From Ruminococcus sp. (lineage in GTDB: Bacteria > Bacillota > Clostridia > Oscillospirales > Ruminococcaceae): a stretch of DNA of 52,797 nucleotides. Positions 1 through 52,797 of the stretch are shown here, one piece after another. The position numbers and the translations under genes were made by a program. The stretch spans positions 1 to 52,797 of the forward strand of contig JAFWTA010000036.1 of NCBI GenBank assembly GCA_017519145.1. Reading direction: 5' to 3'. The number at the start of each line of letters is the position of its first letter. Position 1 is the stretch's first letter. Under the pieces are notes generated by a model. The model did not search any database. It worked only from the letters and a program-made list of their open reading frames with translations, and was not told the origin of the DNA.

Positions 1-58
1 CGAACTGTCGACCTCCTGCGTGACAGGCAGGCGTTCTAACCAACTGAACTACGAGGCC
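1..58 (-). tRNA. tRNA-Asp (anticodon GTC), 3' end cut by window edge
   Basis: Read on the minus strand, the acceptor strand GGCCTCG starts at 58, followed by TA, a D arm, and an anticodon arm whose loop CTGTCAC gives anticodon GTC. The T arm begins before the window ends, so the 3' acceptor strand and CCA are not visible. It lies 3 nt downstream of the tRNA-Val gene and is probably in the same transcript. Confidence 0.93.
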
Positions 59-61
59 ATG

Positions 62-137
62 TGGTGGGGACTACAGGGCTCGAACCTGTGACCCTCTGCT
101 TGTAAGGCAGATGCTCTCCCAGCTGAGCTAAACCCCC
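62..137 (-). tRNA. tRNA-Val (anticodon TAC)
   Basis: On the minus strand a 76-nt cloverleaf is complete. Acceptor GGGGGTT pairs with AGTCCCC through two G-U wobbles. The anticodon loop CTTACAA gives TAC (valine), the T stem ACAGG/CCTGT encloses TTCGAGC, and the 3' CCA is encoded. It is the first tRNA of a cluster that continues out of the window to the left. Confidence 0.96.
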
Positions 138-172
138 ACTTTGCAGACGCCTTATCCTTGGCGACGAAAATA

Positions 173-201
173 ATTATACCACAGGAAAACAGGTTTGTCA
201 A
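173..201 (-). promoter_or_regulatory. Sigma-A promoter of the tRNA cluster
   Basis: On the minus strand TTGACA (196-201) and TATAAT (173-178) are separated by exactly 17 bp, a perfect consensus. It lies 35 bp upstream of tRNA-Val, as expected for a strongly expressed stable-RNA operon. The rest of 138-326 holds only this promoter and the terminator at 295-321. Confidence 0.88.
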
Positions 202-294
202 GCATTTTTTGAAATTTTTTTTGAGATTTTTTTCAAATGAGCAGAAACCGTCTGTTTTTCGGGAAGAATTTGCAGAAAAAATTTTTCAGCGGAC

Positions 295-321
295 AAAAAA
301 AAGGACGCCCGATGGGCGTCC
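295..321 (-). terminator. Intrinsic terminator of the GntR/ABC/CPBP operon
   Basis: GGACGCCC-GAT-GGGCGTCC is a perfect 8-bp stem with a 3-nt loop. On the minus strand it is followed by eight T. It starts 6 nt after the stop codon of the CPBP gene. Confidence 0.9.
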
Positions 322-326
322 CTGCA

Positions 327-1187
327 CTAATCACTTATTCTCTTTTTGCGCAGCAGTATAATACACACTGCGCCGCACACTATCATTACTGGGAAGGTAC
401 TTAGTATCAGCACCCAGAATTCCGGCACCCTGTACTCAAAGGGAGTGCCGTCAGCCCTTGCGGCGAACAGAGAAAGCTCTGACGTGAGGGTCAGGTCAAG
501 CACCATATGACACAGCGATGCAGGATATACCGAGTCCGTGCGCTTGGTGAGCCATGTGAGAAAAGCCGACAGTGCAATGCACATGACTATCATTGCTATG
601 AAGCCGCCGTAGGGGAAGAAGTCGTAGTCCCTGCCGAAGTCATAGCCGTATGCAAGGAGCGGTCCGTGCCACAGTGCCCAGATGATACCCGTTACCACTA
701 TTGCCAGCGGTGTGGGCATGAGCTCCTCAAGCTTTGGAGTGAGATAGCCGCGCCAGCCCAGCTCCTCGCCGAAGCCGTGGACAGCCATAGCCAACCCCGT
801 TGCAGGTGCGGTCAGCAGCAGGGCAGCTGTGAGCATACCGTTGTCGCAGAATGCGCTGTCCCCTATGCTTCCGCTCTTTACTATAAAGATGTGGAGTATG
901 AGTCCGCTTACCAGCGGCAGCAGCACGGGGAATATCACAGCGGCAGCGTAGTATTTGCCGCTCTTTCTTCTGCCTGTGCCGAGAAGGGCGTCACGGAAGC
1001 CCTCTTTTGTTATGAGCCTTGTTATTATCACCGCTATTGCAGGAAAGAGCATGAGACTGTTGCCTGCAAGTGCACTGGTAACGCCGCCCTCCTTGTCCGA
1101 GAAGGCAAATCCCAGCACATACACGGGAAGATACGCAAGTACGATGTAAAGAGCTATTCTGAGCAGAGTTTTCTTCTTACTTTGCAT
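327..1187 (-). CDS. CPBP family intramembrane metalloprotease
   Basis: A 286-aa multi-spanning membrane protein of the CPBP (Abi/CAAX-protease) family. The EExxxR motif is visible as EELGWRG, and the second motif as WALWHGP with the conserved histidine. Family members are membrane proteases or scaffolds; some give bacteriocin self-immunity. ATG at 1187 is preferred because GGAG stands 9 nt upstream; a TTG at 1196 falls inside the Shine-Dalgarno region. It overlaps the preceding permease gene by 11 nt and is the last gene of the operon that begins with the GntR regulator. A link to membrane stress or peptide resistance is inference from context. The substrate is unknown. Confidence 0.88.
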   Translation of the reverse strand: MQSKKKTLLRIALYIVLAYLPVYVLGFAFSDKEGGVTSALAGNSLMLFPAIAVIITRLITKEGFRDALLGTGRRKSGKYYAAAVIFPVLLPLVSGLILHIFIVKSGSIGDSAFCDNGMLTAALLLTAPATGLAMAVHGFGEELGWRGYLTPKLEELMPTPLAIVVTGIIWALWHGPLLAYGYDFGRDYDFFPYGGFIAMIVMCIALSAFLTWLTKRTDSVYPASLCHMVLDLTLTSELSLFAARADGTPFEYRVPEFWVLILSTFPVMIVCGAVCIILLRKKRISD

Positions 1188-1911
1188 AGTGGTCAACTCC
1201 TTTCAGATACCATTTTACGGAAAGTCTGTAGGAAAGGTAGTACAGCACCGTTATCCCCACAGCCGCTATACCTGTGCCAAGAGCTATTTTTCCGACAGCT
1301 TCGGAGTCTTCAAGAGCCTCGAACAATCTGTCCCAGAACGAGCTCATATCGGCAAAGGGCGAAAGATCGCCGAACAGCAGGTAAACAGCGCCCCCAAGGT
1401 TCACAGCAGCAACAAGAACCATCTTTACAACGTTGCCCGTCTTTCCGCCGAATCGCACCATAAGAGGATACTCCAGCGAGCGCATGAAGAGCTGAACATA
1501 AAACAGCACCATATACAGTGATGTGGCAATGGCTATATCATGATTTCCGTCATAGGCAAAGCTGTTCACAAGGGTGAGCATTGTAACTGTCGCCATAGCA
1601 AAAAACAGGGTGACAATGTATTTTGCGCCGATCTGCCTCTTTATGCCGTCGGGTGTAGAAGCTGTATAATACGCCCATTTGCGGCGCTCATCGTCCTTGA
1701 ACATGGTGAACTCGAATGTGCCGCCTATCAGAAACGCCATAACTGCGCCGACTCCCGAAACAAGAGCGCTGATATTGCCGCTTATACCCTCCATATCGGG
1801 AGAATTCCGCATCAGCAGCGCTATAGACACAGGATAGACCATCATGCCGAACATGAACACTATTATTTTGTACCAGCTAAGTCTGAGCTCTCTGTAAAGG
1901 AAACCTGTCAT
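1177..1911 (-). CDS. ABC-2 type transporter permease
   Basis: A 244-aa integral membrane protein starting MTGFLYRELRLSW, typical of ABC-2 permeases (short cytosolic N-terminus, then about six hydrophobic segments). It follows another permease, sharing one base with its stop, so the two are translationally coupled. With the ATPase at 2682-3560 they would form an exporter with two unlike permease subunits. No conserved substrate motif is visible. In characterised Ytr systems of Bacillus the equivalent genes respond to cell-wall-active peptides; here that is only an analogy. Confidence 0.82.
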   Translation of the reverse strand: MTGFLYRELRLSWYKIIVFMFGMMVYPVSIALLMRNSPDMEGISGNISALVSGVGAVMAFLIGGTFEFTMFKDDERRKWAYYTASTPDGIKRQIGAKYIVTLFFAMATVTMLTLVNSFAYDGNHDIAIATSLYMVLFYVQLFMRSLEYPLMVRFGGKTGNVVKMVLVAAVNLGGAVYLLFGDLSPFADMSSFWDRLFEALEDSEAVGKIALGTGIAAVGITVLYYLSYRLSVKWYLKGVDHYAK

Positions 1912-2681
1912 CAGTAACGCCTCCTTTTAAGCTCTTTCACAGACCATATATACATAAGCAGGACCGTAAGCACAAATACTATGGGAGCTATCCACACAGC
2001 CATATCGCGGTACTTCACAATATATGGCATGAGCACCTTTCTCAGCCCCGCATCGCCTTCCAGATCGGGATAGAGCCTTTTCGCCTCTGCATAGCCGAAC
2101 CTTATCACCTTATGTGCACCGTATGTAAAAGCTGCAAACAAAGGCACCACAATGGCCAGACCTATGGCTGCATTTTTTGCCTGAGTCCTGAACCTGAGCA
2201 TACTGGGAATATCCAGAAAGCAAACAGCTCCGTAGAGCAGACCTGCAATTAAGATATTCTTGAAATGTCCCGTACTCAGAGGCAGCTTTGCCGCTGCCGA
2301 AAAAATAATATCCGCAAGAAAGGCAAGAACGATACCCAGAAGCAGAAAAGCTCCGCGTACGATGAACTTTGAAGCAGCTATTTTCTTTTCGCTTACGGGA
2401 ATGGTATATGTATAGAGCTGCCAGTGAGACTGATAGTCCTTTTCTATGATGTCGTTATGACCGTATACAGTGCCTATTATAGCGATAAGTCCCGCATAAA
2501 GGTACATCTGCGAAAACATGGAGCTCCGCATTTCCTCAACACCCTCTGTTCCTGCGAGATTTCCCGCATAGGTGCTAATGAAGACCAGCGAGAGCATACC
2601 CACAAAAAGCACATACACCAGAAGCATCAGTATAAAAGACTTGCGGCTGAGATAAAACTCACGATAGATAAGACCTTTCAT
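1911..2681 (-). CDS. ABC-2 type transporter permease
   Basis: A 256-aa membrane protein beginning MKGLIYREFYLSRKSFIL, with about six predicted membrane segments and a basic C-terminus (ELKRRRY). It lies directly after the ATPase gene with no gap and overlaps the next permease by one base. The N-terminus (xGLIYREFYLSR) matches that of the next permease (xGFLYRELRLSW), so the two are probably ancient paralogues forming a heterodimeric channel. Confidence 0.82.
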   Translation of the reverse strand: MKGLIYREFYLSRKSFILMLLVYVLFVGMLSLVFISTYAGNLAGTEGVEEMRSSMFSQMYLYAGLIAIIGTVYGHNDIIEKDYQSHWQLYTYTIPVSEKKIAASKFIVRGAFLLLGIVLAFLADIIFSAAAKLPLSTGHFKNILIAGLLYGAVCFLDIPSMLRFRTQAKNAAIGLAIVVPLFAAFTYGAHKVIRFGYAEAKRLYPDLEGDAGLRKVLMPYIVKYRDMAVWIAPIVFVLTVLLMYIWSVKELKRRRY

Positions 2682-3560
2682 TCATCTCCACTCCTTTTTG
2701 CTGCGGTTGACGTAGTAGATCATTATCTCCTCGAGTGTAGCGGGATCGATAACGGCTCCCGAATACTTACGGCTGCACTCAGCCCTGTCAGCCACCATGA
2801 CCTCGGCACCGAAGTCCGAAAGGCGAGCGCTGATGATGTCCTCGGGGTCTATCTCCCTGTAGTCGTTCTTGGTGCATTTGAGCACGCCGTGGCTGTCCAG
2901 TATATCGTCCTTGTAGCCGCTTATGAGCAGCTTTCCCTTGTCGATGAAGGTAACACTGTCCGCCACCTTGTCAAGGTCGGAGGTGATATGCGAGGACATG
3001 AGGATAGTGTGCTCCTCATTCTGGAGGTATTCAAGGAAGATGTCCAGTATCTCGTTTCTGACAACGGGGTCAAGACCCGTCGTAGCCTCATCCATTATAA
3101 GCAGCTTTGCGTTATGAGACAGTGCGGAAGCTATCTGGAGCTTCATCTTCATGCCCTTTGAGAACTTGCCGAACTTCTTCTTTCTCGGCAGTGCAAAACG
3201 GTCAAGATAGCCGAAAAAAGTCTCGCTGCTCCACTGTTCAAACACCTCGCGGAGTATTTTGTTTATGTCGTTTGCATTGAGTCTGTCGTCAAAGGGGAGC
3301 TCGTCGAATACCGCAGCTATCTGCGATTTCACCTCAAACTCGTCCTTTACGCTGTCCAGTCCGAGGAGCTTTATCTCGCCCTCGTCCTTCTTTACTATAT
3401 TGAGCAGGGCGTTTATGGTCGTGGTCTTTCCTGCACCGTTCTGACCGATAAAGCCCATAATGCTGCCCTTAGGCACGTCAAAGCTGACGTTATCGAGAGT
3501 AAAGCCGTCATACCGCTTGGTAAGCCCCTTTATCTCGATAGCATTTTCGTAATCATTCAT
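2682..3560 (-). CDS. ABC transporter ATP-binding protein (YtrB-like)
   Basis: A 292-aa ATPase. Walker A is GQNGAGKTT, the signature is SKGMKMKLQ (a degenerate LSGGQ typical of this subfamily), and Walker B is LLIMDEATTGLD. The H-loop histidine is in SSHITSD. About 75 residues after the ATPase core form an accessory domain. The start ATG has GGAGGGG 9 nt upstream and lies inside the end of the GntR gene (8-nt overlap), giving coupled translation. It should power the two permeases that follow. The substrate is not identifiable. Confidence 0.9.
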   Translation of the reverse strand: MNDYENAIEIKGLTKRYDGFTLDNVSFDVPKGSIMGFIGQNGAGKTTTINALLNIVKKDEGEIKLLGLDSVKDEFEVKSQIAAVFDELPFDDRLNANDINKILREVFEQWSSETFFGYLDRFALPRKKKFGKFSKGMKMKLQIASALSHNAKLLIMDEATTGLDPVVRNEILDIFLEYLQNEEHTILMSSHITSDLDKVADSVTFIDKGKLLISGYKDDILDSHGVLKCTKNDYREIDPEDIISARLSDFGAEVMVADRAECSRKYSGAVIDPATLEEIMIYYVNRSKKEWR

Positions 3561-3936
3561 TTTCTGCCCCTCCGTAAATTAGTTCGAGCATCTCCTTGAG
3601 TTCGTCAAGGCTGAGCTCGCACTGACGGGCTTTGTCGCAGACCTGAGTAAGGAGGGCTTCGGTCTGGCGCAGGTATTCCTCGCGCAAAAGCTCGGTATTC
3701 TGCCCCTTTACGAAGCTTCCCTTGCCCGTATAGGACTCGATGAAGCCGTCTCTTTCAAGGTCCTCATAGGCGCGCTTTGTAGTGATGACGCTTATGCGGA
3801 GCTGCTGAGCAAGAGTACGCATAGAAGGCAGGGCGTCCCCTGCTTTCAGCGTACCGTTCAGGATGAGAGCCTTTATCTGAGAGGATATCTGCTGATAGAT
3901 AGGCTCACCCGATGAGTTGCTGATAATAATATCCAT
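3553..3936 (-). CDS. GntR family transcriptional regulator, YtrA subfamily
   Basis: A 127-aa protein with an N-terminal winged helix of GntR type (IYQQISSQIKALILNG..., then AGDALPSMRTLAQQL and TTKRAYEDLERDGF). The C-terminal part is only about 45 residues, the short form that defines the YtrA subfamily and lacks a ligand-binding domain. It is the first gene of an operon with an ABC transporter, the standard YtrA arrangement. It very likely represses its own promoter through the palindrome at 3956-3976. Confidence 0.93.
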   Translation of the reverse strand: MDIIISNSSGEPIYQQISSQIKALILNGTLKAGDALPSMRTLAQQLRISVITTKRAYEDLERDGFIESYTGKGSFVKGQNTELLREEYLRQTEALLTQVCDKARQCELSLDELKEMLELIYGGAENE

Positions 3937-3955
3937 AGTTCACCTCATGCATGAT

Positions 3956-4004
3956 TGTGTATATACATTATACACATTATAGCACCTGTATATACACTTG
4001 TCAA
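3956..4004 (-). promoter_or_regulatory. Promoter and operator of the YtrA-type operon
   Basis: On the minus strand TTGACA (3999-4004) and TATAAT (3976-3981) are 17 bp apart, a perfect consensus. Directly downstream lies a perfect inverted repeat, TGTGTATA-N5-TATACACA (3956-3976), which touches the -10 box. A second half site GTGTATATAC lies in the promoter spacer (3988-3997). Binding there would block RNA polymerase, consistent with autorepression by the adjacent GntR protein. Confidence 0.87.
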
Positions 4005-4034
4005 GACCTTTTTGAAAATTTGTGATGTATTTTT

Positions 4035-4110
4035 CAGTTATTAGTTTTTAGCGCTTAGTTATCTGCCGAACCCGAAATACTAAGCACTATGCACTGACCG
4101 CTAACAACTG
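4035..4110. repeat. Degenerate 7-bp repeat element with inverted arms (locus E)
   Basis: The left arm reads CAGTTAT, TAGTTTT, TAGCGCT, TAGTTAT (4035-4062). The right arm reads ACTAAGC, ACTATGC, ACTGACC, GCTAACA (4079-4106). Both keep a strict 7-bp period and are roughly complementary. It lies between the divergent GntR and rsmD promoters. See the heptad-repeat finding. Confidence 0.7.
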
Positions 4111-4175
4111 TGTATATGATAGACAAAAGAAAACAACATTTTTTAGTCAAAATCGCCTATTTTTAAGAAATAATA

Positions 4176-4267
4176 TAGACAAGTCCCGAAAAATAATATA
4201 TAATAAGATGTATATATAATTCGGCATCCGTATGCCGTAAATGCGGAAACCGCAGTTTCGTCTGCGG
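4176..4267 (+). promoter_or_regulatory. rsmD promoter and hairpin leader
   Basis: TAGACA (4176-4181), 17 bp, TATAAT (4199-4204). The leader contains a hairpin CGGCAT/ATGCCG (4222-4237). It is followed by two mutually exclusive pairings, TGCGG/CCGCA (4242-4254) or CCGCAG/CTGCGG (4250-4267), just upstream of the GGAG ribosome-binding site. Confidence 0.72.
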
Positions 4268-4284
4268 CTTCGGAGCACTAAAAC

Positions 4285-4842
4285 ATGAGAGTAATCACAG
4301 GCATTGCAAGAGGCCGCAAACTTGTGGCACCTGAGGGTCTGGACGTCAGACCTACTGCCGACAAGGTAAAGGAAGGCATCTTTTCAGCCGTTCAGTTTGA
4401 ACTGGAGGGAGCAAGAGTCCTCGACCTCTTCGCAGGAAGCGGTCAGATGGGTATAGAAGCCCTGAGCAGAGGCGCAGAACGCGCTGTTTTTATCGACAGC
4501 TCGCTCCGTTCCATAAGATGTGTCAACGAAAATCTGAGGAACACAGGCTTTGAGCGCCAGTCCGAGGTCATCAACCGCGACAGCTACGACTATATAAAGC
4601 TCACCTCCCAGACCTTCGACATCATTATCCTCGACCCGCCCTACCGATATAACCATATCGCAAATATACTCCCCTTCGCAGCTAAAAAGCTCAGGGACGG
4701 CGGTATCATCATATGTGAGTATGAGACAGAGGCGGATGAGCCTGCGGCTCCCGAGGGTATGAGACTGAGAAAGACCTACCGCTACGGCAAGATAAATGTC
4801 TCGATCTTCTGCAAACCATCCGAGGAGGTGGCTGACGAATGA
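4285..4842 (+). CDS. rsmD: 16S rRNA (guanine(966)-N2)-methyltransferase RsmD
   Basis: A 185-aa SAM-dependent methyltransferase that modifies G966 of 16S rRNA during 30S assembly. The N-terminus MRVITGIARGRKL and the DVRPTADKVKEGIF segment are family hallmarks. The SAM-binding motif is VLDLFAGSGQMGIEA and the catalytic motif is DPPY. Length is normal. The stop overlaps the coaD start by 4 nt. The rsmD-coaD pair is conserved across Firmicutes. Confidence 0.96.
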   Translation: MRVITGIARGRKLVAPEGLDVRPTADKVKEGIFSAVQFELEGARVLDLFAGSGQMGIEALSRGAERAVFIDSSLRSIRCVNENLRNTGFERQSEVINRDSYDYIKLTSQTFDIIILDPPYRYNHIANILPFAAKKLRDGGIIICEYETEADEPAAPEGMRLRKTYRYGKINVSIFCKPSEEVADE

Positions 4843-5330
4843 GAAGAATAGCCGTTTGCCCCGGAAGCTTCGACCCTGTTACTCTGGGACATCTGGACAT
4901 CATCACAAGAGCCTCAAAGCTCTTTGACAAGGTGATAGTCCTCATATCCAGAAACGCAGGCAAGGCACAGCCAAGCTTCACGGCTACGGAACGTATGCTT
5001 ATGATAGAACAGGTCACCCGTGACCTTGACAATGTTGTAATAGATATCCTTGACGGGCTCCTTGCGGACTACGTCAGGAACGTGGGCGCTGTCGCCATAG
5101 TAAAGGGTCTGAGAGCCGTCAGCGACTTTGAGTATGAATTCCAGATGGCTCTGGCAAACAAAAAGCTGTACGCAGGAGCGGAAACGGTCTTTCTGACCAC
5201 AGCAACGGAGAATATGTATCTCAGCTCCAGTCTGGTAAAGCAGATAGCTTATTTCGGCGGCGATATCACTCATTTCGTTCCCAATGAAATACTCGATGAT
5301 ATAAAACAAAGACTAATTAAGGAGAGGTAA
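4839..5330 (+). CDS. coaD: Phosphopantetheine adenylyltransferase
   Basis: A 163-aa enzyme transferring AMP from ATP to 4'-phosphopantetheine, the penultimate step of CoA synthesis. The nucleotidyltransferase motif is visible near the start as PGSFDPVTLGHLDI (HxGH variant TLGH). VKGLRAVSDFEYEFQMALANKKL and the C-terminal SSSLVKQIA segment are typical. GGAGG lies inside the end of rsmD, and the two genes overlap by 4 nt, so they are translationally coupled. Confidence 0.97.
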   Translation: MRRIAVCPGSFDPVTLGHLDIITRASKLFDKVIVLISRNAGKAQPSFTATERMLMIEQVTRDLDNVVIDILDGLLADYVRNVGAVAIVKGLRAVSDFEYEFQMALANKKLYAGAETVFLTTATENMYLSSSLVKQIAYFGGDITHFVPNEILDDIKQRLIKER

Positions 5331-5335
5331 TCACT

Positions 5336-5821
5336 ATGAGCATTGATGAGATTTTAGAAGAAATGGACGAACTTCTTGACAAGGCGTCATCAGTTCCCTT
5401 TGTATCCCATAAGAAGGTCATCGACGGCGAGAGAATGAGAGAGCTCATCAACGACGTCCGTCTGAATATGCCTCACGAACTCAAGGAGGCAAAGAAGATA
5501 GAATTCGACTGCCAGCGTATCCTCAACGAGGCAAAGCTCAACGCAGAATCCATCATCCGCAAGGCTGAGGAGCGTGCCGCTCAGATAGTTTCAAGAGAGG
5601 CTATCGTTACAGAGGCTAAGAAGAAGGCTCTGGATATGCTCACAAAGGCTCAGACAGCAGCAAAGAATCTCCAGCAGAACGCTGCGGCTTCAGTTGCAAA
5701 GATGCTCAACGATACCGAGAATTACTATTCAAGAAATCTCCAGAGCATAAAGGTGGTAAAGGGCAAGATCGGCAGCACACTTTCAAGTGCTTCAAGCGAC
5801 AAGAAGAACGACATTATGTAA
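5336..5821 (+). CDS. Coiled-coil protein of unknown function (ATPase subunit-like)
   Basis: A 161-aa soluble protein almost entirely predicted helical. Residues about 45-125 are rich in Ala/Glu/Lys with coiled-coil periodicity (EAKLNAESIIRKAEERAAQI, EAKKKALDMLTKAQTAAK), resembling V-type ATPase subunit E/H stalks or DivIVA-like scaffolds. Similar proteins follow coaD in related clostridia, but no function is established that I can name. It has its own AGGAGAGG site 5 nt after coaD and ends before a strong terminator. It may be a cell-envelope or division scaffold; that is speculation. Confidence 0.8.
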   Translation: MSIDEILEEMDELLDKASSVPFVSHKKVIDGERMRELINDVRLNMPHELKEAKKIEFDCQRILNEAKLNAESIIRKAEERAAQIVSREAIVTEAKKKALDMLTKAQTAAKNLQQNAAASVAKMLNDTENYYSRNLQSIKVVKGKIGSTLSSASSDKKNDIM

Positions 5822-5861
5822 TAAAAACGGCGTTCACAGCCGTTATACCATGCATAATTTC

Positions 5862-5902
5862 GCCCCTGAGCGGTTTGACCGCTCAGGGGCATTGTGTTTA
5901 TT
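5862..5902 (+). terminator. Terminator of the rsmD-coaD operon
   Basis: A 13-bp perfect stem GCCCCTGAGCGGT/ACCGCTCAGGGGC with a 3-nt loop, followed by ATTGTGTTTATT. The stem sequence recurs in terminators at 36251-36291 and 43466-43506. Confidence 0.88.
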
Positions 5903-5918
5903 CAGCTGCTATGATAAA

Positions 5919-6072
5919 TCGGAATTTAACACCGAAGGTGTTAAATTCCGAGTGAGTAGAGAGTAGTAAGTAGTGAGTAGTATTATTCAGTGCGTTAACT
6001 TCTACTCACTACTCACTACTCTCTACTTACTACTTACTCAAATCAAAATTTAGCAAAGCTAAATTTTGATTT
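5919..6072. repeat. Composite repeat: two hairpins flanking inverted 7-bp arrays (locus D)
   Basis: From left to right: a hairpin CGGAATTTAACACC/GGTGTTAAATTCCG (about 5921-5951). Then a heptad array GAGTAGA, GAGTAGT, AAGTAGT, GAGTAGT (5954-5981) and a 20-bp centre. Then the complementary array CTACTCA (twice), CTACTCT, CTACTTA (twice) (6002-6036). Last is a hairpin AAATCAAAATTTAGC-AAA-GCTAAATTTTGATTT (6040-6072). It lies between convergent operons (rsmD operon and recG). Confidence 0.85.
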
Positions 6073-6091
6073 ATATTAGCCTTTTTGGCGT

Positions 6092-8128
6092 TTATCCTAT
6101 TATATCCTTGCTGAACAGGCGCATTACGTCCATTTTCAGCGCCTTATTCTGCGGCTTTTCAAGGAGCGGATCGTCGGCGAGCAGCTCCCTTGCGCAGCTC
6201 TGTGCGCGGTTCATCAGCTCCATATTGCAGGCGATATCCGCTATTTTAAGCGGCGGAAGTCCGTGCTGTGCGCTGCCGAAGAAGTCTCCGGGGCCGCGCA
6301 TTTTCAGATCCTCCTCGGATATTTTGAAGCCGTCTGAGGTGGAGGACATTATCTTCATTCGCTTGACGCAGTCCTCAGTGGTGTTGTCCGTTATGAGTAT
6401 GCAGCTGCTCTCGAAGCTGCCTCTGCCCACTCGTCCGCGGAGCTGATGGAGCTGGGAAAGTCCGAAGCGCTCCGCATTCTCTATGACCATTACAGCCGCA
6501 TTGGGTACGTCCACGCCTACCTCCACAACGGTAGTGCAGATAAGCACCTGTATCTCACCGTCGCGGAACAGCTTCATGGTCTTGTCCTTTTCGGCAGCCC
6601 TCATTTTTCCGTGGAGCAGCGCCGTGGTGTAGCCTTTCAGGTCGTTCTTAGCAGCGTTCTCCGCGTAGGTCTTGACGGCAAAGAGCTCGCTTTCGCTCTC
6701 CTCTATCATGGGGCAGACCACATAAGCCTGACGCCCCTCGTCAAGGCGCTCCCTGACAAAGCCGAAGGCTCTGCTGCGGAGCTTTCCCGTTACTGCGTAG
6801 GTCTTTATGGGCTTCCTGCCCTTGGGAAGCTGAGTTATCGCTGATATATCGAGGTCTCCGTAGATAATGAGCGCCAGCGTTCTCGGTATGGGAGTCGCCG
6901 ACATTACCAGCTTGTGGGGAGCGTCCCCCTTTTCCGCAAGGGCTGCTCTCTGCGCCACGCCGAAGCGGTGCTGCTCGTCGGTGATGACCAGTCCCAGCGC
7001 CTTGTACTCCACATCCTTCTGGATTATGGCATGAGTACCCACAACAACATCTATCTCCCCTGCTGCTATCTCTTCGCGGACGGCAGCTTTTTTCTTTGCG
7101 GTCATGGAGCCTGTCAGCAGGCAGACCTTTACGCCGAAAGGCTCAAGAAAGCCGCTGAGGGTGCGGAAGTGCTGGGTGGCAAGTATCTCCGTGGGAGCCA
7201 TGAGCGCGGACTGTATGCCGTTTTTTGCCGCAAAGAAGCAGGCTGCGGCTGCAACAGCGGTCTTTCCGCTTCCGACATCGCCCTGCAGGAGCCTGTTCAT
7301 GGGCACATCGCGGCAAAGGTCTGCAACAATGTCGTCCACAGCCTTCTGCTGGTCGCCCGTTAACTCAAAGGGAAGCCCTCTTGTGAACTCTCCCACATCC
7401 ACCGAGGAGTCCATGCCGAAGGCGGTATTCCTGCGGCTTCGGGACTTCATGACGGACATTCCTATCTGGAGCTTCAGCAGCTCGTCAAAGGCAAGTCTGC
7501 GCCTTGCAGCCTCGGAAGCCTGCTCGCTCTCGGGAAAGTGTATGTTCTCCAGCGCCCACATGAGGGGAGCAAGGTCGTATTTCTTCAGTATATCCGCAGA
7601 CAGGGTCTCGAATGGTTCATGGCGCATTATCTCCAGAGCCTGACGCATATTGGTGCGGACCATGTTCACGGAAAGTCCCTGAGTAAGGTGGTATATGGGC
7701 TGGATGAGCACCTGCTCGTCTGCCCTGATGTACACGGGAGAGCTTATCTCCTTTCGCAGGAAGTTTCCTGCGACCTTGCCGTACATATAATAGGTCTCGC
7801 CCTCCTTCAGCGCCTGAAAGTAGTACACGTTGTTATACACCACTATGAGGATATCATCGATGCCGTCGGTGGCGGCAGCCTTGCATATGACGAGTCCGCC
7901 CTTTATGCGCTGAGGCGGCATCTTGCGGAATACCGTCAGCTTCAGCACGTTGTACTCATTGAGCACAGCCTGTGCCACAGGTACATGGGTGCGGAAATCC
8001 AGATAGCTTCTCGGTATATGGTATATCAGCTCATAGGGCGAGGTTATGCCCAGCTTGCGGTACTTCTCTCCGCGCGCTTTCCCCACGCCCTTGAGGTATT
8101 CGATTTCACTGAAAAGTGTAGTTGGCAT
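6092..8128 (-). CDS. recG: ATP-dependent DNA helicase RecG
   Basis: A 678-aa helicase that reverses stalled replication forks and branch-migrates Holliday junctions. The N-terminal wedge/OB domain (residues about 1-230) includes ISSPYELIYHIPRSYLDFR. The helicase core has Walker A GDVGSGKT, motif II DEQH, SATPIPRT, and motif VI QLRGRVGRG. ATG at 8128 is chosen because AAGGAG stands 6 nt upstream and the family N-terminus (LKGVGKARGEKYRKLGI) follows closely; an upstream in-frame start would run into the spoVS terminator. It probably shares read-through with spoVS. Confidence 0.96.
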   Translation of the reverse strand: MPTTLFSEIEYLKGVGKARGEKYRKLGITSPYELIYHIPRSYLDFRTHVPVAQAVLNEYNVLKLTVFRKMPPQRIKGGLVICKAAATDGIDDILIVVYNNVYYFQALKEGETYYMYGKVAGNFLRKEISSPVYIRADEQVLIQPIYHLTQGLSVNMVRTNMRQALEIMRHEPFETLSADILKKYDLAPLMWALENIHFPESEQASEAARRRLAFDELLKLQIGMSVMKSRSRRNTAFGMDSSVDVGEFTRGLPFELTGDQQKAVDDIVADLCRDVPMNRLLQGDVGSGKTAVAAAACFFAAKNGIQSALMAPTEILATQHFRTLSGFLEPFGVKVCLLTGSMTAKKKAAVREEIAAGEIDVVVGTHAIIQKDVEYKALGLVITDEQHRFGVAQRAALAEKGDAPHKLVMSATPIPRTLALIIYGDLDISAITQLPKGRKPIKTYAVTGKLRSRAFGFVRERLDEGRQAYVVCPMIEESESELFAVKTYAENAAKNDLKGYTTALLHGKMRAAEKDKTMKLFRDGEIQVLICTTVVEVGVDVPNAAVMVIENAERFGLSQLHQLRGRVGRGSFESSCILITDNTTEDCVKRMKIMSSTSDGFKISEEDLKMRGPGDFFGSAQHGLPPLKIADIACNMELMNRAQSCARELLADDPLLEKPQNKALKMDVMRLFSKDIIG

Positions 8129-8172
8129 ATATTTCTCCTTTATGAGCGCAGCGCGCCCACAGCCGAAAGCAT

Positions 8173-8198
8173 AAAAAAGGGCGGACAACTGTCCGCCC
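8173..8198 (-). terminator. Terminator after spoVS
   Basis: A perfect 20-nt palindrome GGGCGGACAACTGTCCGCCC (8179-8198). On the minus strand it is followed by six T. It lies between the spoVS stop and recG, so recG depends on read-through or its own unseen promoter. Confidence 0.88.
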
Positions 8199-8213
8199 AA
8201 TGGTTTTTACCGA

Positions 8214-8474
8214 TTATCTCTGCTCACAGATAAGCTTGATAGCGGTTCTCTCTTCGCCGTCGATAGTGATGTTGGCAAAAGCAGGAATACAGATAAGGTC
8301 GATTCCAATAGGTGCCAGATATCCCCTTGCTATGGCGATCGCTTTTATCGCCTGATTAGCAGCACCTGCGCCGACTGCCTGTACTTCAACAGCCTTCTGC
8401 TCTCTGATCACGCCGGCAATTGCTCCGGCAACAGAATTCGGTGACGAATGTGATGATACTTTCAGAATTTCCAT
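8214..8474 (-). CDS. spoVS: Stage V sporulation protein S
   Basis: An 86-aa Alba-fold-like protein nearly identical in pattern to SpoVS (EILKVSSHSSPNSVAGAIAGVIRE, then AVGAGAANQAIKAIAIARGYL). In Bacillus it acts in spore coat and septation control. ATG at 8474 is chosen because AGGAGGG stands upstream and the family begins at MEILKVS; the longer frame adds 33 unlikely residues. It follows ymdB at a distance of 122 bp, the same neighbour pair as in Bacillus. Confidence 0.96.
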   Translation of the reverse strand: MEILKVSSHSSPNSVAGAIAGVIREQKAVEVQAVGAGAANQAIKAIAIARGYLAPIGIDLICIPAFANITIDGEERTAIKLICEQR

Positions 8475-8596
8475 GACAAATAACCCTCCTGTTAGAAATA
8501 ATTGTACGTTGACTGCCAAATCTCTTAGGCTATTGTACAATTGTATTATACAATATAAGTTAAAAAAATGCAAGTACCTGATACAAACTTTGTAGA

Positions 8597-9367
8597 CTAT
8601 CTTATAATTAATCTCTCGATTTTGTGCGATTTGCCCCTTTTTTCGTCAAATTCTACTATTGTTCCACAAAGAAAACAATCTCCCTCCGCGGCATTGAATC
8701 TGACGGGCATACGATAGCGGAACATATCCACCGTAGGGCCTATCTCTACGCCGAGGCATGACAGCTCGGCTCCCACCATCCCCACATCGGTAATATATGC
8801 AGTATGATCGCCGAGTATACACTCATCTGCGGTCTGAACGTGGGTATGGGTGCCGAAAACACCCGTGACCTTTCCCGTGAGGAAGTGTCCCATAGCCTTT
8901 TTCTCCGAGGTAGCCTCCGCATGGAAGTCCACAAAGATATTGGGGGTATCTATGCCCTCAAGGATCTGTTCTATCTTGGTGAACGGGTTATCGAGGGGGT
9001 CCATATAGACCGTACCCATCAGGTTTATGACTGCAACAGAGTAGGGACCTGCATCCAGTATCCTGACGCCGCTTCCCACGCAGCCGCCCTCGGGGTAATT
9101 TGCAGGGCGGACGATGTGCTCCTCCTCGAAGATATCGAGAGACTCCTTTCGCCTGAATGCATGGTTTCCTGTGGTGATGATATCGGCTCCCGCTCTCACC
9201 AGCATATCCGCGGAAGCCCGTGTTATACCGTTGCCCTGAGCCGAATTTTCTCCGTTTACTATTGTGATGTCGATACCGTGCTGACGCTTGATGCCGCCCA
9301 GCTTTGCTGTGAGGAACTCGCAGCCTGCCTTGCCCACAACGTCGCCGATAAATAGAAGCTTCTTCAT
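8597..9367 (-). CDS. ymdB: YmdB-type metallophosphoesterase (TIGR00282 family)
   Basis: A 256-aa calcineurin-like phosphoesterase. Metal-ligand motifs are visible: FIGDVVGKAG, NGEN, TTGNHAF, DFHAEATSEK and GTHTHVQTAD. In Bacillus subtilis YmdB hydrolyses 2',3'-cyclic nucleotides and steers biofilm versus motility expression. The length equals the family norm. It is followed by spoVS and preceded by a DUF4236 gene 9 nt upstream, probably in one transcript. Confidence 0.94.
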   Translation of the reverse strand: MKKLLFIGDVVGKAGCEFLTAKLGGIKRQHGIDITIVNGENSAQGNGITRASADMLVRAGADIITTGNHAFRRKESLDIFEEEHIVRPANYPEGGCVGSGVRILDAGPYSVAVINLMGTVYMDPLDNPFTKIEQILEGIDTPNIFVDFHAEATSEKKAMGHFLTGKVTGVFGTHTHVQTADECILGDHTAYITDVGMVGAELSCLGVEIGPTVDMFRYRMPVRFNAAEGDCFLCGTIVEFDEKRGKSHKIERLIIR

Positions 9368-9376
9368 ATTCCTCCG

Positions 9377-9598
9377 TTATTTCCTGCCTGTTTTCTTCTT
9401 TTTGCCGCCAAGGTCGGTATCGTAGGAGATACCTGTGCCCTGAAGGCTTACTGTAGCTTTTTTCTTGTTATTTACTGTTACCTTTATCTTTTTTCCTGCG
9501 ATCTTGGGACCGTCAATGGAAATGCTGCCGCCCTTCTTGTTCTTGTTGAATTTGAAAAGATTGCCTATCTTGAAGCTCTTTCTGAAATGAAATCCCAT
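9377..9598 (-). CDS. DUF4236 family small basic protein
   Basis: A 73-aa protein starting MGFHFRKSFKIG, the typical DUF4236 opening (MGFxFRKSxKIG), followed by alternating beta-like segments (GGSISIDGPKIAG, KKIKVTVN, KKATVSLQGTGISY) and a lysine-rich end (GGKKKKTGRK). AGGAGG precedes the ATG. DUF4236 has no known function. The Lys/Arg content would suit nucleic acid or membrane contact. It is the first gene of the run into ymdB and spoVS. Confidence 0.82.
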   Translation of the reverse strand: MGFHFRKSFKIGNLFKFNKNKKGGSISIDGPKIAGKKIKVTVNNKKKATVSLQGTGISYDTDLGGKKKKTGRK

Positions 9599-9642
9599 GA
9601 TATGACCTCCTTTTAGCGCTCTGCAAAGGCGCAGAGAAGTTT

Positions 9643-9752
9643 AAGAGTTGAGAGTTTAGAGTTGACAGTTGAGGGTTGCGGAGTCGCCTGCGGCGGCATT
9701 ATTCAAATAATGTGAGCGCAGCGAACACATTAACTTTCAACTCTCAACTATA
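9643..9752. repeat. Heptad-repeat element with hairpin core (copy A)
   Basis: Left arm of five heptads AAGAGTT, GAGAGTT, TAGAGTT, GACAGTT, GAGGGTT (9643-9677). Core about 54 bp with a GTCGCC-TGC-GGCGGC hairpin, a CATTATT/AATAATG hairpin and the motif GCGAACACATT. Right arm AACTTTC, AACTCTC, AACTATA (9732-9752). Copies B (12034) and C (43315) share the core. It lies between divergent genes. Confidence 0.87.
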
Positions 9753-9857
9753 ATTATTCTCATTCATTATAGCACAAACCGCCGCGATAATCAACACAAA
9801 CAAGTGATTTTTCACGGCTGATAAACAATTTTTTCACAATATTCTTTAATATAGGTA

Positions 9858-9886
9858 TTGTAAATCGTTATTATTTGTGATATAAT
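9858..9886 (+). promoter_or_regulatory. Promoter of the asp23-fakA operon
   Basis: TTGTAA (9858-9863), 17 bp, TATAAT (9881-9886), 56 bp upstream of the first ATG. The rest of 9753-9941 is AT-rich with nothing else recognised. Confidence 0.8.
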
Positions 9887-9941
9887 TGATTAGATAGCGG
9901 TTTTATACCGCACCCCTATTTTGCAAAAGGAGTGATGACCT

Positions 9942-10301
9942 ATGGTAGGCTTTGAAAATCATATCGGAAAGATCACTATTTCTGAGAATTACCTCACCGA
10001 GCTTGTAAAGCACGCTGTCACCGACTGCTTCGGCGTTGCCGACGTTTGCAGCGTTAATACTTTCCGTTCGGCAGTTTCCGCTCTCACTGCGGGAAAAGCC
10101 TTCAGAAAGAACAAGGGCGTGATGATCCGCACTGATAAGGAGGGCGGTCTCGTTATAGACCTGCATATCAAGGTGACCTACGGTACCAACATCACTGCCG
10201 CTGTAAGCAGCATCACCCACAAGGTCAGCTTCGCGGTCGAAGAGGCTGCAGGAATAGATGTTCACAAGGTCAACGTATTCGTTGACGATATGAACGCATA
10301 A
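9942..10301 (+). CDS. Asp23/Gls24 family protein (YloU-like)
   Basis: A 119-aa Asp23/Gls24 domain protein (GKITISENYLTELVKHAVTDCFGV, then VDLHIKVTYGTNI and VNVFVDDM). Family members are envelope-stress or membrane-associated scaffold proteins; the gene before fakA (yloU in Bacillus) is of this type. AAAGGAG precedes the ATG. It forms an operon with fakA, starting 34 nt upstream of it. Confidence 0.93.
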   Translation: MVGFENHIGKITISENYLTELVKHAVTDCFGVADVCSVNTFRSAVSALTAGKAFRKNKGVMIRTDKEGGLVIDLHIKVTYGTNITAAVSSITHKVSFAVEEAAGIDVHKVNVFVDDMNA

Positions 10302-10335
10302 GGCATACAGGTATTTAGAATTGGAGGACTTTACT

Positions 10336-11991
10336 GTGATAAACGGTTCAATGCTCAGAGACGCTGTTATCTCCGCTGCCATCACCATAGCCAACAGAAA
10401 GCGTGAGGTCGACGAGCTCAATGTCTACCCCGTTCCCGACGGCGATACAGGAACGAATATGTCCATGACCATCGGCAATTCCGTTGCCGAGCTGAAAAGG
10501 CTGGACGACAAGGCTCCCGTATCCGAGGTGGCTTCCACGGCGGCTTCGGCTTTCCTGAGAGGAGCAAGAGGAAACTCGGGCGTAATTCTTTCACTTATTT
10601 TCAGAGGCTTTTCAAAGGGACTTTCAGGCTGCACGGAGGCAGGCTGCGAGAATTTCGCGGATGCTCTGCAGTTCGGCGTTGAGGCTGCATATAAGGCTGT
10701 TATGAAGCCCGTTGAGGGAACTATCCTCACCGTAGTCAAGGCAGCTGCACAGAAGGCAAGAGAGATATCCGCAGAGACCAACGATGAGGTCACATTCTGG
10801 CAGGAGATCTGCACCGAGGCTGAGGCTGTCCTTGCCAAGACCACCGAAATGCTGCCCCAGCTGAAAAAAGCAGGCGTTGTTGACGCAGGCGGCAAGGGTC
10901 TGTGCATAATCTTCCGCGCCATGACTGATGTTTTCGCAGGCGGCGCTATTGCCGAGCCCACTGAGGCTCCCGCTCCTCAGGAGAACCAGAGCGACTCATT
11001 CAGGACCGCTGTCAGCGAGTATGACGACGATATCACATATACATACTGTACGGAGTTCATGCTTGAAAAGGACGATAACTGTCCCGACGTATCCAAGCTC
11101 CGCGCATACCTTGAGACCATCGGCGACTGCGTAGTTGTAGTTGACGACGAGAAGATCATCAAGGTACACGTTCACACAGACAATCCCGGAAAGGCACTCC
11201 AGAAGGGTCTTGAGTTCGGTCACTTCATCAACGATCCCCGTCCCAAGATCGAGAATATGCGTATCCAGCACGAGAACAAGGTCAAGGACGCAAGAGCTGC
11301 CGAGGAGGGACTCACTCCCGCAGAGCCCGAGAAGGAGTTCGGATTTGTGGCAGTTGCCGCAGGTCACGGTCTTGAGGCTATGTTCACCGATCTTGGCGCA
11401 GACGTTGTGGTAAAGGGCGGTCAGACCATGAACCCCTCTACCGACGATATCCTCCGCGCTATACTGAAAACTCCCGCAAGCACGGTATTCGTGCTCCCCA
11501 ATAACAAGAACATAATCATGGCAGCCGAGCAGGCTGTAAAGCTTACCGACAGAAAGGTATGCGTGCTCCAGACAAGGACTATCCCTCAGGGAATAGCTGC
11601 TATGCTGGCATTCGACGATACACGCTCGCTCAATGAGAACCGCATCGACATGACAAAGGCTTTCGAGAAGGTCTCTACGGGACTTATCACCTTTGCCGCA
11701 AGAGACTCCGAGTTCGAGGGTCACCAGATCAAGGAGGGCGAGATACTTGCTCTTGACAACGGCAAGCTCTCATTCACAGAGCGTGACATCAACAAGGCTA
11801 CATACAAGCTGGTAAAGAAGCTGGCAAAGGGCGATGTGAGCTATGTAACTCTTATCCACGGCGCTGATGTGCCCGAGGAGAATGCAGAGGAGCTGCAGAA
11901 GTTCATACAGTCCAAGCTCAGCGACAAGATAGAGGTAATGCTGGTAAACGGCGGACAGCCCGTTTACTACTATATAATCTCGGTAGAATAA
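10336..11991 (+). CDS. fakA: Fatty acid kinase catalytic subunit FakA (DAK2 domain, YloV)
   Basis: A 551-aa protein. The N-terminal DAK2 kinase domain carries LNVYPVPDGDTGTNM (Mg/ATP-binding aspartates) and RGARGNSGVILS. A middle region and a C-terminal DegV-like/FakA domain follow. With a FakB partner (not in this window) it phosphorylates exogenous fatty acids for phospholipid synthesis. The GTG at 10336 is chosen because GGAGG lies 8 nt before it; a TTG at 10321 would lie inside the Shine-Dalgarno sequence itself. It pairs with the asp23 gene as in other Firmicutes. Confidence 0.93.
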   Translation: MINGSMLRDAVISAAITIANRKREVDELNVYPVPDGDTGTNMSMTIGNSVAELKRLDDKAPVSEVASTAASAFLRGARGNSGVILSLIFRGFSKGLSGCTEAGCENFADALQFGVEAAYKAVMKPVEGTILTVVKAAAQKAREISAETNDEVTFWQEICTEAEAVLAKTTEMLPQLKKAGVVDAGGKGLCIIFRAMTDVFAGGAIAEPTEAPAPQENQSDSFRTAVSEYDDDITYTYCTEFMLEKDDNCPDVSKLRAYLETIGDCVVVVDDEKIIKVHVHTDNPGKALQKGLEFGHFINDPRPKIENMRIQHENKVKDARAAEEGLTPAEPEKEFGFVAVAAGHGLEAMFTDLGADVVVKGGQTMNPSTDDILRAILKTPASTVFVLPNNKNIIMAAEQAVKLTDRKVCVLQTRTIPQGIAAMLAFDDTRSLNENRIDMTKAFEKVSTGLITFAARDSEFEGHQIKEGEILALDNGKLSFTERDINKATYKLVKKLAKGDVSYVTLIHGADVPEENAEELQKFIQSKLSDKIEVMLVNGGQPVYYYIISVE

Positions 11992-11998
11992 AAGCAGT

Positions 11999-12034
11999 CC
12001 CCGAAGCAGTCAAAAATGCTTCGGGGCTTTTTTC
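11999..12034 (+). terminator. Terminator of the asp23-fakA operon
   Basis: CCCCGAAGC/GCTTCGGGG, a 9-bp perfect stem with a 10-nt loop, followed by CTTTTTTC. It starts 8 nt after the fakA stop. Confidence 0.9.
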
Positions 12035-12153
12035 AGTTGAAAGATGAGAGTTCAGAGTTGAAAGCTGCGGTGTCGCCTTCGGCGACATTATTTATAATGT
12101 GAGCGAAGCGAACACATTAACTCTCCACTTTCAACTTTCCACTCTCAACTCTA
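12034..12153. repeat. Heptad-repeat element with hairpin core (copy B)
   Basis: Left arm CAGTTGA, AAGATGA, GAGTTCA, GAGTTGA, AAGCTGC (12034-12068). Core with GTCGCC-TTC-GGCGAC, ACATTA-TTTA-TAATGT and GAGCGAAGCGAACACATT. Right arm AACTCTC, CACTTTC, AACTTTC, CACTCTC, AACTCTA (12119-12153). It lies between convergent operons and abuts the fakA terminator. Confidence 0.87.
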
Positions 12154-12160
12154 ATAAAAG

Positions 12161-12202
12161 ATCCCCCGAAAGGATATTGCTCCGTTCCGGGGGACTTTTT
12201 TA
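12161..12202 (-). terminator. Terminator at the end of the Gld-like operon (possibly bidirectional)
   Basis: Stem TCCCCCG/CGGGGGA with a longer imperfect inner stem. T-rich tails are visible on both strands (CTTTTTTAC on plus, ATCTTTTATT on minus). It lies 8 nt beyond the stop of the 93-aa gene. Confidence 0.78.
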
Positions 12203-12209
12203 CATTTTC

Positions 12210-12491
12210 TCAGCCTTTAAGAGCCTTTTCCAGCCATACGCTGGCAACATCAAGTGCCTCATAGAGACCGCACTCTCTCTCGGCGTTCTTGACAAAAGCT
12301 TTCAGAGGATTAGGCTCGTTGGTGTCCATCTGGACAACTCTCACCTTTGAGGTGACCTGTTCGCCGTTCTCCTCCTTTGTTTCAAGTATCTGGATAAAGA
12401 TAACAAAAGGGTCTGACATATAACCGTAATATATCTGGTTGCCGTTTCTTACCAGAGGGTAGCCCTTGTATGTGTTGAATTTCTCGCTCAT
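12210..12491 (-). CDS. Conserved hypothetical protein, 93 aa
   Basis: I do not recognise this family. It is a soluble, mixed alpha/beta protein without signal or membrane segment. The first part (YKGYPLVRNGNQIYYGYMSDPFVIFIQIL) looks like a small beta-sheet; the end (LYEALDVASVWLEKALK) is a helix. AGGAGG stands upstream of the ATG. It follows the DUF4340 gene by 19 nt and is the last gene of the Gld-like operon, so a role with that exporter is possible but unproven. Confidence 0.8.
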   Translation of the reverse strand: MSEKFNTYKGYPLVRNGNQIYYGYMSDPFVIFIQILETKEENGEQVTSKVRVVQMDTNEPNPLKAFVKNAERECGLYEALDVASVWLEKALKG

Positions 12492-12510
12492 TGTATACCT
12501 CCTTGGGATA

Positions 12511-14025
12511 TTACCAGGTTTTGATGTAGTCCTCTCCTGTTTCTATTCTCTTTATATTCTCTATGAGGGTGTTCACATAAGACTTTGTGCAGTAATACTT
12601 GCTCTCGCCGTTTACGACGATGAGTGAACGCATTACAGAATCGTCATAGAAATCGAAGGTGGTGGTCTTTCCCGAATAGGAATCCTTTATGCTTACAGAA
12701 GCCGCAGGCTCTCCCTCGGGTACGGGCACACCGACTGCAAATTCCTCACCGTTAGTGCTTACGAGGAAGGAATAGAACAATCTGTATCGCTCCGTATCGA
12801 AAACGTCACCGTTTCTTCTTACGATATAGTCGGAAGCTGTGGCTGACTCGGGATCCTCCACATCCTCCTTCATGGTGATATTGAAGTCATACTTCACATC
12901 GCCGCTCTTCACCGTCATATCGCTGATATTCCATACATAGTTGGTTATCAGCAGTCTCGAACAGATGTCGATGGGCTGCACCGTGAGCCACTTGGCATTA
13001 TCAGCTGAGATGATATATATCACCTTTCCGCCCTCCATCATGCCGTAGCAGCACTTGCTGCCGCTGTCATCGGTGAATATCTCGCTGAGGAGCAGCACAT
13101 AGCTGTTTCCGTCGTCGCAGTCCATAGTCACCTTGCAGAAGGGGTCGCTGAGACCTGCCTCTGCGATATCGGCTTCTGTGCAGTGAAGTGCATATATATC
13201 CGAACCCTTGAGGCCGAACATACCTGTTGTTATATCCGTTGATTTCTCAACGGCAAGGAAGCTCTCTACAGGCTCCACCATGATATGTGTAGCCGAGGTG
13301 CCGCCCGAATGCTCATCTTCGCTTGACTTATCGTACTCAATGAGGATATCGCTGTCCATATCACTGCGCTCTATCCTGAGGCTGCTGATAATGGGGAAGT
13401 CCTCATCAGCAGGCTTTGCAAGAACAGTTTTCTCGATGAGTTCCTTTGTGGTCTTTGAATAGTTTGCAACAGTGGACGCATTTACTGCATAGACGTCATT
13501 GCTGCCGTCCACACGGACATAGACTGTCTGCTTTGAGGGCATGACATCCCCCACATAGAACTTGACCTTATTGCCTGATTCATAGGTAAATTCCACCGCA
13601 GCCGCCGGCTCGGCAAGACCATACTTGCCAAGGTCGGTGCAGTCATGAGCTACAACGGACTGTGCCTGCATACCGTTTCCGTTATTGACGAGAGTACCCA
13701 CAACAGCGGTATTGACGTCAAGGTCGGTGTAATCCTTCAGTGTATAGGTGGCGCCGACGCCGTTTTCATCGGGGCTGTCCTTCATTACCACCTTCAGCTC
13801 GTCTGTGGCATTTACCACAAGAGCCTCTTTTACTATGCCGTTTCCGCCGTTGTCGCTGACGAGGACAGTTCCCTGTCCCTCAGCCTCGGTGGCGAGCAGC
13901 TGCATCGAGCTGCTTCCCTCACCGCTGCCCTCATCGGGCGAGAGCTTCATATAGGCATAGCCTCCTCCCAGCATTGCCACGAGAAGTGCGCTGAGAGCGA
14001 TGATGCCCTTAGCCTGTTTTTTCAT
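12511..14025 (-). CDS. DUF4340 domain-containing membrane-anchored protein
   Basis: A 504-aa protein with an N-terminal membrane anchor (GIIALSALLVAMLGGGYAYM) and a large extracellular part with repeated beta-rich DUF4340 modules (YTLKDYTDLDVN..., KYGLAEPAAAVEFTYESGNKVKFYVGD...YVRVDGSNDVYAV). DUF4340 genes commonly sit beside GldG-like ABC exporter genes. It overlaps the GldG-like gene by 4 nt, so stoichiometric production is likely. Function unknown; probably the extracytoplasmic partner of the exporter. Confidence 0.88.
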   Translation of the reverse strand: MKKQAKGIIALSALLVAMLGGGYAYMKLSPDEGSGEGSSSMQLLATEAEGQGTVLVSDNGGNGIVKEALVVNATDELKVVMKDSPDENGVGATYTLKDYTDLDVNTAVVGTLVNNGNGMQAQSVVAHDCTDLGKYGLAEPAAAVEFTYESGNKVKFYVGDVMPSKQTVYVRVDGSNDVYAVNASTVANYSKTTKELIEKTVLAKPADEDFPIISSLRIERSDMDSDILIEYDKSSEDEHSGGTSATHIMVEPVESFLAVEKSTDITTGMFGLKGSDIYALHCTEADIAEAGLSDPFCKVTMDCDDGNSYVLLLSEIFTDDSGSKCCYGMMEGGKVIYIISADNAKWLTVQPIDICSRLLITNYVWNISDMTVKSGDVKYDFNITMKEDVEDPESATASDYIVRRNGDVFDTERYRLFYSFLVSTNGEEFAVGVPVPEGEPAASVSIKDSYSGKTTTFDFYDDSVMRSLIVVNGESKYYCTKSYVNTLIENIKRIETGEDYIKTW

Positions 14026-15647
14026 TTATTTCGTCTCCTTAAAAGTACTACGATTCCCACAGCTGCAATGAGGAAGGGGATCACCCATACAACAACTACA
14101 TATATCCTCTTGAGCTGCTTTGCAGTGGGAGCGATAAATGAAGTCTGGAGATTTTTGTCGGGAACAGCAATGCTGCTCTCCTTGCCTGTCATTGTGTTCA
14201 TCATGTTTACGAGCACGTTTGCGTTGTTGACAGATGAAGTCTGCTGTAAGAAAGTCGGGTTAGCCATTGTAGGTGAACCCAGTACGAGAAGACTGCTGGT
14301 ATATACCGCAAAGTCCTCAGAATACTGCTTCTGTGAAAGGATAGCAGCATCTCTCTCTCCCTTTTCGCCGTATTCGGGCTCATCCTGTGTGATGTCTGCT
14401 GTATAGGACTCAGCCGATGACTTGAGGACTTCCTTTACGATAGCCTCATTGTTCTTGGATATGGGAGTCAGCTCTCTTGTATACTGCGAGATGATGGGAA
14501 GTCTGTCATTGGGCAGAGTTCCTACGGACTCGCTGTCGCTTACGGAGAGGATTATCTGTGAACTTGTCTGTACGGCATTTGTATCATCGAGGATGATATT
14601 GTTCTCCACCTTTATGCTCCAGTCTGCAAGGAACTCTTCGATATTGGGGAGACTTGTCTTTGATACGTCGGGAGCATATACCATGTTCCTGTCGTACTTT
14701 CCGCCGTTGTAGAGGAAGTCGCTGAACTTCTTGATTATATCCTCTGTAAAGTCAAGAGAGGGAGCAAGGAGAACTACCATATCGTAATCCTCGGGGCTTA
14801 TCTCGTCCTTGGCTATGTCGATATCGGTGCAGTCATAGCCGCTCTTGTTGAGGAGCTCGCTCTCGAAAGCCTCTACTATATTGGTATAGGTCTGCTCGTC
14901 GTAAACAGCAAGGCCGTTCATGGTCTTGACGAAGGCTACCTTTACGGGGTGAGCATCTGTAACGCTTGTGATGGCTGAGGTAAGTGTGCTCTCGCCTGTG
15001 AATACGAACCTGAGCTGCTGACTGCGCATAGCTGTCTGGTCGGCTGCAAGCATATTCATGACCTCTGTCTCGTTCAGTACCCTTACTCTGTCACCCGAAG
15101 CGATGACCATGCTTCCGCGCTGGATATCGCCGTTGTAGTTCTTCTTGTACTTAGCGATGGCGTCGGGGTCCTTGTCAAGGTCAACGTATTTTACGTTGAT
15201 GCTGCCCTTGCCCTGCTGAGCGTATACGGAATACTTGTCGAGGAGCTCGGGTATCATCTCGTAGGGCACCTCAGCGGGAACGCCGTAGTTGCCTGTGTAA
15301 TAGCTCTCCCAGTAGTTGCCCAGAGACTCAAAGTAGTCTCTTGTATTTGTGACAACGATATCAACGTCCTTGTCCAGAGCCTTTACAGCTGCGATGGACT
15401 CGTCGGTGAGCTCATATCTGTTGTCGGGGGTGATGTCTATCTTCATGGGTGAACGCTTTGCGAAAACATTCATCATGATGTTCAGTATAACTACCACAGC
15501 GATAACAAGCGCTATGATAACATAGAACATGGTGCCGTATTTCAGCTTTCTGAACTTGTCGGGCGCCTTTGTCTCTGCCGGGGCAGTGTCGGTAACTTCA
15601 TCGACGGTCTCTTTGACCTTTTTCTCGTCGATCTCTTTTTTACTCAT
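14022..15647 (-). CDS. GldG-like ABC transporter accessory protein
   Basis: A 541-aa protein: a cytosolic charged N-terminus (about 45 residues), one membrane segment (YVIIALVIAVVVILNIMMNVFA), a long extracellular region resembling the GldG/IFT52-like fold (KIDITPDNRYELTDESIAAVKAL, VVLLAPSLDFTEDIIKKFSDFLYNGGKYD), and a C-terminal membrane segment ending in RRRNK. ATG at 15647 is preferred over an upstream TTG (15656), which lies 2 nt after GGAAGG. In Bacteroidetes GldG acts with GldA/GldF; here there is no gliding context, and the substrate is unknown. Confidence 0.88.
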   Translation of the reverse strand: MSKKEIDEKKVKETVDEVTDTAPAETKAPDKFRKLKYGTMFYVIIALVIAVVVILNIMMNVFAKRSPMKIDITPDNRYELTDESIAAVKALDKDVDIVVTNTRDYFESLGNYWESYYTGNYGVPAEVPYEMIPELLDKYSVYAQQGKGSINVKYVDLDKDPDAIAKYKKNYNGDIQRGSMVIASGDRVRVLNETEVMNMLAADQTAMRSQQLRFVFTGESTLTSAITSVTDAHPVKVAFVKTMNGLAVYDEQTYTNIVEAFESELLNKSGYDCTDIDIAKDEISPEDYDMVVLLAPSLDFTEDIIKKFSDFLYNGGKYDRNMVYAPDVSKTSLPNIEEFLADWSIKVENNIILDDTNAVQTSSQIILSVSDSESVGTLPNDRLPIISQYTRELTPISKNNEAIVKEVLKSSAESYTADITQDEPEYGEKGERDAAILSQKQYSEDFAVYTSSLLVLGSPTMANPTFLQQTSSVNNANVLVNMMNTMTGKESSIAVPDKNLQTSFIAPTAKQLKRIYVVVVWVIPFLIAAVGIVVLLRRRNK

Positions 15648-15676
15648 TTGTATCAAAACCTTCCTTTCCTGTTATC

Positions 15677-16396
15677 TCAGCTCCAGCGTCTCTTCTCCAG
15701 CACCTTGACGGTGAAGAAGTTGAAGAGGAAGGCTGCACTGATGAAGAACACGATGCTGGGAAGGCTGAATACTCCCCTTGTGAATTCAACGTATCTGGAG
15801 TAGAAAGCAAGCTTAGATACCACAAAGTATATTGCCTTCTTGAACCTGCCGCCGTTCTCGAAGCTCGCAACGAGCATTTCGGAAAGGTAGATAACGAAAA
15901 GCACTACAAGGCTCACTACCGCAGAAGCCATCTGGTTCTCGGTAAGTGATGAGATGAAGAGTCCCACAGCGATGAAAGCAGCGCCGAGGAATATCATTGC
16001 GACGTAGTTGCCAAGGAGCGGAGTCCAGACAACATCGCCGAGGTAATTGAGAATGAATGCGTAGATGAAAACTACCGACTCGGCAATGATGTACAGTGTA
16101 AGAGCTGCAAAATACTTGCCGAGAACGATCTCCCACAGACCTACGGGAGCTGTGAGGAGTCCCTGATCCGTTCTGTTCTTCTTTTCCTCACTGAGGAGCT
16201 TCATGGTGAGAACAGGGATAAGGAACATTACAATGTAGAACATTGAGCTGAACATGGATGATGTGTCGGTGGTGCCGCTCGCAACGACTCCGTTATAGAA
16301 GAATATACCCGATACGAGCCAGAACACAGCAAGAAATACATATGCCACGCCCGATGTAAAGAATGCGCCCATTTCGCGCCTGTAGATAGCCAGCAT
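15677..16396 (-). CDS. ABC-2 permease (GldF-like)
   Basis: A 239-aa membrane protein with about six hydrophobic segments. The start MLAIYRREMGAFFTSGVAYVFLAVFW is characteristic of GldF-type permeases (YRRELxxYFxSPxAY). The start codon overlaps the last base of the ATPase gene. It should form the channel with the ATPase at 16396-17523, while the GldG-like and DUF4340 proteins extend outside the membrane. Confidence 0.88.
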   Translation of the reverse strand: MLAIYRREMGAFFTSGVAYVFLAVFWLVSGIFFYNGVVASGTTDTSSMFSSMFYIVMFLIPVLTMKLLSEEKKNRTDQGLLTAPVGLWEIVLGKYFAALTLYIIAESVVFIYAFILNYLGDVVWTPLLGNYVAMIFLGAAFIAVGLFISSLTENQMASAVVSLVVLFVIYLSEMLVASFENGGRFKKAIYFVVSKLAFYSRYVEFTRGVFSLPSIVFFISAAFLFNFFTVKVLEKRRWS

Positions 16397-17523
16397 TATT
16401 CCTCACCTCCGTTATTGTCTTCGCTGCTGTCGGAAACGACGGTGTCATCGTTTTCCTCTTCCTCGTCATCGTCCTCCTGAACGGCGCTGATCTTGCCGCC
16501 CTCGGAGGTCTTGAGGTCTATCCTTGGCTTTGACTTGGACTTGCCGCTCTTTTCCGAGCCTGCCTTTTCCAGTCCGTCGCCCATGGTTATCTTGAGGAAG
16601 ATGTCCTCGAGAGTGAGGTCTGAAAGCTGGAGCATAAGGATATTCCAGCCCTTTTCTGCACAGAGCTTGTTGATAGCGCGGCGGACGTCGGTCTTGCCGT
16701 CGGTCTCAACATCGTAATCGTATATGCCCTTTTCGCGCTCCATATCTGCACGGACGTACTTAACGCCGCTGATGCCTCTGATGGCATCGGCAATGACGCG
16801 CTTGTCCTCTGCCGAATGCTCGGGACCCTCGATACGGAGAGTCATCTTATGCTCGTTGGTGATATTCTTTGCTATTTCATCGGCAGTGCCGTCGGCAGCT
16901 ACCTCTCCCTTGTTGATAATGATTATCCTGTCGCAGACAGCCTGTATCTCGGGAAGGATATGAGATGAAAGGATAACAGTGTGTCTCTTGCCCAGCTTCT
17001 TGATAAGGCTTCTTATCTCGATTATCTGGTTGGGGTCGAGACCGACAGTGGGCTCGTCGAGGATGAGCACGGGCGGATTATTGATAAGAGCCTGTGCCAT
17101 GCCGACTCTCTGCCTGTAACCTTTTGAAAGGTTCTTGATTATCCTGCCTCTTACGTCCTGTATCTTGCAGAGATTGCAGACGTCCTTCAGGTGAGCCTTT
17201 CTGGGAAGCTTGCACTTTTTCAGGTCATACATGAAGCTGAGGTAGGCATCAACTGTCATATCCACATAAAGGGGCGGTATCTCGGGAAGATAGCCAATAT
17301 TTGCCTTGGCTTTCTTGGGGTCCTCGAGGATATCCGTGCCGTCGATGAGCACCTCTCCTGAGGTGGACGAGATATAGCCCGTCAGCATATTCATGGTGGT
17401 GGATTTTCCCGCGCCGTTAGGTCCGAGGAAGCCGAGTATCTCGCCTTTTTCGACCTTGAAGCTGATATTGTTTACGGCAAGCTTGTCGCCGTACATCTTA
17501 GTAAGGTTTCTGACCTCTATCAT
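16396..17523 (-). CDS. ABC transporter ATP-binding protein (GldA-like)
   Basis: A 375-aa ATPase. Walker A is GPNGAGKST, the signature is LSKGYRQRVG, and Walker B is VLILDEPTVGLD, with H-loop SSHIL. After the core (residues 1-220) comes an accessory domain to about residue 310 and a highly charged disordered tail (DDDEEEENDDTVVSDSSEDNNGGEE). The Shine-Dalgarno AAGGAGGG is strong. It is the first gene of a five-gene operon. The acidic tail is unusual for this family. Confidence 0.9.
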   Translation of the reverse strand: MIEVRNLTKMYGDKLAVNNISFKVEKGEILGFLGPNGAGKSTTMNMLTGYISSTSGEVLIDGTDILEDPKKAKANIGYLPEIPPLYVDMTVDAYLSFMYDLKKCKLPRKAHLKDVCNLCKIQDVRGRIIKNLSKGYRQRVGMAQALINNPPVLILDEPTVGLDPNQIIEIRSLIKKLGKRHTVILSSHILPEIQAVCDRIIIINKGEVAADGTADEIAKNITNEHKMTLRIEGPEHSAEDKRVIADAIRGISGVKYVRADMEREKGIYDYDVETDGKTDVRRAINKLCAEKGWNILMLQLSDLTLEDIFLKITMGDGLEKAGSEKSGKSKSKPRIDLKTSEGGKISAVQEDDDEEEENDDTVVSDSSEDNNGGEE

Positions 17524-17633
17524 TGGGTTTTACCCTCCTTATTGCGTATGTTGCGGCATGAGCCGCTTATATTCACAGCTTTTACTATGTTAATACCTGT
17601 ATGTGATAACAGAGTGAAAGCAATGCGAATTTT

Positions 17634-18512
17634 TTACAATATATTCAGAGCCGTCTGCACATCGCGGTCTATCTGCTCCTTCAGCTCGTCCAGTGAGGAG
17701 AACTTCATCTCGGGGCGTATGAACCGCAGCAGCGATACTCTCAGCGGACTTCCGTAAAGGTCTCCCGAAAATCCGTGTATATAAGTCTCGGCAAGGGGAG
17801 CTCCGCCGTAATCCACGGTGGGCTTCATGCCGATATCTGTCATTGATAGGTAGCTTTTCCCGTCTATGACGGTCGATGAAGCGTAAACGCCGTATCTTGG
17901 CACCAGCTGTCCCGCGTCAAAGAGCTGATTAGCCGTAGGGAAGCCGATAGTGCGTCCCAGCTGAGCTCCGCGGCTGACAGTTTTCATAATGGTATAGGGG
18001 CTGCCAAGAAGGGTATTTGCCCTTTCCGTACTGCCCTCTGCAAGGAGCCTGCGGATAAGGGTGGAAGAAACTTTCTCGCCGCCGCAGACAACGTCCTCCA
18101 CGGTCTCAACGCGGAAGCCGAATCTCTCGCCGAAGCTTTTCAGCTCGGCTGTGCCGCAGGAAGCTCCCTTTCCGAAGCGGAAGTCATTACCGCAGCACAC
18201 GAAAGCAGCGTTCAGCTCTCCGCAGAGTATATCCTCCGCAAATTCAGCGCCGTCCATGCCGCATATATCCGCGAACGGCGGAGAGCATATACGCTCGATG
18301 CCGCACTCCTCCGTGAGGATGTCAGCCTTTTCGCTGTCGCCGTAGATAAAGCCGCCTGTGCCCTTTTTGGCTGCACTTTCCGATGGAAATGTAAAGGCGC
18401 AGGGCATCAGCCCATGCTGCTTCTGTACCGCAGCCGCCTTCAGCACGGCTCTGTGTCCGAGGTGGACGCCGTCGAAAAGCCCCAGAGCAACAGCGGAATA
18501 CTTTTTCTCCAT
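17634..18512 (-). CDS. ribF: Bifunctional riboflavin kinase / FAD synthetase
   Basis: A 292-aa enzyme making FMN and FAD from riboflavin. The N-terminal FAD synthetase domain has GLFDGVHLGHRAVL. The C-terminal flavokinase domain has GRTIGFPTAN and the acidic IHGFSGDLYG segment. Length is typical. It starts 4 nt after truB and ends the rimP-nusA-infB cluster, where ribF follows truB in many Firmicutes. The 110 bp beyond it (17524-17633) hold nothing I can assign except the leader of the next operon. Confidence 0.95.
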   Translation of the reverse strand: MEKKYSAVALGLFDGVHLGHRAVLKAAAVQKQHGLMPCAFTFPSESAAKKGTGGFIYGDSEKADILTEECGIERICSPPFADICGMDGAEFAEDILCGELNAAFVCCGNDFRFGKGASCGTAELKSFGERFGFRVETVEDVVCGGEKVSSTLIRRLLAEGSTERANTLLGSPYTIMKTVSRGAQLGRTIGFPTANQLFDAGQLVPRYGVYASSTVIDGKSYLSMTDIGMKPTVDYGGAPLAETYIHGFSGDLYGSPLRVSLLRFIRPEMKFSSLDELKEQIDRDVQTALNIL

Positions 18513-18516
18513 GCCG

Positions 18517-19410
18517 TCACCCCAGATTCTTTCCCACTCTCAGCAGTCCGCTCTCGCGGTCTGCGATCGCTGTGCCGATAAAGCCCCCGTCGGAGCCGTA
18601 CACCGCATATTCGCTGATGCCGTCCCTTATGCCGCGGACTCTTTCCAAGTCCAGCTTTACGCCGTTTCTGTACATTCTTGTCTGAGCCTCGCCCAGTCTC
18701 AGCTTGGTCAGCTTCTCAAAGACACGCTCAATGGGGAGTATGAGCTCCTCCAGCCTGTCCTCGTCCCTTGCCTGCTGTATCTCCTCAAGAGTGTGGCAGT
18801 CCCCGAGGGTGAAGCCTCCCGACGATGTCCTGACCAGAGAGGTCATGATGCCTCCGCAGCCCAGTCTGTCGCCGATGTCGCTGATGATAGTTCTTATATA
18901 GGTGCCCTTGCCGCAGGAAATGGACAGCACTCCCTCACGGGTGCTGCTGTCGTAGCTCTCCAGCACAAGCTGAGATACCTCTATCTCACGGGGCTGACGC
19001 TCCACTTCAACACCCTGTCTCGCAAGGTCGTAGAGCCGCTTTCCGTTTACCTGAACAGCCGAATACATAGGCGGGAGCTGCATTATCTTCCCCGTGAAAT
19101 CGGGGATAACAGCCTCTATATCCGCCTGACTGACCGCCATGTCAGAGGTGGTCTGCACCTGCCCCCATACGTCCTGAGTATCCGAGACAGCTCCCAGACG
19201 GAAGCCCGCACGGTAGCTCTTTGTATTGTCGGGCATTATGTCACACGCCTTTGTGGCAGTTCCCACAAAGACAGGCAGTACCCCCGTCGCCATAGGGTCG
19301 AGAGTGCCGCCGTGACCAAGTCTTTTTATCCGTAGTATGCCGCGGAGCTTCGCCACAACGTCAAATGAGGTGAAGTCCTGCGGTTTATTGACGCAAAGGA
19401 TACCGTTCAT
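18517..19410 (-). CDS. truB: tRNA pseudouridine(55) synthase TruB
   Basis: A 297-aa enzyme making pseudouridine 55 in tRNA T loops. The catalytic motif is GHGGTLDPMATGVLPV with the nucleophilic aspartate. KSYRAGFRLGAVSDTQD and the GKGTYIRTIISDIG segment are typical. The C-terminal part resembles a PUA domain. It shares one base with the nrnA stop (TGATG), so translation is coupled. Confidence 0.96.
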   Translation of the reverse strand: MNGILCVNKPQDFTSFDVVAKLRGILRIKRLGHGGTLDPMATGVLPVFVGTATKACDIMPDNTKSYRAGFRLGAVSDTQDVWGQVQTTSDMAVSQADIEAVIPDFTGKIMQLPPMYSAVQVNGKRLYDLARQGVEVERQPREIEVSQLVLESYDSSTREGVLSISCGKGTYIRTIISDIGDRLGCGGIMTSLVRTSSGGFTLGDCHTLEEIQQARDEDRLEELILPIERVFEKLTKLRLGEAQTRMYRNGVKLDLERVRGIRDGISEYAVYGSDGGFIGTAIADRESGLLRVGKNLG

Positions 19411-20360
19411 CAGCCCAGCGCCCTTTCAACAGCTGCGATGAGCTGCTTTTTCGCGTCCTCGAGGGGACCGTCTATGGTGCAGCCCGCAGCCTTGGCGTGA
19501 CCGCCGCCGCCTATGAGCTGACAGATAGCCGAAACATTCACATCATTGGCAGAGCGGAATGAGCATTTGAACACTCCGTCCTCGCGCTCGCGCATGAGGA
19601 TGCCGACCTCTGTGTTTTCAAGCTGTATGGTCAGGGGGGCAAAGCCCTCCAGCTCCTCCATAGATACGCCCATGTCCTTCATCATATCCTGCGTTATGGC
19701 AGCGATAGCCAGCTTTCCGCCGAGGCAGTACTCCATCAGCTCGTTGACCTTTGCTTCGAGCTTCAGCCTGCCCATTGACTTGACGTCGAACATATAACGG
19801 TTTATCCTTGCGAAATTGATATCGTAGCTGCGCATCATCTCTGCGGCTATCTCATGAGCGCGCGGAGTGGTGCAGTCGTACTTGAAGCAGCCCGAATCCG
19901 TGGATATTCCCGTATAAAGGCACATAGCGCAGTGCCTTGTTATCTTTACGCCCATGTACTGTGCAAGGTCATAGATTATCTCGCAGGCAGCAGTGGCGTC
20001 ACCGCGGAGGAGAGTTTTCTCCGCGTAGTTCTTGTTAGAGATGTGATGGTCGATGCAGAGCTGCACCTTTCCGCCGTAGATGTCCTTATAGTCGCCCATA
20101 AGGTTCTCGTCGGCGATGTCAACAGCGATGATGGTCTTTGGCTCGAAGTCCTCCCCTGCTCCCTCACTTGTGAGGAAGCCGTAACGTGCAGGGAAGCCGT
20201 CGTGGCAGACCACTCTGCTCCTTATGCCCATCTGGGCAAGTATATCCTTGAGACCGAAGCCCGCTCCGATACAGTCGCCGTCGGGGTTGCGGTGAGTGAT
20301 TATCACCGCGTCCTCGCAGTTTCTGAGGAACAGTTCAGCCTCACTGAAACCGATGAACAT
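19410..20360 (-). CDS. nrnA: DHH/DHHA1 phosphoesterase (NrnA-like oligoribonuclease / pAp phosphatase)
   Basis: A 316-aa phosphoesterase. The N-terminal DHH domain has HRNPDGDCIGA, VDIAD and DHHISNKNY. The C-terminal DHHA1 domain ends with the RNA-substrate motif GGGGHAKAAGC. Family members degrade nano-RNA and 3'-phosphoadenosine 5'-phosphate. It sits between rbfA and truB, a position seen in many clostridia. Confidence 0.94.
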   Translation of the reverse strand: MFIGFSEAELFLRNCEDAVIITHRNPDGDCIGAGFGLKDILAQMGIRSRVVCHDGFPARYGFLTSEGAGEDFEPKTIIAVDIADENLMGDYKDIYGGKVQLCIDHHISNKNYAEKTLLRGDATAACEIIYDLAQYMGVKITRHCAMCLYTGISTDSGCFKYDCTTPRAHEIAAEMMRSYDINFARINRYMFDVKSMGRLKLEAKVNELMEYCLGGKLAIAAITQDMMKDMGVSMEELEGFAPLTIQLENTEVGILMREREDGVFKCSFRSANDVNVSAICQLIGGGGHAKAAGCTIDGPLEDAKKQLIAAVERALG

Positions 20361-20372
20361 ACTCTGCCCTCC

Positions 20373-20711
20373 TTACAGAAGCTCGTGGAGCTTCCTGCTT
20401 ATCTCCGCACTTCTCTCGATGGAGTTGTCGGCGATAAAGCTCAGTTCGGGAGCCTTGCGCATTTTAAGCCTGTGGAAAAGTTCCCTCTTTATGAAGCCTG
20501 CGGCGCTTTTCAGCCCCTCAACAGACTCCTTTGACCGCTCCATGCCCTCAAAGCTGGAAACATATATCTTACAGCTGGACATATCCCCCGACAGGTCAGC
20601 TCTCACAATAGTGAGCATCCTGTCGATCCTCGGGTCCTTGAGTTCGCGGAGTATAGCGGTCATTTCCCGTTTTATATCTTCAGCCATGCGGCTGTTCTTG
20701 AAATTAGGCAT
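20373..20711 (-). CDS. rbfA: Ribosome-binding factor A
   Basis: A 112-aa KH-like protein that binds the 30S subunit during 16S 5'-end maturation and cold adaptation. NSRMAEDIKREMTAILRELKDPRI and the SCKIYVSSFE strand match the family. GAAAGGA precedes the ATG. It lies 12 nt upstream of nrnA. Confidence 0.95.
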   Translation of the reverse strand: MPNFKNSRMAEDIKREMTAILRELKDPRIDRMLTIVRADLSGDMSSCKIYVSSFEGMERSKESVEGLKSAAGFIKRELFHRLKMRKAPELSFIADNSIERSAEISRKLHELL

Positions 20712-20728
20712 TATATTCCTTTCTGTCG

Positions 20729-21280
20729 TCAGAGATTTACTGTAAAGCCGCTTCCTGCTGTCTCTTCATGCTTATCGGACTCGGCAGCTTTTGCCTTTTT
20801 TGAGGAAGTCTTCTTTGCAGACTTCTTTGAAGCGGTCTTCTTTGTGCTCTTCTTGGCAGGAGCCTTTTTCTCAGGCTCAGCCGCAGCCTCTTCAGCCTTC
20901 GGCTCCTCAGTCCCGGGCTTTGCCTCCTCAGCGGCAGGCTCTTCCTCCTCGAAGAAACCGTCGCCGAATATCTCTGCCGAGAAAGCCTCGTCCTCGGCGC
21001 TTCGGCTGTAGTCGGGAATATCCTCGTCGCCTTCTTCGCTGTAGTAGATATCGGCATAGTTGCCGTACTCAGGCTCAAGCTCGACGTCGCGGACAGGGCG
21101 CTCGATGCCCATAAGGTCGTCTGCGTATTCCTCGGGCTCCTCCATTGCGCTGCACTGACCGAGGAGTATCTTCTTTACCGATTCAAAGAAGAAGATGTCG
21201 ATAGGTCCGAAGTCGTCCCATGCCAGTGCCTCGTTGCAGTACTGCAGCATATCCGCAGTACTCATTCTGCTGTTATCCAT
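20729..21280 (-). CDS. Unknown 183-aa protein with acidic middle and lysine-rich tail
   Basis: I do not recognise this family. Residues 1-60 are a helical segment (MSTADMLQYCNEALAWDDFGPIDIFFFESVKKIL as its core). Residues about 60-115 are strongly acidic, and the C-terminal 55 residues are Lys/Ala-rich with repeated PAKK/TASKKSAKK units like histone H1 or HU tails. ATG at 21280 is chosen because GGGGGA stands 8 nt before it. It occupies the place between infB and rbfA where Bacillus has ylxP. The basic tail suggests nucleic acid or ribosome contact; that is inference. Confidence 0.8.
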   Translation of the reverse strand: MDNSRMSTADMLQYCNEALAWDDFGPIDIFFFESVKKILLGQCSAMEEPEEYADDLMGIERPVRDVELEPEYGNYADIYYSEEGDEDIPDYSRSAEDEAFSAEIFGDGFFEEEEPAAEEAKPGTEEPKAEEAAAEPEKKAPAKKSTKKTASKKSAKKTSSKKAKAAESDKHEETAGSGFTVNL

Positions 21281-21321
21281 AAGAAATTCCCCCTTTATCA
21301 TTGATAAAACTGATCCATTAA

Positions 21322-24081
21322 TTAATCTTCACGGTACTCCTCAACGATGTAGGTCTCGAAGATATCGCCTTCCTTGACGTCACTGAACTTATCAAGGCTG
21401 ATACCGCACTCGTAGCCGTCTGCGACCTCCTTGACGTCGTCCTTGAAACGCTTGAGACCTGCAATCTCGTCATCTGCTATGATTATTCCGTCTCTTACTA
21501 CGCGGACCTTGCTTCCTCTTGTCACCTTGCCGCTGAGAACGTAGCTTCCTGCAACCATGCCGACGTTGGATATCTTGTATACCTGACGTACCTCAACGCG
21601 TCCCTGCTCTACCTCGCGGAACTTGGGAGCCAGCATACCCTTCATAGCGGTGCCGATCTCCTCGATAGCGTCATAGATGATACGATAGAGTCTGATATCT
21701 ACGCCGTCGCGCTCGGCATTCTCGGCTGCAACGGGATCGGGTCTTACGTTGAATCCGACGATGATGGCATTTGAAGCGCTTGCCAGCATTACGTCGCTCT
21801 CCTTAACGGCGCCGACAGCACCGTGGATGACTCTTACTCTTACCTCGTTGTTGGAGAGCTTCTCCAGAGACTGCTTTACAGCCTCAACAGAGCCCTGAAC
21901 GTCAGCCTTGACAACGATGGGGAGCTCCTTGATCTCGCCCTCTGCGATCTGGCTGAACAGGTTGTCAAGAGTTACCTTGCGGTAAGCGTTGAACTGCTCC
22001 TGCTTCTGCTCGTGCTTTCTCTGCTCTACCAGCTCTCTTGCCAGTCTCTCATCCTCAACAGCATTGAAGATATCACCTGCGCTGGGCACCTCTGCAAGAC
22101 CTGTGATCTCAACAGGAACAGAAGGACCTGCGGACTTGACAGTTCTTCCCTTGTCGTTGGTCATTACGCGGACTCTTCCCACAGCAGTGCCTGCGATGAG
22201 GACATCGCCCTGCTTGAGAGTACCGTTCTGAACGAGGAGTGTAGCGATAGGACCTCTGCCCTTGTCAAGACGAGCCTCGATGACAGTACCCTTTGCAAGC
22301 CTGTCGGGATTAGCCTTCAGCTCCTTGACCTCGGCAACGAGAAGTACGTTCTCGAGGAGGTCGTCGATGCCCTCGCCTGTCTTTGCTGATACGGGAACAC
22401 AGATAACATCGCCGCCCCAGTCCTCGCAAACGAGGTCATACTTTGTGAGCTCTTCCTTGATACGGTCGGGGTTAGCGCCCTCCTTATCCATCTTGTTGAT
22501 GGCAACGATGATGGAAACTCCCGCAGCCTTCGCATGGTTGATGGACTCGACTGTCTGGGGCATGATACCGTCATCTGCGGCAACAACGAGGATAGCGATA
22601 TCGGTGATATTGGCACCTCTTGCACGCATTGAAGTGAACGCCTCATGTCCGGGGGTATCGAGGAAGGTGATGTCCTGACCGTTGATGTTTACCTGATAAG
22701 CACCGATATGCTGTGTGATTCCGCCTGCCTCGCCTGCGGCAACGTGAGCATTTCTGATACGGTCGAGGATAGAGGTCTTACCGTGGTCAACGTGACCCAT
22801 AACGACTACAACAGGGCAGCGGGGCTGGAGGTTTGTATCGTCATCGTCGGTATCGTCGATAAGACGCTCCTCAATGGTAACGATAACTTCCTTCTCTACC
22901 TTTGCGCCCATTTCCTCGGCTACGAGAGAAGCTGTATCGAAGTCTATCTCCTGATTGATGGAAGCCATTACCCCCAGCTTCATCAGCTGCTTGATGACCT
23001 CGGTAGCGGCAGCCTTCAGACGGGTAGCCAGCTCGCCCACTGTGATGGTATCGGGGATGAGCACCTTCAGCTGCTGCTTTCTTGCTCTCTCCAGCTCCAG
23101 TCTCTTGAGCTTCTCAGCCTCTGACTCCTTCTTGGAGAACTGCTGGCGGTTCCTCTGAGCGGACTTCTGATTGATCTTCTGCTTCTTTGAGGAATAGTTG
23201 TCGTTCTTATGCTTGTTTGAGGCAGCCATCTGGTCGTATCTCTCGTTATACTTGTCGAGATCGACGTAGCTTCCTCTTGTGTCAACTGTTCTGCGCTGAG
23301 TTGAAGTCTGAGCGGTCTCGGAGCTGATAGTGGCGTTGAACTTTGTTCTCTCGCCTCTGTCCTGAGCCTTTGCCTGCTCCTTCTTCTTGTCCTTTTTCTT
23401 ATCCTGCTTCTTGGGCTCCTGAGTCTTTTCCTCAGCCTTTACGGGAGCGGCTTCCTGCTTTTTCTCGGGCTCTGCCTTCTTCTCGGGAGCAGCCTCCTGC
23501 TTCTTTTCGGGCTCTGCCTTCTTTACGGGAGCAGCCTCCTGCTTCTTCTCGGGCTCTGCCTTCTTTACGGGAGCAGCCTCCTGCTTCTTCTCGGGCTCAG
23601 CCCTCTTTACGGGAACAGCCTCCTGCTTCTTCTCGGGCTCTGCCTTCTTTACGGGAGCAGCCTCCTGCTTCTTCTCGGGCTCAGCCTTCTTCACGGGAGC
23701 AGCCTCCTGCTTCTTCTCGGGCTCAGCCTTCTTTACGGGAGCAGCCTCCTGCTTCTTCTCGGGCTCTGCCTTCTTCACGGGAGCAGCCTTCTTCTCCTCT
23801 TTCTTCTCTGCAGGCTTCTTTGCAGGAGCCTTTTTCTCCTCCTTGGGAGCCTCCTCCTTTACGGGACGGGGATCGTTCTTGGAATTGAAGTATTCATCCA
23901 GACTGTTTACGGAATAGCGGTCTTTAGTATAGTGTTCCAGAAGGGAATTCATTTCCTCCTCGCTGAGCGAAGAACCTGTTTTCTTCTTGTTATCGCCCTT
24001 ATCCGCGAAGAAGTCTATAAGTTCCTGTGAGGGAACGTTGAAATCCTTTGCAGCGTCGCTTAACTTTATCTTTTTTGCCAT
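21322..24081 (-). CDS. infB: Translation initiation factor IF-2
   Basis: A 919-aa GTPase placing initiator tRNA on the 30S subunit. The N-terminal part has IF2-N helices ([22 protein letters not shown]). Residues about 85-225 are a low-complexity repeat tract. The second IF2-N ([25 protein letters not shown]) follows. The G domain has GHVDHGKTS (G1), DTPGHEAF (G3) and NKMD (G4), then domains II-IV. ATG at 24081 is chosen (GGAGG 11 nt upstream, family start MAKKIKL); a longer frame adds 17 residues without support. It lies 83 nt after ylxQ. Confidence 0.96.
23450..23787 (-). repeat. Eight tandem 42-bp coding repeats in infB
   Basis: Eight 14-residue units of the form [14 protein letters not shown], plus a partial ninth, encoded by nearly identical 42-bp units. 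Variants are [14 protein letters not shown] (unit 5) and [14 protein letters not shown] (unit 8). Such DNA is prone to length change by slippage, so copy number may differ between strains. Confidence 0.93.
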
Positions 24082-24164
24082 AGGCTTTATTACCTCCAGT
24101 TTTGTCTGCCGCAGCGGCGGCAGCAGTATCAAAAAATTCTCATATAACCATCTATATCAACGCA

Positions 24165-24488
24165 TTACTGCGATCCATCGGATAATATTTTCCCGAATCC
24201 GTCTGCGAAGCCCTTGTCGGTCACTGCCATGACAGCGGTCTCCTTGCCGCAGAGCCTGCCGATATCGGCTTTTGTGAGTTCTGTGCAGAAGTGTCTCACG
24301 CCGTATTTTCCGCAGTGGAAATCCACTTCCTTGACGGTCTTCTCCGAAGCGTCGGAGGCTGTAAGTATGCAGTGTGCAGTGCCGTTTTTCAATGCTTCCA
24401 CAGCCGTGTCGAAGCCCTTGACGGCTCTGCCTGCCTTTATGCAGATGCTGAGCAGATCAGCTGTCCTGCGAGCCTTCACTGAGTTCAC
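24165..24488 (-). CDS. ylxQ: L7Ae/L30e family RNA-binding protein (YlxQ)
   Basis: A 107-aa kink-turn-binding-type protein: DLLSICIKAGRAVKGFDTAVEALKNG and HCILTASDASEKT fit the L7Ae fold. GTG at 24488 is chosen because GAGGTG stands 7 nt before it. It overlaps rnpM by 32 nt, so the two are coupled. Position between rnpM and infB is the conserved one. Confidence 0.92.
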   Translation of the reverse strand: MNSVKARRTADLLSICIKAGRAVKGFDTAVEALKNGTAHCILTASDASEKTVKEVDFHCGKYGVRHFCTELTKADIGRLCGKETAVMAVTDKGFADGFGKILSDGSQ

Positions 24489-24735
24489 TCAACATCACCT
24501 CGTATACGCTTTCTTCTATCCTGCATGAGAACGATTTCTCGAAGCGCCTTGCCTTTCTTGCTTTTTCAAGGCATTCCGTGCTGCGGCAGATATAAGCGCC
24601 TCTGCCTGCCGCCTTGCCCTTGAAATCAAGGCTTATGTCTCCCTCGGGAGACTTTACCACGCGGATGAGCTCCATCTTGGGCTTCATCTCTCCGCAGCCG
24701 AGGCACATTCTCATGGGTATTTTTCTCGGCTTCAT
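24457..24735 (-). CDS. rnpM: RNase P modulator RnpM (YlxR, DUF448)
   Basis: A 92-aa protein with the family motif RMCLGCGEMKPKMELIRVV and GRGAYICRSTECLEKARK, ending in FEKSF. YlxR was recently described as an RNase P-binding modulator (RnpM). The three cysteines visible may be structural. The ATG has GAGGAA upstream. It lies 2 nt after nusA and overlaps ylxQ. Confidence 0.94.
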   Translation of the reverse strand: MKPRKIPMRMCLGCGEMKPKMELIRVVKSPEGDISLDFKGKAAGRGAYICRSTECLEKARKARRFEKSFSCRIEESVYEVMLSELSEGSQDS

Positions 24736-24737
24736 AA

Positions 24738-25982
24738 TTATTCCTCGGTTTCGGGAGCAGCTTCCTCAGCTTCAGCCTCCTCAGCCTTAGCTTCCTCAGC
24801 CTCCTCGGGAGCAGTCTCCTCGGGAGCTGTTTCCTCTGCGGCAGCCTCTGTGCTCTCCTCTTCCTCAACAGGAGCTGTCTCGAATACGGGAGCCACGAAG
24901 TCGGGGCTCATCTCGGGAGCCTCCTCACCTGTGAGGTTATCGAACTGTGGCTTGATATCGATCTTGAAGCCTGTGAGCTTTGCAGCCAGCTTTGCGTTCT
25001 GCCCCTTGTTGCCGATAGCCAGTGAGAGCTGATTGTTGGGAACGATAACTGTGCAGGCTTTTTCTTCCATAGAGGTGATGACTGTCTTGAGCACCTCGGC
25101 AGGAGCAAGTGCTCTTGCGATGAATTCCTCGGGCACCTCGCTCCACGGGATAATGTCTATCTTCTCGCCGCTGAGCTCGTTTACAACAGCGGTTATTCTT
25201 GAACGCTTGGGACCTATGCAGGCGCCGACCGCATCAACGTTCTCATCCTTTGACCATACAGCGATCTTTGTTCTTGAGCCTGCTTCACGGGAGATGGACT
25301 TCACCTCAACGGTGCCGTCATATATCTCGGGAACTTCCTGCTCAAAGAGTCTCTTTACCAGATCCTTATGTGTACGGGAGATCTTTACGACAGGCTTCTT
25401 GTTCTTGCCGATGATGCCTGTGATGTACACCTTTACGGACTTTCCTTCCTCCAGATTTTCACCGGGGATCTGCTCGTTGCGGAAGAGATAGAGCTCTGTT
25501 CCGTCGTAGACAACGGTAACAGTACCTCTGCCGGGTTCTACCTGAGAGACCTTGGCGGTGATGCACTCATGCTCCTTCTGCTCGAACTTGCTGAGCATCT
25601 GCTCGCGGTTGATCTCTCTCAGGTCGCCCTTGATGGACTGCTTGGCGGAAAGAGCCGCCATTCTGCCCAGCTTGGATATATCCAGCTCCTTGAGGATAGT
25701 ACCGCCGACAACGGCATTGGGGTCCATTGTCTTTGCAACGTCGATATTTACTTCGTTAACATCGATAGGCTCGTCGTCGATGATATCCTGACGGATATAC
25801 ATTTCAAACTTCTTTGTCTTGGGGTCGATCTCGACGGAGATCCTCTCCTCACTGTGAGGATAGGCTCTTCTTGCCGCCTTGAGCATAGCCGACTTTACCT
25901 TATCGATGAGAAGCTCGGTCTCAACGCTGTTTTCCTCTCCAAGAGCCTCGAGCGCCTTGAAAAAGTCCTTATTCATGTTCAT
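24738..25982 (-). CDS. nusA: Transcription termination/antitermination factor NusA
   Basis: A 414-aa protein: N-terminal RNA-polymerase-binding domain (residues 1-125), S1 domain (ECITAKVSQVEPGRGTVTVVYDG), and two KH domains (GPKRSRITAVVNELSGEKIDII and IGNKGQNAKLAAKLTGFKIDI). The last about 60 residues are an acidic Glu/Ala-rich tail. ATG at 25982 is chosen; a TTG at 26000 is part of the GGAGG sequence. A second ATG two codons later (25976) is possible. Confidence 0.96.
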   Translation of the reverse strand: MNMNKDFFKALEALGEENSVETELLIDKVKSAMLKAARRAYPHSEERISVEIDPKTKKFEMYIRQDIIDDEPIDVNEVNIDVAKTMDPNAVVGGTILKELDISKLGRMAALSAKQSIKGDLREINREQMLSKFEQKEHECITAKVSQVEPGRGTVTVVYDGTELYLFRNEQIPGENLEEGKSVKVYITGIIGKNKKPVVKISRTHKDLVKRLFEQEVPEIYDGTVEVKSISREAGSRTKIAVWSKDENVDAVGACIGPKRSRITAVVNELSGEKIDIIPWSEVPEEFIARALAPAEVLKTVITSMEEKACTVIVPNNQLSLAIGNKGQNAKLAAKLTGFKIDIKPQFDNLTGEEAPEMSPDFVAPVFETAPVEEEESTEAAAEETAPEETAPEEAEEAKAEEAEAEEAAPETEE

Positions 25983-26026
25983 GTCTGTAAATTCCTCCAA
26001 TATATTATATTTTGTTTTTTCACATT

Positions 26027-26500
26027 TCAGAAATCGAGATAGAGCTTTACGAAAGCGATATCCGATAACGGGAATTTCTTTTCATCTCCGCTGTCGAGGA
26101 TGACTGTAACGCCCTCCTTGTCAGCACCTGCAAGCTGTGCGACTATTTCTTTCTCACCGTCAACAGCTCTTATGAAGCGTATCTTCACCTTGTCGCCGCA
26201 GCAGACCTCGAAGTGTTCCTCCTTGACCAGCTCGCGCTCCAGACCTGCCGAGCCTACCTCAAGCATATAGCTCTGGGGGATGGGGTCCTTCTCGTCGAGG
26301 ATATCGCTTATGGGAGCGTTGGCGCGTTCACAGTCCGCAATGGTGATACCCTCGTCCTGATCGATGAACACGCGGAGATACCACATAGCGCCTTCCTTTT
26401 CGTAGCAGACGTCCCAGAGGTAGTAGCCAAGCTCATCGGTGATGGGCTTGATAAGGTCGTAGACCTTCTGCTCGGTACCGCCGAATTTCTTGAATTTCAT
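26027..26500 (-). CDS. rimP: Ribosome maturation factor RimP
   Basis: A 157-aa protein needed for 30S maturation. Visible: GTEQKVYDLIKPITDELGYYLWDVCYEKEGAMWYLRVFID, then ISDILDEKDPIPQSYMLEVGSAGLERELVKEEHF. ATG at 26500 fits the family start. AAGGAG is 28 nt upstream, separated by a 14-bp palindrome; see the separate entry. It is the first gene of the nusA-infB cluster, as in most bacteria. Confidence 0.95.
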   Translation of the reverse strand: MKFKKFGGTEQKVYDLIKPITDELGYYLWDVCYEKEGAMWYLRVFIDQDEGITIADCERANAPISDILDEKDPIPQSYMLEVGSAGLERELVKEEHFEVCCGDKVKIRFIRAVDGEKEIVAQLAGADKEGVTVILDSGDEKKFPLSDIAFVKLYLDF

Positions 26501-26511
26501 AGGCAGTTTTT

Positions 26512-26534
26512 CCCGATATATCGGGGTTCTCCTT
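26512..26534 (-). promoter_or_regulatory. rimP ribosome-binding site separated from the start by a palindrome
   Basis: The only good Shine-Dalgarno sequence (AAGGAG, 26529-26534) lies 28 nt before the rimP ATG. Between them is the perfect palindrome CCCGATATATCGGG (26512-26525). Folding it would remove 14 nt and bring the effective spacing to about 14 nt, so it may gate translation. Confidence 0.55.
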
Positions 26535-26567
26535 TCTCTGTAAAGTAATAGTCCCAATATAAATACT

Positions 26568-26643
26568 AAAGACCGGAAGGGCTCCGGTCTTTGGGTTTAC
26601 TATCATCATCAACTATTATATCACGGTTTTTCGCAAAAATCAA
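26568..26643 (-). promoter_or_regulatory. rimP-nusA-infB operon promoter with 5' hairpin
   Basis: On the minus strand TTGATT (26638-26643), 17 bp, TATAAT (26615-26620). The predicted transcript starts near 26608, and about 16 nt later comes a perfect hairpin GACCGGA/TCCGGTC flanked by AAA/TTT (26568-26592), followed by a weak T-rich stretch. It could be an attenuator or a 5' mRNA-stabilising stem. Confidence 0.72.
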
Positions 26644-26766
26644 GTGTTTTTCGGAATTTTTTTCAAAATTTCCCGATTTTTTACTGACAGTAATCGCGCA
26701 GCTGCCCGCGGCAGTCCCCATGCGCCGTAAAAAAGTCCCTTTACAGGCGATATTTCGCAGAGTCTA

Positions 26767-26795
26767 TTGACAATCCCGTCCCTCTGTGATATAGT
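26767..26795 (+). promoter_or_regulatory. Promoter of the choloylglycine-hydrolase-like gene
   Basis: TTGACA (26767-26772), 17 bp, TATAGT (26790-26795), 36 bp upstream of the ATG. It is divergent from the rimP promoter. Confidence 0.83.
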
Positions 26796-26831
26796 TTATA
26801 TAACTATTTTAAGATAAACGAGGTGCTTGCC

Positions 26832-27911
26832 ATGAAAGCTCTGAAAATAATACGCAACATAGTCATTGTGATACTTCTGCTGGCAGTTATTGCCGCACTG
26901 TCGCTGTTTCTGTATCTCCGCAGGGACATAAAGACTCTCCGCAGCCTGAAAAACGAGGGCAACGGAGCCTACACCATGGACTACGCCGGCGACTACAAGC
27001 TGGACAAGTTCCTTAAAACAGGCGCCGAGAACGATGAGGAGCTCTACTCATTCATTCAGAAGGAGCTGATGCACGGCTTCGCTCCCGACGGAGACACTCC
27101 CGATGCCGCCTGCACCGCCTTTGTGGCGCGAAACGACAAGGGCAATGTGATATTCGGCAGAAACTTTGACTTTGACACCTCTCCATTCATGCAGGTATAC
27201 ACACATCCCAAGGACGGCTATGCCTCGGTATCCACCGTGCCGCTGCTTGCCGTTGGCTTCGACAAGCGGCACTCCCCCGCAGACGGCTTATCCAAGGAGA
27301 ACATTCCGCTGCTGGCAGTTCCTTATTTTGCCTGTGACGGCATGAACGAAAAGGGCGTTTCCGCAGCTCTGCTGGTAGTCCCCGTAGTATCCACAGTATA
27401 CGATGAGAACAAGGTCTCCATGAACCAGACTGTCGCCATAAGGCTCATACTTGACAAGGCGGCAACCGTTGACGAGGCGGTGGAGCTTCTGGGACAGTAC
27501 AATGTCTACTTCAGCAATAATCTGAAGTCCCACATACTCATAGGCGACGCAGAAGGCAATTCCGTTATCGCGGAGTACTACGACGGAGCACTGCAGGCTG
27601 TTACCTCCGCCGAGGACTATCAGATAGCCGCCAACCACATCGCCTATAATAACGAGAATATATTTGAGTCCCCTGACTCTCTCACAAGGCAGGAAGCCGT
27701 TGAGCAGGTCATCACAGACAGCGGCAACAGACTTGATATGCAGACCTGTCAGGAGCTTCTCAACTCTGTGGGACTCTACAACAGGGACAAATCCGACAGG
27801 CTCCAGTGGTCGGTGGTGTACGACCTCACTGACAGAAGCGGCAGGATATGGCCCCGCCGTGACAGCAGTGCCTCATGGGACTTTGACCTCGGCAAACAGC
27901 AAATTAAATGA
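26832..27911 (+). CDS. Membrane-anchored choloylglycine hydrolase/acylase family protein
   Basis: A 359-aa Ntn-hydrolase-fold enzyme of the linear amide C-N hydrolase family. Residues about 5-29 are a membrane anchor. Cys94 (AACTAF), Arg110 and Asp113 (GRNFDFD) keep the +16/+19 spacing of Cys2/Arg18/Asp21 of bile salt hydrolases. The SEE of length (about 265 residues after Cys94) is normal for the domain. Catalysis would need Cys94 to become N-terminal, so autoprocessing is expected. ATG at 26832 follows GAGGTG; an upstream GTG is part of that site. The substrate could be bile salts, N-acyl lactones or peptidoglycan amides; undetermined. Confidence 0.84.
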   Translation: MKALKIIRNIVIVILLLAVIAALSLFLYLRRDIKTLRSLKNEGNGAYTMDYAGDYKLDKFLKTGAENDEELYSFIQKELMHGFAPDGDTPDAACTAFVARNDKGNVIFGRNFDFDTSPFMQVYTHPKDGYASVSTVPLLAVGFDKRHSPADGLSKENIPLLAVPYFACDGMNEKGVSAALLVVPVVSTVYDENKVSMNQTVAIRLILDKAATVDEAVELLGQYNVYFSNNLKSHILIGDAEGNSVIAEYYDGALQAVTSAEDYQIAANHIAYNNENIFESPDSLTRQEAVEQVITDSGNRLDMQTCQELLNSVGLYNRDKSDRLQWSVVYDLTDRSGRIWPRRDSSASWDFDLGKQQIK

Positions 27912-27921
27912 AGGCAATAGA

Positions 27922-28095
27922 ATGATAAAATCAAGCGATGATGAACACAAGAAAAGCAATCACAAATATGAAGAATATGATGGCTATAAACTCCCTGAAA
28001 AACAAGGGTTCACAAATAAAGCCGAAGAAGAAAAAGAGTTAAGAAAGCACATTGAAAGAATGAAAAAAATCAAAAACAGTAATAGCATTGAATGA
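27922..28095 (+). CDS. Small hypothetical protein, 57 aa
   Basis: ATG at 27922 with GAAGG 7 nt upstream, 10 nt after the previous stop. The product is very hydrophilic (EHKKSNHKYEEYDGYKLPEKQGF, then KAEEEKELRKHIERMKKIK), with a helical, charged C-terminal half. I do not recognise it. Its more AT-rich codons differ from the neighbours. It may be a real co-transcribed small gene or chance. Confidence 0.45.
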   Translation: MIKSSDDEHKKSNHKYEEYDGYKLPEKQGFTNKAEEEKELRKHIERMKKIKNSNSIE

Positions 28096-28106
28096 AAATA
28101 AGCAGC

Positions 28107-28140
28107 AACTCTCAATTTTGGGCTCTAAACTTTCAACTAA
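28107..28140. repeat. Heptad-repeat remnant (locus H)
   Basis: AACTCTC, AATTTTG, GGCTCTA, AACTTTC, AACTAA: one arm only, period 7 bp, of the same type as the right arms of copies A-C. It lies between convergent genes, directly before the terminator. Confidence 0.65.
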
Positions 28141-28169
28141 AAAGACGTTTCCGAAGAAACGTCTTTTTT
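28139..28169. terminator. Bidirectional terminator between convergent genes
   Basis: AAAAAGACGTTTC/GAAACGTCTTTTT, a 13-bp stem with loop CGAA and T tracts on both strands. It serves the choloylglycine-hydrolase-like operon (plus) and the acyl-CoA synthetase gene (minus). Confidence 0.9.
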
Positions 28170-28177
28170 CTTTATGT

Positions 28178-30484
28178 TCAGCCCTTGAGCTCAACTCGTC
28201 TTATCTTGCCGCTGATGGTCTTGGGAAGCTCATCCCTGAACTCAACGATACGGGGATACTTGTAAGGAGCGGTGTGCTTCTTGACATAGTCCTGTATCTC
28301 CTTTTTCAGCTCGTCCGTGCCCTCTGTGCCCTTTACAAGCACGATGGAAGCCTTTACCACCTGACCTCTTACGGGGTCGGGAGCCGCACTTACGCCGCAC
28401 TCCAGAACATAGGGGAGCTCCATGATAACGCTTTCAATTTCAAAGGGTCCGATACGGTAGCCCGATGACTTGATAACGTCGTCAACTCTGCCGACGTACC
28501 AGAAGTAGCCGTCCTCGTCCTTCCACGCAGTATCGCCTGTGTGGTAGAGTCCGTCGTGCCATACCTCCTTGGTCTTTTCGTCATCATTGTAGTAACCGAG
28601 GAAGAGTCCGCAGGGAGTGTTCTTGTCCGTGCGGATAACTATCTCGCCTGTCTCGCCTGTCTTTACGGGCTTGCCGTCGGGGTCAACGATGTCCACATCA
28701 TAGAGAACGCTGGGCTTGCCCATAGAGCCGGGACGGCAGGTCATGCCCACGAAGTTGCCGATGGAAAGGGTGGTCTCGGTCTGACCGAAGCCCTCCATGA
28801 GCTTTACTCCCGTAGCCTTGAGGAACTGGTTGTACACCTCGGGATTGAGAGCCTCGCCTGCAACGGTCGCATACTTGATGGAGCTCAGGTCGTACTTGGA
28901 CAGGTCCTCCTTGATGAAGAAGCGGTACATAGTAGGAGGTGCGCAGAATGTGGTTATATTGTACTTCTTGAACATGGGAAGTATCTTGTGGGCGTCAAAG
29001 CGGTCGAAGTCATATACGAAAACGCAGGTCTCACTGAGCCACTGTCCGTAGAGCTTGCCCCAGAGCGCTTTTCCCCAGCCGGTATCGGAAATGGTGAAGT
29101 GGAGACCGTTGGGGTCTACGTTATGCCAGTAGCGCGCGGTGATGAAGTGACCGAGAGCGTACTTGTAGCTGTGTGTAGCTATCTTGGGGTAGCCCGTAGT
29201 TCCCGATGTAAAAAACATGAGATTGGGCTCGCTTCCGCAGGAGAGCTTCTCGGGGTCTGTGGGACGGTCGAAAACATCGCTGAACTCCGACATCTCCTTA
29301 TCGAAATCAGCCCAGCCATCACGCTCGCCGTGAGCCATCATCTTTATGAGGCTGATGCCCAGCTCCTCCTCGGCAAGATCCACCTGATGAGCAACATCGC
29401 CGTCGCCCGTACATACGATAGCCTTTACGCCTGCCGCCTTGAAGCGGTATGTGAAGTCATGCTGCACCAGCTGATTTGTTGCAGGGATAACTATTGCACC
29501 TATCTTGTGAAGGGCAAGGATAGAGAACCAGAACTGATAGTGCCTCTTGAGCACCAGCATAACTCTGTCGCCCTTCTTTATGCCCTTTGACAGGAAATAA
29601 TTCGCGGTCATGTTGGAGTACTTCTTCATGTCGGCGAAGGTAAATCTTCTCTCGGACATATCGTTGCCCACATAGATGAGAGCCTCCTTGTCGGGACATT
29701 TAGCCGCAAGAGCGTCCACCACATCGAAGCCGAAGTTGAACTTCTCCTCATTGATGAAGCTAATGCCCGTAAGTGAGCCCATGGTGTCGGTCTCAAGCTT
29801 TATGAAGTTATCGGCAACGGGGTCCTGAATATGAGCAAGGTCGAAGTTGGTAACTCCGGGAAGGATAACGGGGTCAAGGTTGGAGATAGCGTGCTGAGGC
29901 TGCTTTTCGCCGCATACGATGGCGTAGAACTTGCACTCCCTGCCGCCAACAGCCCACTCGTCGTGGGGCTCGGAGCTGTCGTAGTAGATGGAGTCGCCCT
30001 CGTTGAGTATCTCAACATTGTCGCCTACCTGCACCTTGAGCTGACCGCTGATGACAATATCCATTTCCTGACCCTCATGGGTATGGGGGTGAGGAACTCT
30101 GTACTCCTCGTCAACATAGGGAATGGTAACAAGAAATGGCTCTGCTATCTTGTTGCGGAACTTGGGAGCCAGTCTCAGGTAGCTCAGTCCCTTTCTTCTG
30201 GCGATGGGAAGTCCCTCGCCTGCCCTTGTGATGTCATAGCTTCTGATATGGGGGGACTCGCCCTCCATAAGGTCGGTTATCTCGACGCCGCAGGCATTTG
30301 CGAACTTGTATATGAAGCTGAAGCTGAAGTCCTTTGCGCCGCCCTCATAGGCGAGGTACTCATAGGATGAAACGCCTATCTTGTCAGCCATTTCCTTGGG
30401 AGACAGACCTACCGACTCTCTTGTGAGCTTTATTCGCTCGGCGACCTCTCTCATTTTTAATTCGGGATCAAACATACTGCTCAT
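28178..30484 (-). CDS. HTH-cupin-acyl-CoA synthetase fusion protein
   Basis: A 768-aa protein of three parts. Residues about 10-65 are an XRE-type helix-turn-helix (AERIKLTRESVGLSPKEMADKIGVSSYEYLAYE). Residues about 95-185 are a cupin with the metal motif (PHTHEGQEMDIVISG, then SSEPHDEWAV). From about 230 an AMP-binding acyl-CoA synthetase follows, with P-loop FTSGTTGYPK, GFGQTE, YHTGD and the C-terminal lysine in ISGKIRR (about 760). GGAG stands 10 nt before the ATG. XRE-cupin is normally a stand-alone regulator; fusion would couple DNA binding or metabolite sensing to acid activation. The acid substrate is unknown. Confidence 0.9.
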   Translation of the reverse strand: MSSMFDPELKMREVAERIKLTRESVGLSPKEMADKIGVSSYEYLAYEGGAKDFSFSFIYKFANACGVEITDLMEGESPHIRSYDITRAGEGLPIARRKGLSYLRLAPKFRNKIAEPFLVTIPYVDEEYRVPHPHTHEGQEMDIVISGQLKVQVGDNVEILNEGDSIYYDSSEPHDEWAVGGRECKFYAIVCGEKQPQHAISNLDPVILPGVTNFDLAHIQDPVADNFIKLETDTMGSLTGISFINEEKFNFGFDVVDALAAKCPDKEALIYVGNDMSERRFTFADMKKYSNMTANYFLSKGIKKGDRVMLVLKRHYQFWFSILALHKIGAIVIPATNQLVQHDFTYRFKAAGVKAIVCTGDGDVAHQVDLAEEELGISLIKMMAHGERDGWADFDKEMSEFSDVFDRPTDPEKLSCGSEPNLMFFTSGTTGYPKIATHSYKYALGHFITARYWHNVDPNGLHFTISDTGWGKALWGKLYGQWLSETCVFVYDFDRFDAHKILPMFKKYNITTFCAPPTMYRFFIKEDLSKYDLSSIKYATVAGEALNPEVYNQFLKATGVKLMEGFGQTETTLSIGNFVGMTCRPGSMGKPSVLYDVDIVDPDGKPVKTGETGEIVIRTDKNTPCGLFLGYYNDDEKTKEVWHDGLYHTGDTAWKDEDGYFWYVGRVDDVIKSSGYRIGPFEIESVIMELPYVLECGVSAAPDPVRGQVVKASIVLVKGTEGTDELKKEIQDYVKKHTAPYKYPRIVEFRDELPKTISGKIRRVELKG

Positions 30485-30518
30485 TTAAAGCCTGCTCCTT
30501 TCAATATATTATAAGATC

Positions 30519-30584
30519 AAAAAAGGCGGAGACCGCCTGTGTTTACATCTTTTTAATTATATCACTGCATTTCCGAGTTGTCAA
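30519..30584 (-). promoter_or_regulatory. Promoter and 5' hairpin of the fusion acyl-CoA synthetase
   Basis: On the minus strand TTGACA (30579-30584), 17 bp, TATAAT (30556-30561), a perfect consensus. About 11 nt after the predicted start comes AGGCGG/CCGCCT (30524-30538) followed by six T. It has terminator form but lies so close to the start that a 5' protective stem is as likely. Confidence 0.78.
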
Positions 30585-30621
30585 TGATTTTCTGCGGTGG
30601 GAAAGGGTGCTGCGAACGCGG

Positions 30622-30666
30622 AAAAGCTCCCCTCAGCAGCCATGCGGCGGCTCTGAGAGGAGCTTT
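30622..30666 (-). terminator. Terminator of the two secreted-protein genes
   Basis: AAAGCTCC (30623-30630) pairs with GGAGCTTT (30659-30666), with an inner CTCAG/CTGAG and GCC/GGC stem. On the minus strand it is followed by TTTTCC. It lies 43 bp past the stop at 30710. Confidence 0.75.
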
Positions 30667-30709
30667 CATATATTATTAAATCCCACAATGATCTTATATT
30701 TCGGTTTTA

Positions 30710-31144
30710 TCAGTTGTTGTCGCTGTTTTCCTTATCAGCGAAAAGCTCAAGTATTCCTGCACATACAGGAGCCTCAGATGAGCCTTCGGCTACTCTATGA
30801 CCGGACAAGTGAGAATGACGTTCAGCTGTTTCCTGACGTTTTTGCTGCTTCATATATTCCAATGTCTCCTGAAGCGCCTTCTTAGCCTTCTTTTCCTGAA
30901 CCTGAGGGAGCTCATCGCCTAATCTGACCTCAAAGAACTCGATGTCATCAATACTATGGTTTCCCGGGATCAGCTTAGTTCCGAAGTCGTTTAATGCAGG
31001 CTCAAATCTGCCTGTCTCAAGTCTGCCGGCATCCATTCTTCCGGGTAAAACTGCCGCATTTGCTGACATTGCACTTGTCATGGGGATAGCACACATGGCT
31101 GTTGCTGCGATTGCTGCAAATATCTTCTTAACTGAATTTTTCAT
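30710..31144 (-). CDS. Secreted protein of unknown function, 144 aa
   Basis: Residues 1-30 are a signal peptide (KKIFAAIAATAMCAIPM, cleavage near SANAA). The mature part is about 114 residues: an N-terminal stretch VLPGRMDAGRLETGRFEP, a central acidic part and a helical QEKKAKKALQETLEYMKQQKRQE. No family recognised. It shares its signal peptide and the motif R-D-G-L-G with the gene before it (23-bp gap), so they are tandem paralogues or paired secreted factors in one operon. GGAG stands 7 nt before the ATG. Confidence 0.82.
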   Translation of the reverse strand: MKNSVKKIFAAIAATAMCAIPMTSAMSANAAVLPGRMDAGRLETGRFEPALNDFGTKLIPGNHSIDDIEFFEVRLGDELPQVQEKKAKKALQETLEYMKQQKRQETAERHSHLSGHRVAEGSSEAPVCAGILELFADKENSDNN

Positions 31145-31167
31145 AAAACCACTCCTTAATATATTAA

Positions 31168-31533
31168 TTATTCGTTATCATCGCTGTCAGATGAACTTAC
31201 AGCTTCGAAAGTAAATGTATATTCGGCTTTTTTAAGCGTGTATTTGAGCTTCTTTGCTTCTTCCTCGACTTTCTGAGCACGGATATAATCTATGACTCTG
31301 TCATCGTATTCGATATTTGACTTGTCTATTTTTTCGATAAAGAGTGGTCCTGTTAACGGAGGTTCAACGGGCTTACGTTCAAGTCTGCCAAGCTCTCCTT
31401 TTTCAATGCGGATATTTCCGCGGTCGATTCTGTCAATGCTTGCTGCATTTGCGGAAAGTGAACCTGCCATGGGAACTGCACACATAGCTGTCGCTGCGAT
31501 TGCTGTAATGATCTTCTTAAAATTAACCTTCAT
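31168..31533 (-). CDS. Secreted protein of unknown function, 121 aa
   Basis: Signal peptide residues 1-31 (KKIITAIAATAMCAVPM, cleavage near SANAA). The mature part starts with SIDRIDRGNIRIEKGELGRLE, resembling the downstream protein, then a short strand-rich region and KKLKYTLKKAEYTFTFEAVSSSD. No domain recognised. Small size, export and tandem arrangement would suit an extracellular signal, toxin/immunity pair or surface accessory; nothing here decides. Confidence 0.82.
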   Translation of the reverse strand: MKVNFKKIITAIAATAMCAVPMAGSLSANAASIDRIDRGNIRIEKGELGRLERKPVEPPLTGPLFIEKIDKSNIEYDDRVIDYIRAQKVEEEAKKLKYTLKKAEYTFTFEAVSSSDSDDNE

Positions 31534-31628
31534 AATAATTTCTCCTTATAAATAAAATAATGGTAATGCAGATGTACGGTGTATATGTTCATTTCTTTGT
31601 TCAAGGTGTTGCGCAACCCTATGCTTTT

Positions 31629-31692
31629 ATTATACTCGGATAAGGAAAAATGTGAAGATGAGTATTGTCATTTTGTCAGTGACATTTGTCAC
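31629..31692 (-). promoter_or_regulatory. Promoter and TGTCA-rich putative operator of the secreted-protein operon
   Basis: On the minus strand TTCACA (31651-31656), 16 bp, TATAAT (31629-31634). Just upstream, at about -45 to -75, lie four TGTCA/TGACA half sites (31666-31670, 31674-31678, 31680-31684, 31687-31691). The inner pair forms the perfect palindrome GTGACATTTGTCAC (31679-31692). The position suits an activator. Confidence 0.55.
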
Positions 31693-31707
31693 TATCTGTA
31701 CAAACAG

Positions 31708-31735
31708 AACAGGCGGCTTAAAACAGCCGCCTGTT
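31708..31735. terminator. Hairpin, possible terminator
   Basis: AACAGGCGGCT/AGCCGCCTGTT, an 11-bp perfect stem, followed on the plus strand by TGCTTTCTTTTATT and on the minus strand by a weaker CTGTTTG. No gene obviously ends here on either strand. Confidence 0.6.
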
Positions 31736-31902
31736 TGCTTTCTTTTATTCGACTATACTTACCTGACCGAACTCATTTACGTTAAGCTTCAGGCTTGTTT
31801 TGTGATCGGCATAATGTATATCCACAGGTTCTTCACTTCTGTAAAACAGCGCATAAATAAGCCATAAAAATAAATGAGCGGCGAAGCCTCAGCATCGGGA
31901 TT

Positions 31903-31994
31903 CTCAAGGGAGGCTCTCCCTTGAGCAGGAAGGGGTACGGGGAAGGGCAGCGCCCTTCCTGAGAAACAGTGTGACGAGCGAAGCAATGTCACAC
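31903..31994. repeat. Non-coding block of three strong hairpins
   Basis: CTCAAGGGAG-GCT-CTCCCTTGAG (31903-31925), GGAAGGGC-AGC-GCCCTTCC (31941-31959) and GTGTGAC/GTCACAC (31969-31994) follow each other closely. The block is GC-rich against AT-rich flanks. A 98-codon reading frame crosses it on the minus strand but has no ribosome-binding site and is not credible. Flanks 31737-31900 and 31995-32160 hold no gene I can support. Confidence 0.6.
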
Positions 31995-32166
31995 GGCTGC
32001 AACGTACTTCTTCCCTCGGCTTGCCCGACGCAAAAACTGCAAAATACAGGCGGTCTGACAGCAGTTTATTATAAACTCTCCGCACAATCCACGGCTAATA
32101 TTACTATAAGTATCGATAAACCGCAATTTTTGGGCAGTTGTTAACGATATGTTCATCTTTACCCCC

Positions 32167-32195
32167 TTGCCAAATCCCCTGCTAAATGCTATAAT
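32167..32195 (+). promoter_or_regulatory. Promoter of the cellobiose phosphorylase gene
   Basis: TTGCCA (32167-32172), 17 bp, TATAAT (32190-32195). The predicted start is near 32202, giving a leader of about 290 nt. Confidence 0.8.
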
Positions 32196-32207
32196 TAATG
32201 TGACCTC

Positions 32208-32410
32208 AATAACCGCCTTATGGCGGTTATTGCCCCGAACGGCGTTCGGGAGCGCAAATTCTTTATAAAATCTGGAATTTGCGCATCACATTCCTTTATG
32301 TCATGCTCATTTTGCCCTGTCGGGCAAAACAAATTGCGGAAAAGTTTTTCCTGCACTTTTGACAACTAAAAAATGGCTTTTGCAAGCTATATAAAGCCAT
32401 TTTTTAGTTG
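32208..32410 (+). promoter_or_regulatory. Five-hairpin leader of the cellobiose phosphorylase gene
   Basis: Five hairpins in a row: AATAACCGCC/GGCGGTTATT (32208-32231), CCCGAAC/GTTCGGG (32234-32250), GCGCAAATTC/GAATTTGCGC (32252-32284), TTTTGCCC/GGGCAAAA (32310-32329) and an 18-bp perfect stem at 32363-32410. The last contains GGCTTT/AAAGCC followed by ATTTTTTAG, the form of an intrinsic terminator. It lies 80 nt before the start codon, so transcription attenuation is plausible. Confidence 0.7.
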
Positions 32411-32490
32411 TTGAGCAGACATTAATTAGAATGATATTTCCTGCCCGAGGAAAGCACTGTCCAACGGCAGCTGAGAAGGAGATTGGTATT

Positions 32491-34908
32491 ATGCAGTACG
32501 GACATTTTGATCTGGAAAACAAAGAATACGTCATCACTAACCCCGCAACTCCCGCACCGTGGGCAAACTATCTCGGAGACCCCGAGTACGGCGCTATGAT
32601 CTCAAACAACGCCGCAGGATACAGCTTCGTTAAATCAGGAGCTAACGGAAGACTTTCACGCTTCCGCTTCAATTCCGATATGGCTCTCCCCGGACGTTAC
32701 ATCTATATAAGAGACAACGACACCGCCGATTACTGGTCGGCTTCATGGCAGCCTGTAGGCAAGCCCCTTGACAAGTACAAGAGCGAATGCCGCCACGGTA
32801 CAGCCTACACCATCATCTCTGCCGAGTACGAGGGCATAAAGTCAGAGACTTCATACTATGTTCCCTTCGGCAAGACCTATGAGGTATGGCGCGCAAAGAT
32901 CACAAACAACTCCGACAAGGAGAGAAAGCTGTCCGTATTCGGACTTATAGAGTTCACCAACGAGCCCAACTATGAGCAGGATCAGGTAAACCTCCAGTAC
33001 ACCCTCTTTATCACTCGCACCAGCTTTGAGGGCGGAAACAGGATAATCCAGCACATGAACGAGAACACAGGCTTCGATGAGAACGGCTACAACGGCAAGG
33101 AGCGCTTCTTCGGCATGGTGGGACAGCCCGTCACAGCCTGCAACGGAAGCCTCAGTGACTTCATCGGTCCCTACAGAACATTCTCGAATCCCATCGCTGT
33201 TGAAAACGGCAAGTGCAACAACGTAATGAACTTCAACTCCAACTCCTGCGGCGCTCTCCAGAGCGATATCACTCTTGCAGCAGGCGAGACAAAGGAGTTC
33301 ATCTTCGTACTGGGTCAGCGCACCGACTCAGAGGCTGCCGCTATCCTTGAGGAATACAAGGAAGCAGGCAAGGTAGATGCCGAGATCAGACAGCTCAAAG
33401 ACCACTGGCACAGCCAGCTGGAAAACTTCAGCGTTGAGACTCCCTCTGACGAGTTCAACAACATGATAAACGTATGGAACGCTTACCAGTGCTTCATCAC
33501 ATTCATATGGTCAAGAGCGGCTTCATTCATATACTGCGGACTGAGAAACGGCTACGGCTACCGCGATACGGTACAGGACATTCAGGGCATCATCCACCTC
33601 GATCCCGAAATGGCTGCCGATAAGATACGCTTCATGCTGTCCGCACAGGTAAGCAACGGCGGCGGACTTCCCCTTGTAAAGTTCGACCACAACGCAGGCC
33701 ACGAGACCTGCCCCGACGAGAACGACGAGCACAGTGTTTACGCAAAGGAAACAGGACATCCCTCATACCGTGCCGATGACGCGCTCTGGCTCTTCCCCAC
33801 TATCGTCAAGTACCTTGGCGAGAGCGGAAACAAGGGATTCCTCGACGAGGTCATCACCTACGCTGAAGAAGGCGGCGGAGAGGCTACCGTTTACGACCAC
33901 CTGAAGAACGCTATCCGCTTCTCAATGGAGCGCCTCGGAAGCCACGATATGCCCGCAGGTCTCCACGCAGACTGGAACGACTGTCTCCGTCTGGGAGCAC
34001 AGGGCGAGTCAACATTCGTTGCATTCCAGCTCTACTACGCTATGAACGTTATCCGCGGCATGGCTGAGGACAGAAACGATACAGCATACGTTGAGTACAT
34101 CGACGGCGCAAGAGCAAAGCTTGCAGCAGCACTTGAAAAGTGCTGGGACGAGGACAGATTTATCCGCGGTATCCGTGAGGACGGCGTTATCGTCGGTGCA
34201 AAGAAGGATCCCGAGGCAAATATGTGGCTCAATCCCCAGAGCTGGAGCGTTATCTCACAGTTTGCAAATGCAGAGCAGGCTGACAAGGCTATGGACAGCG
34301 TCCACAGCATACTCAACACTCCCTACGGCGCAAAGCTTCTTGATCCCCCCTACAAGTACCACCACTTCGAGGGTGCGCTCATGCAGGTATTCAACCTTGA
34401 CACAAAGGAAAACGGCGGTATCTTCTCACAGTCACAGGGCTGGCTCATACTTGCCGAGTCACTTCTCGGTCACGGCGACCGCGCATTCGAGTACTTCCTC
34501 GAGAGCTCGCCTGCCGCAATGAACAACAAGGCTGAGATAAGAGTTATGGAGCCCTATGTACACGGACAGTTCACCGAGTCAAAGGCTTCACCCTATGAGG
34601 GACGCGCTCATGTACACTGGCTCACAGGTACAGCTTCCACAGTAATGGTAGGCTGCGTAGAGGGTATCTGCGGTATGAGACCCGACCTTAACGGTCTTGC
34701 CATCTCACCTTCTATCCCCGCAAAGTGGGACGGCTTCAAGATTCACAAGAACTTCCGCGGCAAGAAGCTGAACATCGACATCGACAACTCCGCACACGTT
34801 CAGAGCGGCGTCAAGGAGCTCTACCTCAACGGCACAAAGCTGGATGGCAACTATGTTCCTGCTGACAAGCTTGCCGATGTTAACGAGATAAAGGTAGTAC
34901 TCGGCTGA
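32491..34908 (+). CDS. Cellobiose phosphorylase (GH94)
   Basis: An 805-aa cytosolic enzyme converting cellobiose and phosphate to glucose and glucose 1-phosphate, saving ATP in cellulose users. The N-terminal beta-sandwich (YGHFDLENKEYVITNP, PWANYLG) is followed by a helical barrel with the catalytic-acid motif ADWNDCLRLG. GYRDTVQDIQG and NGGGLPLVKFDHN are typical. It has no signal peptide and near-family length. ATG at 32491 follows AAGGAGA; the longer frame adds 20 residues from the leader. Laminaribiose or other GH94 specificity is possible, though the motifs favour cellobiose. Confidence 0.9.
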   Translation: MQYGHFDLENKEYVITNPATPAPWANYLGDPEYGAMISNNAAGYSFVKSGANGRLSRFRFNSDMALPGRYIYIRDNDTADYWSASWQPVGKPLDKYKSECRHGTAYTIISAEYEGIKSETSYYVPFGKTYEVWRAKITNNSDKERKLSVFGLIEFTNEPNYEQDQVNLQYTLFITRTSFEGGNRIIQHMNENTGFDENGYNGKERFFGMVGQPVTACNGSLSDFIGPYRTFSNPIAVENGKCNNVMNFNSNSCGALQSDITLAAGETKEFIFVLGQRTDSEAAAILEEYKEAGKVDAEIRQLKDHWHSQLENFSVETPSDEFNNMINVWNAYQCFITFIWSRAASFIYCGLRNGYGYRDTVQDIQGIIHLDPEMAADKIRFMLSAQVSNGGGLPLVKFDHNAGHETCPDENDEHSVYAKETGHPSYRADDALWLFPTIVKYLGESGNKGFLDEVITYAEEGGGEATVYDHLKNAIRFSMERLGSHDMPAGLHADWNDCLRLGAQGESTFVAFQLYYAMNVIRGMAEDRNDTAYVEYIDGARAKLAAALEKCWDEDRFIRGIREDGVIVGAKKDPEANMWLNPQSWSVISQFANAEQADKAMDSVHSILNTPYGAKLLDPPYKYHHFEGALMQVFNLDTKENGGIFSQSQGWLILAESLLGHGDRAFEYFLESSPAAMNNKAEIRVMEPYVHGQFTESKASPYEGRAHVHWLTGTASTVMVGCVEGICGMRPDLNGLAISPSIPAKWDGFKIHKNFRGKKLNIDIDNSAHVQSGVKELYLNGTKLDGNYVPADKLADVNEIKVVLG

Positions 34909-34913
34909 TATTC

Positions 34914-34945
34914 AATGCATAATTCATAATGCGTAATGCGTAATT
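34914..34945. repeat. Heptad-repeat remnant (locus F)
   Basis: AATGCAT, AATTCAT, AATGCGT, AATGCGT, AATT: 7-bp period, one arm only, between the cellobiose phosphorylase stop and its terminator. Confidence 0.65.
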
Positions 34946-34976
34946 AAAGGCGAACCGAATGGTTCGCCTTTTGTTT
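34946..34976 (+). terminator. Terminator of the cellobiose phosphorylase gene
   Basis: AAAGGCGAACC-GAAT-GGTTCGCCTTTTGTTT: an 11-bp stem with a T-rich tail. Confidence 0.9.
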
Positions 34977-35056
34977 ATATCAAACTACAAATCAGCTGCG
35001 TTGGCACGTCTGAATTGTGCAGTCATACAAATCCGACAAGTTTTCTTTGCAAAATC

Positions 35057-35111
35057 TTGACAAGTATACTTGGCAGTGCTATAATACAGTCATACCAAGT
35101 AAACTTGTCAA
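35057..35111 (+). promoter_or_regulatory. Promoter with paired operators of the DUF6442-XRE cassette
   Basis: TTGACA (35057-35062), 17 bp, TATAAT (35080-35085), perfect consensus. A 17-bp site TTGACAAGTATACTTGG (35057-35073) covers the -35 box, with inner palindrome CAAGTATACTTG. Its inverted copy CCAAGTAAACTTGTCAA (35095-35111, 16 of 17 matches) lies just past the -10 box. The two sites flank the -10 box, as expected for repression by a dimeric Cro/XRE protein, presumably the one encoded at 35841. Confidence 0.88.
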
Positions 35112-35153
35112 AAACTGACAATAAAACTTTGCATGATATAGGAGAAAACTATT

Positions 35154-35483
35154 ATGAAAAGAGAAGAAATACTGGCTAAAAGCCAGAAGGAATACAGGAA
35201 GCATGATCCTTTCAAAGAAGCGACAAAGCAGAAAGTCTATAACTATGCCGCTATTTCAATGTCTCTCGTTGCTGCCGTTATTTTCATTATCCATGCCGTA
35301 ATAACAAAAAAGCCTGATTTCGGACTGTGGGCTGTGGTCATCACAGGAAGCGGTATCGAATGCCTCATAAATGGCATCAGCCAAAAGAAAAAAGCTCTTA
35401 TAGTATCAGGTATTCTTTGGCTTTTAATCGCTGCTGCAATAATTATTACGGACGCCGTGATCCTGATAACAAACAATTCTTAA
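35154..35483 (+). CDS. DUF6442 family small membrane protein
   Basis: A 109-aa protein with a cytosolic N-terminus MKREEILAKSQKEYRKHDPFK and three hydrophobic segments (about residues 28-50, 58-72, 79-105). The next gene encodes a homologue with the same start (EEILAKSrqE), so this is a tandem duplication. GGAG stands 10 nt upstream. Function unknown; always near a small XRE regulator in this cassette type as far as I recall. Confidence 0.83.
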   Translation: MKREEILAKSQKEYRKHDPFKEATKQKVYNYAAISMSLVAAVIFIIHAVITKKPDFGLWAVVITGSGIECLINGISQKKKALIVSGILWLLIAAAIIITDAVILITNNS

Positions 35484-35498
35484 CAGGAGGAGATCATT

Positions 35499-35828
35499 AT
35501 GAACAAGGAAGAGATACTCGCAAAAAGCCGTCAGGAAAATAAAAACCGCGACATCGCGGAGATAGACAGAGCAAGAAGTGCTTCTCGCTTCGCTATGCTC
35601 TTCAGTTTATGCTTTATCGTAATATACACTATGCTGTCGCTTTTTGCTACAAGCCGCGTGAACTACGGAATGATCGCAACGGAATTCTGTATGATCTTTG
35701 CAATTAACCTGCATAAGGCGATAAAGAGCAGAACTTCTGCGGATATTGCCGTGGCAGCCCTTAACGGCTTAGCATTCGCTATGTTCACCTTTATGGCTGT
35801 CTGCGAGCTTTTCGGCTTAAAACCATAA
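35499..35828 (+). CDS. DUF6442 family small membrane protein
   Basis: A 109-aa paralogue of the upstream protein: N-terminal MNKEEILAKSRQENKNRDIAE followed by three hydrophobic segments. AGGAGG stands 8 nt before the ATG, 15 nt after the previous stop. It lies 12 nt before the XRE gene, so all three share the promoter at 35057. Confidence 0.83.
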   Translation: MNKEEILAKSRQENKNRDIAEIDRARSASRFAMLFSLCFIVIYTMLSLFATSRVNYGMIATEFCMIFAINLHKAIKSRTSADIAVAALNGLAFAMFTFMAVCELFGLKP

Positions 35829-35840
35829 GGCGGTGAAAGC

Positions 35841-36053
35841 ATGATAGACGATTCACTCATACTCCGCAACCGCCTGAAAGAGATACGCAAGGAGCAGCGG
35901 CTTTCACAGGACGAGCTGGCAAAGATGGTAGGCGTATCGAGAAACACCATAAGCTCCATAGAGACGGGGCAGTTCAGCCCCACGGCAAAGCTGGCACTGA
36001 TACTGTGCATAGCCCTCGACAAGAAGTTCGAGGACATATTTTACTTTGACTAA
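35841..36053 (+). CDS. Small XRE/Cro-type transcriptional regulator
   Basis: A 70-aa protein consisting only of a helix-turn-helix domain: RNRLKEIRKEQRLSQDELAKMVGVSRNTISSIETGQFSPTAKLALILCIALDKKFEDIFYF. No sensing domain is present. As last gene of the cassette whose promoter carries paired palindromes, it is the likely autorepressor. Confidence 0.94.
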   Translation: MIDDSLILRNRLKEIRKEQRLSQDELAKMVGVSRNTISSIETGQFSPTAKLALILCIALDKKFEDIFYFD

Positions 36054-36086
36054 AAATCGGACGCCCCATTGGAGTCCTGCAAATGT

Positions 36087-36224
36087 AAATCATAATTTTG
36101 CGGAGCAAAATTATGATTTGAGCCGTTAGCCCATAGCCATTAGCATAATGTAGGGAACGGCGCCCTCGCCGTTCCGCAAAATGTATTACATGCCCAACGG
36201 AACGCCGAGGGCGGCGTTCCCTAC
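36087..36224. repeat. Composite repeat: AT hairpin, heptad array, twin GC hairpins (locus G)
   Basis: AAATCATAATTTTGC-GGA-GCAAAATTATGATTT (36087-36119). Then AGCCGTT, AGCCCAT, AGCCATT, AGCATAA (36121-36148). Then two hairpins, GGAACGGCG-CCCT-CGCCGTTCC (36154-36175) and GGAACGCCG-AGGG-CGGCGTTCC (36199-36220), which are inverted copies of each other. It lies between the convergent XRE and lipoprotein genes. Confidence 0.83.
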
Positions 36225-36250
36225 AAATGTAAATTATAATTTACCCGAAT

Positions 36251-36291
36251 AAAACAAAAATGCCCCTGAGCGCTATAAAACGTTCAGGGGC
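36251..36291 (-). terminator. Terminator of the lipoprotein gene
   Basis: On the minus strand GCCCCTGAACG/CGCTCAGGGGC followed by ATTTTTGTTTTATT. The stem base matches the terminators at 5862 and 43466. Confidence 0.85.
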
Positions 36292-36324
36292 AAAATTTCT
36301 ATACTGGTATCCTTTTGATCTTCT

Positions 36325-37410
36325 TTAGTTATTCTTAGCTTCTTCGATCATTCTTGAAGCTTCCTCGATAGCAGCCTGAGCCTGAGAGGTCTTTTCCTTT
36401 ATCTCCGCCTCAGCCTGTGAGATCTTATCCTGTATCTCAGCCATGCTCTCGTCGGACTTGAATTCCTCCATCTTCTGCTTGATCTCGTCGATCTTAGCCT
36501 TTGCCGCCTCATAGTCCTCGGAGTTCTTCATATCCTCCATAGCCTTTTCGTACTCAGCCTGAAGCTCCTCCTTTGCCTTCTGAGCCTCATCCTTTATCTT
36601 GTCCTCTGCTTCTTCCAGCTTCTCCTCTATCTTGGAGCCGCCTGACTGAACGGGTATGGAGTTTCCGTCCTCGTCGAAGAACACAAGGTTGTCGATATAG
36701 AGGTCGGACTCGTTGGCGATGCCCCAGCGCATGATGAGGAAGTTGGGGTCCTCCATCTCCTCGCTCCAGCACTGTCCGCTGTCAGCAAGCAGGAACTTGA
36801 ACTTAACGTGAACAGGTCCCGAGGTCTCGAAGTCGTACTCGCCGCCGTCGAACTCCTGAAAATCATACCACTTGTCATTGACAGCAGTAACAGTACCGCC
36901 GCCTCCGCCTATCCAGCCGGGAGCTCTTACATTCTCGGCATCATTGGTCTTGAGGCCGTCTTTGGTAGCCTGAGCGTACAGGTCAAACTCTATCCTGCGT
37001 ACCTTTGCAGCTCCCTCAGCGCCAAGGAGCGGAAGCACACGAATGTCTATCTTCTGCACCTTTCCCTTTAGGGGAACTGTATTATCGTCGGTGAATTTCA
37101 GCATCTTATTGCCCATGAGCTCCTCAACCGAGAGCTCTCCTGAAGCGCAGTCGGGGTCATCGGTCTTGACCTCGGCGAAGTCGAAAACTCCGTCATCGAA
37201 GGTGATGGCATTGGGGTCGTCAGCCTCTACGGGTGTAGGGGGCTGCTTCTCCTCGGTGGTCTCCTCCTCTGTGGTCGCCTCTGCGGTAGTTCCCGCGGTG
37301 GTTGGCTCTTTATCCTCGGACTTCTTGCCCGAATCCTTTTTGGCACAGCCCGCAGCGCACACAGCAAGTGCAAAAGCTGCGGCTCCTGCCATTATTTTTT
37401 TATAGTCCAT
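36325..37410 (-). CDS. Lipoprotein with beta-sandwich-like domain and coiled-coil tail
   Basis: A 361-aa protein with a lipoprotein signal (VCAAGC, lipid Cys near residue 22), a Thr/Glu-rich linker to about residue 65, and a beta-rich domain to about 240. That domain (AITFDDGVFDFAEV, VQKIDIRVLP, GPVHVKFKFLLAD, LYIDNLVFFDEDGN) resembles carbohydrate-binding jelly rolls. The last 115 residues are a charged coiled coil. ATG at 37410 follows GGAG by 8 nt. It probably sits on the outer membrane face, bound to sugar or wall polymer; function unproven. Confidence 0.8.
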   Translation of the reverse strand: MDYKKIMAGAAAFALAVCAAGCAKKDSGKKSEDKEPTTAGTTAEATTEEETTEEKQPPTPVEADDPNAITFDDGVFDFAEVKTDDPDCASGELSVEELMGNKMLKFTDDNTVPLKGKVQKIDIRVLPLLGAEGAAKVRRIEFDLYAQATKDGLKTNDAENVRAPGWIGGGGGTVTAVNDKWYDFQEFDGGEYDFETSGPVHVKFKFLLADSGQCWSEEMEDPNFLIMRWGIANESDLYIDNLVFFDEDGNSIPVQSGGSKIEEKLEEAEDKIKDEAQKAKEELQAEYEKAMEDMKNSEDYEAAKAKIDEIKQKMEEFKSDESMAEIQDKISQAEAEIKEKTSQAQAAIEEASRMIEEAKNN

Positions 37411-37462
37411 ATCTGTATCTCCTTTGTACGTCACAGTGTGAATGGTCTGTTTTTACACCCTC

Positions 37463-37491
37463 ATTGTAGCACAAAAACCAAAGCGTGTAAA
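37463..37491 (-). promoter_or_regulatory. Promoter of the lipoprotein gene
   Basis: On the minus strand TTTACA (37486-37491), 17 bp, TACAAT (37463-37468), 52 bp before the ATG. Confidence 0.75.
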
Positions 37492-37585
37492 GTAACATAT
37501 CATACAAATTCCTACACATTTTTTAATACATATTACACAAAAATTGCGATTATCTTAAAAACTTGACCAAATATTGCGGCAAGTA

Positions 37586-40500
37586 TTATTTTTGCTCCCT
37601 GTTCTGATACAGCAGCTCCACGGTCTCCCTCATCATGTCGAAGGGGCGTATTTTCGGGGATATTTTTACGGAAACGTAGGACTTGCCCACGCCGTTGAAG
37701 GTTATCCTGCCCTTGTAAGCCTGCTGAAGAGCGGCTATCTGCTCGGGCACAAGGTACTCGGTATAGAAGTACATAGCGCCGTTTTTCTGGGATATCTCGG
37801 TGATGCCCATGTGTGCCGCCTTGTTTCTCAGCAGGGAAACGTCTATGAGTCCCACCACCGATTTCGGCGGGTCGCCGTAGCGGTCTATGAGCTCGTCTAT
37901 GAGGTCGGACTTGTCGCTGTCCTCATTTACCAGCATTATCTTTCGGTACATATCTATACGCTGATTGAGGCTTGATATGTACTTCTCGGGGATATGGGCG
38001 TCTATCTGTATATCCACAAGGCACTCCGGCACCTTTTCGGGCTGAATGCCCTTTTCCTCGGCGATAGCCTCGGACAGGAGCTGCAAATACATATCATAGC
38101 CCACGGCTTCCATATGACCGTGCTGTCTGCCGCCCAGTATGCTTCCCGCGCCTCTTATCTCAAGGTCGCGGAGGGCTATCCTGAAGCCGCTTCCGAACTG
38201 TGTGAACTCCCTCATGGCGTTGAGTCGCTTTGTAGCTATCTCCGTCAGCACCTTGTCGCGCTGATAGGTGAAGTAGGCATAGCCTCTGCGGTTAGAGCGT
38301 CCCACACGGCCGCGGAGCTGATAGAGCTGAGAGAGTCCGAAGCGGTCGGAGTCCTCAATGATAAGGGTATTGACATTCGGAACGTCAACGCCTGTCTCGA
38401 TGATGGTAGTGCAGACGAGGATATCCACCTCATGCTCCACCAGCTGCTCCCAGATGTCGGACATCTCGTCCTCCCCCATCTGACCGTGAGCAACGGCGAT
38501 ACGAGCCTCGGGAAGTAATTCCTGAAGCCGTGAAGCGCAGGCGTGGATAGTCTCTACACGGTTGTGGATGTAGTAAACCTGACCGCCGCGGCGGAGCTCC
38601 CTGACGATAGCCTGTATTATAGTGCCCATGTTGTACTCGATGACATAGGTCTGAACGGGGTATCTGTCCTGAGGGGGCTCCTCGATGACGGACATATCCC
38701 TGATGCCGCTCATAGCCATATTCAGTGTACGGGGGATAGGCGTAGCGGACAGCATGAGCACATCCACGCCCGTGAAGCTCTCCTTGAACTTTTCCTTGTG
38801 GGCAACGCCGAAGCGCTGCTCCTCGTCTATGATAGCAAGTCCCAAGTCCTTGAATACCACGGACTTCTGGATTATCTTGTGAGTACCTATTATAAGGTCT
38901 ATGCGTCCCTGCTTCAGCTTCTTGATTATCTCCTCCTGCTGCTTGGGAGTGCGGTAGCGGCTGAGCAGTTCGATATTCACGGGGAAGTGCTCAAATCTGC
39001 GCAGTGCGGTCTGATAGTGCTGATAGGCAAGAACTGTGGTAGGCGCAAGGATAGCGCACTGCTTGCCCGAGAGCACGCACTTCATGGCGGCTCTCAGCGC
39101 CACCTCGGTCTTTCCGAAGCCCACGTCGCCGCAGAGCAGTCTCTCCATGGGACGGGCGCGTTCCATATCCGCCTTTATCTCGGCGATTGACTGGAGCTGG
39201 TCGTCGGTCTCCACATAGGGGAAGCGCTCCTCGAAATCGTGCTGTATCTCGTCATCGGGATAGAAGGCAAAGCCCACGCTCTTTTCGCGCTTTGCATAGA
39301 GTGCGATGAGCTCATGCGCCATATCCTTTACTGCGCGTTTTACGTTGCTTCTGGTCTTCTGCCACTCACCCGAGCTTAGCTTGTTGAGCTTTACGCCGCT
39401 GTCATCTCTGGGACCGATGTACTTCGACACCATATCCAGCTGAGTTACGGGGATATAGAGCTTGTCGGTTCCTGCATACTGTATGGTTATATAGTCCTTG
39501 GTAACGCCGTCCATTTCCAGCTTTCGTATGCCGATAAACCTGCCGATACCGTGGCCTGAATGAACAACGAGGTCGCCCTCGGTGATATCCGCAAGGGAGC
39601 GTATCTCCTCCGCCTTGTTCTTCTTTTTGCGGCGCTTCCTGCGCACCGCGTCCATAGAGCGTCCCTGAGTAATGAGAACGGTCTTGTTCTCGGGATACTC
39701 AAAGCCGCCGCCGAAGCTGCCCGACATGAGCAGCACTCTGCCTGCTGCGGGCTCGATGCCCTGTGACAGCAGGTCGCAGGGAATACCATTGTCGCAGAGG
39801 TCCTGCTGTATTATGGGAAGTGTCTTGTCGCTGCCTGCTGCCAGTATCATGCGGTAGCCGCGGCGGTGGTAGTCCTCAAGGTCCTCGATGAGCTGTTTCA
39901 TCTCGCCGCTCCACGGAGCTGTCTGCATAGCCTCGAAGCTGACCAGCCTGCGGTAGTCTATACGCTCGCCGCCCTGCATGAAGCTGCTCATATAGAGGCA
40001 GACGCGCTTCTCAGCCCTGTGCTGTATATCCGCCAGCTCAAGGATATAGCCGTCCAGTCCCTTGCAGAGCTGACCGTCCTCAATGAGTATCTTCACGTCC
40101 TCGTTGTGCCTTGTGAGCACACCTGCGGCATTGTCCATAATGTCGGAATAATCGCTGAAAAGCACGGCTCCGTCGATATAGTCGAACACGGTGGAGGGCT
40201 CTCCGTAGACCAGAGGGTAGTACTTGACGCTGTGGGCGAGTATCTCCCCTGCCCTGAGCCTGTGAACGTCGGCGCCGAGGTGCCCGCGTACCTGCTCCAT
40301 GTGCTTTCCGCGTACCTTTTTGCACAGCTCCTCTATCCTGTCGGCAAGCTCCTCGTTGTCATAGAGCACCTCTCCCGAGGGATAGAGCTCCATTTTTTCG
40401 AGGGGCTCCGTGCGGCGCTGAGTATCGGTCTCGAACTCCGATATTGAGTCTATCTCGTCGCCCCAGAGCTCAATACGGACGGGCTTATCCGCCTGTACGG

Positions 40501-41047
40501 GGAAGATATCGAGGATAGAGCCTCTTATGGAGAACTGCGATGCGCCCTCTACCTTTTCGCAGCGCTGATAGCCGCACTTTGCGAGGGTAACGGCGATCTC
40601 CTTCAGGTCTATCTCCTGTCCCTGAGATAGCTCGATACCCGACGCGATAAGGACTCCCACGGGGATAACGGGCTGCATTACAGCCTCGATGCTGGCACAT
40701 ATTACGGAACAACGGCTTTTAGCCGCCTTTATGAGGGCGGCTATACGCATATGCTCGTATTCGTGGTTGGTGCTGTCAACGGGAGTGAACACCAGCTCCT
40801 TTGAGGGGAAAAGCACAGCCTCCTCAGCACCTGCCATCATGTTTATGTCGTCGCAGAGCTTTTTCGCCTCTGCCTCGGAGCCTGTGATGACAAGGTTTAT
40901 TTTTTTACCGCTGAGGGCGTGTATGAGCTGTGCCCTGTGTATATGGGAAAGACCCGTCACAGAGACGGGTGAGATATTTTTATCGACGGCTTCCCTGAGG
41001 CTTTTGAAGCCTGCAAGCTCGCCGAACAGTTCTTTAAACAGATCCAT
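37586..41047 (-). CDS. mfd: Transcription-repair coupling factor Mfd
   Basis: An 1153-aa ATPase that removes RNA polymerase stalled at DNA damage and recruits UvrAB. The N-terminal UvrB-like part, the RNA-polymerase-interacting domain (GDLVVHSGHGIGRFIGIRKLEMDG) and the RecG-like motor (GDVGFGKTEVALRA, DEEQRFG, SATPIPRT, QLRGRVGRS) are in order, with the C-terminal TRCF domain. Length is typical. GGAG stands 7 nt before the ATG, 15 nt after pth. Confidence 0.97.
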   Translation of the reverse strand: MDLFKELFGELAGFKSLREAVDKNISPVSVTGLSHIHRAQLIHALSGKKINLVITGSEAEAKKLCDDINMMAGAEEAVLFPSKELVFTPVDSTNHEYEHMRIAALIKAAKSRCSVICASIEAVMQPVIPVGVLIASGIELSQGQEIDLKEIAVTLAKCGYQRCEKVEGASQFSIRGSILDIFPVQADKPVRIELWGDEIDSISEFETDTQRRTEPLEKMELYPSGEVLYDNEELADRIEELCKKVRGKHMEQVRGHLGADVHRLRAGEILAHSVKYYPLVYGEPSTVFDYIDGAVLFSDYSDIMDNAAGVLTRHNEDVKILIEDGQLCKGLDGYILELADIQHRAEKRVCLYMSSFMQGGERIDYRRLVSFEAMQTAPWSGEMKQLIEDLEDYHRRGYRMILAAGSDKTLPIIQQDLCDNGIPCDLLSQGIEPAAGRVLLMSGSFGGGFEYPENKTVLITQGRSMDAVRRKRRKKKNKAEEIRSLADITEGDLVVHSGHGIGRFIGIRKLEMDGVTKDYITIQYAGTDKLYIPVTQLDMVSKYIGPRDDSGVKLNKLSSGEWQKTRSNVKRAVKDMAHELIALYAKREKSVGFAFYPDDEIQHDFEERFPYVETDDQLQSIAEIKADMERARPMERLLCGDVGFGKTEVALRAAMKCVLSGKQCAILAPTTVLAYQHYQTALRRFEHFPVNIELLSRYRTPKQQEEIIKKLKQGRIDLIIGTHKIIQKSVVFKDLGLAIIDEEQRFGVAHKEKFKESFTGVDVLMLSATPIPRTLNMAMSGIRDMSVIEEPPQDRYPVQTYVIEYNMGTIIQAIVRELRRGGQVYYIHNRVETIHACASRLQELLPEARIAVAHGQMGEDEMSDIWEQLVEHEVDILVCTTIIETGVDVPNVNTLIIEDSDRFGLSQLYQLRGRVGRSNRRGYAYFTYQRDKVLTEIATKRLNAMREFTQFGSGFRIALRDLEIRGAGSILGGRQHGHMEAVGYDMYLQLLSEAIAEEKGIQPEKVPECLVDIQIDAHIPEKYISSLNQRIDMYRKIMLVNEDSDKSDLIDELIDRYGDPPKSVVGLIDVSLLRNKAAHMGITEISQKNGAMYFYTEYLVPEQIAALQQAYKGRITFNGVGKSYVSVKISPKIRPFDMMRETVELLYQNREQK

Positions 41048-41062
41048 TGTACATCTCCGTTA

Positions 41063-41689
41063 TCAGGAATTATACTTGTTCATGGCTTCATCGGTCTTGT
41101 CCTGCACCATGAGCTTTATGCACTCGCAGGCATTCTTCACAGACTCTGCCATTTTCTCCGAGTCCTCCTTGCCGAACTTTCCCAGCACCCATTTTGCAAG
41201 GTCATAATCGGGGTGAGGCTTTTTGCCGACGCCCATTTTTATGCGTGGGAAGTCGTCCCTGCCTGTGAGCTCGCATATGCTGCGGAGGCCGTTGTGACCG
41301 CCGTGGCTGCCCTTGCGGCGTATGCGGAGCTTTCCGCAGTCAAGGGAGATATCATCGCAGACCACAATTAGGTTTGAAACGTCTATCTTGTAGAACTCCA
41401 GCGCCTGAACGATGGCTTCACCGCTGTTGTTCATGAATGTGGTGGGCTTGAGAAGCAGGCAGCGCTTGCCCTCAACAGTGACCTCAGCGGTCTTGCCCTT
41501 GAAGCGCAGGCGGCTTATGTCCTCGCCCAGCTGCTTTGCCAGCTCGTCCATGACCATGAAGCCTGCATTATGGCGCGTGTTTTCGTATTCAAGTCCGGGG
41601 TTGCCAAGACCTGCGATAACATATTCTATTTTACCTCTTGCCGAGGAAGAATTTGCGGAAATCCTGTCGAACACATCAAAAATACTCAT
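41063..41689 (-). CDS. pth: Peptidyl-tRNA hydrolase
   Basis: A 208-aa enzyme recycling peptidyl-tRNA. The motifs AGLGNPGLEYENTRHNAGF (catalytic His in RHNAG), CDDISLDCGKLRIRRKGSHGGHNGLRSI and FPRIKMGVG are visible. About 20 residues precede the family start (MSIFDVFDRISANSSSARGK), an unusual extension; GGAAGG supports the ATG at 41689. The pth-mfd pair is conserved in Firmicutes. Confidence 0.95.
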   Translation of the reverse strand: MSIFDVFDRISANSSSARGKIEYVIAGLGNPGLEYENTRHNAGFMVMDELAKQLGEDISRLRFKGKTAEVTVEGKRCLLLKPTTFMNNSGEAIVQALEFYKIDVSNLIVVCDDISLDCGKLRIRRKGSHGGHNGLRSICELTGRDDFPRIKMGVGKKPHPDYDLAKWVLGKFGKEDSEKMAESVKNACECIKLMVQDKTDEAMNKYNS

Positions 41690-41725
41690 AATATCCTTCC
41701 AATCTCAACTTTCAACTCTGAAATC

Positions 41726-42499
41726 TTACTTCTTTGCCCCGAGTCCCGGAAGGGTCTCAAGGACAGTCAGCCCGTACTTTCCGGCGAATGCCCTGCACTT
41801 TTCCATAGCCTCGCTGTCGCAGAGAGCTTCGGGAACATGGGCGTCGCAGCCGATAATGGCGGTATTGCCCACGTTCTGAGCTATGCGGAAGAACCTGTCC
41901 GAGGGGTAGTGCCTGCCGCTTGTCATGCCCAGCATATTTATCTCCACGGGTATATCCTTCGACTTCAGATACTCGCACAGTCTTGTGAAGTGCTTTTCGT
42001 ATATCTCCTGACTGCCTGTGAAGTCCAGCAGGTCGGGGTGAGCCAGATAGCGGTATCTTCCCGACTCCATGCCCTCGATTATGCGGTCAACGTACTTATT
42101 GAGCACTGCCTCGTCATCTGTGGGGACTCCCATATATACCTGACAGTACTCGGGGTCGTTGAAGTGCTGACCCATTATCATATAGTCCAGCGGATAGTCC
42201 GCAAGGAGCTTATCCTGCGCCTCGATGAGCTGGGGTATGTACTCCGCCTCAAAGCCTATGTATATGGTAATATCATCGGCGTACTCATCCCTGAGGCCGG
42301 TGAGAGAACTGAAATATCCCTCCACCTCTTTATCTGTCATTCTAATGCCCGACCTGTAACCGTCGCCGAACACCCACGGGCAGTGGTCGGCAAATCCCAG
42401 CACCTTCATGCCGTGAGCGATGGCGCTCTCCACGAACTCTCTGTCCGTACCTCTGGCATGGCCGCAGCGGGCGGTGTGGGTATGGTAATTCGCAAACAA
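41726..42499 (-). CDS. PHP-family histidinol-phosphatase
   Basis: A 257-aa PHP-domain phosphatase: NYHTHTARCGHA, FADHCPW, GFEAEY, GQHFND, AHPDLLDF and GCDAHVPE give the metal ligands. This type (HisK/HisJ) dephosphorylates histidinol phosphate. The start is TTG at 42499, with AGGAG 8 nt upstream. No other his genes are nearby, so another phosphate ester could be the substrate. It lies between ispD and pth in one operon. Confidence 0.9.
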   Translation of the reverse strand: MFANYHTHTARCGHARGTDREFVESAIAHGMKVLGFADHCPWVFGDGYRSGIRMTDKEVEGYFSSLTGLRDEYADDITIYIGFEAEYIPQLIEAQDKLLADYPLDYMIMGQHFNDPEYCQVYMGVPTDDEAVLNKYVDRIIEGMESGRYRYLAHPDLLDFTGSQEIYEKHFTRLCEYLKSKDIPVEINMLGMTSGRHYPSDRFFRIAQNVGNTAIIGCDAHVPEALCDSEAMEKCRAFAGKYGLTVLETLPGLGAKK

Positions 42500-42524
42500 A
42501 GTCTATTCTCCTTTCGCTCCCGAC

Positions 42525-43202
42525 TTATCTCCGTCTGAGGAGCACCTCCGCGATGTCTATATCCTCGGGGGTAGTTATCTTTATATTGGTGTAGTCACCC
42601 ACGGTCATAGCCACCTTGCCGCCGATAGCCTCTACCAGCTGGCAGTCATCGGTGAAGTCCAGACCGTGCTCCAGAGCGAAGTCAATGCCCTCAAAGTAGA
42701 GGTTTCGCTTGAATATCTGTGGAGTCTGGGTGATATACAGTGAGCTTCTCGGAGGAGTATCGATAATGAGACCGCCGTCCACGGTCTTGATGGTGTCCTT
42801 TACGGGAACGCCCAGTGTCGCGCCGCCGAACACGGAAGCGTCCTTTATGACTCTCTCGATATGCTCGGGCTTTACAAGGGGACGGGCGCCGTCGTGGACA
42901 GCCACAAGCTCGGTCTCCTTGGATATTTTTCTTATGCCGTTGATGACGCTCTCCTGACGGGTAGCGCCTCCCGTAGTGCAGGCGGCAAGCTTGGTTATGC
43001 CTGCGGCTTCAGCCTCTGCCTGAATGGCAGGGATATCGTCCTCACGGGCAACGATGATTATTTCGCAGACGCTCTCGCAGGACTGGAAAGCCTGCATGGT
43101 AACGCCTATGACCTTTCTTTCTCCCAGCGGGAGGAGTATCTTATTGACGCCGCCCATTCTTGTAGAATTTCCTGCGCACACGATAACAACGGAAGTTTTC
43201 AT
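42525..43202 (-). CDS. ispD: 2-C-methyl-D-erythritol 4-phosphate cytidylyltransferase
   Basis: A 225-aa enzyme of the non-mevalonate isoprenoid pathway. The CTP-binding motif is VVIVCAGNSTRMGGVNKILLPLG; VAVHDGARPLV and TDDCQLVEAIGGKVAM are typical. ATG at 43202 follows GGAG by 8 nt; a longer frame runs back into the repeat element and is rejected. First gene of an operon with the PHP phosphatase, pth and mfd. Confidence 0.95.
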   Translation of the reverse strand: MKTSVVIVCAGNSTRMGGVNKILLPLGERKVIGVTMQAFQSCESVCEIIIVAREDDIPAIQAEAEAAGITKLAACTTGGATRQESVINGIRKISKETELVAVHDGARPLVKPEHIERVIKDASVFGGATLGVPVKDTIKTVDGGLIIDTPPRSSLYITQTPQIFKRNLYFEGIDFALEHGLDFTDDCQLVEAIGGKVAMTVGDYTNIKITTPEDIDIAEVLLRRR

Positions 43203-43254
43203 AGCAATATCTCCATTATGATTTCTGTACAGCACCGCATAACGGTACATTATT

Positions 43255-43283
43255 ATTATAATATACCTTGAAGATGATGTCAA
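43255..43283 (-). promoter_or_regulatory. Promoter of the ispD operon, touching a repeat hairpin
   Basis: On the minus strand TTGACA (43278-43283), 17 bp, TATAAT (43255-43260), a perfect consensus. The -35 box overlaps by 2 bp the AT-rich hairpin at 43282-43314, so the repeat lies where upstream promoter elements act. Confidence 0.83.
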
Positions 43284-43436
43284 ATCATAATTTAGCGGAG
43301 CTAAATTATGATTTAAGTTTAGAGTTGAGAGTTTAGAGTTGAAAGTTGTGGAGTCGCCTGCGGCGACAATATTTAAATATTGTGAGCGAAGCGAACACAT
43401 TAACTCTCAACTCTCAACTTTCAACTATCAACTTAG
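43282..43436. repeat. Composite repeat: AT hairpin plus heptad element with hairpin core (copy C)
   Basis: AAATCATAATTTAGC-GGA-GCTAAATTATGATTT (43282-43314). Then heptads AAGTTTA, GAGTTGA, GAGTTTA, GAGTTGA, AAGTTGT (43315-43349). Core with GTCGCC-TGC-GGCGAC, ACAATAT/ATATTGT and GAGCGAAGCGAACACATT. Right arm AACTCTC (twice), AACTTTC, AACTATC, AACTTAG (43402-43436). It is followed by a short TTAGCGC/GCGCTAA hairpin. Confidence 0.88.
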
Positions 43437-43465
43437 CGCATACGCGCTAAATAATGATTTCCCCG

Positions 43466-43506
43466 TATAAACAAATGCCCCCGGGTGCTTTTCAGCACTC
43501 AGGGGC
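43466..43506 (-). terminator. Terminator of the two-component system operon
   Basis: On the minus strand GCCCCTGAGTGCT/AGCACCCGGGGGC (one mismatch, one wobble) followed by ATTTGTTTATAC. It belongs to the same sequence family as the terminators at 5862 and 36251. Confidence 0.85.
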
Positions 43507-43524
43507 ATAACTGCTGTATGAATG

Positions 43525-45615
43525 TCAATCCATAGTCACGGCGAAGCATACGCTCTCACCGGGCTGATTGATGATATTCAGCTTGAACTTGTGCTTGTCG
43601 ATGATGGACTTAGCTATGGCAAGACCCAGTCCGTAGCCGCCTGTTGCGCGGTTTCTCGACTCGTCGCTGCGGAAGAAGCGCTCGAAGATCTTATCCTGAT
43701 CCTCCACCTTGATGCCCTCGCCCGTATTGAATACGGACAGCACCTTTCTGCCGCCCACCTTCTTCAGCGAAACTCTTACCGTGCCGCCGTCGTTGGAGTA
43801 TTTCAGCGCATTGTCGATGAATATGGCAGCCATCTGCTTAACGTGCTTTTCGCTTCCGCAGAGCATGATATTGTCGTCCACATCCACCTCGAACTTCTTG
43901 TTGCTCTCAAACGCCTGACACTCAAAGGGCAGGGCTGTATTAACGATCGCCTTGCTCATGTTGAAGTACTTGTACTCCAGCTCAACGGTGTTGTTTTCCA
44001 GCCTTGTAAGATTCAGCAGGTCATTTACCAGCACGTTCATGCGGTCTGTCTGAGACTTTATGTAGTTGAGCCACTTGTTCTCACCTATCTCGCCCTGAAG
44101 AACGTCTGTATTTGCGGAGATGACCGTAAGAGGAGTCTTGAGCTCGTGGCTTGCATCCGATACGAACTGCTTCTGCTTGTTGAAAGCTATCTTGATAGGC
44201 TGGATACTCTTCTTGCTGAGGAAATACGCCAGAATGGACAGTATTATCAGCGCGATGGAGCCGATGATGATAGTGGTGCGCTTGAGCTGTCTGAGCATAT
44301 CCATCTCATAGCTCTTGTCTGTCAGCACTATGAGGTTTCCGTTGGACTTGTCAGCCTGATAGTACTGATATGAGTGATACATACCCGTATCGGTATTCTT
44401 GTCGAGGATATCGGTTATGCACTCCTGAGCCGCATCGGCTTTCAGGTCCTCGTTATAGAGCTTTGCAAGGTAATGGCCGTCCTTGTCGGACATGAGCACG
44501 AAAAAGTCGATAGAGCCGAGGCTCTTTGGTATGGGCTCCACCTTTGAAGCGCTTACGGGACTTGCCTCGGGAACAGGTGCAGGCTTTCTGCTCGTATCGT
44601 TCTTTTCGGCGTAAGTGACCTCGTCGCCGCCGTCCCTGTTTGCCAGCACGGTAAAGCCGTCGAGGACGTCCTCGCCGCTGTAAACGGTCTGCATAAGGTG
44701 GGGCTCGCTGTCGTCAGATCTTTCAGACTCGCCGCCGTGCTCACGGTGGTAGCTCTCATAGTCGAATTCTTCATTTTCATTGCTGTATGCCTTTGGAGCC
44801 TGTCCCCACTGCTGCTGGTTCCACGGGTTCCAAGGGCTCCACGGATTCCATGGGTTCCAAGGGTTCCACGGGTCGTAGGGGTTCCAGTTGGGGTCGTACT
44901 GACCGGTTCCCCAGCCGTTCTGACCGCCGTCGCCATTGCCCCAGCCGCCGTTCTGACCGTCGCCGCCCCAGCTTCCCCAGTCGCCCCAGCTGCCCTGACC
45001 GCCGTTATTGTTATTGTCGTTATTTGGCAGAGTGGGAGCCGTCCATTCCTGCTGGCTCTCCTGACTCTCGGACCTTCTGGGCTGAGTCTCGGGCTGTCTC
45101 GGCTGAGTTTCGGGCTGCTTGAAGGGCACCTCATTCTGATTGCCCTGATTATCATTGGGATTTGGCTGAGCCTCAGGCTGCTCCTGCTGCTCGTAATCGT
45201 TCTCCTCGTAGGTCTCGGTATCCGTTGCCTCCTCCGCAGAGGTGGTGACGGCAGCTGTCTCTGTAGTCTTTGCGGTAGTAGTAACACTTTCCGTAGTGAC
45301 AGCGGCTGACGATGAGGTGACCTCCGCAGTTGTGACAGCCTCAGTGGGCTTTTTTGCGGGCTCCGAGGGCTTTCCGTTCTTGGGCTCGCCGTTATCGGGC
45401 GGAGTGAACATGAACTTCAGCTCCTTGTCGTTATACTCCGTACCCGCAGCTATCTGCATGAGGACTTCCTTTGACTGACCTCTCATGACAGCCTTGGTGA
45501 TGACGTTTATGGAGCTTATGAGCGCGATGAACACTGCGAGGAGTATGCTCACTATCATGGTGAACAGCCTCATCTGCGCTTTTCTGAACATCTGATCGTT
45601 ATTTTTCTTTGCCAT
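43525..45615 (-). CDS. Sensor histidine kinase with Trp/Asn/Pro-rich extracellular segment
   Basis: A 696-aa membrane kinase. Membrane segments lie at about 17-39 and 447-466. The extracellular part includes a Thr-rich stretch (90-130), a Gln/Pro stretch (145-180), a Gly/Trp/Asn stretch (191-270, with repeats PWN), then a folded region to about 445. HisKA has SHELKTPLTVI with His490; the HATPase has FIDNALKYSND and GYGLGLAIAKSI. It follows its response regulator by 14 nt. The ligand is unknown; the Trp-rich segment could bind carbohydrate or wall polymer. Confidence 0.93.
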   Translation of the reverse strand: MAKKNNDQMFRKAQMRLFTMIVSILLAVFIALISSINVITKAVMRGQSKEVLMQIAAGTEYNDKELKFMFTPPDNGEPKNGKPSEPAKKPTEAVTTAEVTSSSAAVTTESVTTTAKTTETAAVTTSAEEATDTETYEENDYEQQEQPEAQPNPNDNQGNQNEVPFKQPETQPRQPETQPRRSESQESQQEWTAPTLPNNDNNNNGGQGSWGDWGSWGGDGQNGGWGNGDGGQNGWGTGQYDPNWNPYDPWNPWNPWNPWSPWNPWNQQQWGQAPKAYSNENEEFDYESYHREHGGESERSDDSEPHLMQTVYSGEDVLDGFTVLANRDGGDEVTYAEKNDTSRKPAPVPEASPVSASKVEPIPKSLGSIDFFVLMSDKDGHYLAKLYNEDLKADAAQECITDILDKNTDTGMYHSYQYYQADKSNGNLIVLTDKSYEMDMLRQLKRTTIIIGSIALIILSILAYFLSKKSIQPIKIAFNKQKQFVSDASHELKTPLTVISANTDVLQGEIGENKWLNYIKSQTDRMNVLVNDLLNLTRLENNTVELEYKYFNMSKAIVNTALPFECQAFESNKKFEVDVDDNIMLCGSEKHVKQMAAIFIDNALKYSNDGGTVRVSLKKVGGRKVLSVFNTGEGIKVEDQDKIFERFFRSDESRNRATGGYGLGLAIAKSIIDKHKFKLNIINQPGESVCFAVTMD

Positions 45616-45629
45616 GGCAGCATTCCTCC

Positions 45630-46298
45630 TTACTCAAGTGAATAGCCGATACCCCGGGCTGTTTTGATCTGAACGGGAGCCGAGATGACAGAGAGCTTCT
45701 TTCTAAGGAAGGATATGTACACCTCGATGTTGTTATACTCAACATCGCTCTCATAGCCCCAGATCTTCTCGATTATGCGCTCCTTGGGGAGTATCTGATG
45801 GGGATTGGAGATAAGCAGCTCCATGATCTGATACTCCTTCAGTGAAAGCTTTACATCGTTGCCCTGCCACATTACAGAGCAGGTGTTCTTATTGAGCTCA
45901 AGGCCGTTGTAATCCAGCCTGTTCTCATCGACGATCTCGCCCTTTCTTCTGGTGAGGGCGCGGACTCTCGCCAGCAGCTCTCCCGTAACGAAGGGCTTTG
46001 TCAGATAGTCGTCAGCGCCGCCGTCAAGGCCGTTGATCTTATCCTCGATCTCGCTTCGTGCGGTGAGCAGCAGGACGGGAGTGCTTATCCTCTCCTGTCT
46101 CAGCTTTCTCAGCACCTCCAGACCGTTCATGCCGGGAAGCATGATGTCGAGGATGATACAGTCGTACACGCCTGTCATGGCATTATCAAGACCGTCTATA
46201 CCGTTGTAAGCGGTGTCAACATTATACATATTTCTTTTAAGGATCTCCGAAAGAGCATCCGCAAGCTGCATCTCGTCTTCAACCACGAGAACTCTCAT
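45630..46298 (-). CDS. OmpR/PhoB family response regulator
   Basis: A 222-aa regulator. The receiver domain has MRVLVVEDE and phospho-acceptor Asp in DCIILDIMLPGMNG, with LTARSE and the KPF lysine. The C-terminal winged helix has LSLKEYQIMELLISNPHQILPKERIIEKIWG and NIEVYISFLRKKL. ATG at 46298 follows GGGGGA; the longer frame is rejected. Partner of the downstream kinase. Confidence 0.96.
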   Translation of the reverse strand: MRVLVVEDEMQLADALSEILKRNMYNVDTAYNGIDGLDNAMTGVYDCIILDIMLPGMNGLEVLRKLRQERISTPVLLLTARSEIEDKINGLDGGADDYLTKPFVTGELLARVRALTRRKGEIVDENRLDYNGLELNKNTCSVMWQGNDVKLSLKEYQIMELLISNPHQILPKERIIEKIWGYESDVEYNNIEVYISFLRKKLSVISAPVQIKTARGIGYSLE

Positions 46299-46396
46299 AT
46301 ATATTCCCCCTTGGAACTTCTCTGCCCCTGCGGCAGAGGGTATGTCATAGCACGGGGAGCAGTCACTCCGAGAGCACACCGCTCCACTCTACTATT

Positions 46397-46405
46397 ATTA
46401 TAGCA
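46397..46405 (-). promoter_or_regulatory. Extended -10 promoter of the two-component operon
   Basis: On the minus strand TGCTATAAT (TG-N-TATAAT) without a good -35 box, about 99 bp before the response-regulator ATG. It may need an activator. The region 46299-46396 holds no other clear element. Confidence 0.6.
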
Positions 46406-46518
46406 CAAATTATTGAAATAAGCTTAAAAGATGCATTAGTTCAATATGTTGATTAGGAAAAAAATCCGCGCCGTTTTTGTGCATATCAACAGTTTTGCAT
46501 TTTAACTGCCGACAAATG

Positions 46519-46547
46519 TTGACTAAGTAATAAATTTGTGTTAGAAT
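46519..46547 (+). promoter_or_regulatory. Promoter of the TPR-like protein gene
   Basis: TTGACT (46519-46524), 17 bp, TAGAAT (46542-46547), about 87 bp before the ATG at 46634. Confidence 0.7.
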
Positions 46548-46633
46548 TGAATATGCAAACAAGTAAGAATAATTTACTGTTTTTACTCATTTGCTATGTT
46601 ACGATAACCCACAGGACAGGGGGTCTGATATAT

Positions 46634-47335
46634 ATGATTTCACCGTCAGAACGTAAAAAGATAGGATTTTCGCTGCTGACATCTCACAGCGCCGAGATGA
46701 AAAAATACGTTGACGTGTATGCTTTATACATTGAAAAGGGATATACCAAGGATCTGTGCGAAGCCTATGCGGACGCCTTCATCGACAACGCAAAAAAGCC
46801 CTCGCCCTTTGATATAGTCCAGCTGGCATCACTGTACGGCAGGATACACGACTACAAATCGGCTGCCTTTTATCTTGAAAAGCTTGAAGACAAAAAGCTC
46901 AGCGGCGACGAAAAATTCGCCTACTGTGTCGAGACTCTTGCCACCGTCAGCAAGATAGGCAACTGGCGCGACGCAGAGGACTTCCGCACGAGGAACATAA
47001 GCTTCCTCCAGAAGCACACGGCAAAGATCACGCCCCAGAAGGAGGCTGACATGTACATCGCCCTTGCACTGGCGGACTGTGCTGCAAAGAACTACCAGCA
47101 GGCACTGAAGCTGCTGAAGTTCGGCTACAAGCCTCAGGGCGCAAAGGACCTTACTCTCCTTGAGATATTCATTACGGTAGTATACATTTTCGCCAAGGCA
47201 GGCGACGATGAGGGACTTGAGGGCGCTCTTCAGAACGCCGAGGGCTGCCTCAGGCTGTTCAAGCAGTTTGATTTTGCATGGCAGGCTTCCTACTACCGCA
47301 GACGTATCGAGGATGCAGCCAACGGAATATTATGA
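46634..47335 (+). CDS. TPR-like helical repeat protein, unknown function
   Basis: A 233-aa soluble, almost all-helical protein with helix pairs of TPR character (SPFDIVQLASLYGRIHDYKSAAFYLEKLED, EADMYIALALADCAAKNYQQALKLLKFG). No catalytic motif. ATG at 46634 follows GGGGG by 10 nt; an upstream in-frame start at 46538 overlaps the -10 box. It stands alone between a two-component operon and a long non-coding region, with its own promoter and terminator. Probably a protein-interaction scaffold. Confidence 0.82.
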   Translation: MISPSERKKIGFSLLTSHSAEMKKYVDVYALYIEKGYTKDLCEAYADAFIDNAKKPSPFDIVQLASLYGRIHDYKSAAFYLEKLEDKKLSGDEKFAYCVETLATVSKIGNWRDAEDFRTRNISFLQKHTAKITPQKEADMYIALALADCAAKNYQQALKLLKFGYKPQGAKDLTLLEIFITVVYIFAKAGDDEGLEGALQNAEGCLRLFKQFDFAWQASYYRRRIEDAANGIL

Positions 47336-47341
47336 CATAAG

Positions 47342-47371
47342 GCTCCGGGGAACAGACTTCGGAGCTTTTTT
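47342..47371 (+). terminator. Terminator of the TPR-like gene
   Basis: GCTCCG (47342-47347) pairs with CGGAGC (47360-47365), followed by six T. Confidence 0.82.
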
Positions 47372-47372
47372 G

Positions 47373-47736
47373 TAGCACAAAAATCGTTAAAACAAAAAAA
47401 TATATGAAGAATTTCCATATTTTTTATGAATTTTCTTCCGAGCCATTTTTTTGTATGATTTAACTAACATATTTCATCTGTATAATCACAATTGAATATT
47501 ACAGATTGTTAAAAACCCGGATTTTCACAGCACAAATTGTGCAAGCGCCGAAAACAACGCATCTGCGTTGATTTCAGAGTTCGGGAACTGCCTCCGGAAT
47601 ACGAAAAACACAGCAAAATCTGCATATATGAATATTATATGAACGTATAAAATATTCAGTTTTGTTCATAATTGCTTAATATAAATAATTGAATTTTATT
47701 TAGCAATATAGTGCTAATTTCAAGCAATATAATCAA
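47373..47736. other. AT-rich intergenic region with two small hairpins
   Basis: No credible gene. Two perfect palindromic stems, GCACAA-A-TTGTGC (47530-47542) and CAACGCA-TC-TGCGTTG (47555-47570), lie close together in a locally GC-richer island (about 47512-47610). A TATAAT at 47481-47486 precedes them without a good -35 box. They may be part of a separate small RNA or an operator. Confidence 0.45.
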
Positions 47737-48226
47737 TTGAACTTTCCTCCCCCATGGGCTATAATACAATTGTTGGAAGAACAGAGACCGAAAAATCGGT
47801 CTCCATCCACCACATAATTACATCAAGATATATTATGTGTCCTGTAACAAAATCGGCAATTATATCCTGTTTTGCTCGATACGGTTTTAAACTCCGCCGT
47901 ATCCATGCCACATCAACCAGTTCCAAAAGACATCTTACTTATTCACAACTGTTATTAAACATTAATGCCTATAATATGTTTAATCGCCTAAGGCAGTTTC
48001 CAAATCGCTTAAAACGTTACGACAGTAGTGATAACAAAGCAAAGGGATATATGGCACTACGGAATTTGTGCCTGCCGTACGGCATCTGCGTATAGAGGGT
48101 GCGCAGCCGCCAACTCGATAGCGACCTTGATTGGCTTTTGAGAGGGTGTCAATGAAGGTCGTTATTATTTTGCCAGTTCCGGTTCTATACCTATATAAAA
48201 AAGGCTGTCTCAGGACAGCCTTTTTT
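47737..48226 (+). ncRNA. Candidate uncharacterised structured non-coding RNA
   Basis: A promoter TTGAAC (47737-47742), 17 bp, TATAAT (47760-47765) is followed by no credible protein gene. About 12 nt after the predicted start is GAGACCGA-AAAA-TCGGTCTC (47784-47803). Further hairpins are GATACGG/CCGTATC (47878-47903), TGCCGTACGGCA (48073-48084), CTGCG/CGCAG (48086-48106) and GCGACCTT-ATTG/CAAT-AAGGTCGT (48121-48162). The unit ends in a strong terminator, for an RNA of about 455 nt. Signature sequences of RNase P RNA, tmRNA, T-box and c-di-GMP riboswitches were looked for and not seen. A weak 113-codon frame overlaps the promoter and is rejected. Confidence 0.5.
48197..48226. terminator. Bidirectional terminator between the ncRNA candidate and glmU
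   Basis: GGCTGTC-TCAG-GACAGCC flanked by six A and six T, so it works on both strands. It ends glmU (minus) and whatever is transcribed from 47772 (plus). Confidence 0.92.
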
Positions 48227-48235
48227 ACTTTTATA

Positions 48236-49612
48236 TCACTTTCCCAGCTTGCTCTTGAGCTTTCTGAGAGTATAGCCCTCGTTTATCTTCATAACGCCTC
48301 TGTCGATAGCCAGTGCATAGTCGGGAACGTCCCTTGTTACGGTGGTTCCTGCGGCTGTGTATACAGCCTTGCCCAGCTTTACGGGAGCGATGAGATTGGT
48401 GTTGCAGCCGACGAAGCAGTTGTCCCCGATAACACAGCGGCTCTTTGCGATACCGTCGTAGTTTACGGTAACAGTTCCGCAGCCGATGTTCACGCGCTTT
48501 CCGATGTCGCTGTCGCCGACGTAGGCAAGATGCGCGATGGCAGTCTTTTCGCCGATGGTGGAGTTCTTTATCTCCACGAAGTCGCCTATCTTAGCGCCCG
48601 ACTTCACAACGCTGTCGGGACGTATATGAACGTAGGGACCTATCTTTACGCCCGACTCTATCTCCGACTCGTAAGCCTGCACTGTGTGGAGGTTCACATC
48701 GTCGCCTATCTTACAGTTCTCCACCACAGTATTGGGACCTATCTTGCAGTTCCTGCCGATGGTGGTATTTTTTCTTATTATAGTATTGGGAAGTATCTCC
48801 GTACCCACACCTATCTCAACGCCGCGCTCGATGACAACGCCGTCTGTGCAGGTAAACTCAACGCCGTTGGCAAGGTGCTTTTCGATAACAGCCATTCTTG
48901 CGTAGGTGTTCAGCTCAAGGAGGTCCTTTCTGTCGTTGGCTCCCCTGATGATATCGGCGTTCTCGGACTTGTACGCGCCTGCGTTCTTGCCTTCTGCAAG
49001 AGCGATGGCGATGGTGTCGGTGAGGTAGTACTCGTTCTGCACATTATCATTGCTGAGCTTGCCAAGAAGCTCGATGAGGTCGGCGGTCCTGAACCAGTAT
49101 GTGCCGGAATTCACTTCTTTTATCTGACGCTGCTCCTCGGTAGCGTCCTTCTGCTCAACTATGCCGCTGATGCCGCCTGCCGAGCGGATTATCCTGCCGT
49201 AGCCGAAAGGATTTTCCAGCTCTGCAGTGATGACCGTAACAGCGTTGTTCTGCTGCTTGTGGATTATAAGAGACTCCTTGATGGTCTCGGCATCGATAAA
49301 GGGCGCATCTCCGCAGAGCACGAGGGTATGCCCCTCAGTATCCTCCTCGAGGAAAGGCACAGCCTGCTTTACAGCGTGACCTGTACCAAGTCTTTCAGCC
49401 TGAAGCACGGTCTTGTACTGACCGTCCAGATACTCATCTATCATCTCGCCCTTGAAGCCCTTGACCACGCATATATCCGTAAGGTCAGCCGCTTCACAGG
49501 CAGATATCACCCAGCGGAGCATGGGCTCGCCGAGAACCTTGAAAAGAGGCTTGGGCATTTCCGCCTTCATGCGCTTGCCCTGTCCGCCTGCAAGAATAAC
49601 TGCTTTGTTCAT
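48236..49612 (-). CDS. glmU: Bifunctional GlcNAc-1-phosphate uridylyltransferase / GlcN-1-phosphate acetyltransferase
   Basis: A 458-aa enzyme making UDP-GlcNAc for cell wall. The N-terminal uridylyltransferase has LAGGQGKRMKAEMPKPL and LVLCGDAPFI. The C-terminal left-handed beta helix shows hexapeptide repeats (IGVGTEILPNTIIRKNTTIGRNCKIG) and the NYDG catalytic region. ATG at 49612 follows AGGAGG by 8 nt; an in-frame start 18 nt upstream overlaps that site. It is the last gene after the esterase. Confidence 0.96.
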   Translation of the reverse strand: MNKAVILAGGQGKRMKAEMPKPLFKVLGEPMLRWVISACEAADLTDICVVKGFKGEMIDEYLDGQYKTVLQAERLGTGHAVKQAVPFLEEDTEGHTLVLCGDAPFIDAETIKESLIIHKQQNNAVTVITAELENPFGYGRIIRSAGGISGIVEQKDATEEQRQIKEVNSGTYWFRTADLIELLGKLSNDNVQNEYYLTDTIAIALAEGKNAGAYKSENADIIRGANDRKDLLELNTYARMAVIEKHLANGVEFTCTDGVVIERGVEIGVGTEILPNTIIRKNTTIGRNCKIGPNTVVENCKIGDDVNLHTVQAYESEIESGVKIGPYVHIRPDSVVKSGAKIGDFVEIKNSTIGEKTAIAHLAYVGDSDIGKRVNIGCGTVTVNYDGIAKSRCVIGDNCFVGCNTNLIAPVKLGKAVYTAAGTTVTRDVPDYALAIDRGVMKINEGYTLRKLKSKLGK

Positions 49613-49631
49613 TGTGTTTTCCTCCTGCATT

Positions 49632-50792
49632 TTAACTTTCAGATTTATTTTCGGGTGGGAAGTTCTGCTTCAGATAGTCCTTCAGCATATCTTCCACATA
49701 ATTGTTGTGATAGCAATCCTCATATATTTTAAGTTCTGCATCTGTACCATGTGAGGTAAGTCTTTCATAAAGCGCCGTTGCTTCCTCAGTCATATTTTTA
49801 TTGCCGTCATAGTTATCCTCGAAAGAAGAATTTTCTCTGCCGCCTGCACATATTAATACGTTCTTATCCATAGTCTCATTGCGGTCAAAATAGTCAAATT
49901 CCCGTGTATACGCATAGGGATCTGTAATAACACTCGGATCATAAAGCTGCTCATCGAAAGAATGATAATAATTCCAGAATGCCATGCTTCCCATTATGTA
50001 CCTTGCAAATGGCTGATATTCATATCTGTCTGAATTGCAGAGAGCGTAGTGAGAGAACGTTCCTCCGCAGGAATGTCCGAAAAATACGGAGCGTGACTCG
50101 TCGATCTTATAGTTCAGAGCAACAGTCCGCATGAGGTCGTCAGTAATAAAATCGAGGAATTCTTTCTGGCGAATTATAAATTTATCAAGCCGTTCTTCAT
50201 CACCGCCGCCGTTTCTGTCATAATCATAGCCAAGCGTAACAAATATCATCGGAGCTGCTTCACCGTCGCTGATAAACTGGCGAAGATCAGGTATTAATTT
50301 GAACCAATACGCAGGATCGGTCATAAGAAATACTGGGTATTCCTTGTTTTTATCATAGTCTGGCGGAAGTATGACATGGACGAGAAAGTCTGTGTCAAGC
50401 TGTTCATCATATATTTTTATCTCTCGAATATCATCTGTGAATTTCTTCACTTTTAGTTCCGCAGCATCTGGCATGGCATAGAAGTTACGACCGTTTTTGC
50501 TAAGACTAAAACACTTCTCAGGATCAAGGAGTGTAAACTCACGGAAGCTCGATCTCTCCTTTTCCTTTTCGGTCATATTATCCGAGCAGATAAGCCCATC
50601 GTAGTATTCAACGGTCACTTTTGTAGTCGGTTCCGTTGCAGGCTCTGTTTCTGCCTCTGTTGCAGTTCCCGCAGTTGTCGCGGCAGCTGTAGTTTCGACC
50701 GTAGCAGACGAGGTCTCGCCTTTTCCCGCGCAGGAAGCAGCCGAAGCCGCCGTAAGTCCGCATATCAGAAGCGCTGATAAAAGTTTTTTCAC
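49632..50792 (-). CDS. Lipoprotein alpha/beta-hydrolase, esterase D/IroE-like
   Basis: A 386-aa lipoprotein (AASAASC lipobox, then a Thr/Ala/Glu-rich linker to about residue 58) with an alpha/beta-hydrolase domain. The nucleophile motif is GHSCGG; HVILPPDYDKNKEYPVFLMTDP is typical for Esterase D. The catalytic His is probably in DCYHNNY. The start is GTG at 50792 with AGGGGA 8 nt upstream. The substrate may be an acylated wall polymer, sugar ester or siderophore; unknown. More AT-rich codons than neighbours. Confidence 0.87.
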   Translation of the reverse strand: MKKLLSALLICGLTAASAASCAGKGETSSATVETTAAATTAGTATEAETEPATEPTTKVTVEYYDGLICSDNMTEKEKERSSFREFTLLDPEKCFSLSKNGRNFYAMPDAAELKVKKFTDDIREIKIYDEQLDTDFLVHVILPPDYDKNKEYPVFLMTDPAYWFKLIPDLRQFISDGEAAPMIFVTLGYDYDRNGGGDEERLDKFIIRQKEFLDFITDDLMRTVALNYKIDESRSVFFGHSCGGTFSHYALCNSDRYEYQPFARYIMGSMAFWNYYHSFDEQLYDPSVITDPYAYTREFDYFDRNETMDKNVLICAGGRENSSFEDNYDGNKNMTEEATALYERLTSHGTDAELKIYEDCYHNNYVEDMLKDYLKQNFPPENKSES

Positions 50793-50809
50793 GTTCTGAT
50801 TCCCCTTTA

Positions 50810-51364
50810 TCAGCCGTTGCCCTTATCGGCAGCTGCCTCAAGGCTTGCCTCGTCCATGGGGATAAGCTTCCAGCCCTCACCGTCAACATTAACGACGATT
50901 ATGTCCTCGTCGAAGGACGCATCCTTGCCGCTCTCCGTTGTAACTACCGTCATTTTCAGCTTATAGCCGTCTGTCACCTTATAGGGACCGGCGCTGATAT
51001 TGAGCATCTGTGCATAGGCATCAAAATATGTGCCCGCACCCTGCAAAGCCTTGTCGCTGAGCTTTACCTCTCCCGAGGTGGAGCAGCTCTTGAACGAGCC
51101 GTCTGCGCCCGATTTCATGGCGGATTCCAGCTGATCCATAAGACCGCTGCTCTTCAGTCCCGAAACCAGCTCATCGGGATACATACAGGCGAGCATATCA
51201 TCGCTGTTGCCGCTGAAAACATCCTTTGAAAAATCGCTTACACAGGTATCGGCAGCCTTGGGAAGAAGCCTGCTTTCAGCCTTGTCTCCGTCCTTGCCGC
51301 CGCAGGAAACTGCCGCACAGCCCATCAATGCCAGTGAAAGTATAGTCGCAGTAATTTTTTTCAT
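50810..51364 (-). CDS. Lipoprotein of unknown function, 184 aa
   Basis: Signal peptide with lipobox GCAAVSCGG (lipid Cys near residue 21). The mature part starts with a helix (KAADTCVSDFSKDVFSGNSDDMLACMYPDELVSGL) and ends in strands (EDIIVVNVDGEGWKLI), the layout of NTF2-like/DUF4878 lipoproteins. ATG at 51364 follows GGAG by 6 nt; an extended frame upstream is rejected. It lies 17 nt before the esterase lipoprotein in one operon. Confidence 0.8.
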   Translation of the reverse strand: MKKITATILSLALMGCAAVSCGGKDGDKAESRLLPKAADTCVSDFSKDVFSGNSDDMLACMYPDELVSGLKSSGLMDQLESAMKSGADGSFKSCSTSGEVKLSDKALQGAGTYFDAYAQMLNISAGPYKVTDGYKLKMTVVTTESGKDASFDEDIIVVNVDGEGWKLIPMDEASLEAAADKGNG

Positions 51365-51556
51365 AATAAACTCCTTGTTATTTAACGGTTTTGCAGCTTT
51401 CCAAATGTGCTGCCATGTATTTATTTTTACATACTTTAACAATAAATGCAAGCCTTTTTCGCAGAAAACAAAGTTGTTTGTTAAATTTTGTACAAACTGC
51501 AATAAAATAAAGGAGTAATTTTTGTCATCACATATATGGTAATTTTTTCTGAGATG

Positions 51557-51565
51557 TGTTATAAT
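51557..51565 (+). promoter_or_regulatory. Extended -10 promoter of ppdK
   Basis: TGTTATAAT (TG-N-TATAAT, -10 at 51560-51565) with a poor -35 box, about 67 bp before the ppdK ATG. Confidence 0.65.
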
Positions 51566-51631
51566 AGGTATAACTCGGATAATGCCCCCACAGGTCTTGT
51601 CCGGTAATGTTAAAAATGGAGGTATACACCA

Positions 51632-52797
51632 ATGGCAAATAAGTATTGTTACCTTTTCTCAGAGGGTAATGCCAACATGAGAGAGCTTCTCGGCGGTAAG
51701 GGCGCAAACCTGGCTGAGATGACAAACATCGGTCTCCCTGTTCCCCAGGGCTTCACGATCACAACAGAGGCTTGTACTCAGTATTATGAGGACGGCGGTA
51801 TCTCTGACGAGATCCAGGCTGAGATCAATGAGTACATCACAAAGATGGAAGGAATCACCGGCAAGAAGTTCGGCGACAAGGAGAATCCTCTCCTCGTTTC
51901 TGTACGTTCTGGTGCAAGAGCTTCAATGCCCGGTATGATGGATACAATCCTTAACCTCGGTCTCAATGAGACAGTTGTTAACACTATCGCTGAAAAGTCC
52001 AACAACCCCAGATGGGCTTGGGACTGCTACAGAAGATTCATCCAGATGTATTCTGACGTAGTTATGGAAGTTGGTAAGAAGTACTTTGAAGAGCTTATCG
52101 ACAAGATGAAGGAAGAAAAGGGCGTTACACAGGACGTTGAGCTCACAGCTGAGGATCTCAAGACTCTCGCAGGTCAGTTCAAGGCTGAGTACAAGGCTAA
52201 GATCGGTGTAGACTTCCCTGACGATCCCAAGGAGCAGCTCATGGGAGCTATCAAGGCTGTATTCCGTTCATGGGACAACCCCAGAGCTAACGTTTACAGA
52301 CGTGATAACGATATTCCTTTCTCATGGGGTACTGCTGTTAACGTACAGTCAATGGCATTCGGTAACATGGGCGACGACTGCGGTACAGGTGTTGCCTTCA
52401 CAAGAGATCCTGCTACAGGTGAGAAGAAGCTCATGGGCGAGTTCCTTACAAACGCTCAGGGCGAGGACGTTGTTGCAGGCGTTCGTACTCCTATGCCTAT
52501 CCAGCAGATGGCTGAGACATTCCCTGAGGCTTTCAAGCAGTTCCAGGAAGTTTGCCAGACTCTCGAAAATCACTATCACGATATGCAGGATATGGAGTTC
52601 ACTGTTGAGAACAAGAAGCTCTATATGCTCCAGACAAGAAACGGTAAGAGAACTGCACAGGCTGCTCTCAAGATCGCTTGTGACCTCGTTGATGAGGGCA
52701 TGAAGACAGAGCAGGAAGCTGTTGCAATGATCGACCCCAGAAACCTCGATACACTTCTCCACCCCCAGTTCGATACAAAGGCTCTCAAGGCTGCTAC
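51632..52797 (+). CDS. ppdK: Pyruvate, phosphate dikinase, N-terminal part (cut by window end)
   Basis: The frame from ATG 51632 (TGGAGG 9 nt upstream) is open to the window end, giving 388 residues of a protein normally about 870-900 aa. Visible: MANKYCYLFSEGNANMRELLGGKGANLAEMTNIGLPVPQGF, SVRSGARASMPGMMDTILNLGLN, FTRDPATGEKKLMGEFL and MLQTRNGKRT, all of the nucleotide-binding domain. The catalytic His and PEP domain lie outside. The enzyme interconverts pyruvate/ATP/Pi and PEP/AMP/PPi and serves PPi-based glycolysis in anaerobes. Strongly biased codon use suggests high expression. Confidence 0.96.
   Translation, partial: MANKYCYLFSEGNANMRELLGGKGANLAEMTNIGLPVPQGFTITTEACTQYYEDGGISDEIQAEINEYITKMEGITGKKFGDKENPLLVSVRSGARASMPGMMDTILNLGLNETVVNTIAEKSNNPRWAWDCYRRFIQMYSDVVMEVGKKYFEELIDKMKEEKGVTQDVELTAEDLKTLAGQFKAEYKAKIGVDFPDDPKEQLMGAIKAVFRSWDNPRANVYRRDNDIPFSWGTAVNVQSMAFGNMGDDCGTGVAFTRDPATGEKKLMGEFLTNAQGEDVVAGVRTPMPIQQMAETFPEAFKQFQEVCQTLENHYHDMQDMEFTVENKKLYMLQTRNGKRTAQAALKIACDLVDEGMKTEQEAVAMIDPRNLDTLLHPQFDTKALKAA

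Follow-up and report, generated by a model that had tools for sequence, protein, structure and literature searches.

Between the gene for an uncharacterized protein with a predicted TPR-type fold and the convergent gene glmU, the window (that is, the whole 52,797-nucleotide stretch analysed here) carries a forward-strand segment of roughly 400 nt, at about 47772-48170, that we assign from sequence comparison to a stand-alone structured RNA (Table 1). A sequence-only reading had marked this region as a possible long structured RNA of about 455 nt, enclosed by a promoter and a strong terminator and free of a credible protein gene; it named folding, Rfam/Infernal and blastn searches and covariation among homologues as checks, and conservation solely as a coding frame as a sign against it. 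The structured RNA is upheld by both covariation and folding, but its most likely length is about 400 nt. The stretch 47770-48226 folds with a z-score of −6.06 and the trimmed stretch 47772-48170 with one of −5.87, none of 100 shuffles being equally good in either case, and its GC content of 0.41 differs, as that reading had noticed, from those of the upstream open reading frame (0.51) and glmU (0.53).

Table 1 Features of the RNA locus and its surroundings, in window coordinates.
Feature	Coordinates	Strand	Basis or remark
OmpR-type regulator gene	45630-46379		Pfam Response_reg and Trans_reg_C; near the RNA
TPR-fold gene, 233 aa, uncharacterized	46634-47335	+	In most cases immediately 5′ of the RNA
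Terminator-like hairpin of the TPR gene	47340-47371	+	12 pairs, −17.0 kcal/mol, leading into a run of T
Conserved upstream box: near-palindrome TTAGCAATATAGTGCTAA plus AGCAATATAATCAATTGA	47700-47739	+	Conservation
Promoter TTGAAC-17-TATAAT	47737-47765	+	Sequence match and conservation
P1, 5′ hairpin	47774-47809	+	P1a 47774-47777/47806-47809; P1b 47784-47790/47797-47803
P2 hairpin, then near-invariant UGUGUCCUGU	47811-47839	+	67% of cells paired, weak
P3, long-range stem	47853-47858 with 48073-48078	+	Covariation
P3b	47861-47867 with 48045-48051	+	Covariation
P4 hairpin, conserved loop AAACUCC	47878-47903	+	73% of cells paired
P5 core hairpin (P5a, P5b)	47947-47998	+	Ultra-conserved loop UAAUGCCUAUAAU, 3′ side UCGCCUAAA
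P6 hairpin GGCAC/GUGCC	48053-48072	+	92% of cells paired; both-side changes in 4 of 5 pairs
P7 hairpin, loop UAGAGGG	48081-48111	+	91% of cells paired; both-side changes in 10 of 12 pairs
P8 hairpin, loop with invariant GAGAGG	48119-48164	+	95% of cells paired; both-side changes in 15 of 16 pairs
Second terminator-like hairpin	48196-48227	both	Between the RNA and the end of glmU; outside the conserved fold of the RNA
glmU	48236-49630	−	Convergent to the RNA

The promoter that had been pointed out is present, with 10 of 12 consensus matches, and so are the hairpin 12 nt past the predicted start and the further hairpins behind it. On its own, such a promoter is unremarkable, as six promoter-like sites occur on both strands of 47000-49000 compared to 3.2 expected from shuffles. 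It is, however, conserved: over 71 upstream regions, aligned by approximate matching of the −10 region (a procedure that favours the −10 itself) and taken without four loci whose 5′ ends are cut or misplaced (L014, L057, L067 and L068), the footprint comprises TTGA at −35, TATAATA at −10 and most bases to about +8, with TATAATA, TTGA and two GCAAT boxes each at least 90% conserved. The conserved box upstream of it may be a regulator or UP-like site. Its 17-mer TAGCAATATAGTGCTAA has one exact occurrence in its own genome; the reverse reading at the same place has two mismatches and the other nine matches have three, with no excess over a control pattern. Beside the −35 lie GC(A/T)AAT repeats spaced by 10–11 bp, which we take to resemble tandem OmpR/PhoB-type sites. 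The nearby OmpR-type regulator is a lead only as their reader, because it is also found in 22 of the 26 genomes that lack the RNA. In the histidine kinase encoded beside this cassette (43525-45615, reverse strand), the kinase domain is preceded by a long low-complexity insert with many NPW repeats.

Since the TPR gene is followed by a terminator-like hairpin (47340-47371), this gene and the RNA are probably separate transcription units. The stretch of 320 bp that separates the TPR gene from the promoter of the RNA also folds (−43 kcal/mol for the spacer 47475-47660) and aligns over its full length in the closest relatives only. At the other end, P8 is followed by five to eight T within an 8-nt stretch in all 65 aligned sequences, so the RNA most likely ends at about 48165-48172, with P8 most likely doubling as its terminator. 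The strong terminator noticed earlier does exist as a hairpin, at 48196-48227, but the 3′ end of the RNA is more likely at P8; the opposite strand of this hairpin gives a match in a search of its own genome.

No credible protein gene was found, in agreement with the first reading. Of 64 relatives, 63 have a frameshift in the 113-aa open reading frame at 47754-48095 and all 64 have a stop in it, none of them keeping the frame, and conservation follows the RNA structure instead of a coding frame.

By blastn (E ≤ 0.01), 77 of 100 Ruminococcus genomes have a match. We prefer a covariance model for counting because a few of the blastn matches cover the terminator only; with a model of the 3′ domain (R1), the RNA is present in 74 of the 100 genomes. 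Two of them (G056 and G065) have two loci each, most others have one copy, and the genome of the window has a single full copy. A scan of 396 genomes of the family with R1 gave eight matches, seven in the same genus and one weak, and a scan of 394 genomes of the order with a P4-P5 model (R2) gave two, both in the genus; as these scans used strict filters and scored nine candidates per genome, distant relatives may be missed. The weak match of the family scan, in another genus (G268, E = 0.0076), was rejected as chance, its locus (L185) giving no match to the P4-P5 model. No match was found among 50,697 phage records, nor among viral contigs for the one core pattern searched.

Among the best 80 of 87 related stretches, which were examined by title, the named relatives are mostly Ruminococcus flavefaciens and Ruminococcus sp., and named isolates that carry the RNA include R. 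flavefaciens FD-1, 007c, ATCC 19208, MA2007 and ND2009. Six stretches titled as other groups lack a match to the 3′ domain, match the P4-P5 model weakly and were set aside as chance: L114, L120, L132 and L154 match its core only, L145 matches the core and gives two weak full-length matches (E of 0.5–0.6), and L137, the least certain of these calls, has a full-length match of 26.3 bits (E = 3.4 × 10−4). A seventh, L122, titled Alistipes sp. NALB_7813_19, has a genuine copy, scoring 69.5 bits with the 3′-domain model and 80.2 bits with the P4-P5 model and adjoining a TPR gene that is 51% identical; it would be a mislabelled metagenome bin or a transfer.

At gathering score, Rfam 15 finds only two tRNAs in the whole window, both at 1-137 and away from the RNA, and nothing in 20 divergent relatives; permissive searches (E ≤ 5) returned scattered, unrelated, sub-threshold families, none recurring across the relatives. 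The absence of a signature of common RNAs, asserted earlier, is thus borne out. The 6S (RF00013) and RNase P (RF00010) RNAs share with the new RNA that they are stand-alone and structured, and both were rejected as its identity: their matches lie at G000:C36:77746-77930 and G000:C36:194857-195203, respectively, and each is found once above cut-off, elsewhere than the RNA, in all 22 genomes searched (11 with and 11 without the RNA). The raiA motif, or ModT RNA, is another stand-alone structured RNA of Clostridia, described as trans-acting (PMC11706538). Its model (RF03072) matches neither the RNA region nor 13 of its loci at E ≤ 5 and gives no match at E ≤ 1 in 22 Ruminococcus genomes, a result to be read alongside 14 control genomes, which also have none above cut-off.

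The large, ornate bacterial RNAs were compared in the same way, and the covariance models of OLE, ROOL and GOLLD have no match at gathering score, nor at E ≤ 5 in the RNA region and 13 loci. The ole and oapA genes are neighbours, and ROOL and GOLLD are longer than the new RNA. OLE is described as a large structured RNA that works with protein partners (PMC10898510). The likeness to OLE-OapA is one of logic, not of sequence: a large structured RNA and a protein partner, which is a candidate here; unlike in OLE, this candidate has the helical repeats of a TPR protein, and its RNA, some 400 nt in length, is found in Ruminococcus. ROOL and GOLLD resemble the new RNA in being ornate, with several hairpins and conserved loops, but the latter has no Rfam match, is shorter, occurs as one copy in most genomes that carry it and is not seen in the phage records or, by its core pattern, in the viral contigs. 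By the tests run, we place the RNA in no catalogued family. The leading literature results hold no description of it, and a 2021 human-microbiome screen (PMC8040213) may include it as an unnamed entry.

The conserved fold was evaluated on an alignment (A3) of 65 non-redundant sequences from 75 loci, with 86 pairs defined from RNAalifold, the own fold of the window and an earlier list of mutual information (MI) pairs. Across the 65 relatives, 82.9% of the cells at these pairs can base-pair, compared to 34–42% with partners slid. The covariation score is 0.357, compared to 0.08–0.10 with slid partners and 0.178 with shuffles (0 of 500 as high), both being nulls that do not include the kinship of the relatives. 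In 71 of the 86 pairs both sides change. The helices thus show compensatory changes on both sides beyond the controls, as predicted for a covarying RNA family.

By unfiltered MI-APC, from which L067 and L068 were omitted for the same defect at their 5′ ends, all of the top 10 column pairs and 15 of the top 20 fall in the structure (expectation for the top 20, 0.02) and five of the top 20 fall outside it, a support that is not wholly independent because an earlier MI list had contributed to the structure. A search for pseudoknots and loop-loop contacts, run on the alignment without these two loci, gave isolated column pairs outside the structure (134-416, z = 7.7; 170-526, z = 7.2) and no runs. 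RNAalifold itself predicts P7 and P8 in the 3′ part, with both-side changes in 25 of 29 pairs, and in the P4-P5 part seven pairs, all of P5b.

In the fold that emerges from this alignment, P3 closes a predicted three-way-junction domain with P3b and P6, P3b carries P4 and P5, and P7 and P8 follow. Towards the 5′ end, P1 has 62–64% of its cells paired, a weak support on A3, with P1b stable in the own fold of the window, and P2 seems by inspection to adopt an alternative pairing in some relatives. Five pairs of the long-range stem P3 form in 90% of cells, all five with changes on both sides, and the sixth (47858-48073) in 59%; the stem is swapped outright to CCCAC/GUGGG in L060 and L061, GCAGC/GCUGC in L059 and CGAC/GUCG in L046. 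L060 and L061, the two divergent copies of genome G056, also have a changed UCCUGU segment in addition to their rewritten P3. In P3b, two pairs reach 93% of cells, one of them with 14 both-side changes, and the other five reach 63–66%. P4 has both-side changes in five of seven pairs below a loop whose columns are invariant or nearly so, and P5 combines invariant columns with a P5b that is paired in 97% of cells (both-side changes in seven of nine pairs) and a P5a that is paired in 75%. The P7 loop has an invariant GAGGGU (65 of 65), and the same short motif, GAGGG, stands in the loops of both P7 and P8 on otherwise fast-changing stems. Other conserved loops are C-rich: UCCUGU, AAACUCC and, twice, GCCUA. 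One relative has an extra hairpin of about 30 nt between P7 and P8 (L077:2556-2699).

Upstream of the RNA, the TPR protein has no match above cut-off in Pfam or NCBIfam, none in PHROG and none below an E value of 0.5 among PDB sequences. Its AlphaFold2 model is all-helical (mean pLDDT 94.4, pTM 0.90) and its nearest PDB folds are helical repeats, TPR and similar (best E = 6.6 × 10−3, MamA; none ≤0.001), other weak matches being kinesin light chain, plasmid Rap and a designed PPR. On the strength of the model, we predict with confidence a TPR-type helical repeat.

A match to this protein (E ≤ 1 × 10−5) is found in 77 of the 100 genomes of the genus, and its distribution largely parallels that of the RNA. 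With the match in G021 (23% identity) counted as absent, both are present in 71 genomes and both absent in 21, three have the RNA only and five the TPR protein only, so that 92 of 100 are concordant and eight discordant. The RNA occurs without a TPR match in G030 (99% complete), G036 and G069. Conversely, G016, G053 and G083 have distant TPR proteins (37–44% identity) and no RNA; G066 is undecidable, as its contig (L205) ends about 114 bases past the TPR gene; and in G059, which lacks the RNA, a TPR protein of 53% identity is encoded next to glmU. An unfiltered search for a divergent RNA near the TPR genes of these RNA-negative genomes led to its rejection, L200–L203 giving noise only (best E = 0.042). 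In G059, 328 bp with G/C-rich palindromic repeats occupy the place of the RNA (L200:2169-2495).

By hand count, 56 of the 74 genomes with the RNA have it directly behind the TPR gene. Another 12, also counted by hand, do have a TPR gene, but outside the 0.9–2.5 kb examined upstream of the RNA (G017, G020, G025, G029, G044, G056, G058, G060, G073, G080, G082 and G084); adjacency is undecidable at contig ends in G004, G006 and G088, and three more have no TPR gene. Among 17 genomes lacking both whose regulator locus was inspected, 10 have an empty site, with glmU and the response regulator sharing a contig and lying 97–572 bp apart (for example, 117 bp in L209), and the other seven have no glmU on the stretch examined, several because of a contig end. 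The response regulator itself was rejected as a linked partner: its match at E ≤ 1 × 10−60 occurs in 93 of 100 genomes, 71 of the 74 with the RNA compared to the 22 of 26 without; in G011, which lacks the RNA, the regulator match has 53% identity only.

Trees were built after removing nine loci by hand (near-copies or partial) together with loci lacking a full-length gene. On the regulator tree (48 rows), the RNA changes state five times (well-supported branches require three of these changes) and the TPR gene four times, joint absence falling in three parts of the best tree; on the glmU tree (36 rows), the RNA changes twice and the TPR gene once, with a single joint event. Because there are too few independent pairs, the test of correlated change is not significant, and we regard the pattern of joint change as suggestive.

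The reading that we favour, at about even confidence and from comparison of sequences, is that of a new family of stand-alone, trans-acting structured RNAs of about 400 nt forming the RNA half of an RNA–protein pair. As its conserved sequences suggest, the RNA would be transcribed from its own promoter and end at P8; by covariation and conservation, it folds into the three-way-junction domain followed by P7 and P8 as two display hairpins with GAGGG in both loops, and it would act in trans. The two GAGGG loops would most likely dock on a C-rich partner, and the likely contact points would be these loops together with the C-rich UCCUGU, AAACUCC and GCCUA. The TPR-fold protein would most likely bind the RNA, or else aid its folding or target finding, and we infer this partnership because the two are jointly present or absent, also where their genes lie apart. 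Several observations weigh against such a pair. The TPR protein lacks a basic character, the net charge of 49 such proteins averaging −0.5; most of its weak fold matches are to protein-binding repeats, a designed PPR of an RNA-binding type being the exception; eight genomes are discordant; and the tree test is not significant, with one joint event on the glmU tree. A more specific version is a long shot: the pair would found a new class of bacterial ribonucleoprotein, in which the TPR protein joins a 400-nt RNA whose two identical GAGGG loops, similar to a Shine-Dalgarno sequence, face some C-rich RNA (such as the 16S rRNA 3′ end or the C-rich loops of another copy) and so control translation or assembly in fibre-degrading Ruminococcus.

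A doubtful but substantial competitor is a regulatory RNA that acts by base pairing: P7 and P8 would pair in trans with mRNAs through their GAGGG loops, perhaps along with the C-rich loops, and the TPR gene would be no more than a frequent neighbour. That one short motif recurs in two loops and varies little, if at all, across 65 relatives fits this well, as do the own terminator of the RNA and its occurrence without its usual neighbours. Small RNAs that pair with targets usually manage with less than this fold of 400 nt, several domains and a long-range stem, and the proposal is further weakened because it leaves unexplained why RNA and TPR gene are jointly present or absent even when apart. 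Improbable in our view is self-assembly in the style of OLE, ROOL and GOLLD, which form homo-oligomers with kissing loops (PMC12286853); here, C-rich and G-rich loops would kiss within or between copies, and several near-invariant loops are indeed partly complementary by inspection. The possible pairings are, however, short (three to five pairs, by inspection), and the column pairs scoring high outside the structure are isolated, with no runs; since the loops hardly vary, loop pairings are beyond the reach of covariation.

That the RNA lies just 3′ of the TPR gene in most of its genomes might suggest a cis element, either the 3′ untranslated region of the TPR mRNA or the leader of a downstream gene, which we hold to be very improbable: the TPR gene has its own terminator-like hairpin in the window, a conserved promoter of its own precedes the RNA, which lies away from the TPR gene in 12 genomes, and glmU, being convergent, is not downstream of it. 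Finally, we give almost no credence to a small coding gene with the P8 loop GAGAGGG as the Shine-Dalgarno sequence for a start codon five bases on, as ATG, GTG or TTG does follow the loop by 5–9 nt in 45 of 65 sequences but not in the other 20, the frames that follow run from 7 to at least 100 codons and read differently in all eight compared, and the start-codon bases covary with their stem partners.

Large structured RNAs without a known function are rare, and those that have been solved (6S, tmRNA, OLE and ROOL) opened new biology. The candidate RNA–protein pair described here combines an RNA with strong comparative support and a deep alignment with a clear candidate protein partner, and there are natural pairs of genomes with and without it, including empty sites, as well as isolates that carry it. 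Because of this alignment, candidate partner, empty sites and isolates, the role of the RNA in rumen fibre degraders is directly testable.
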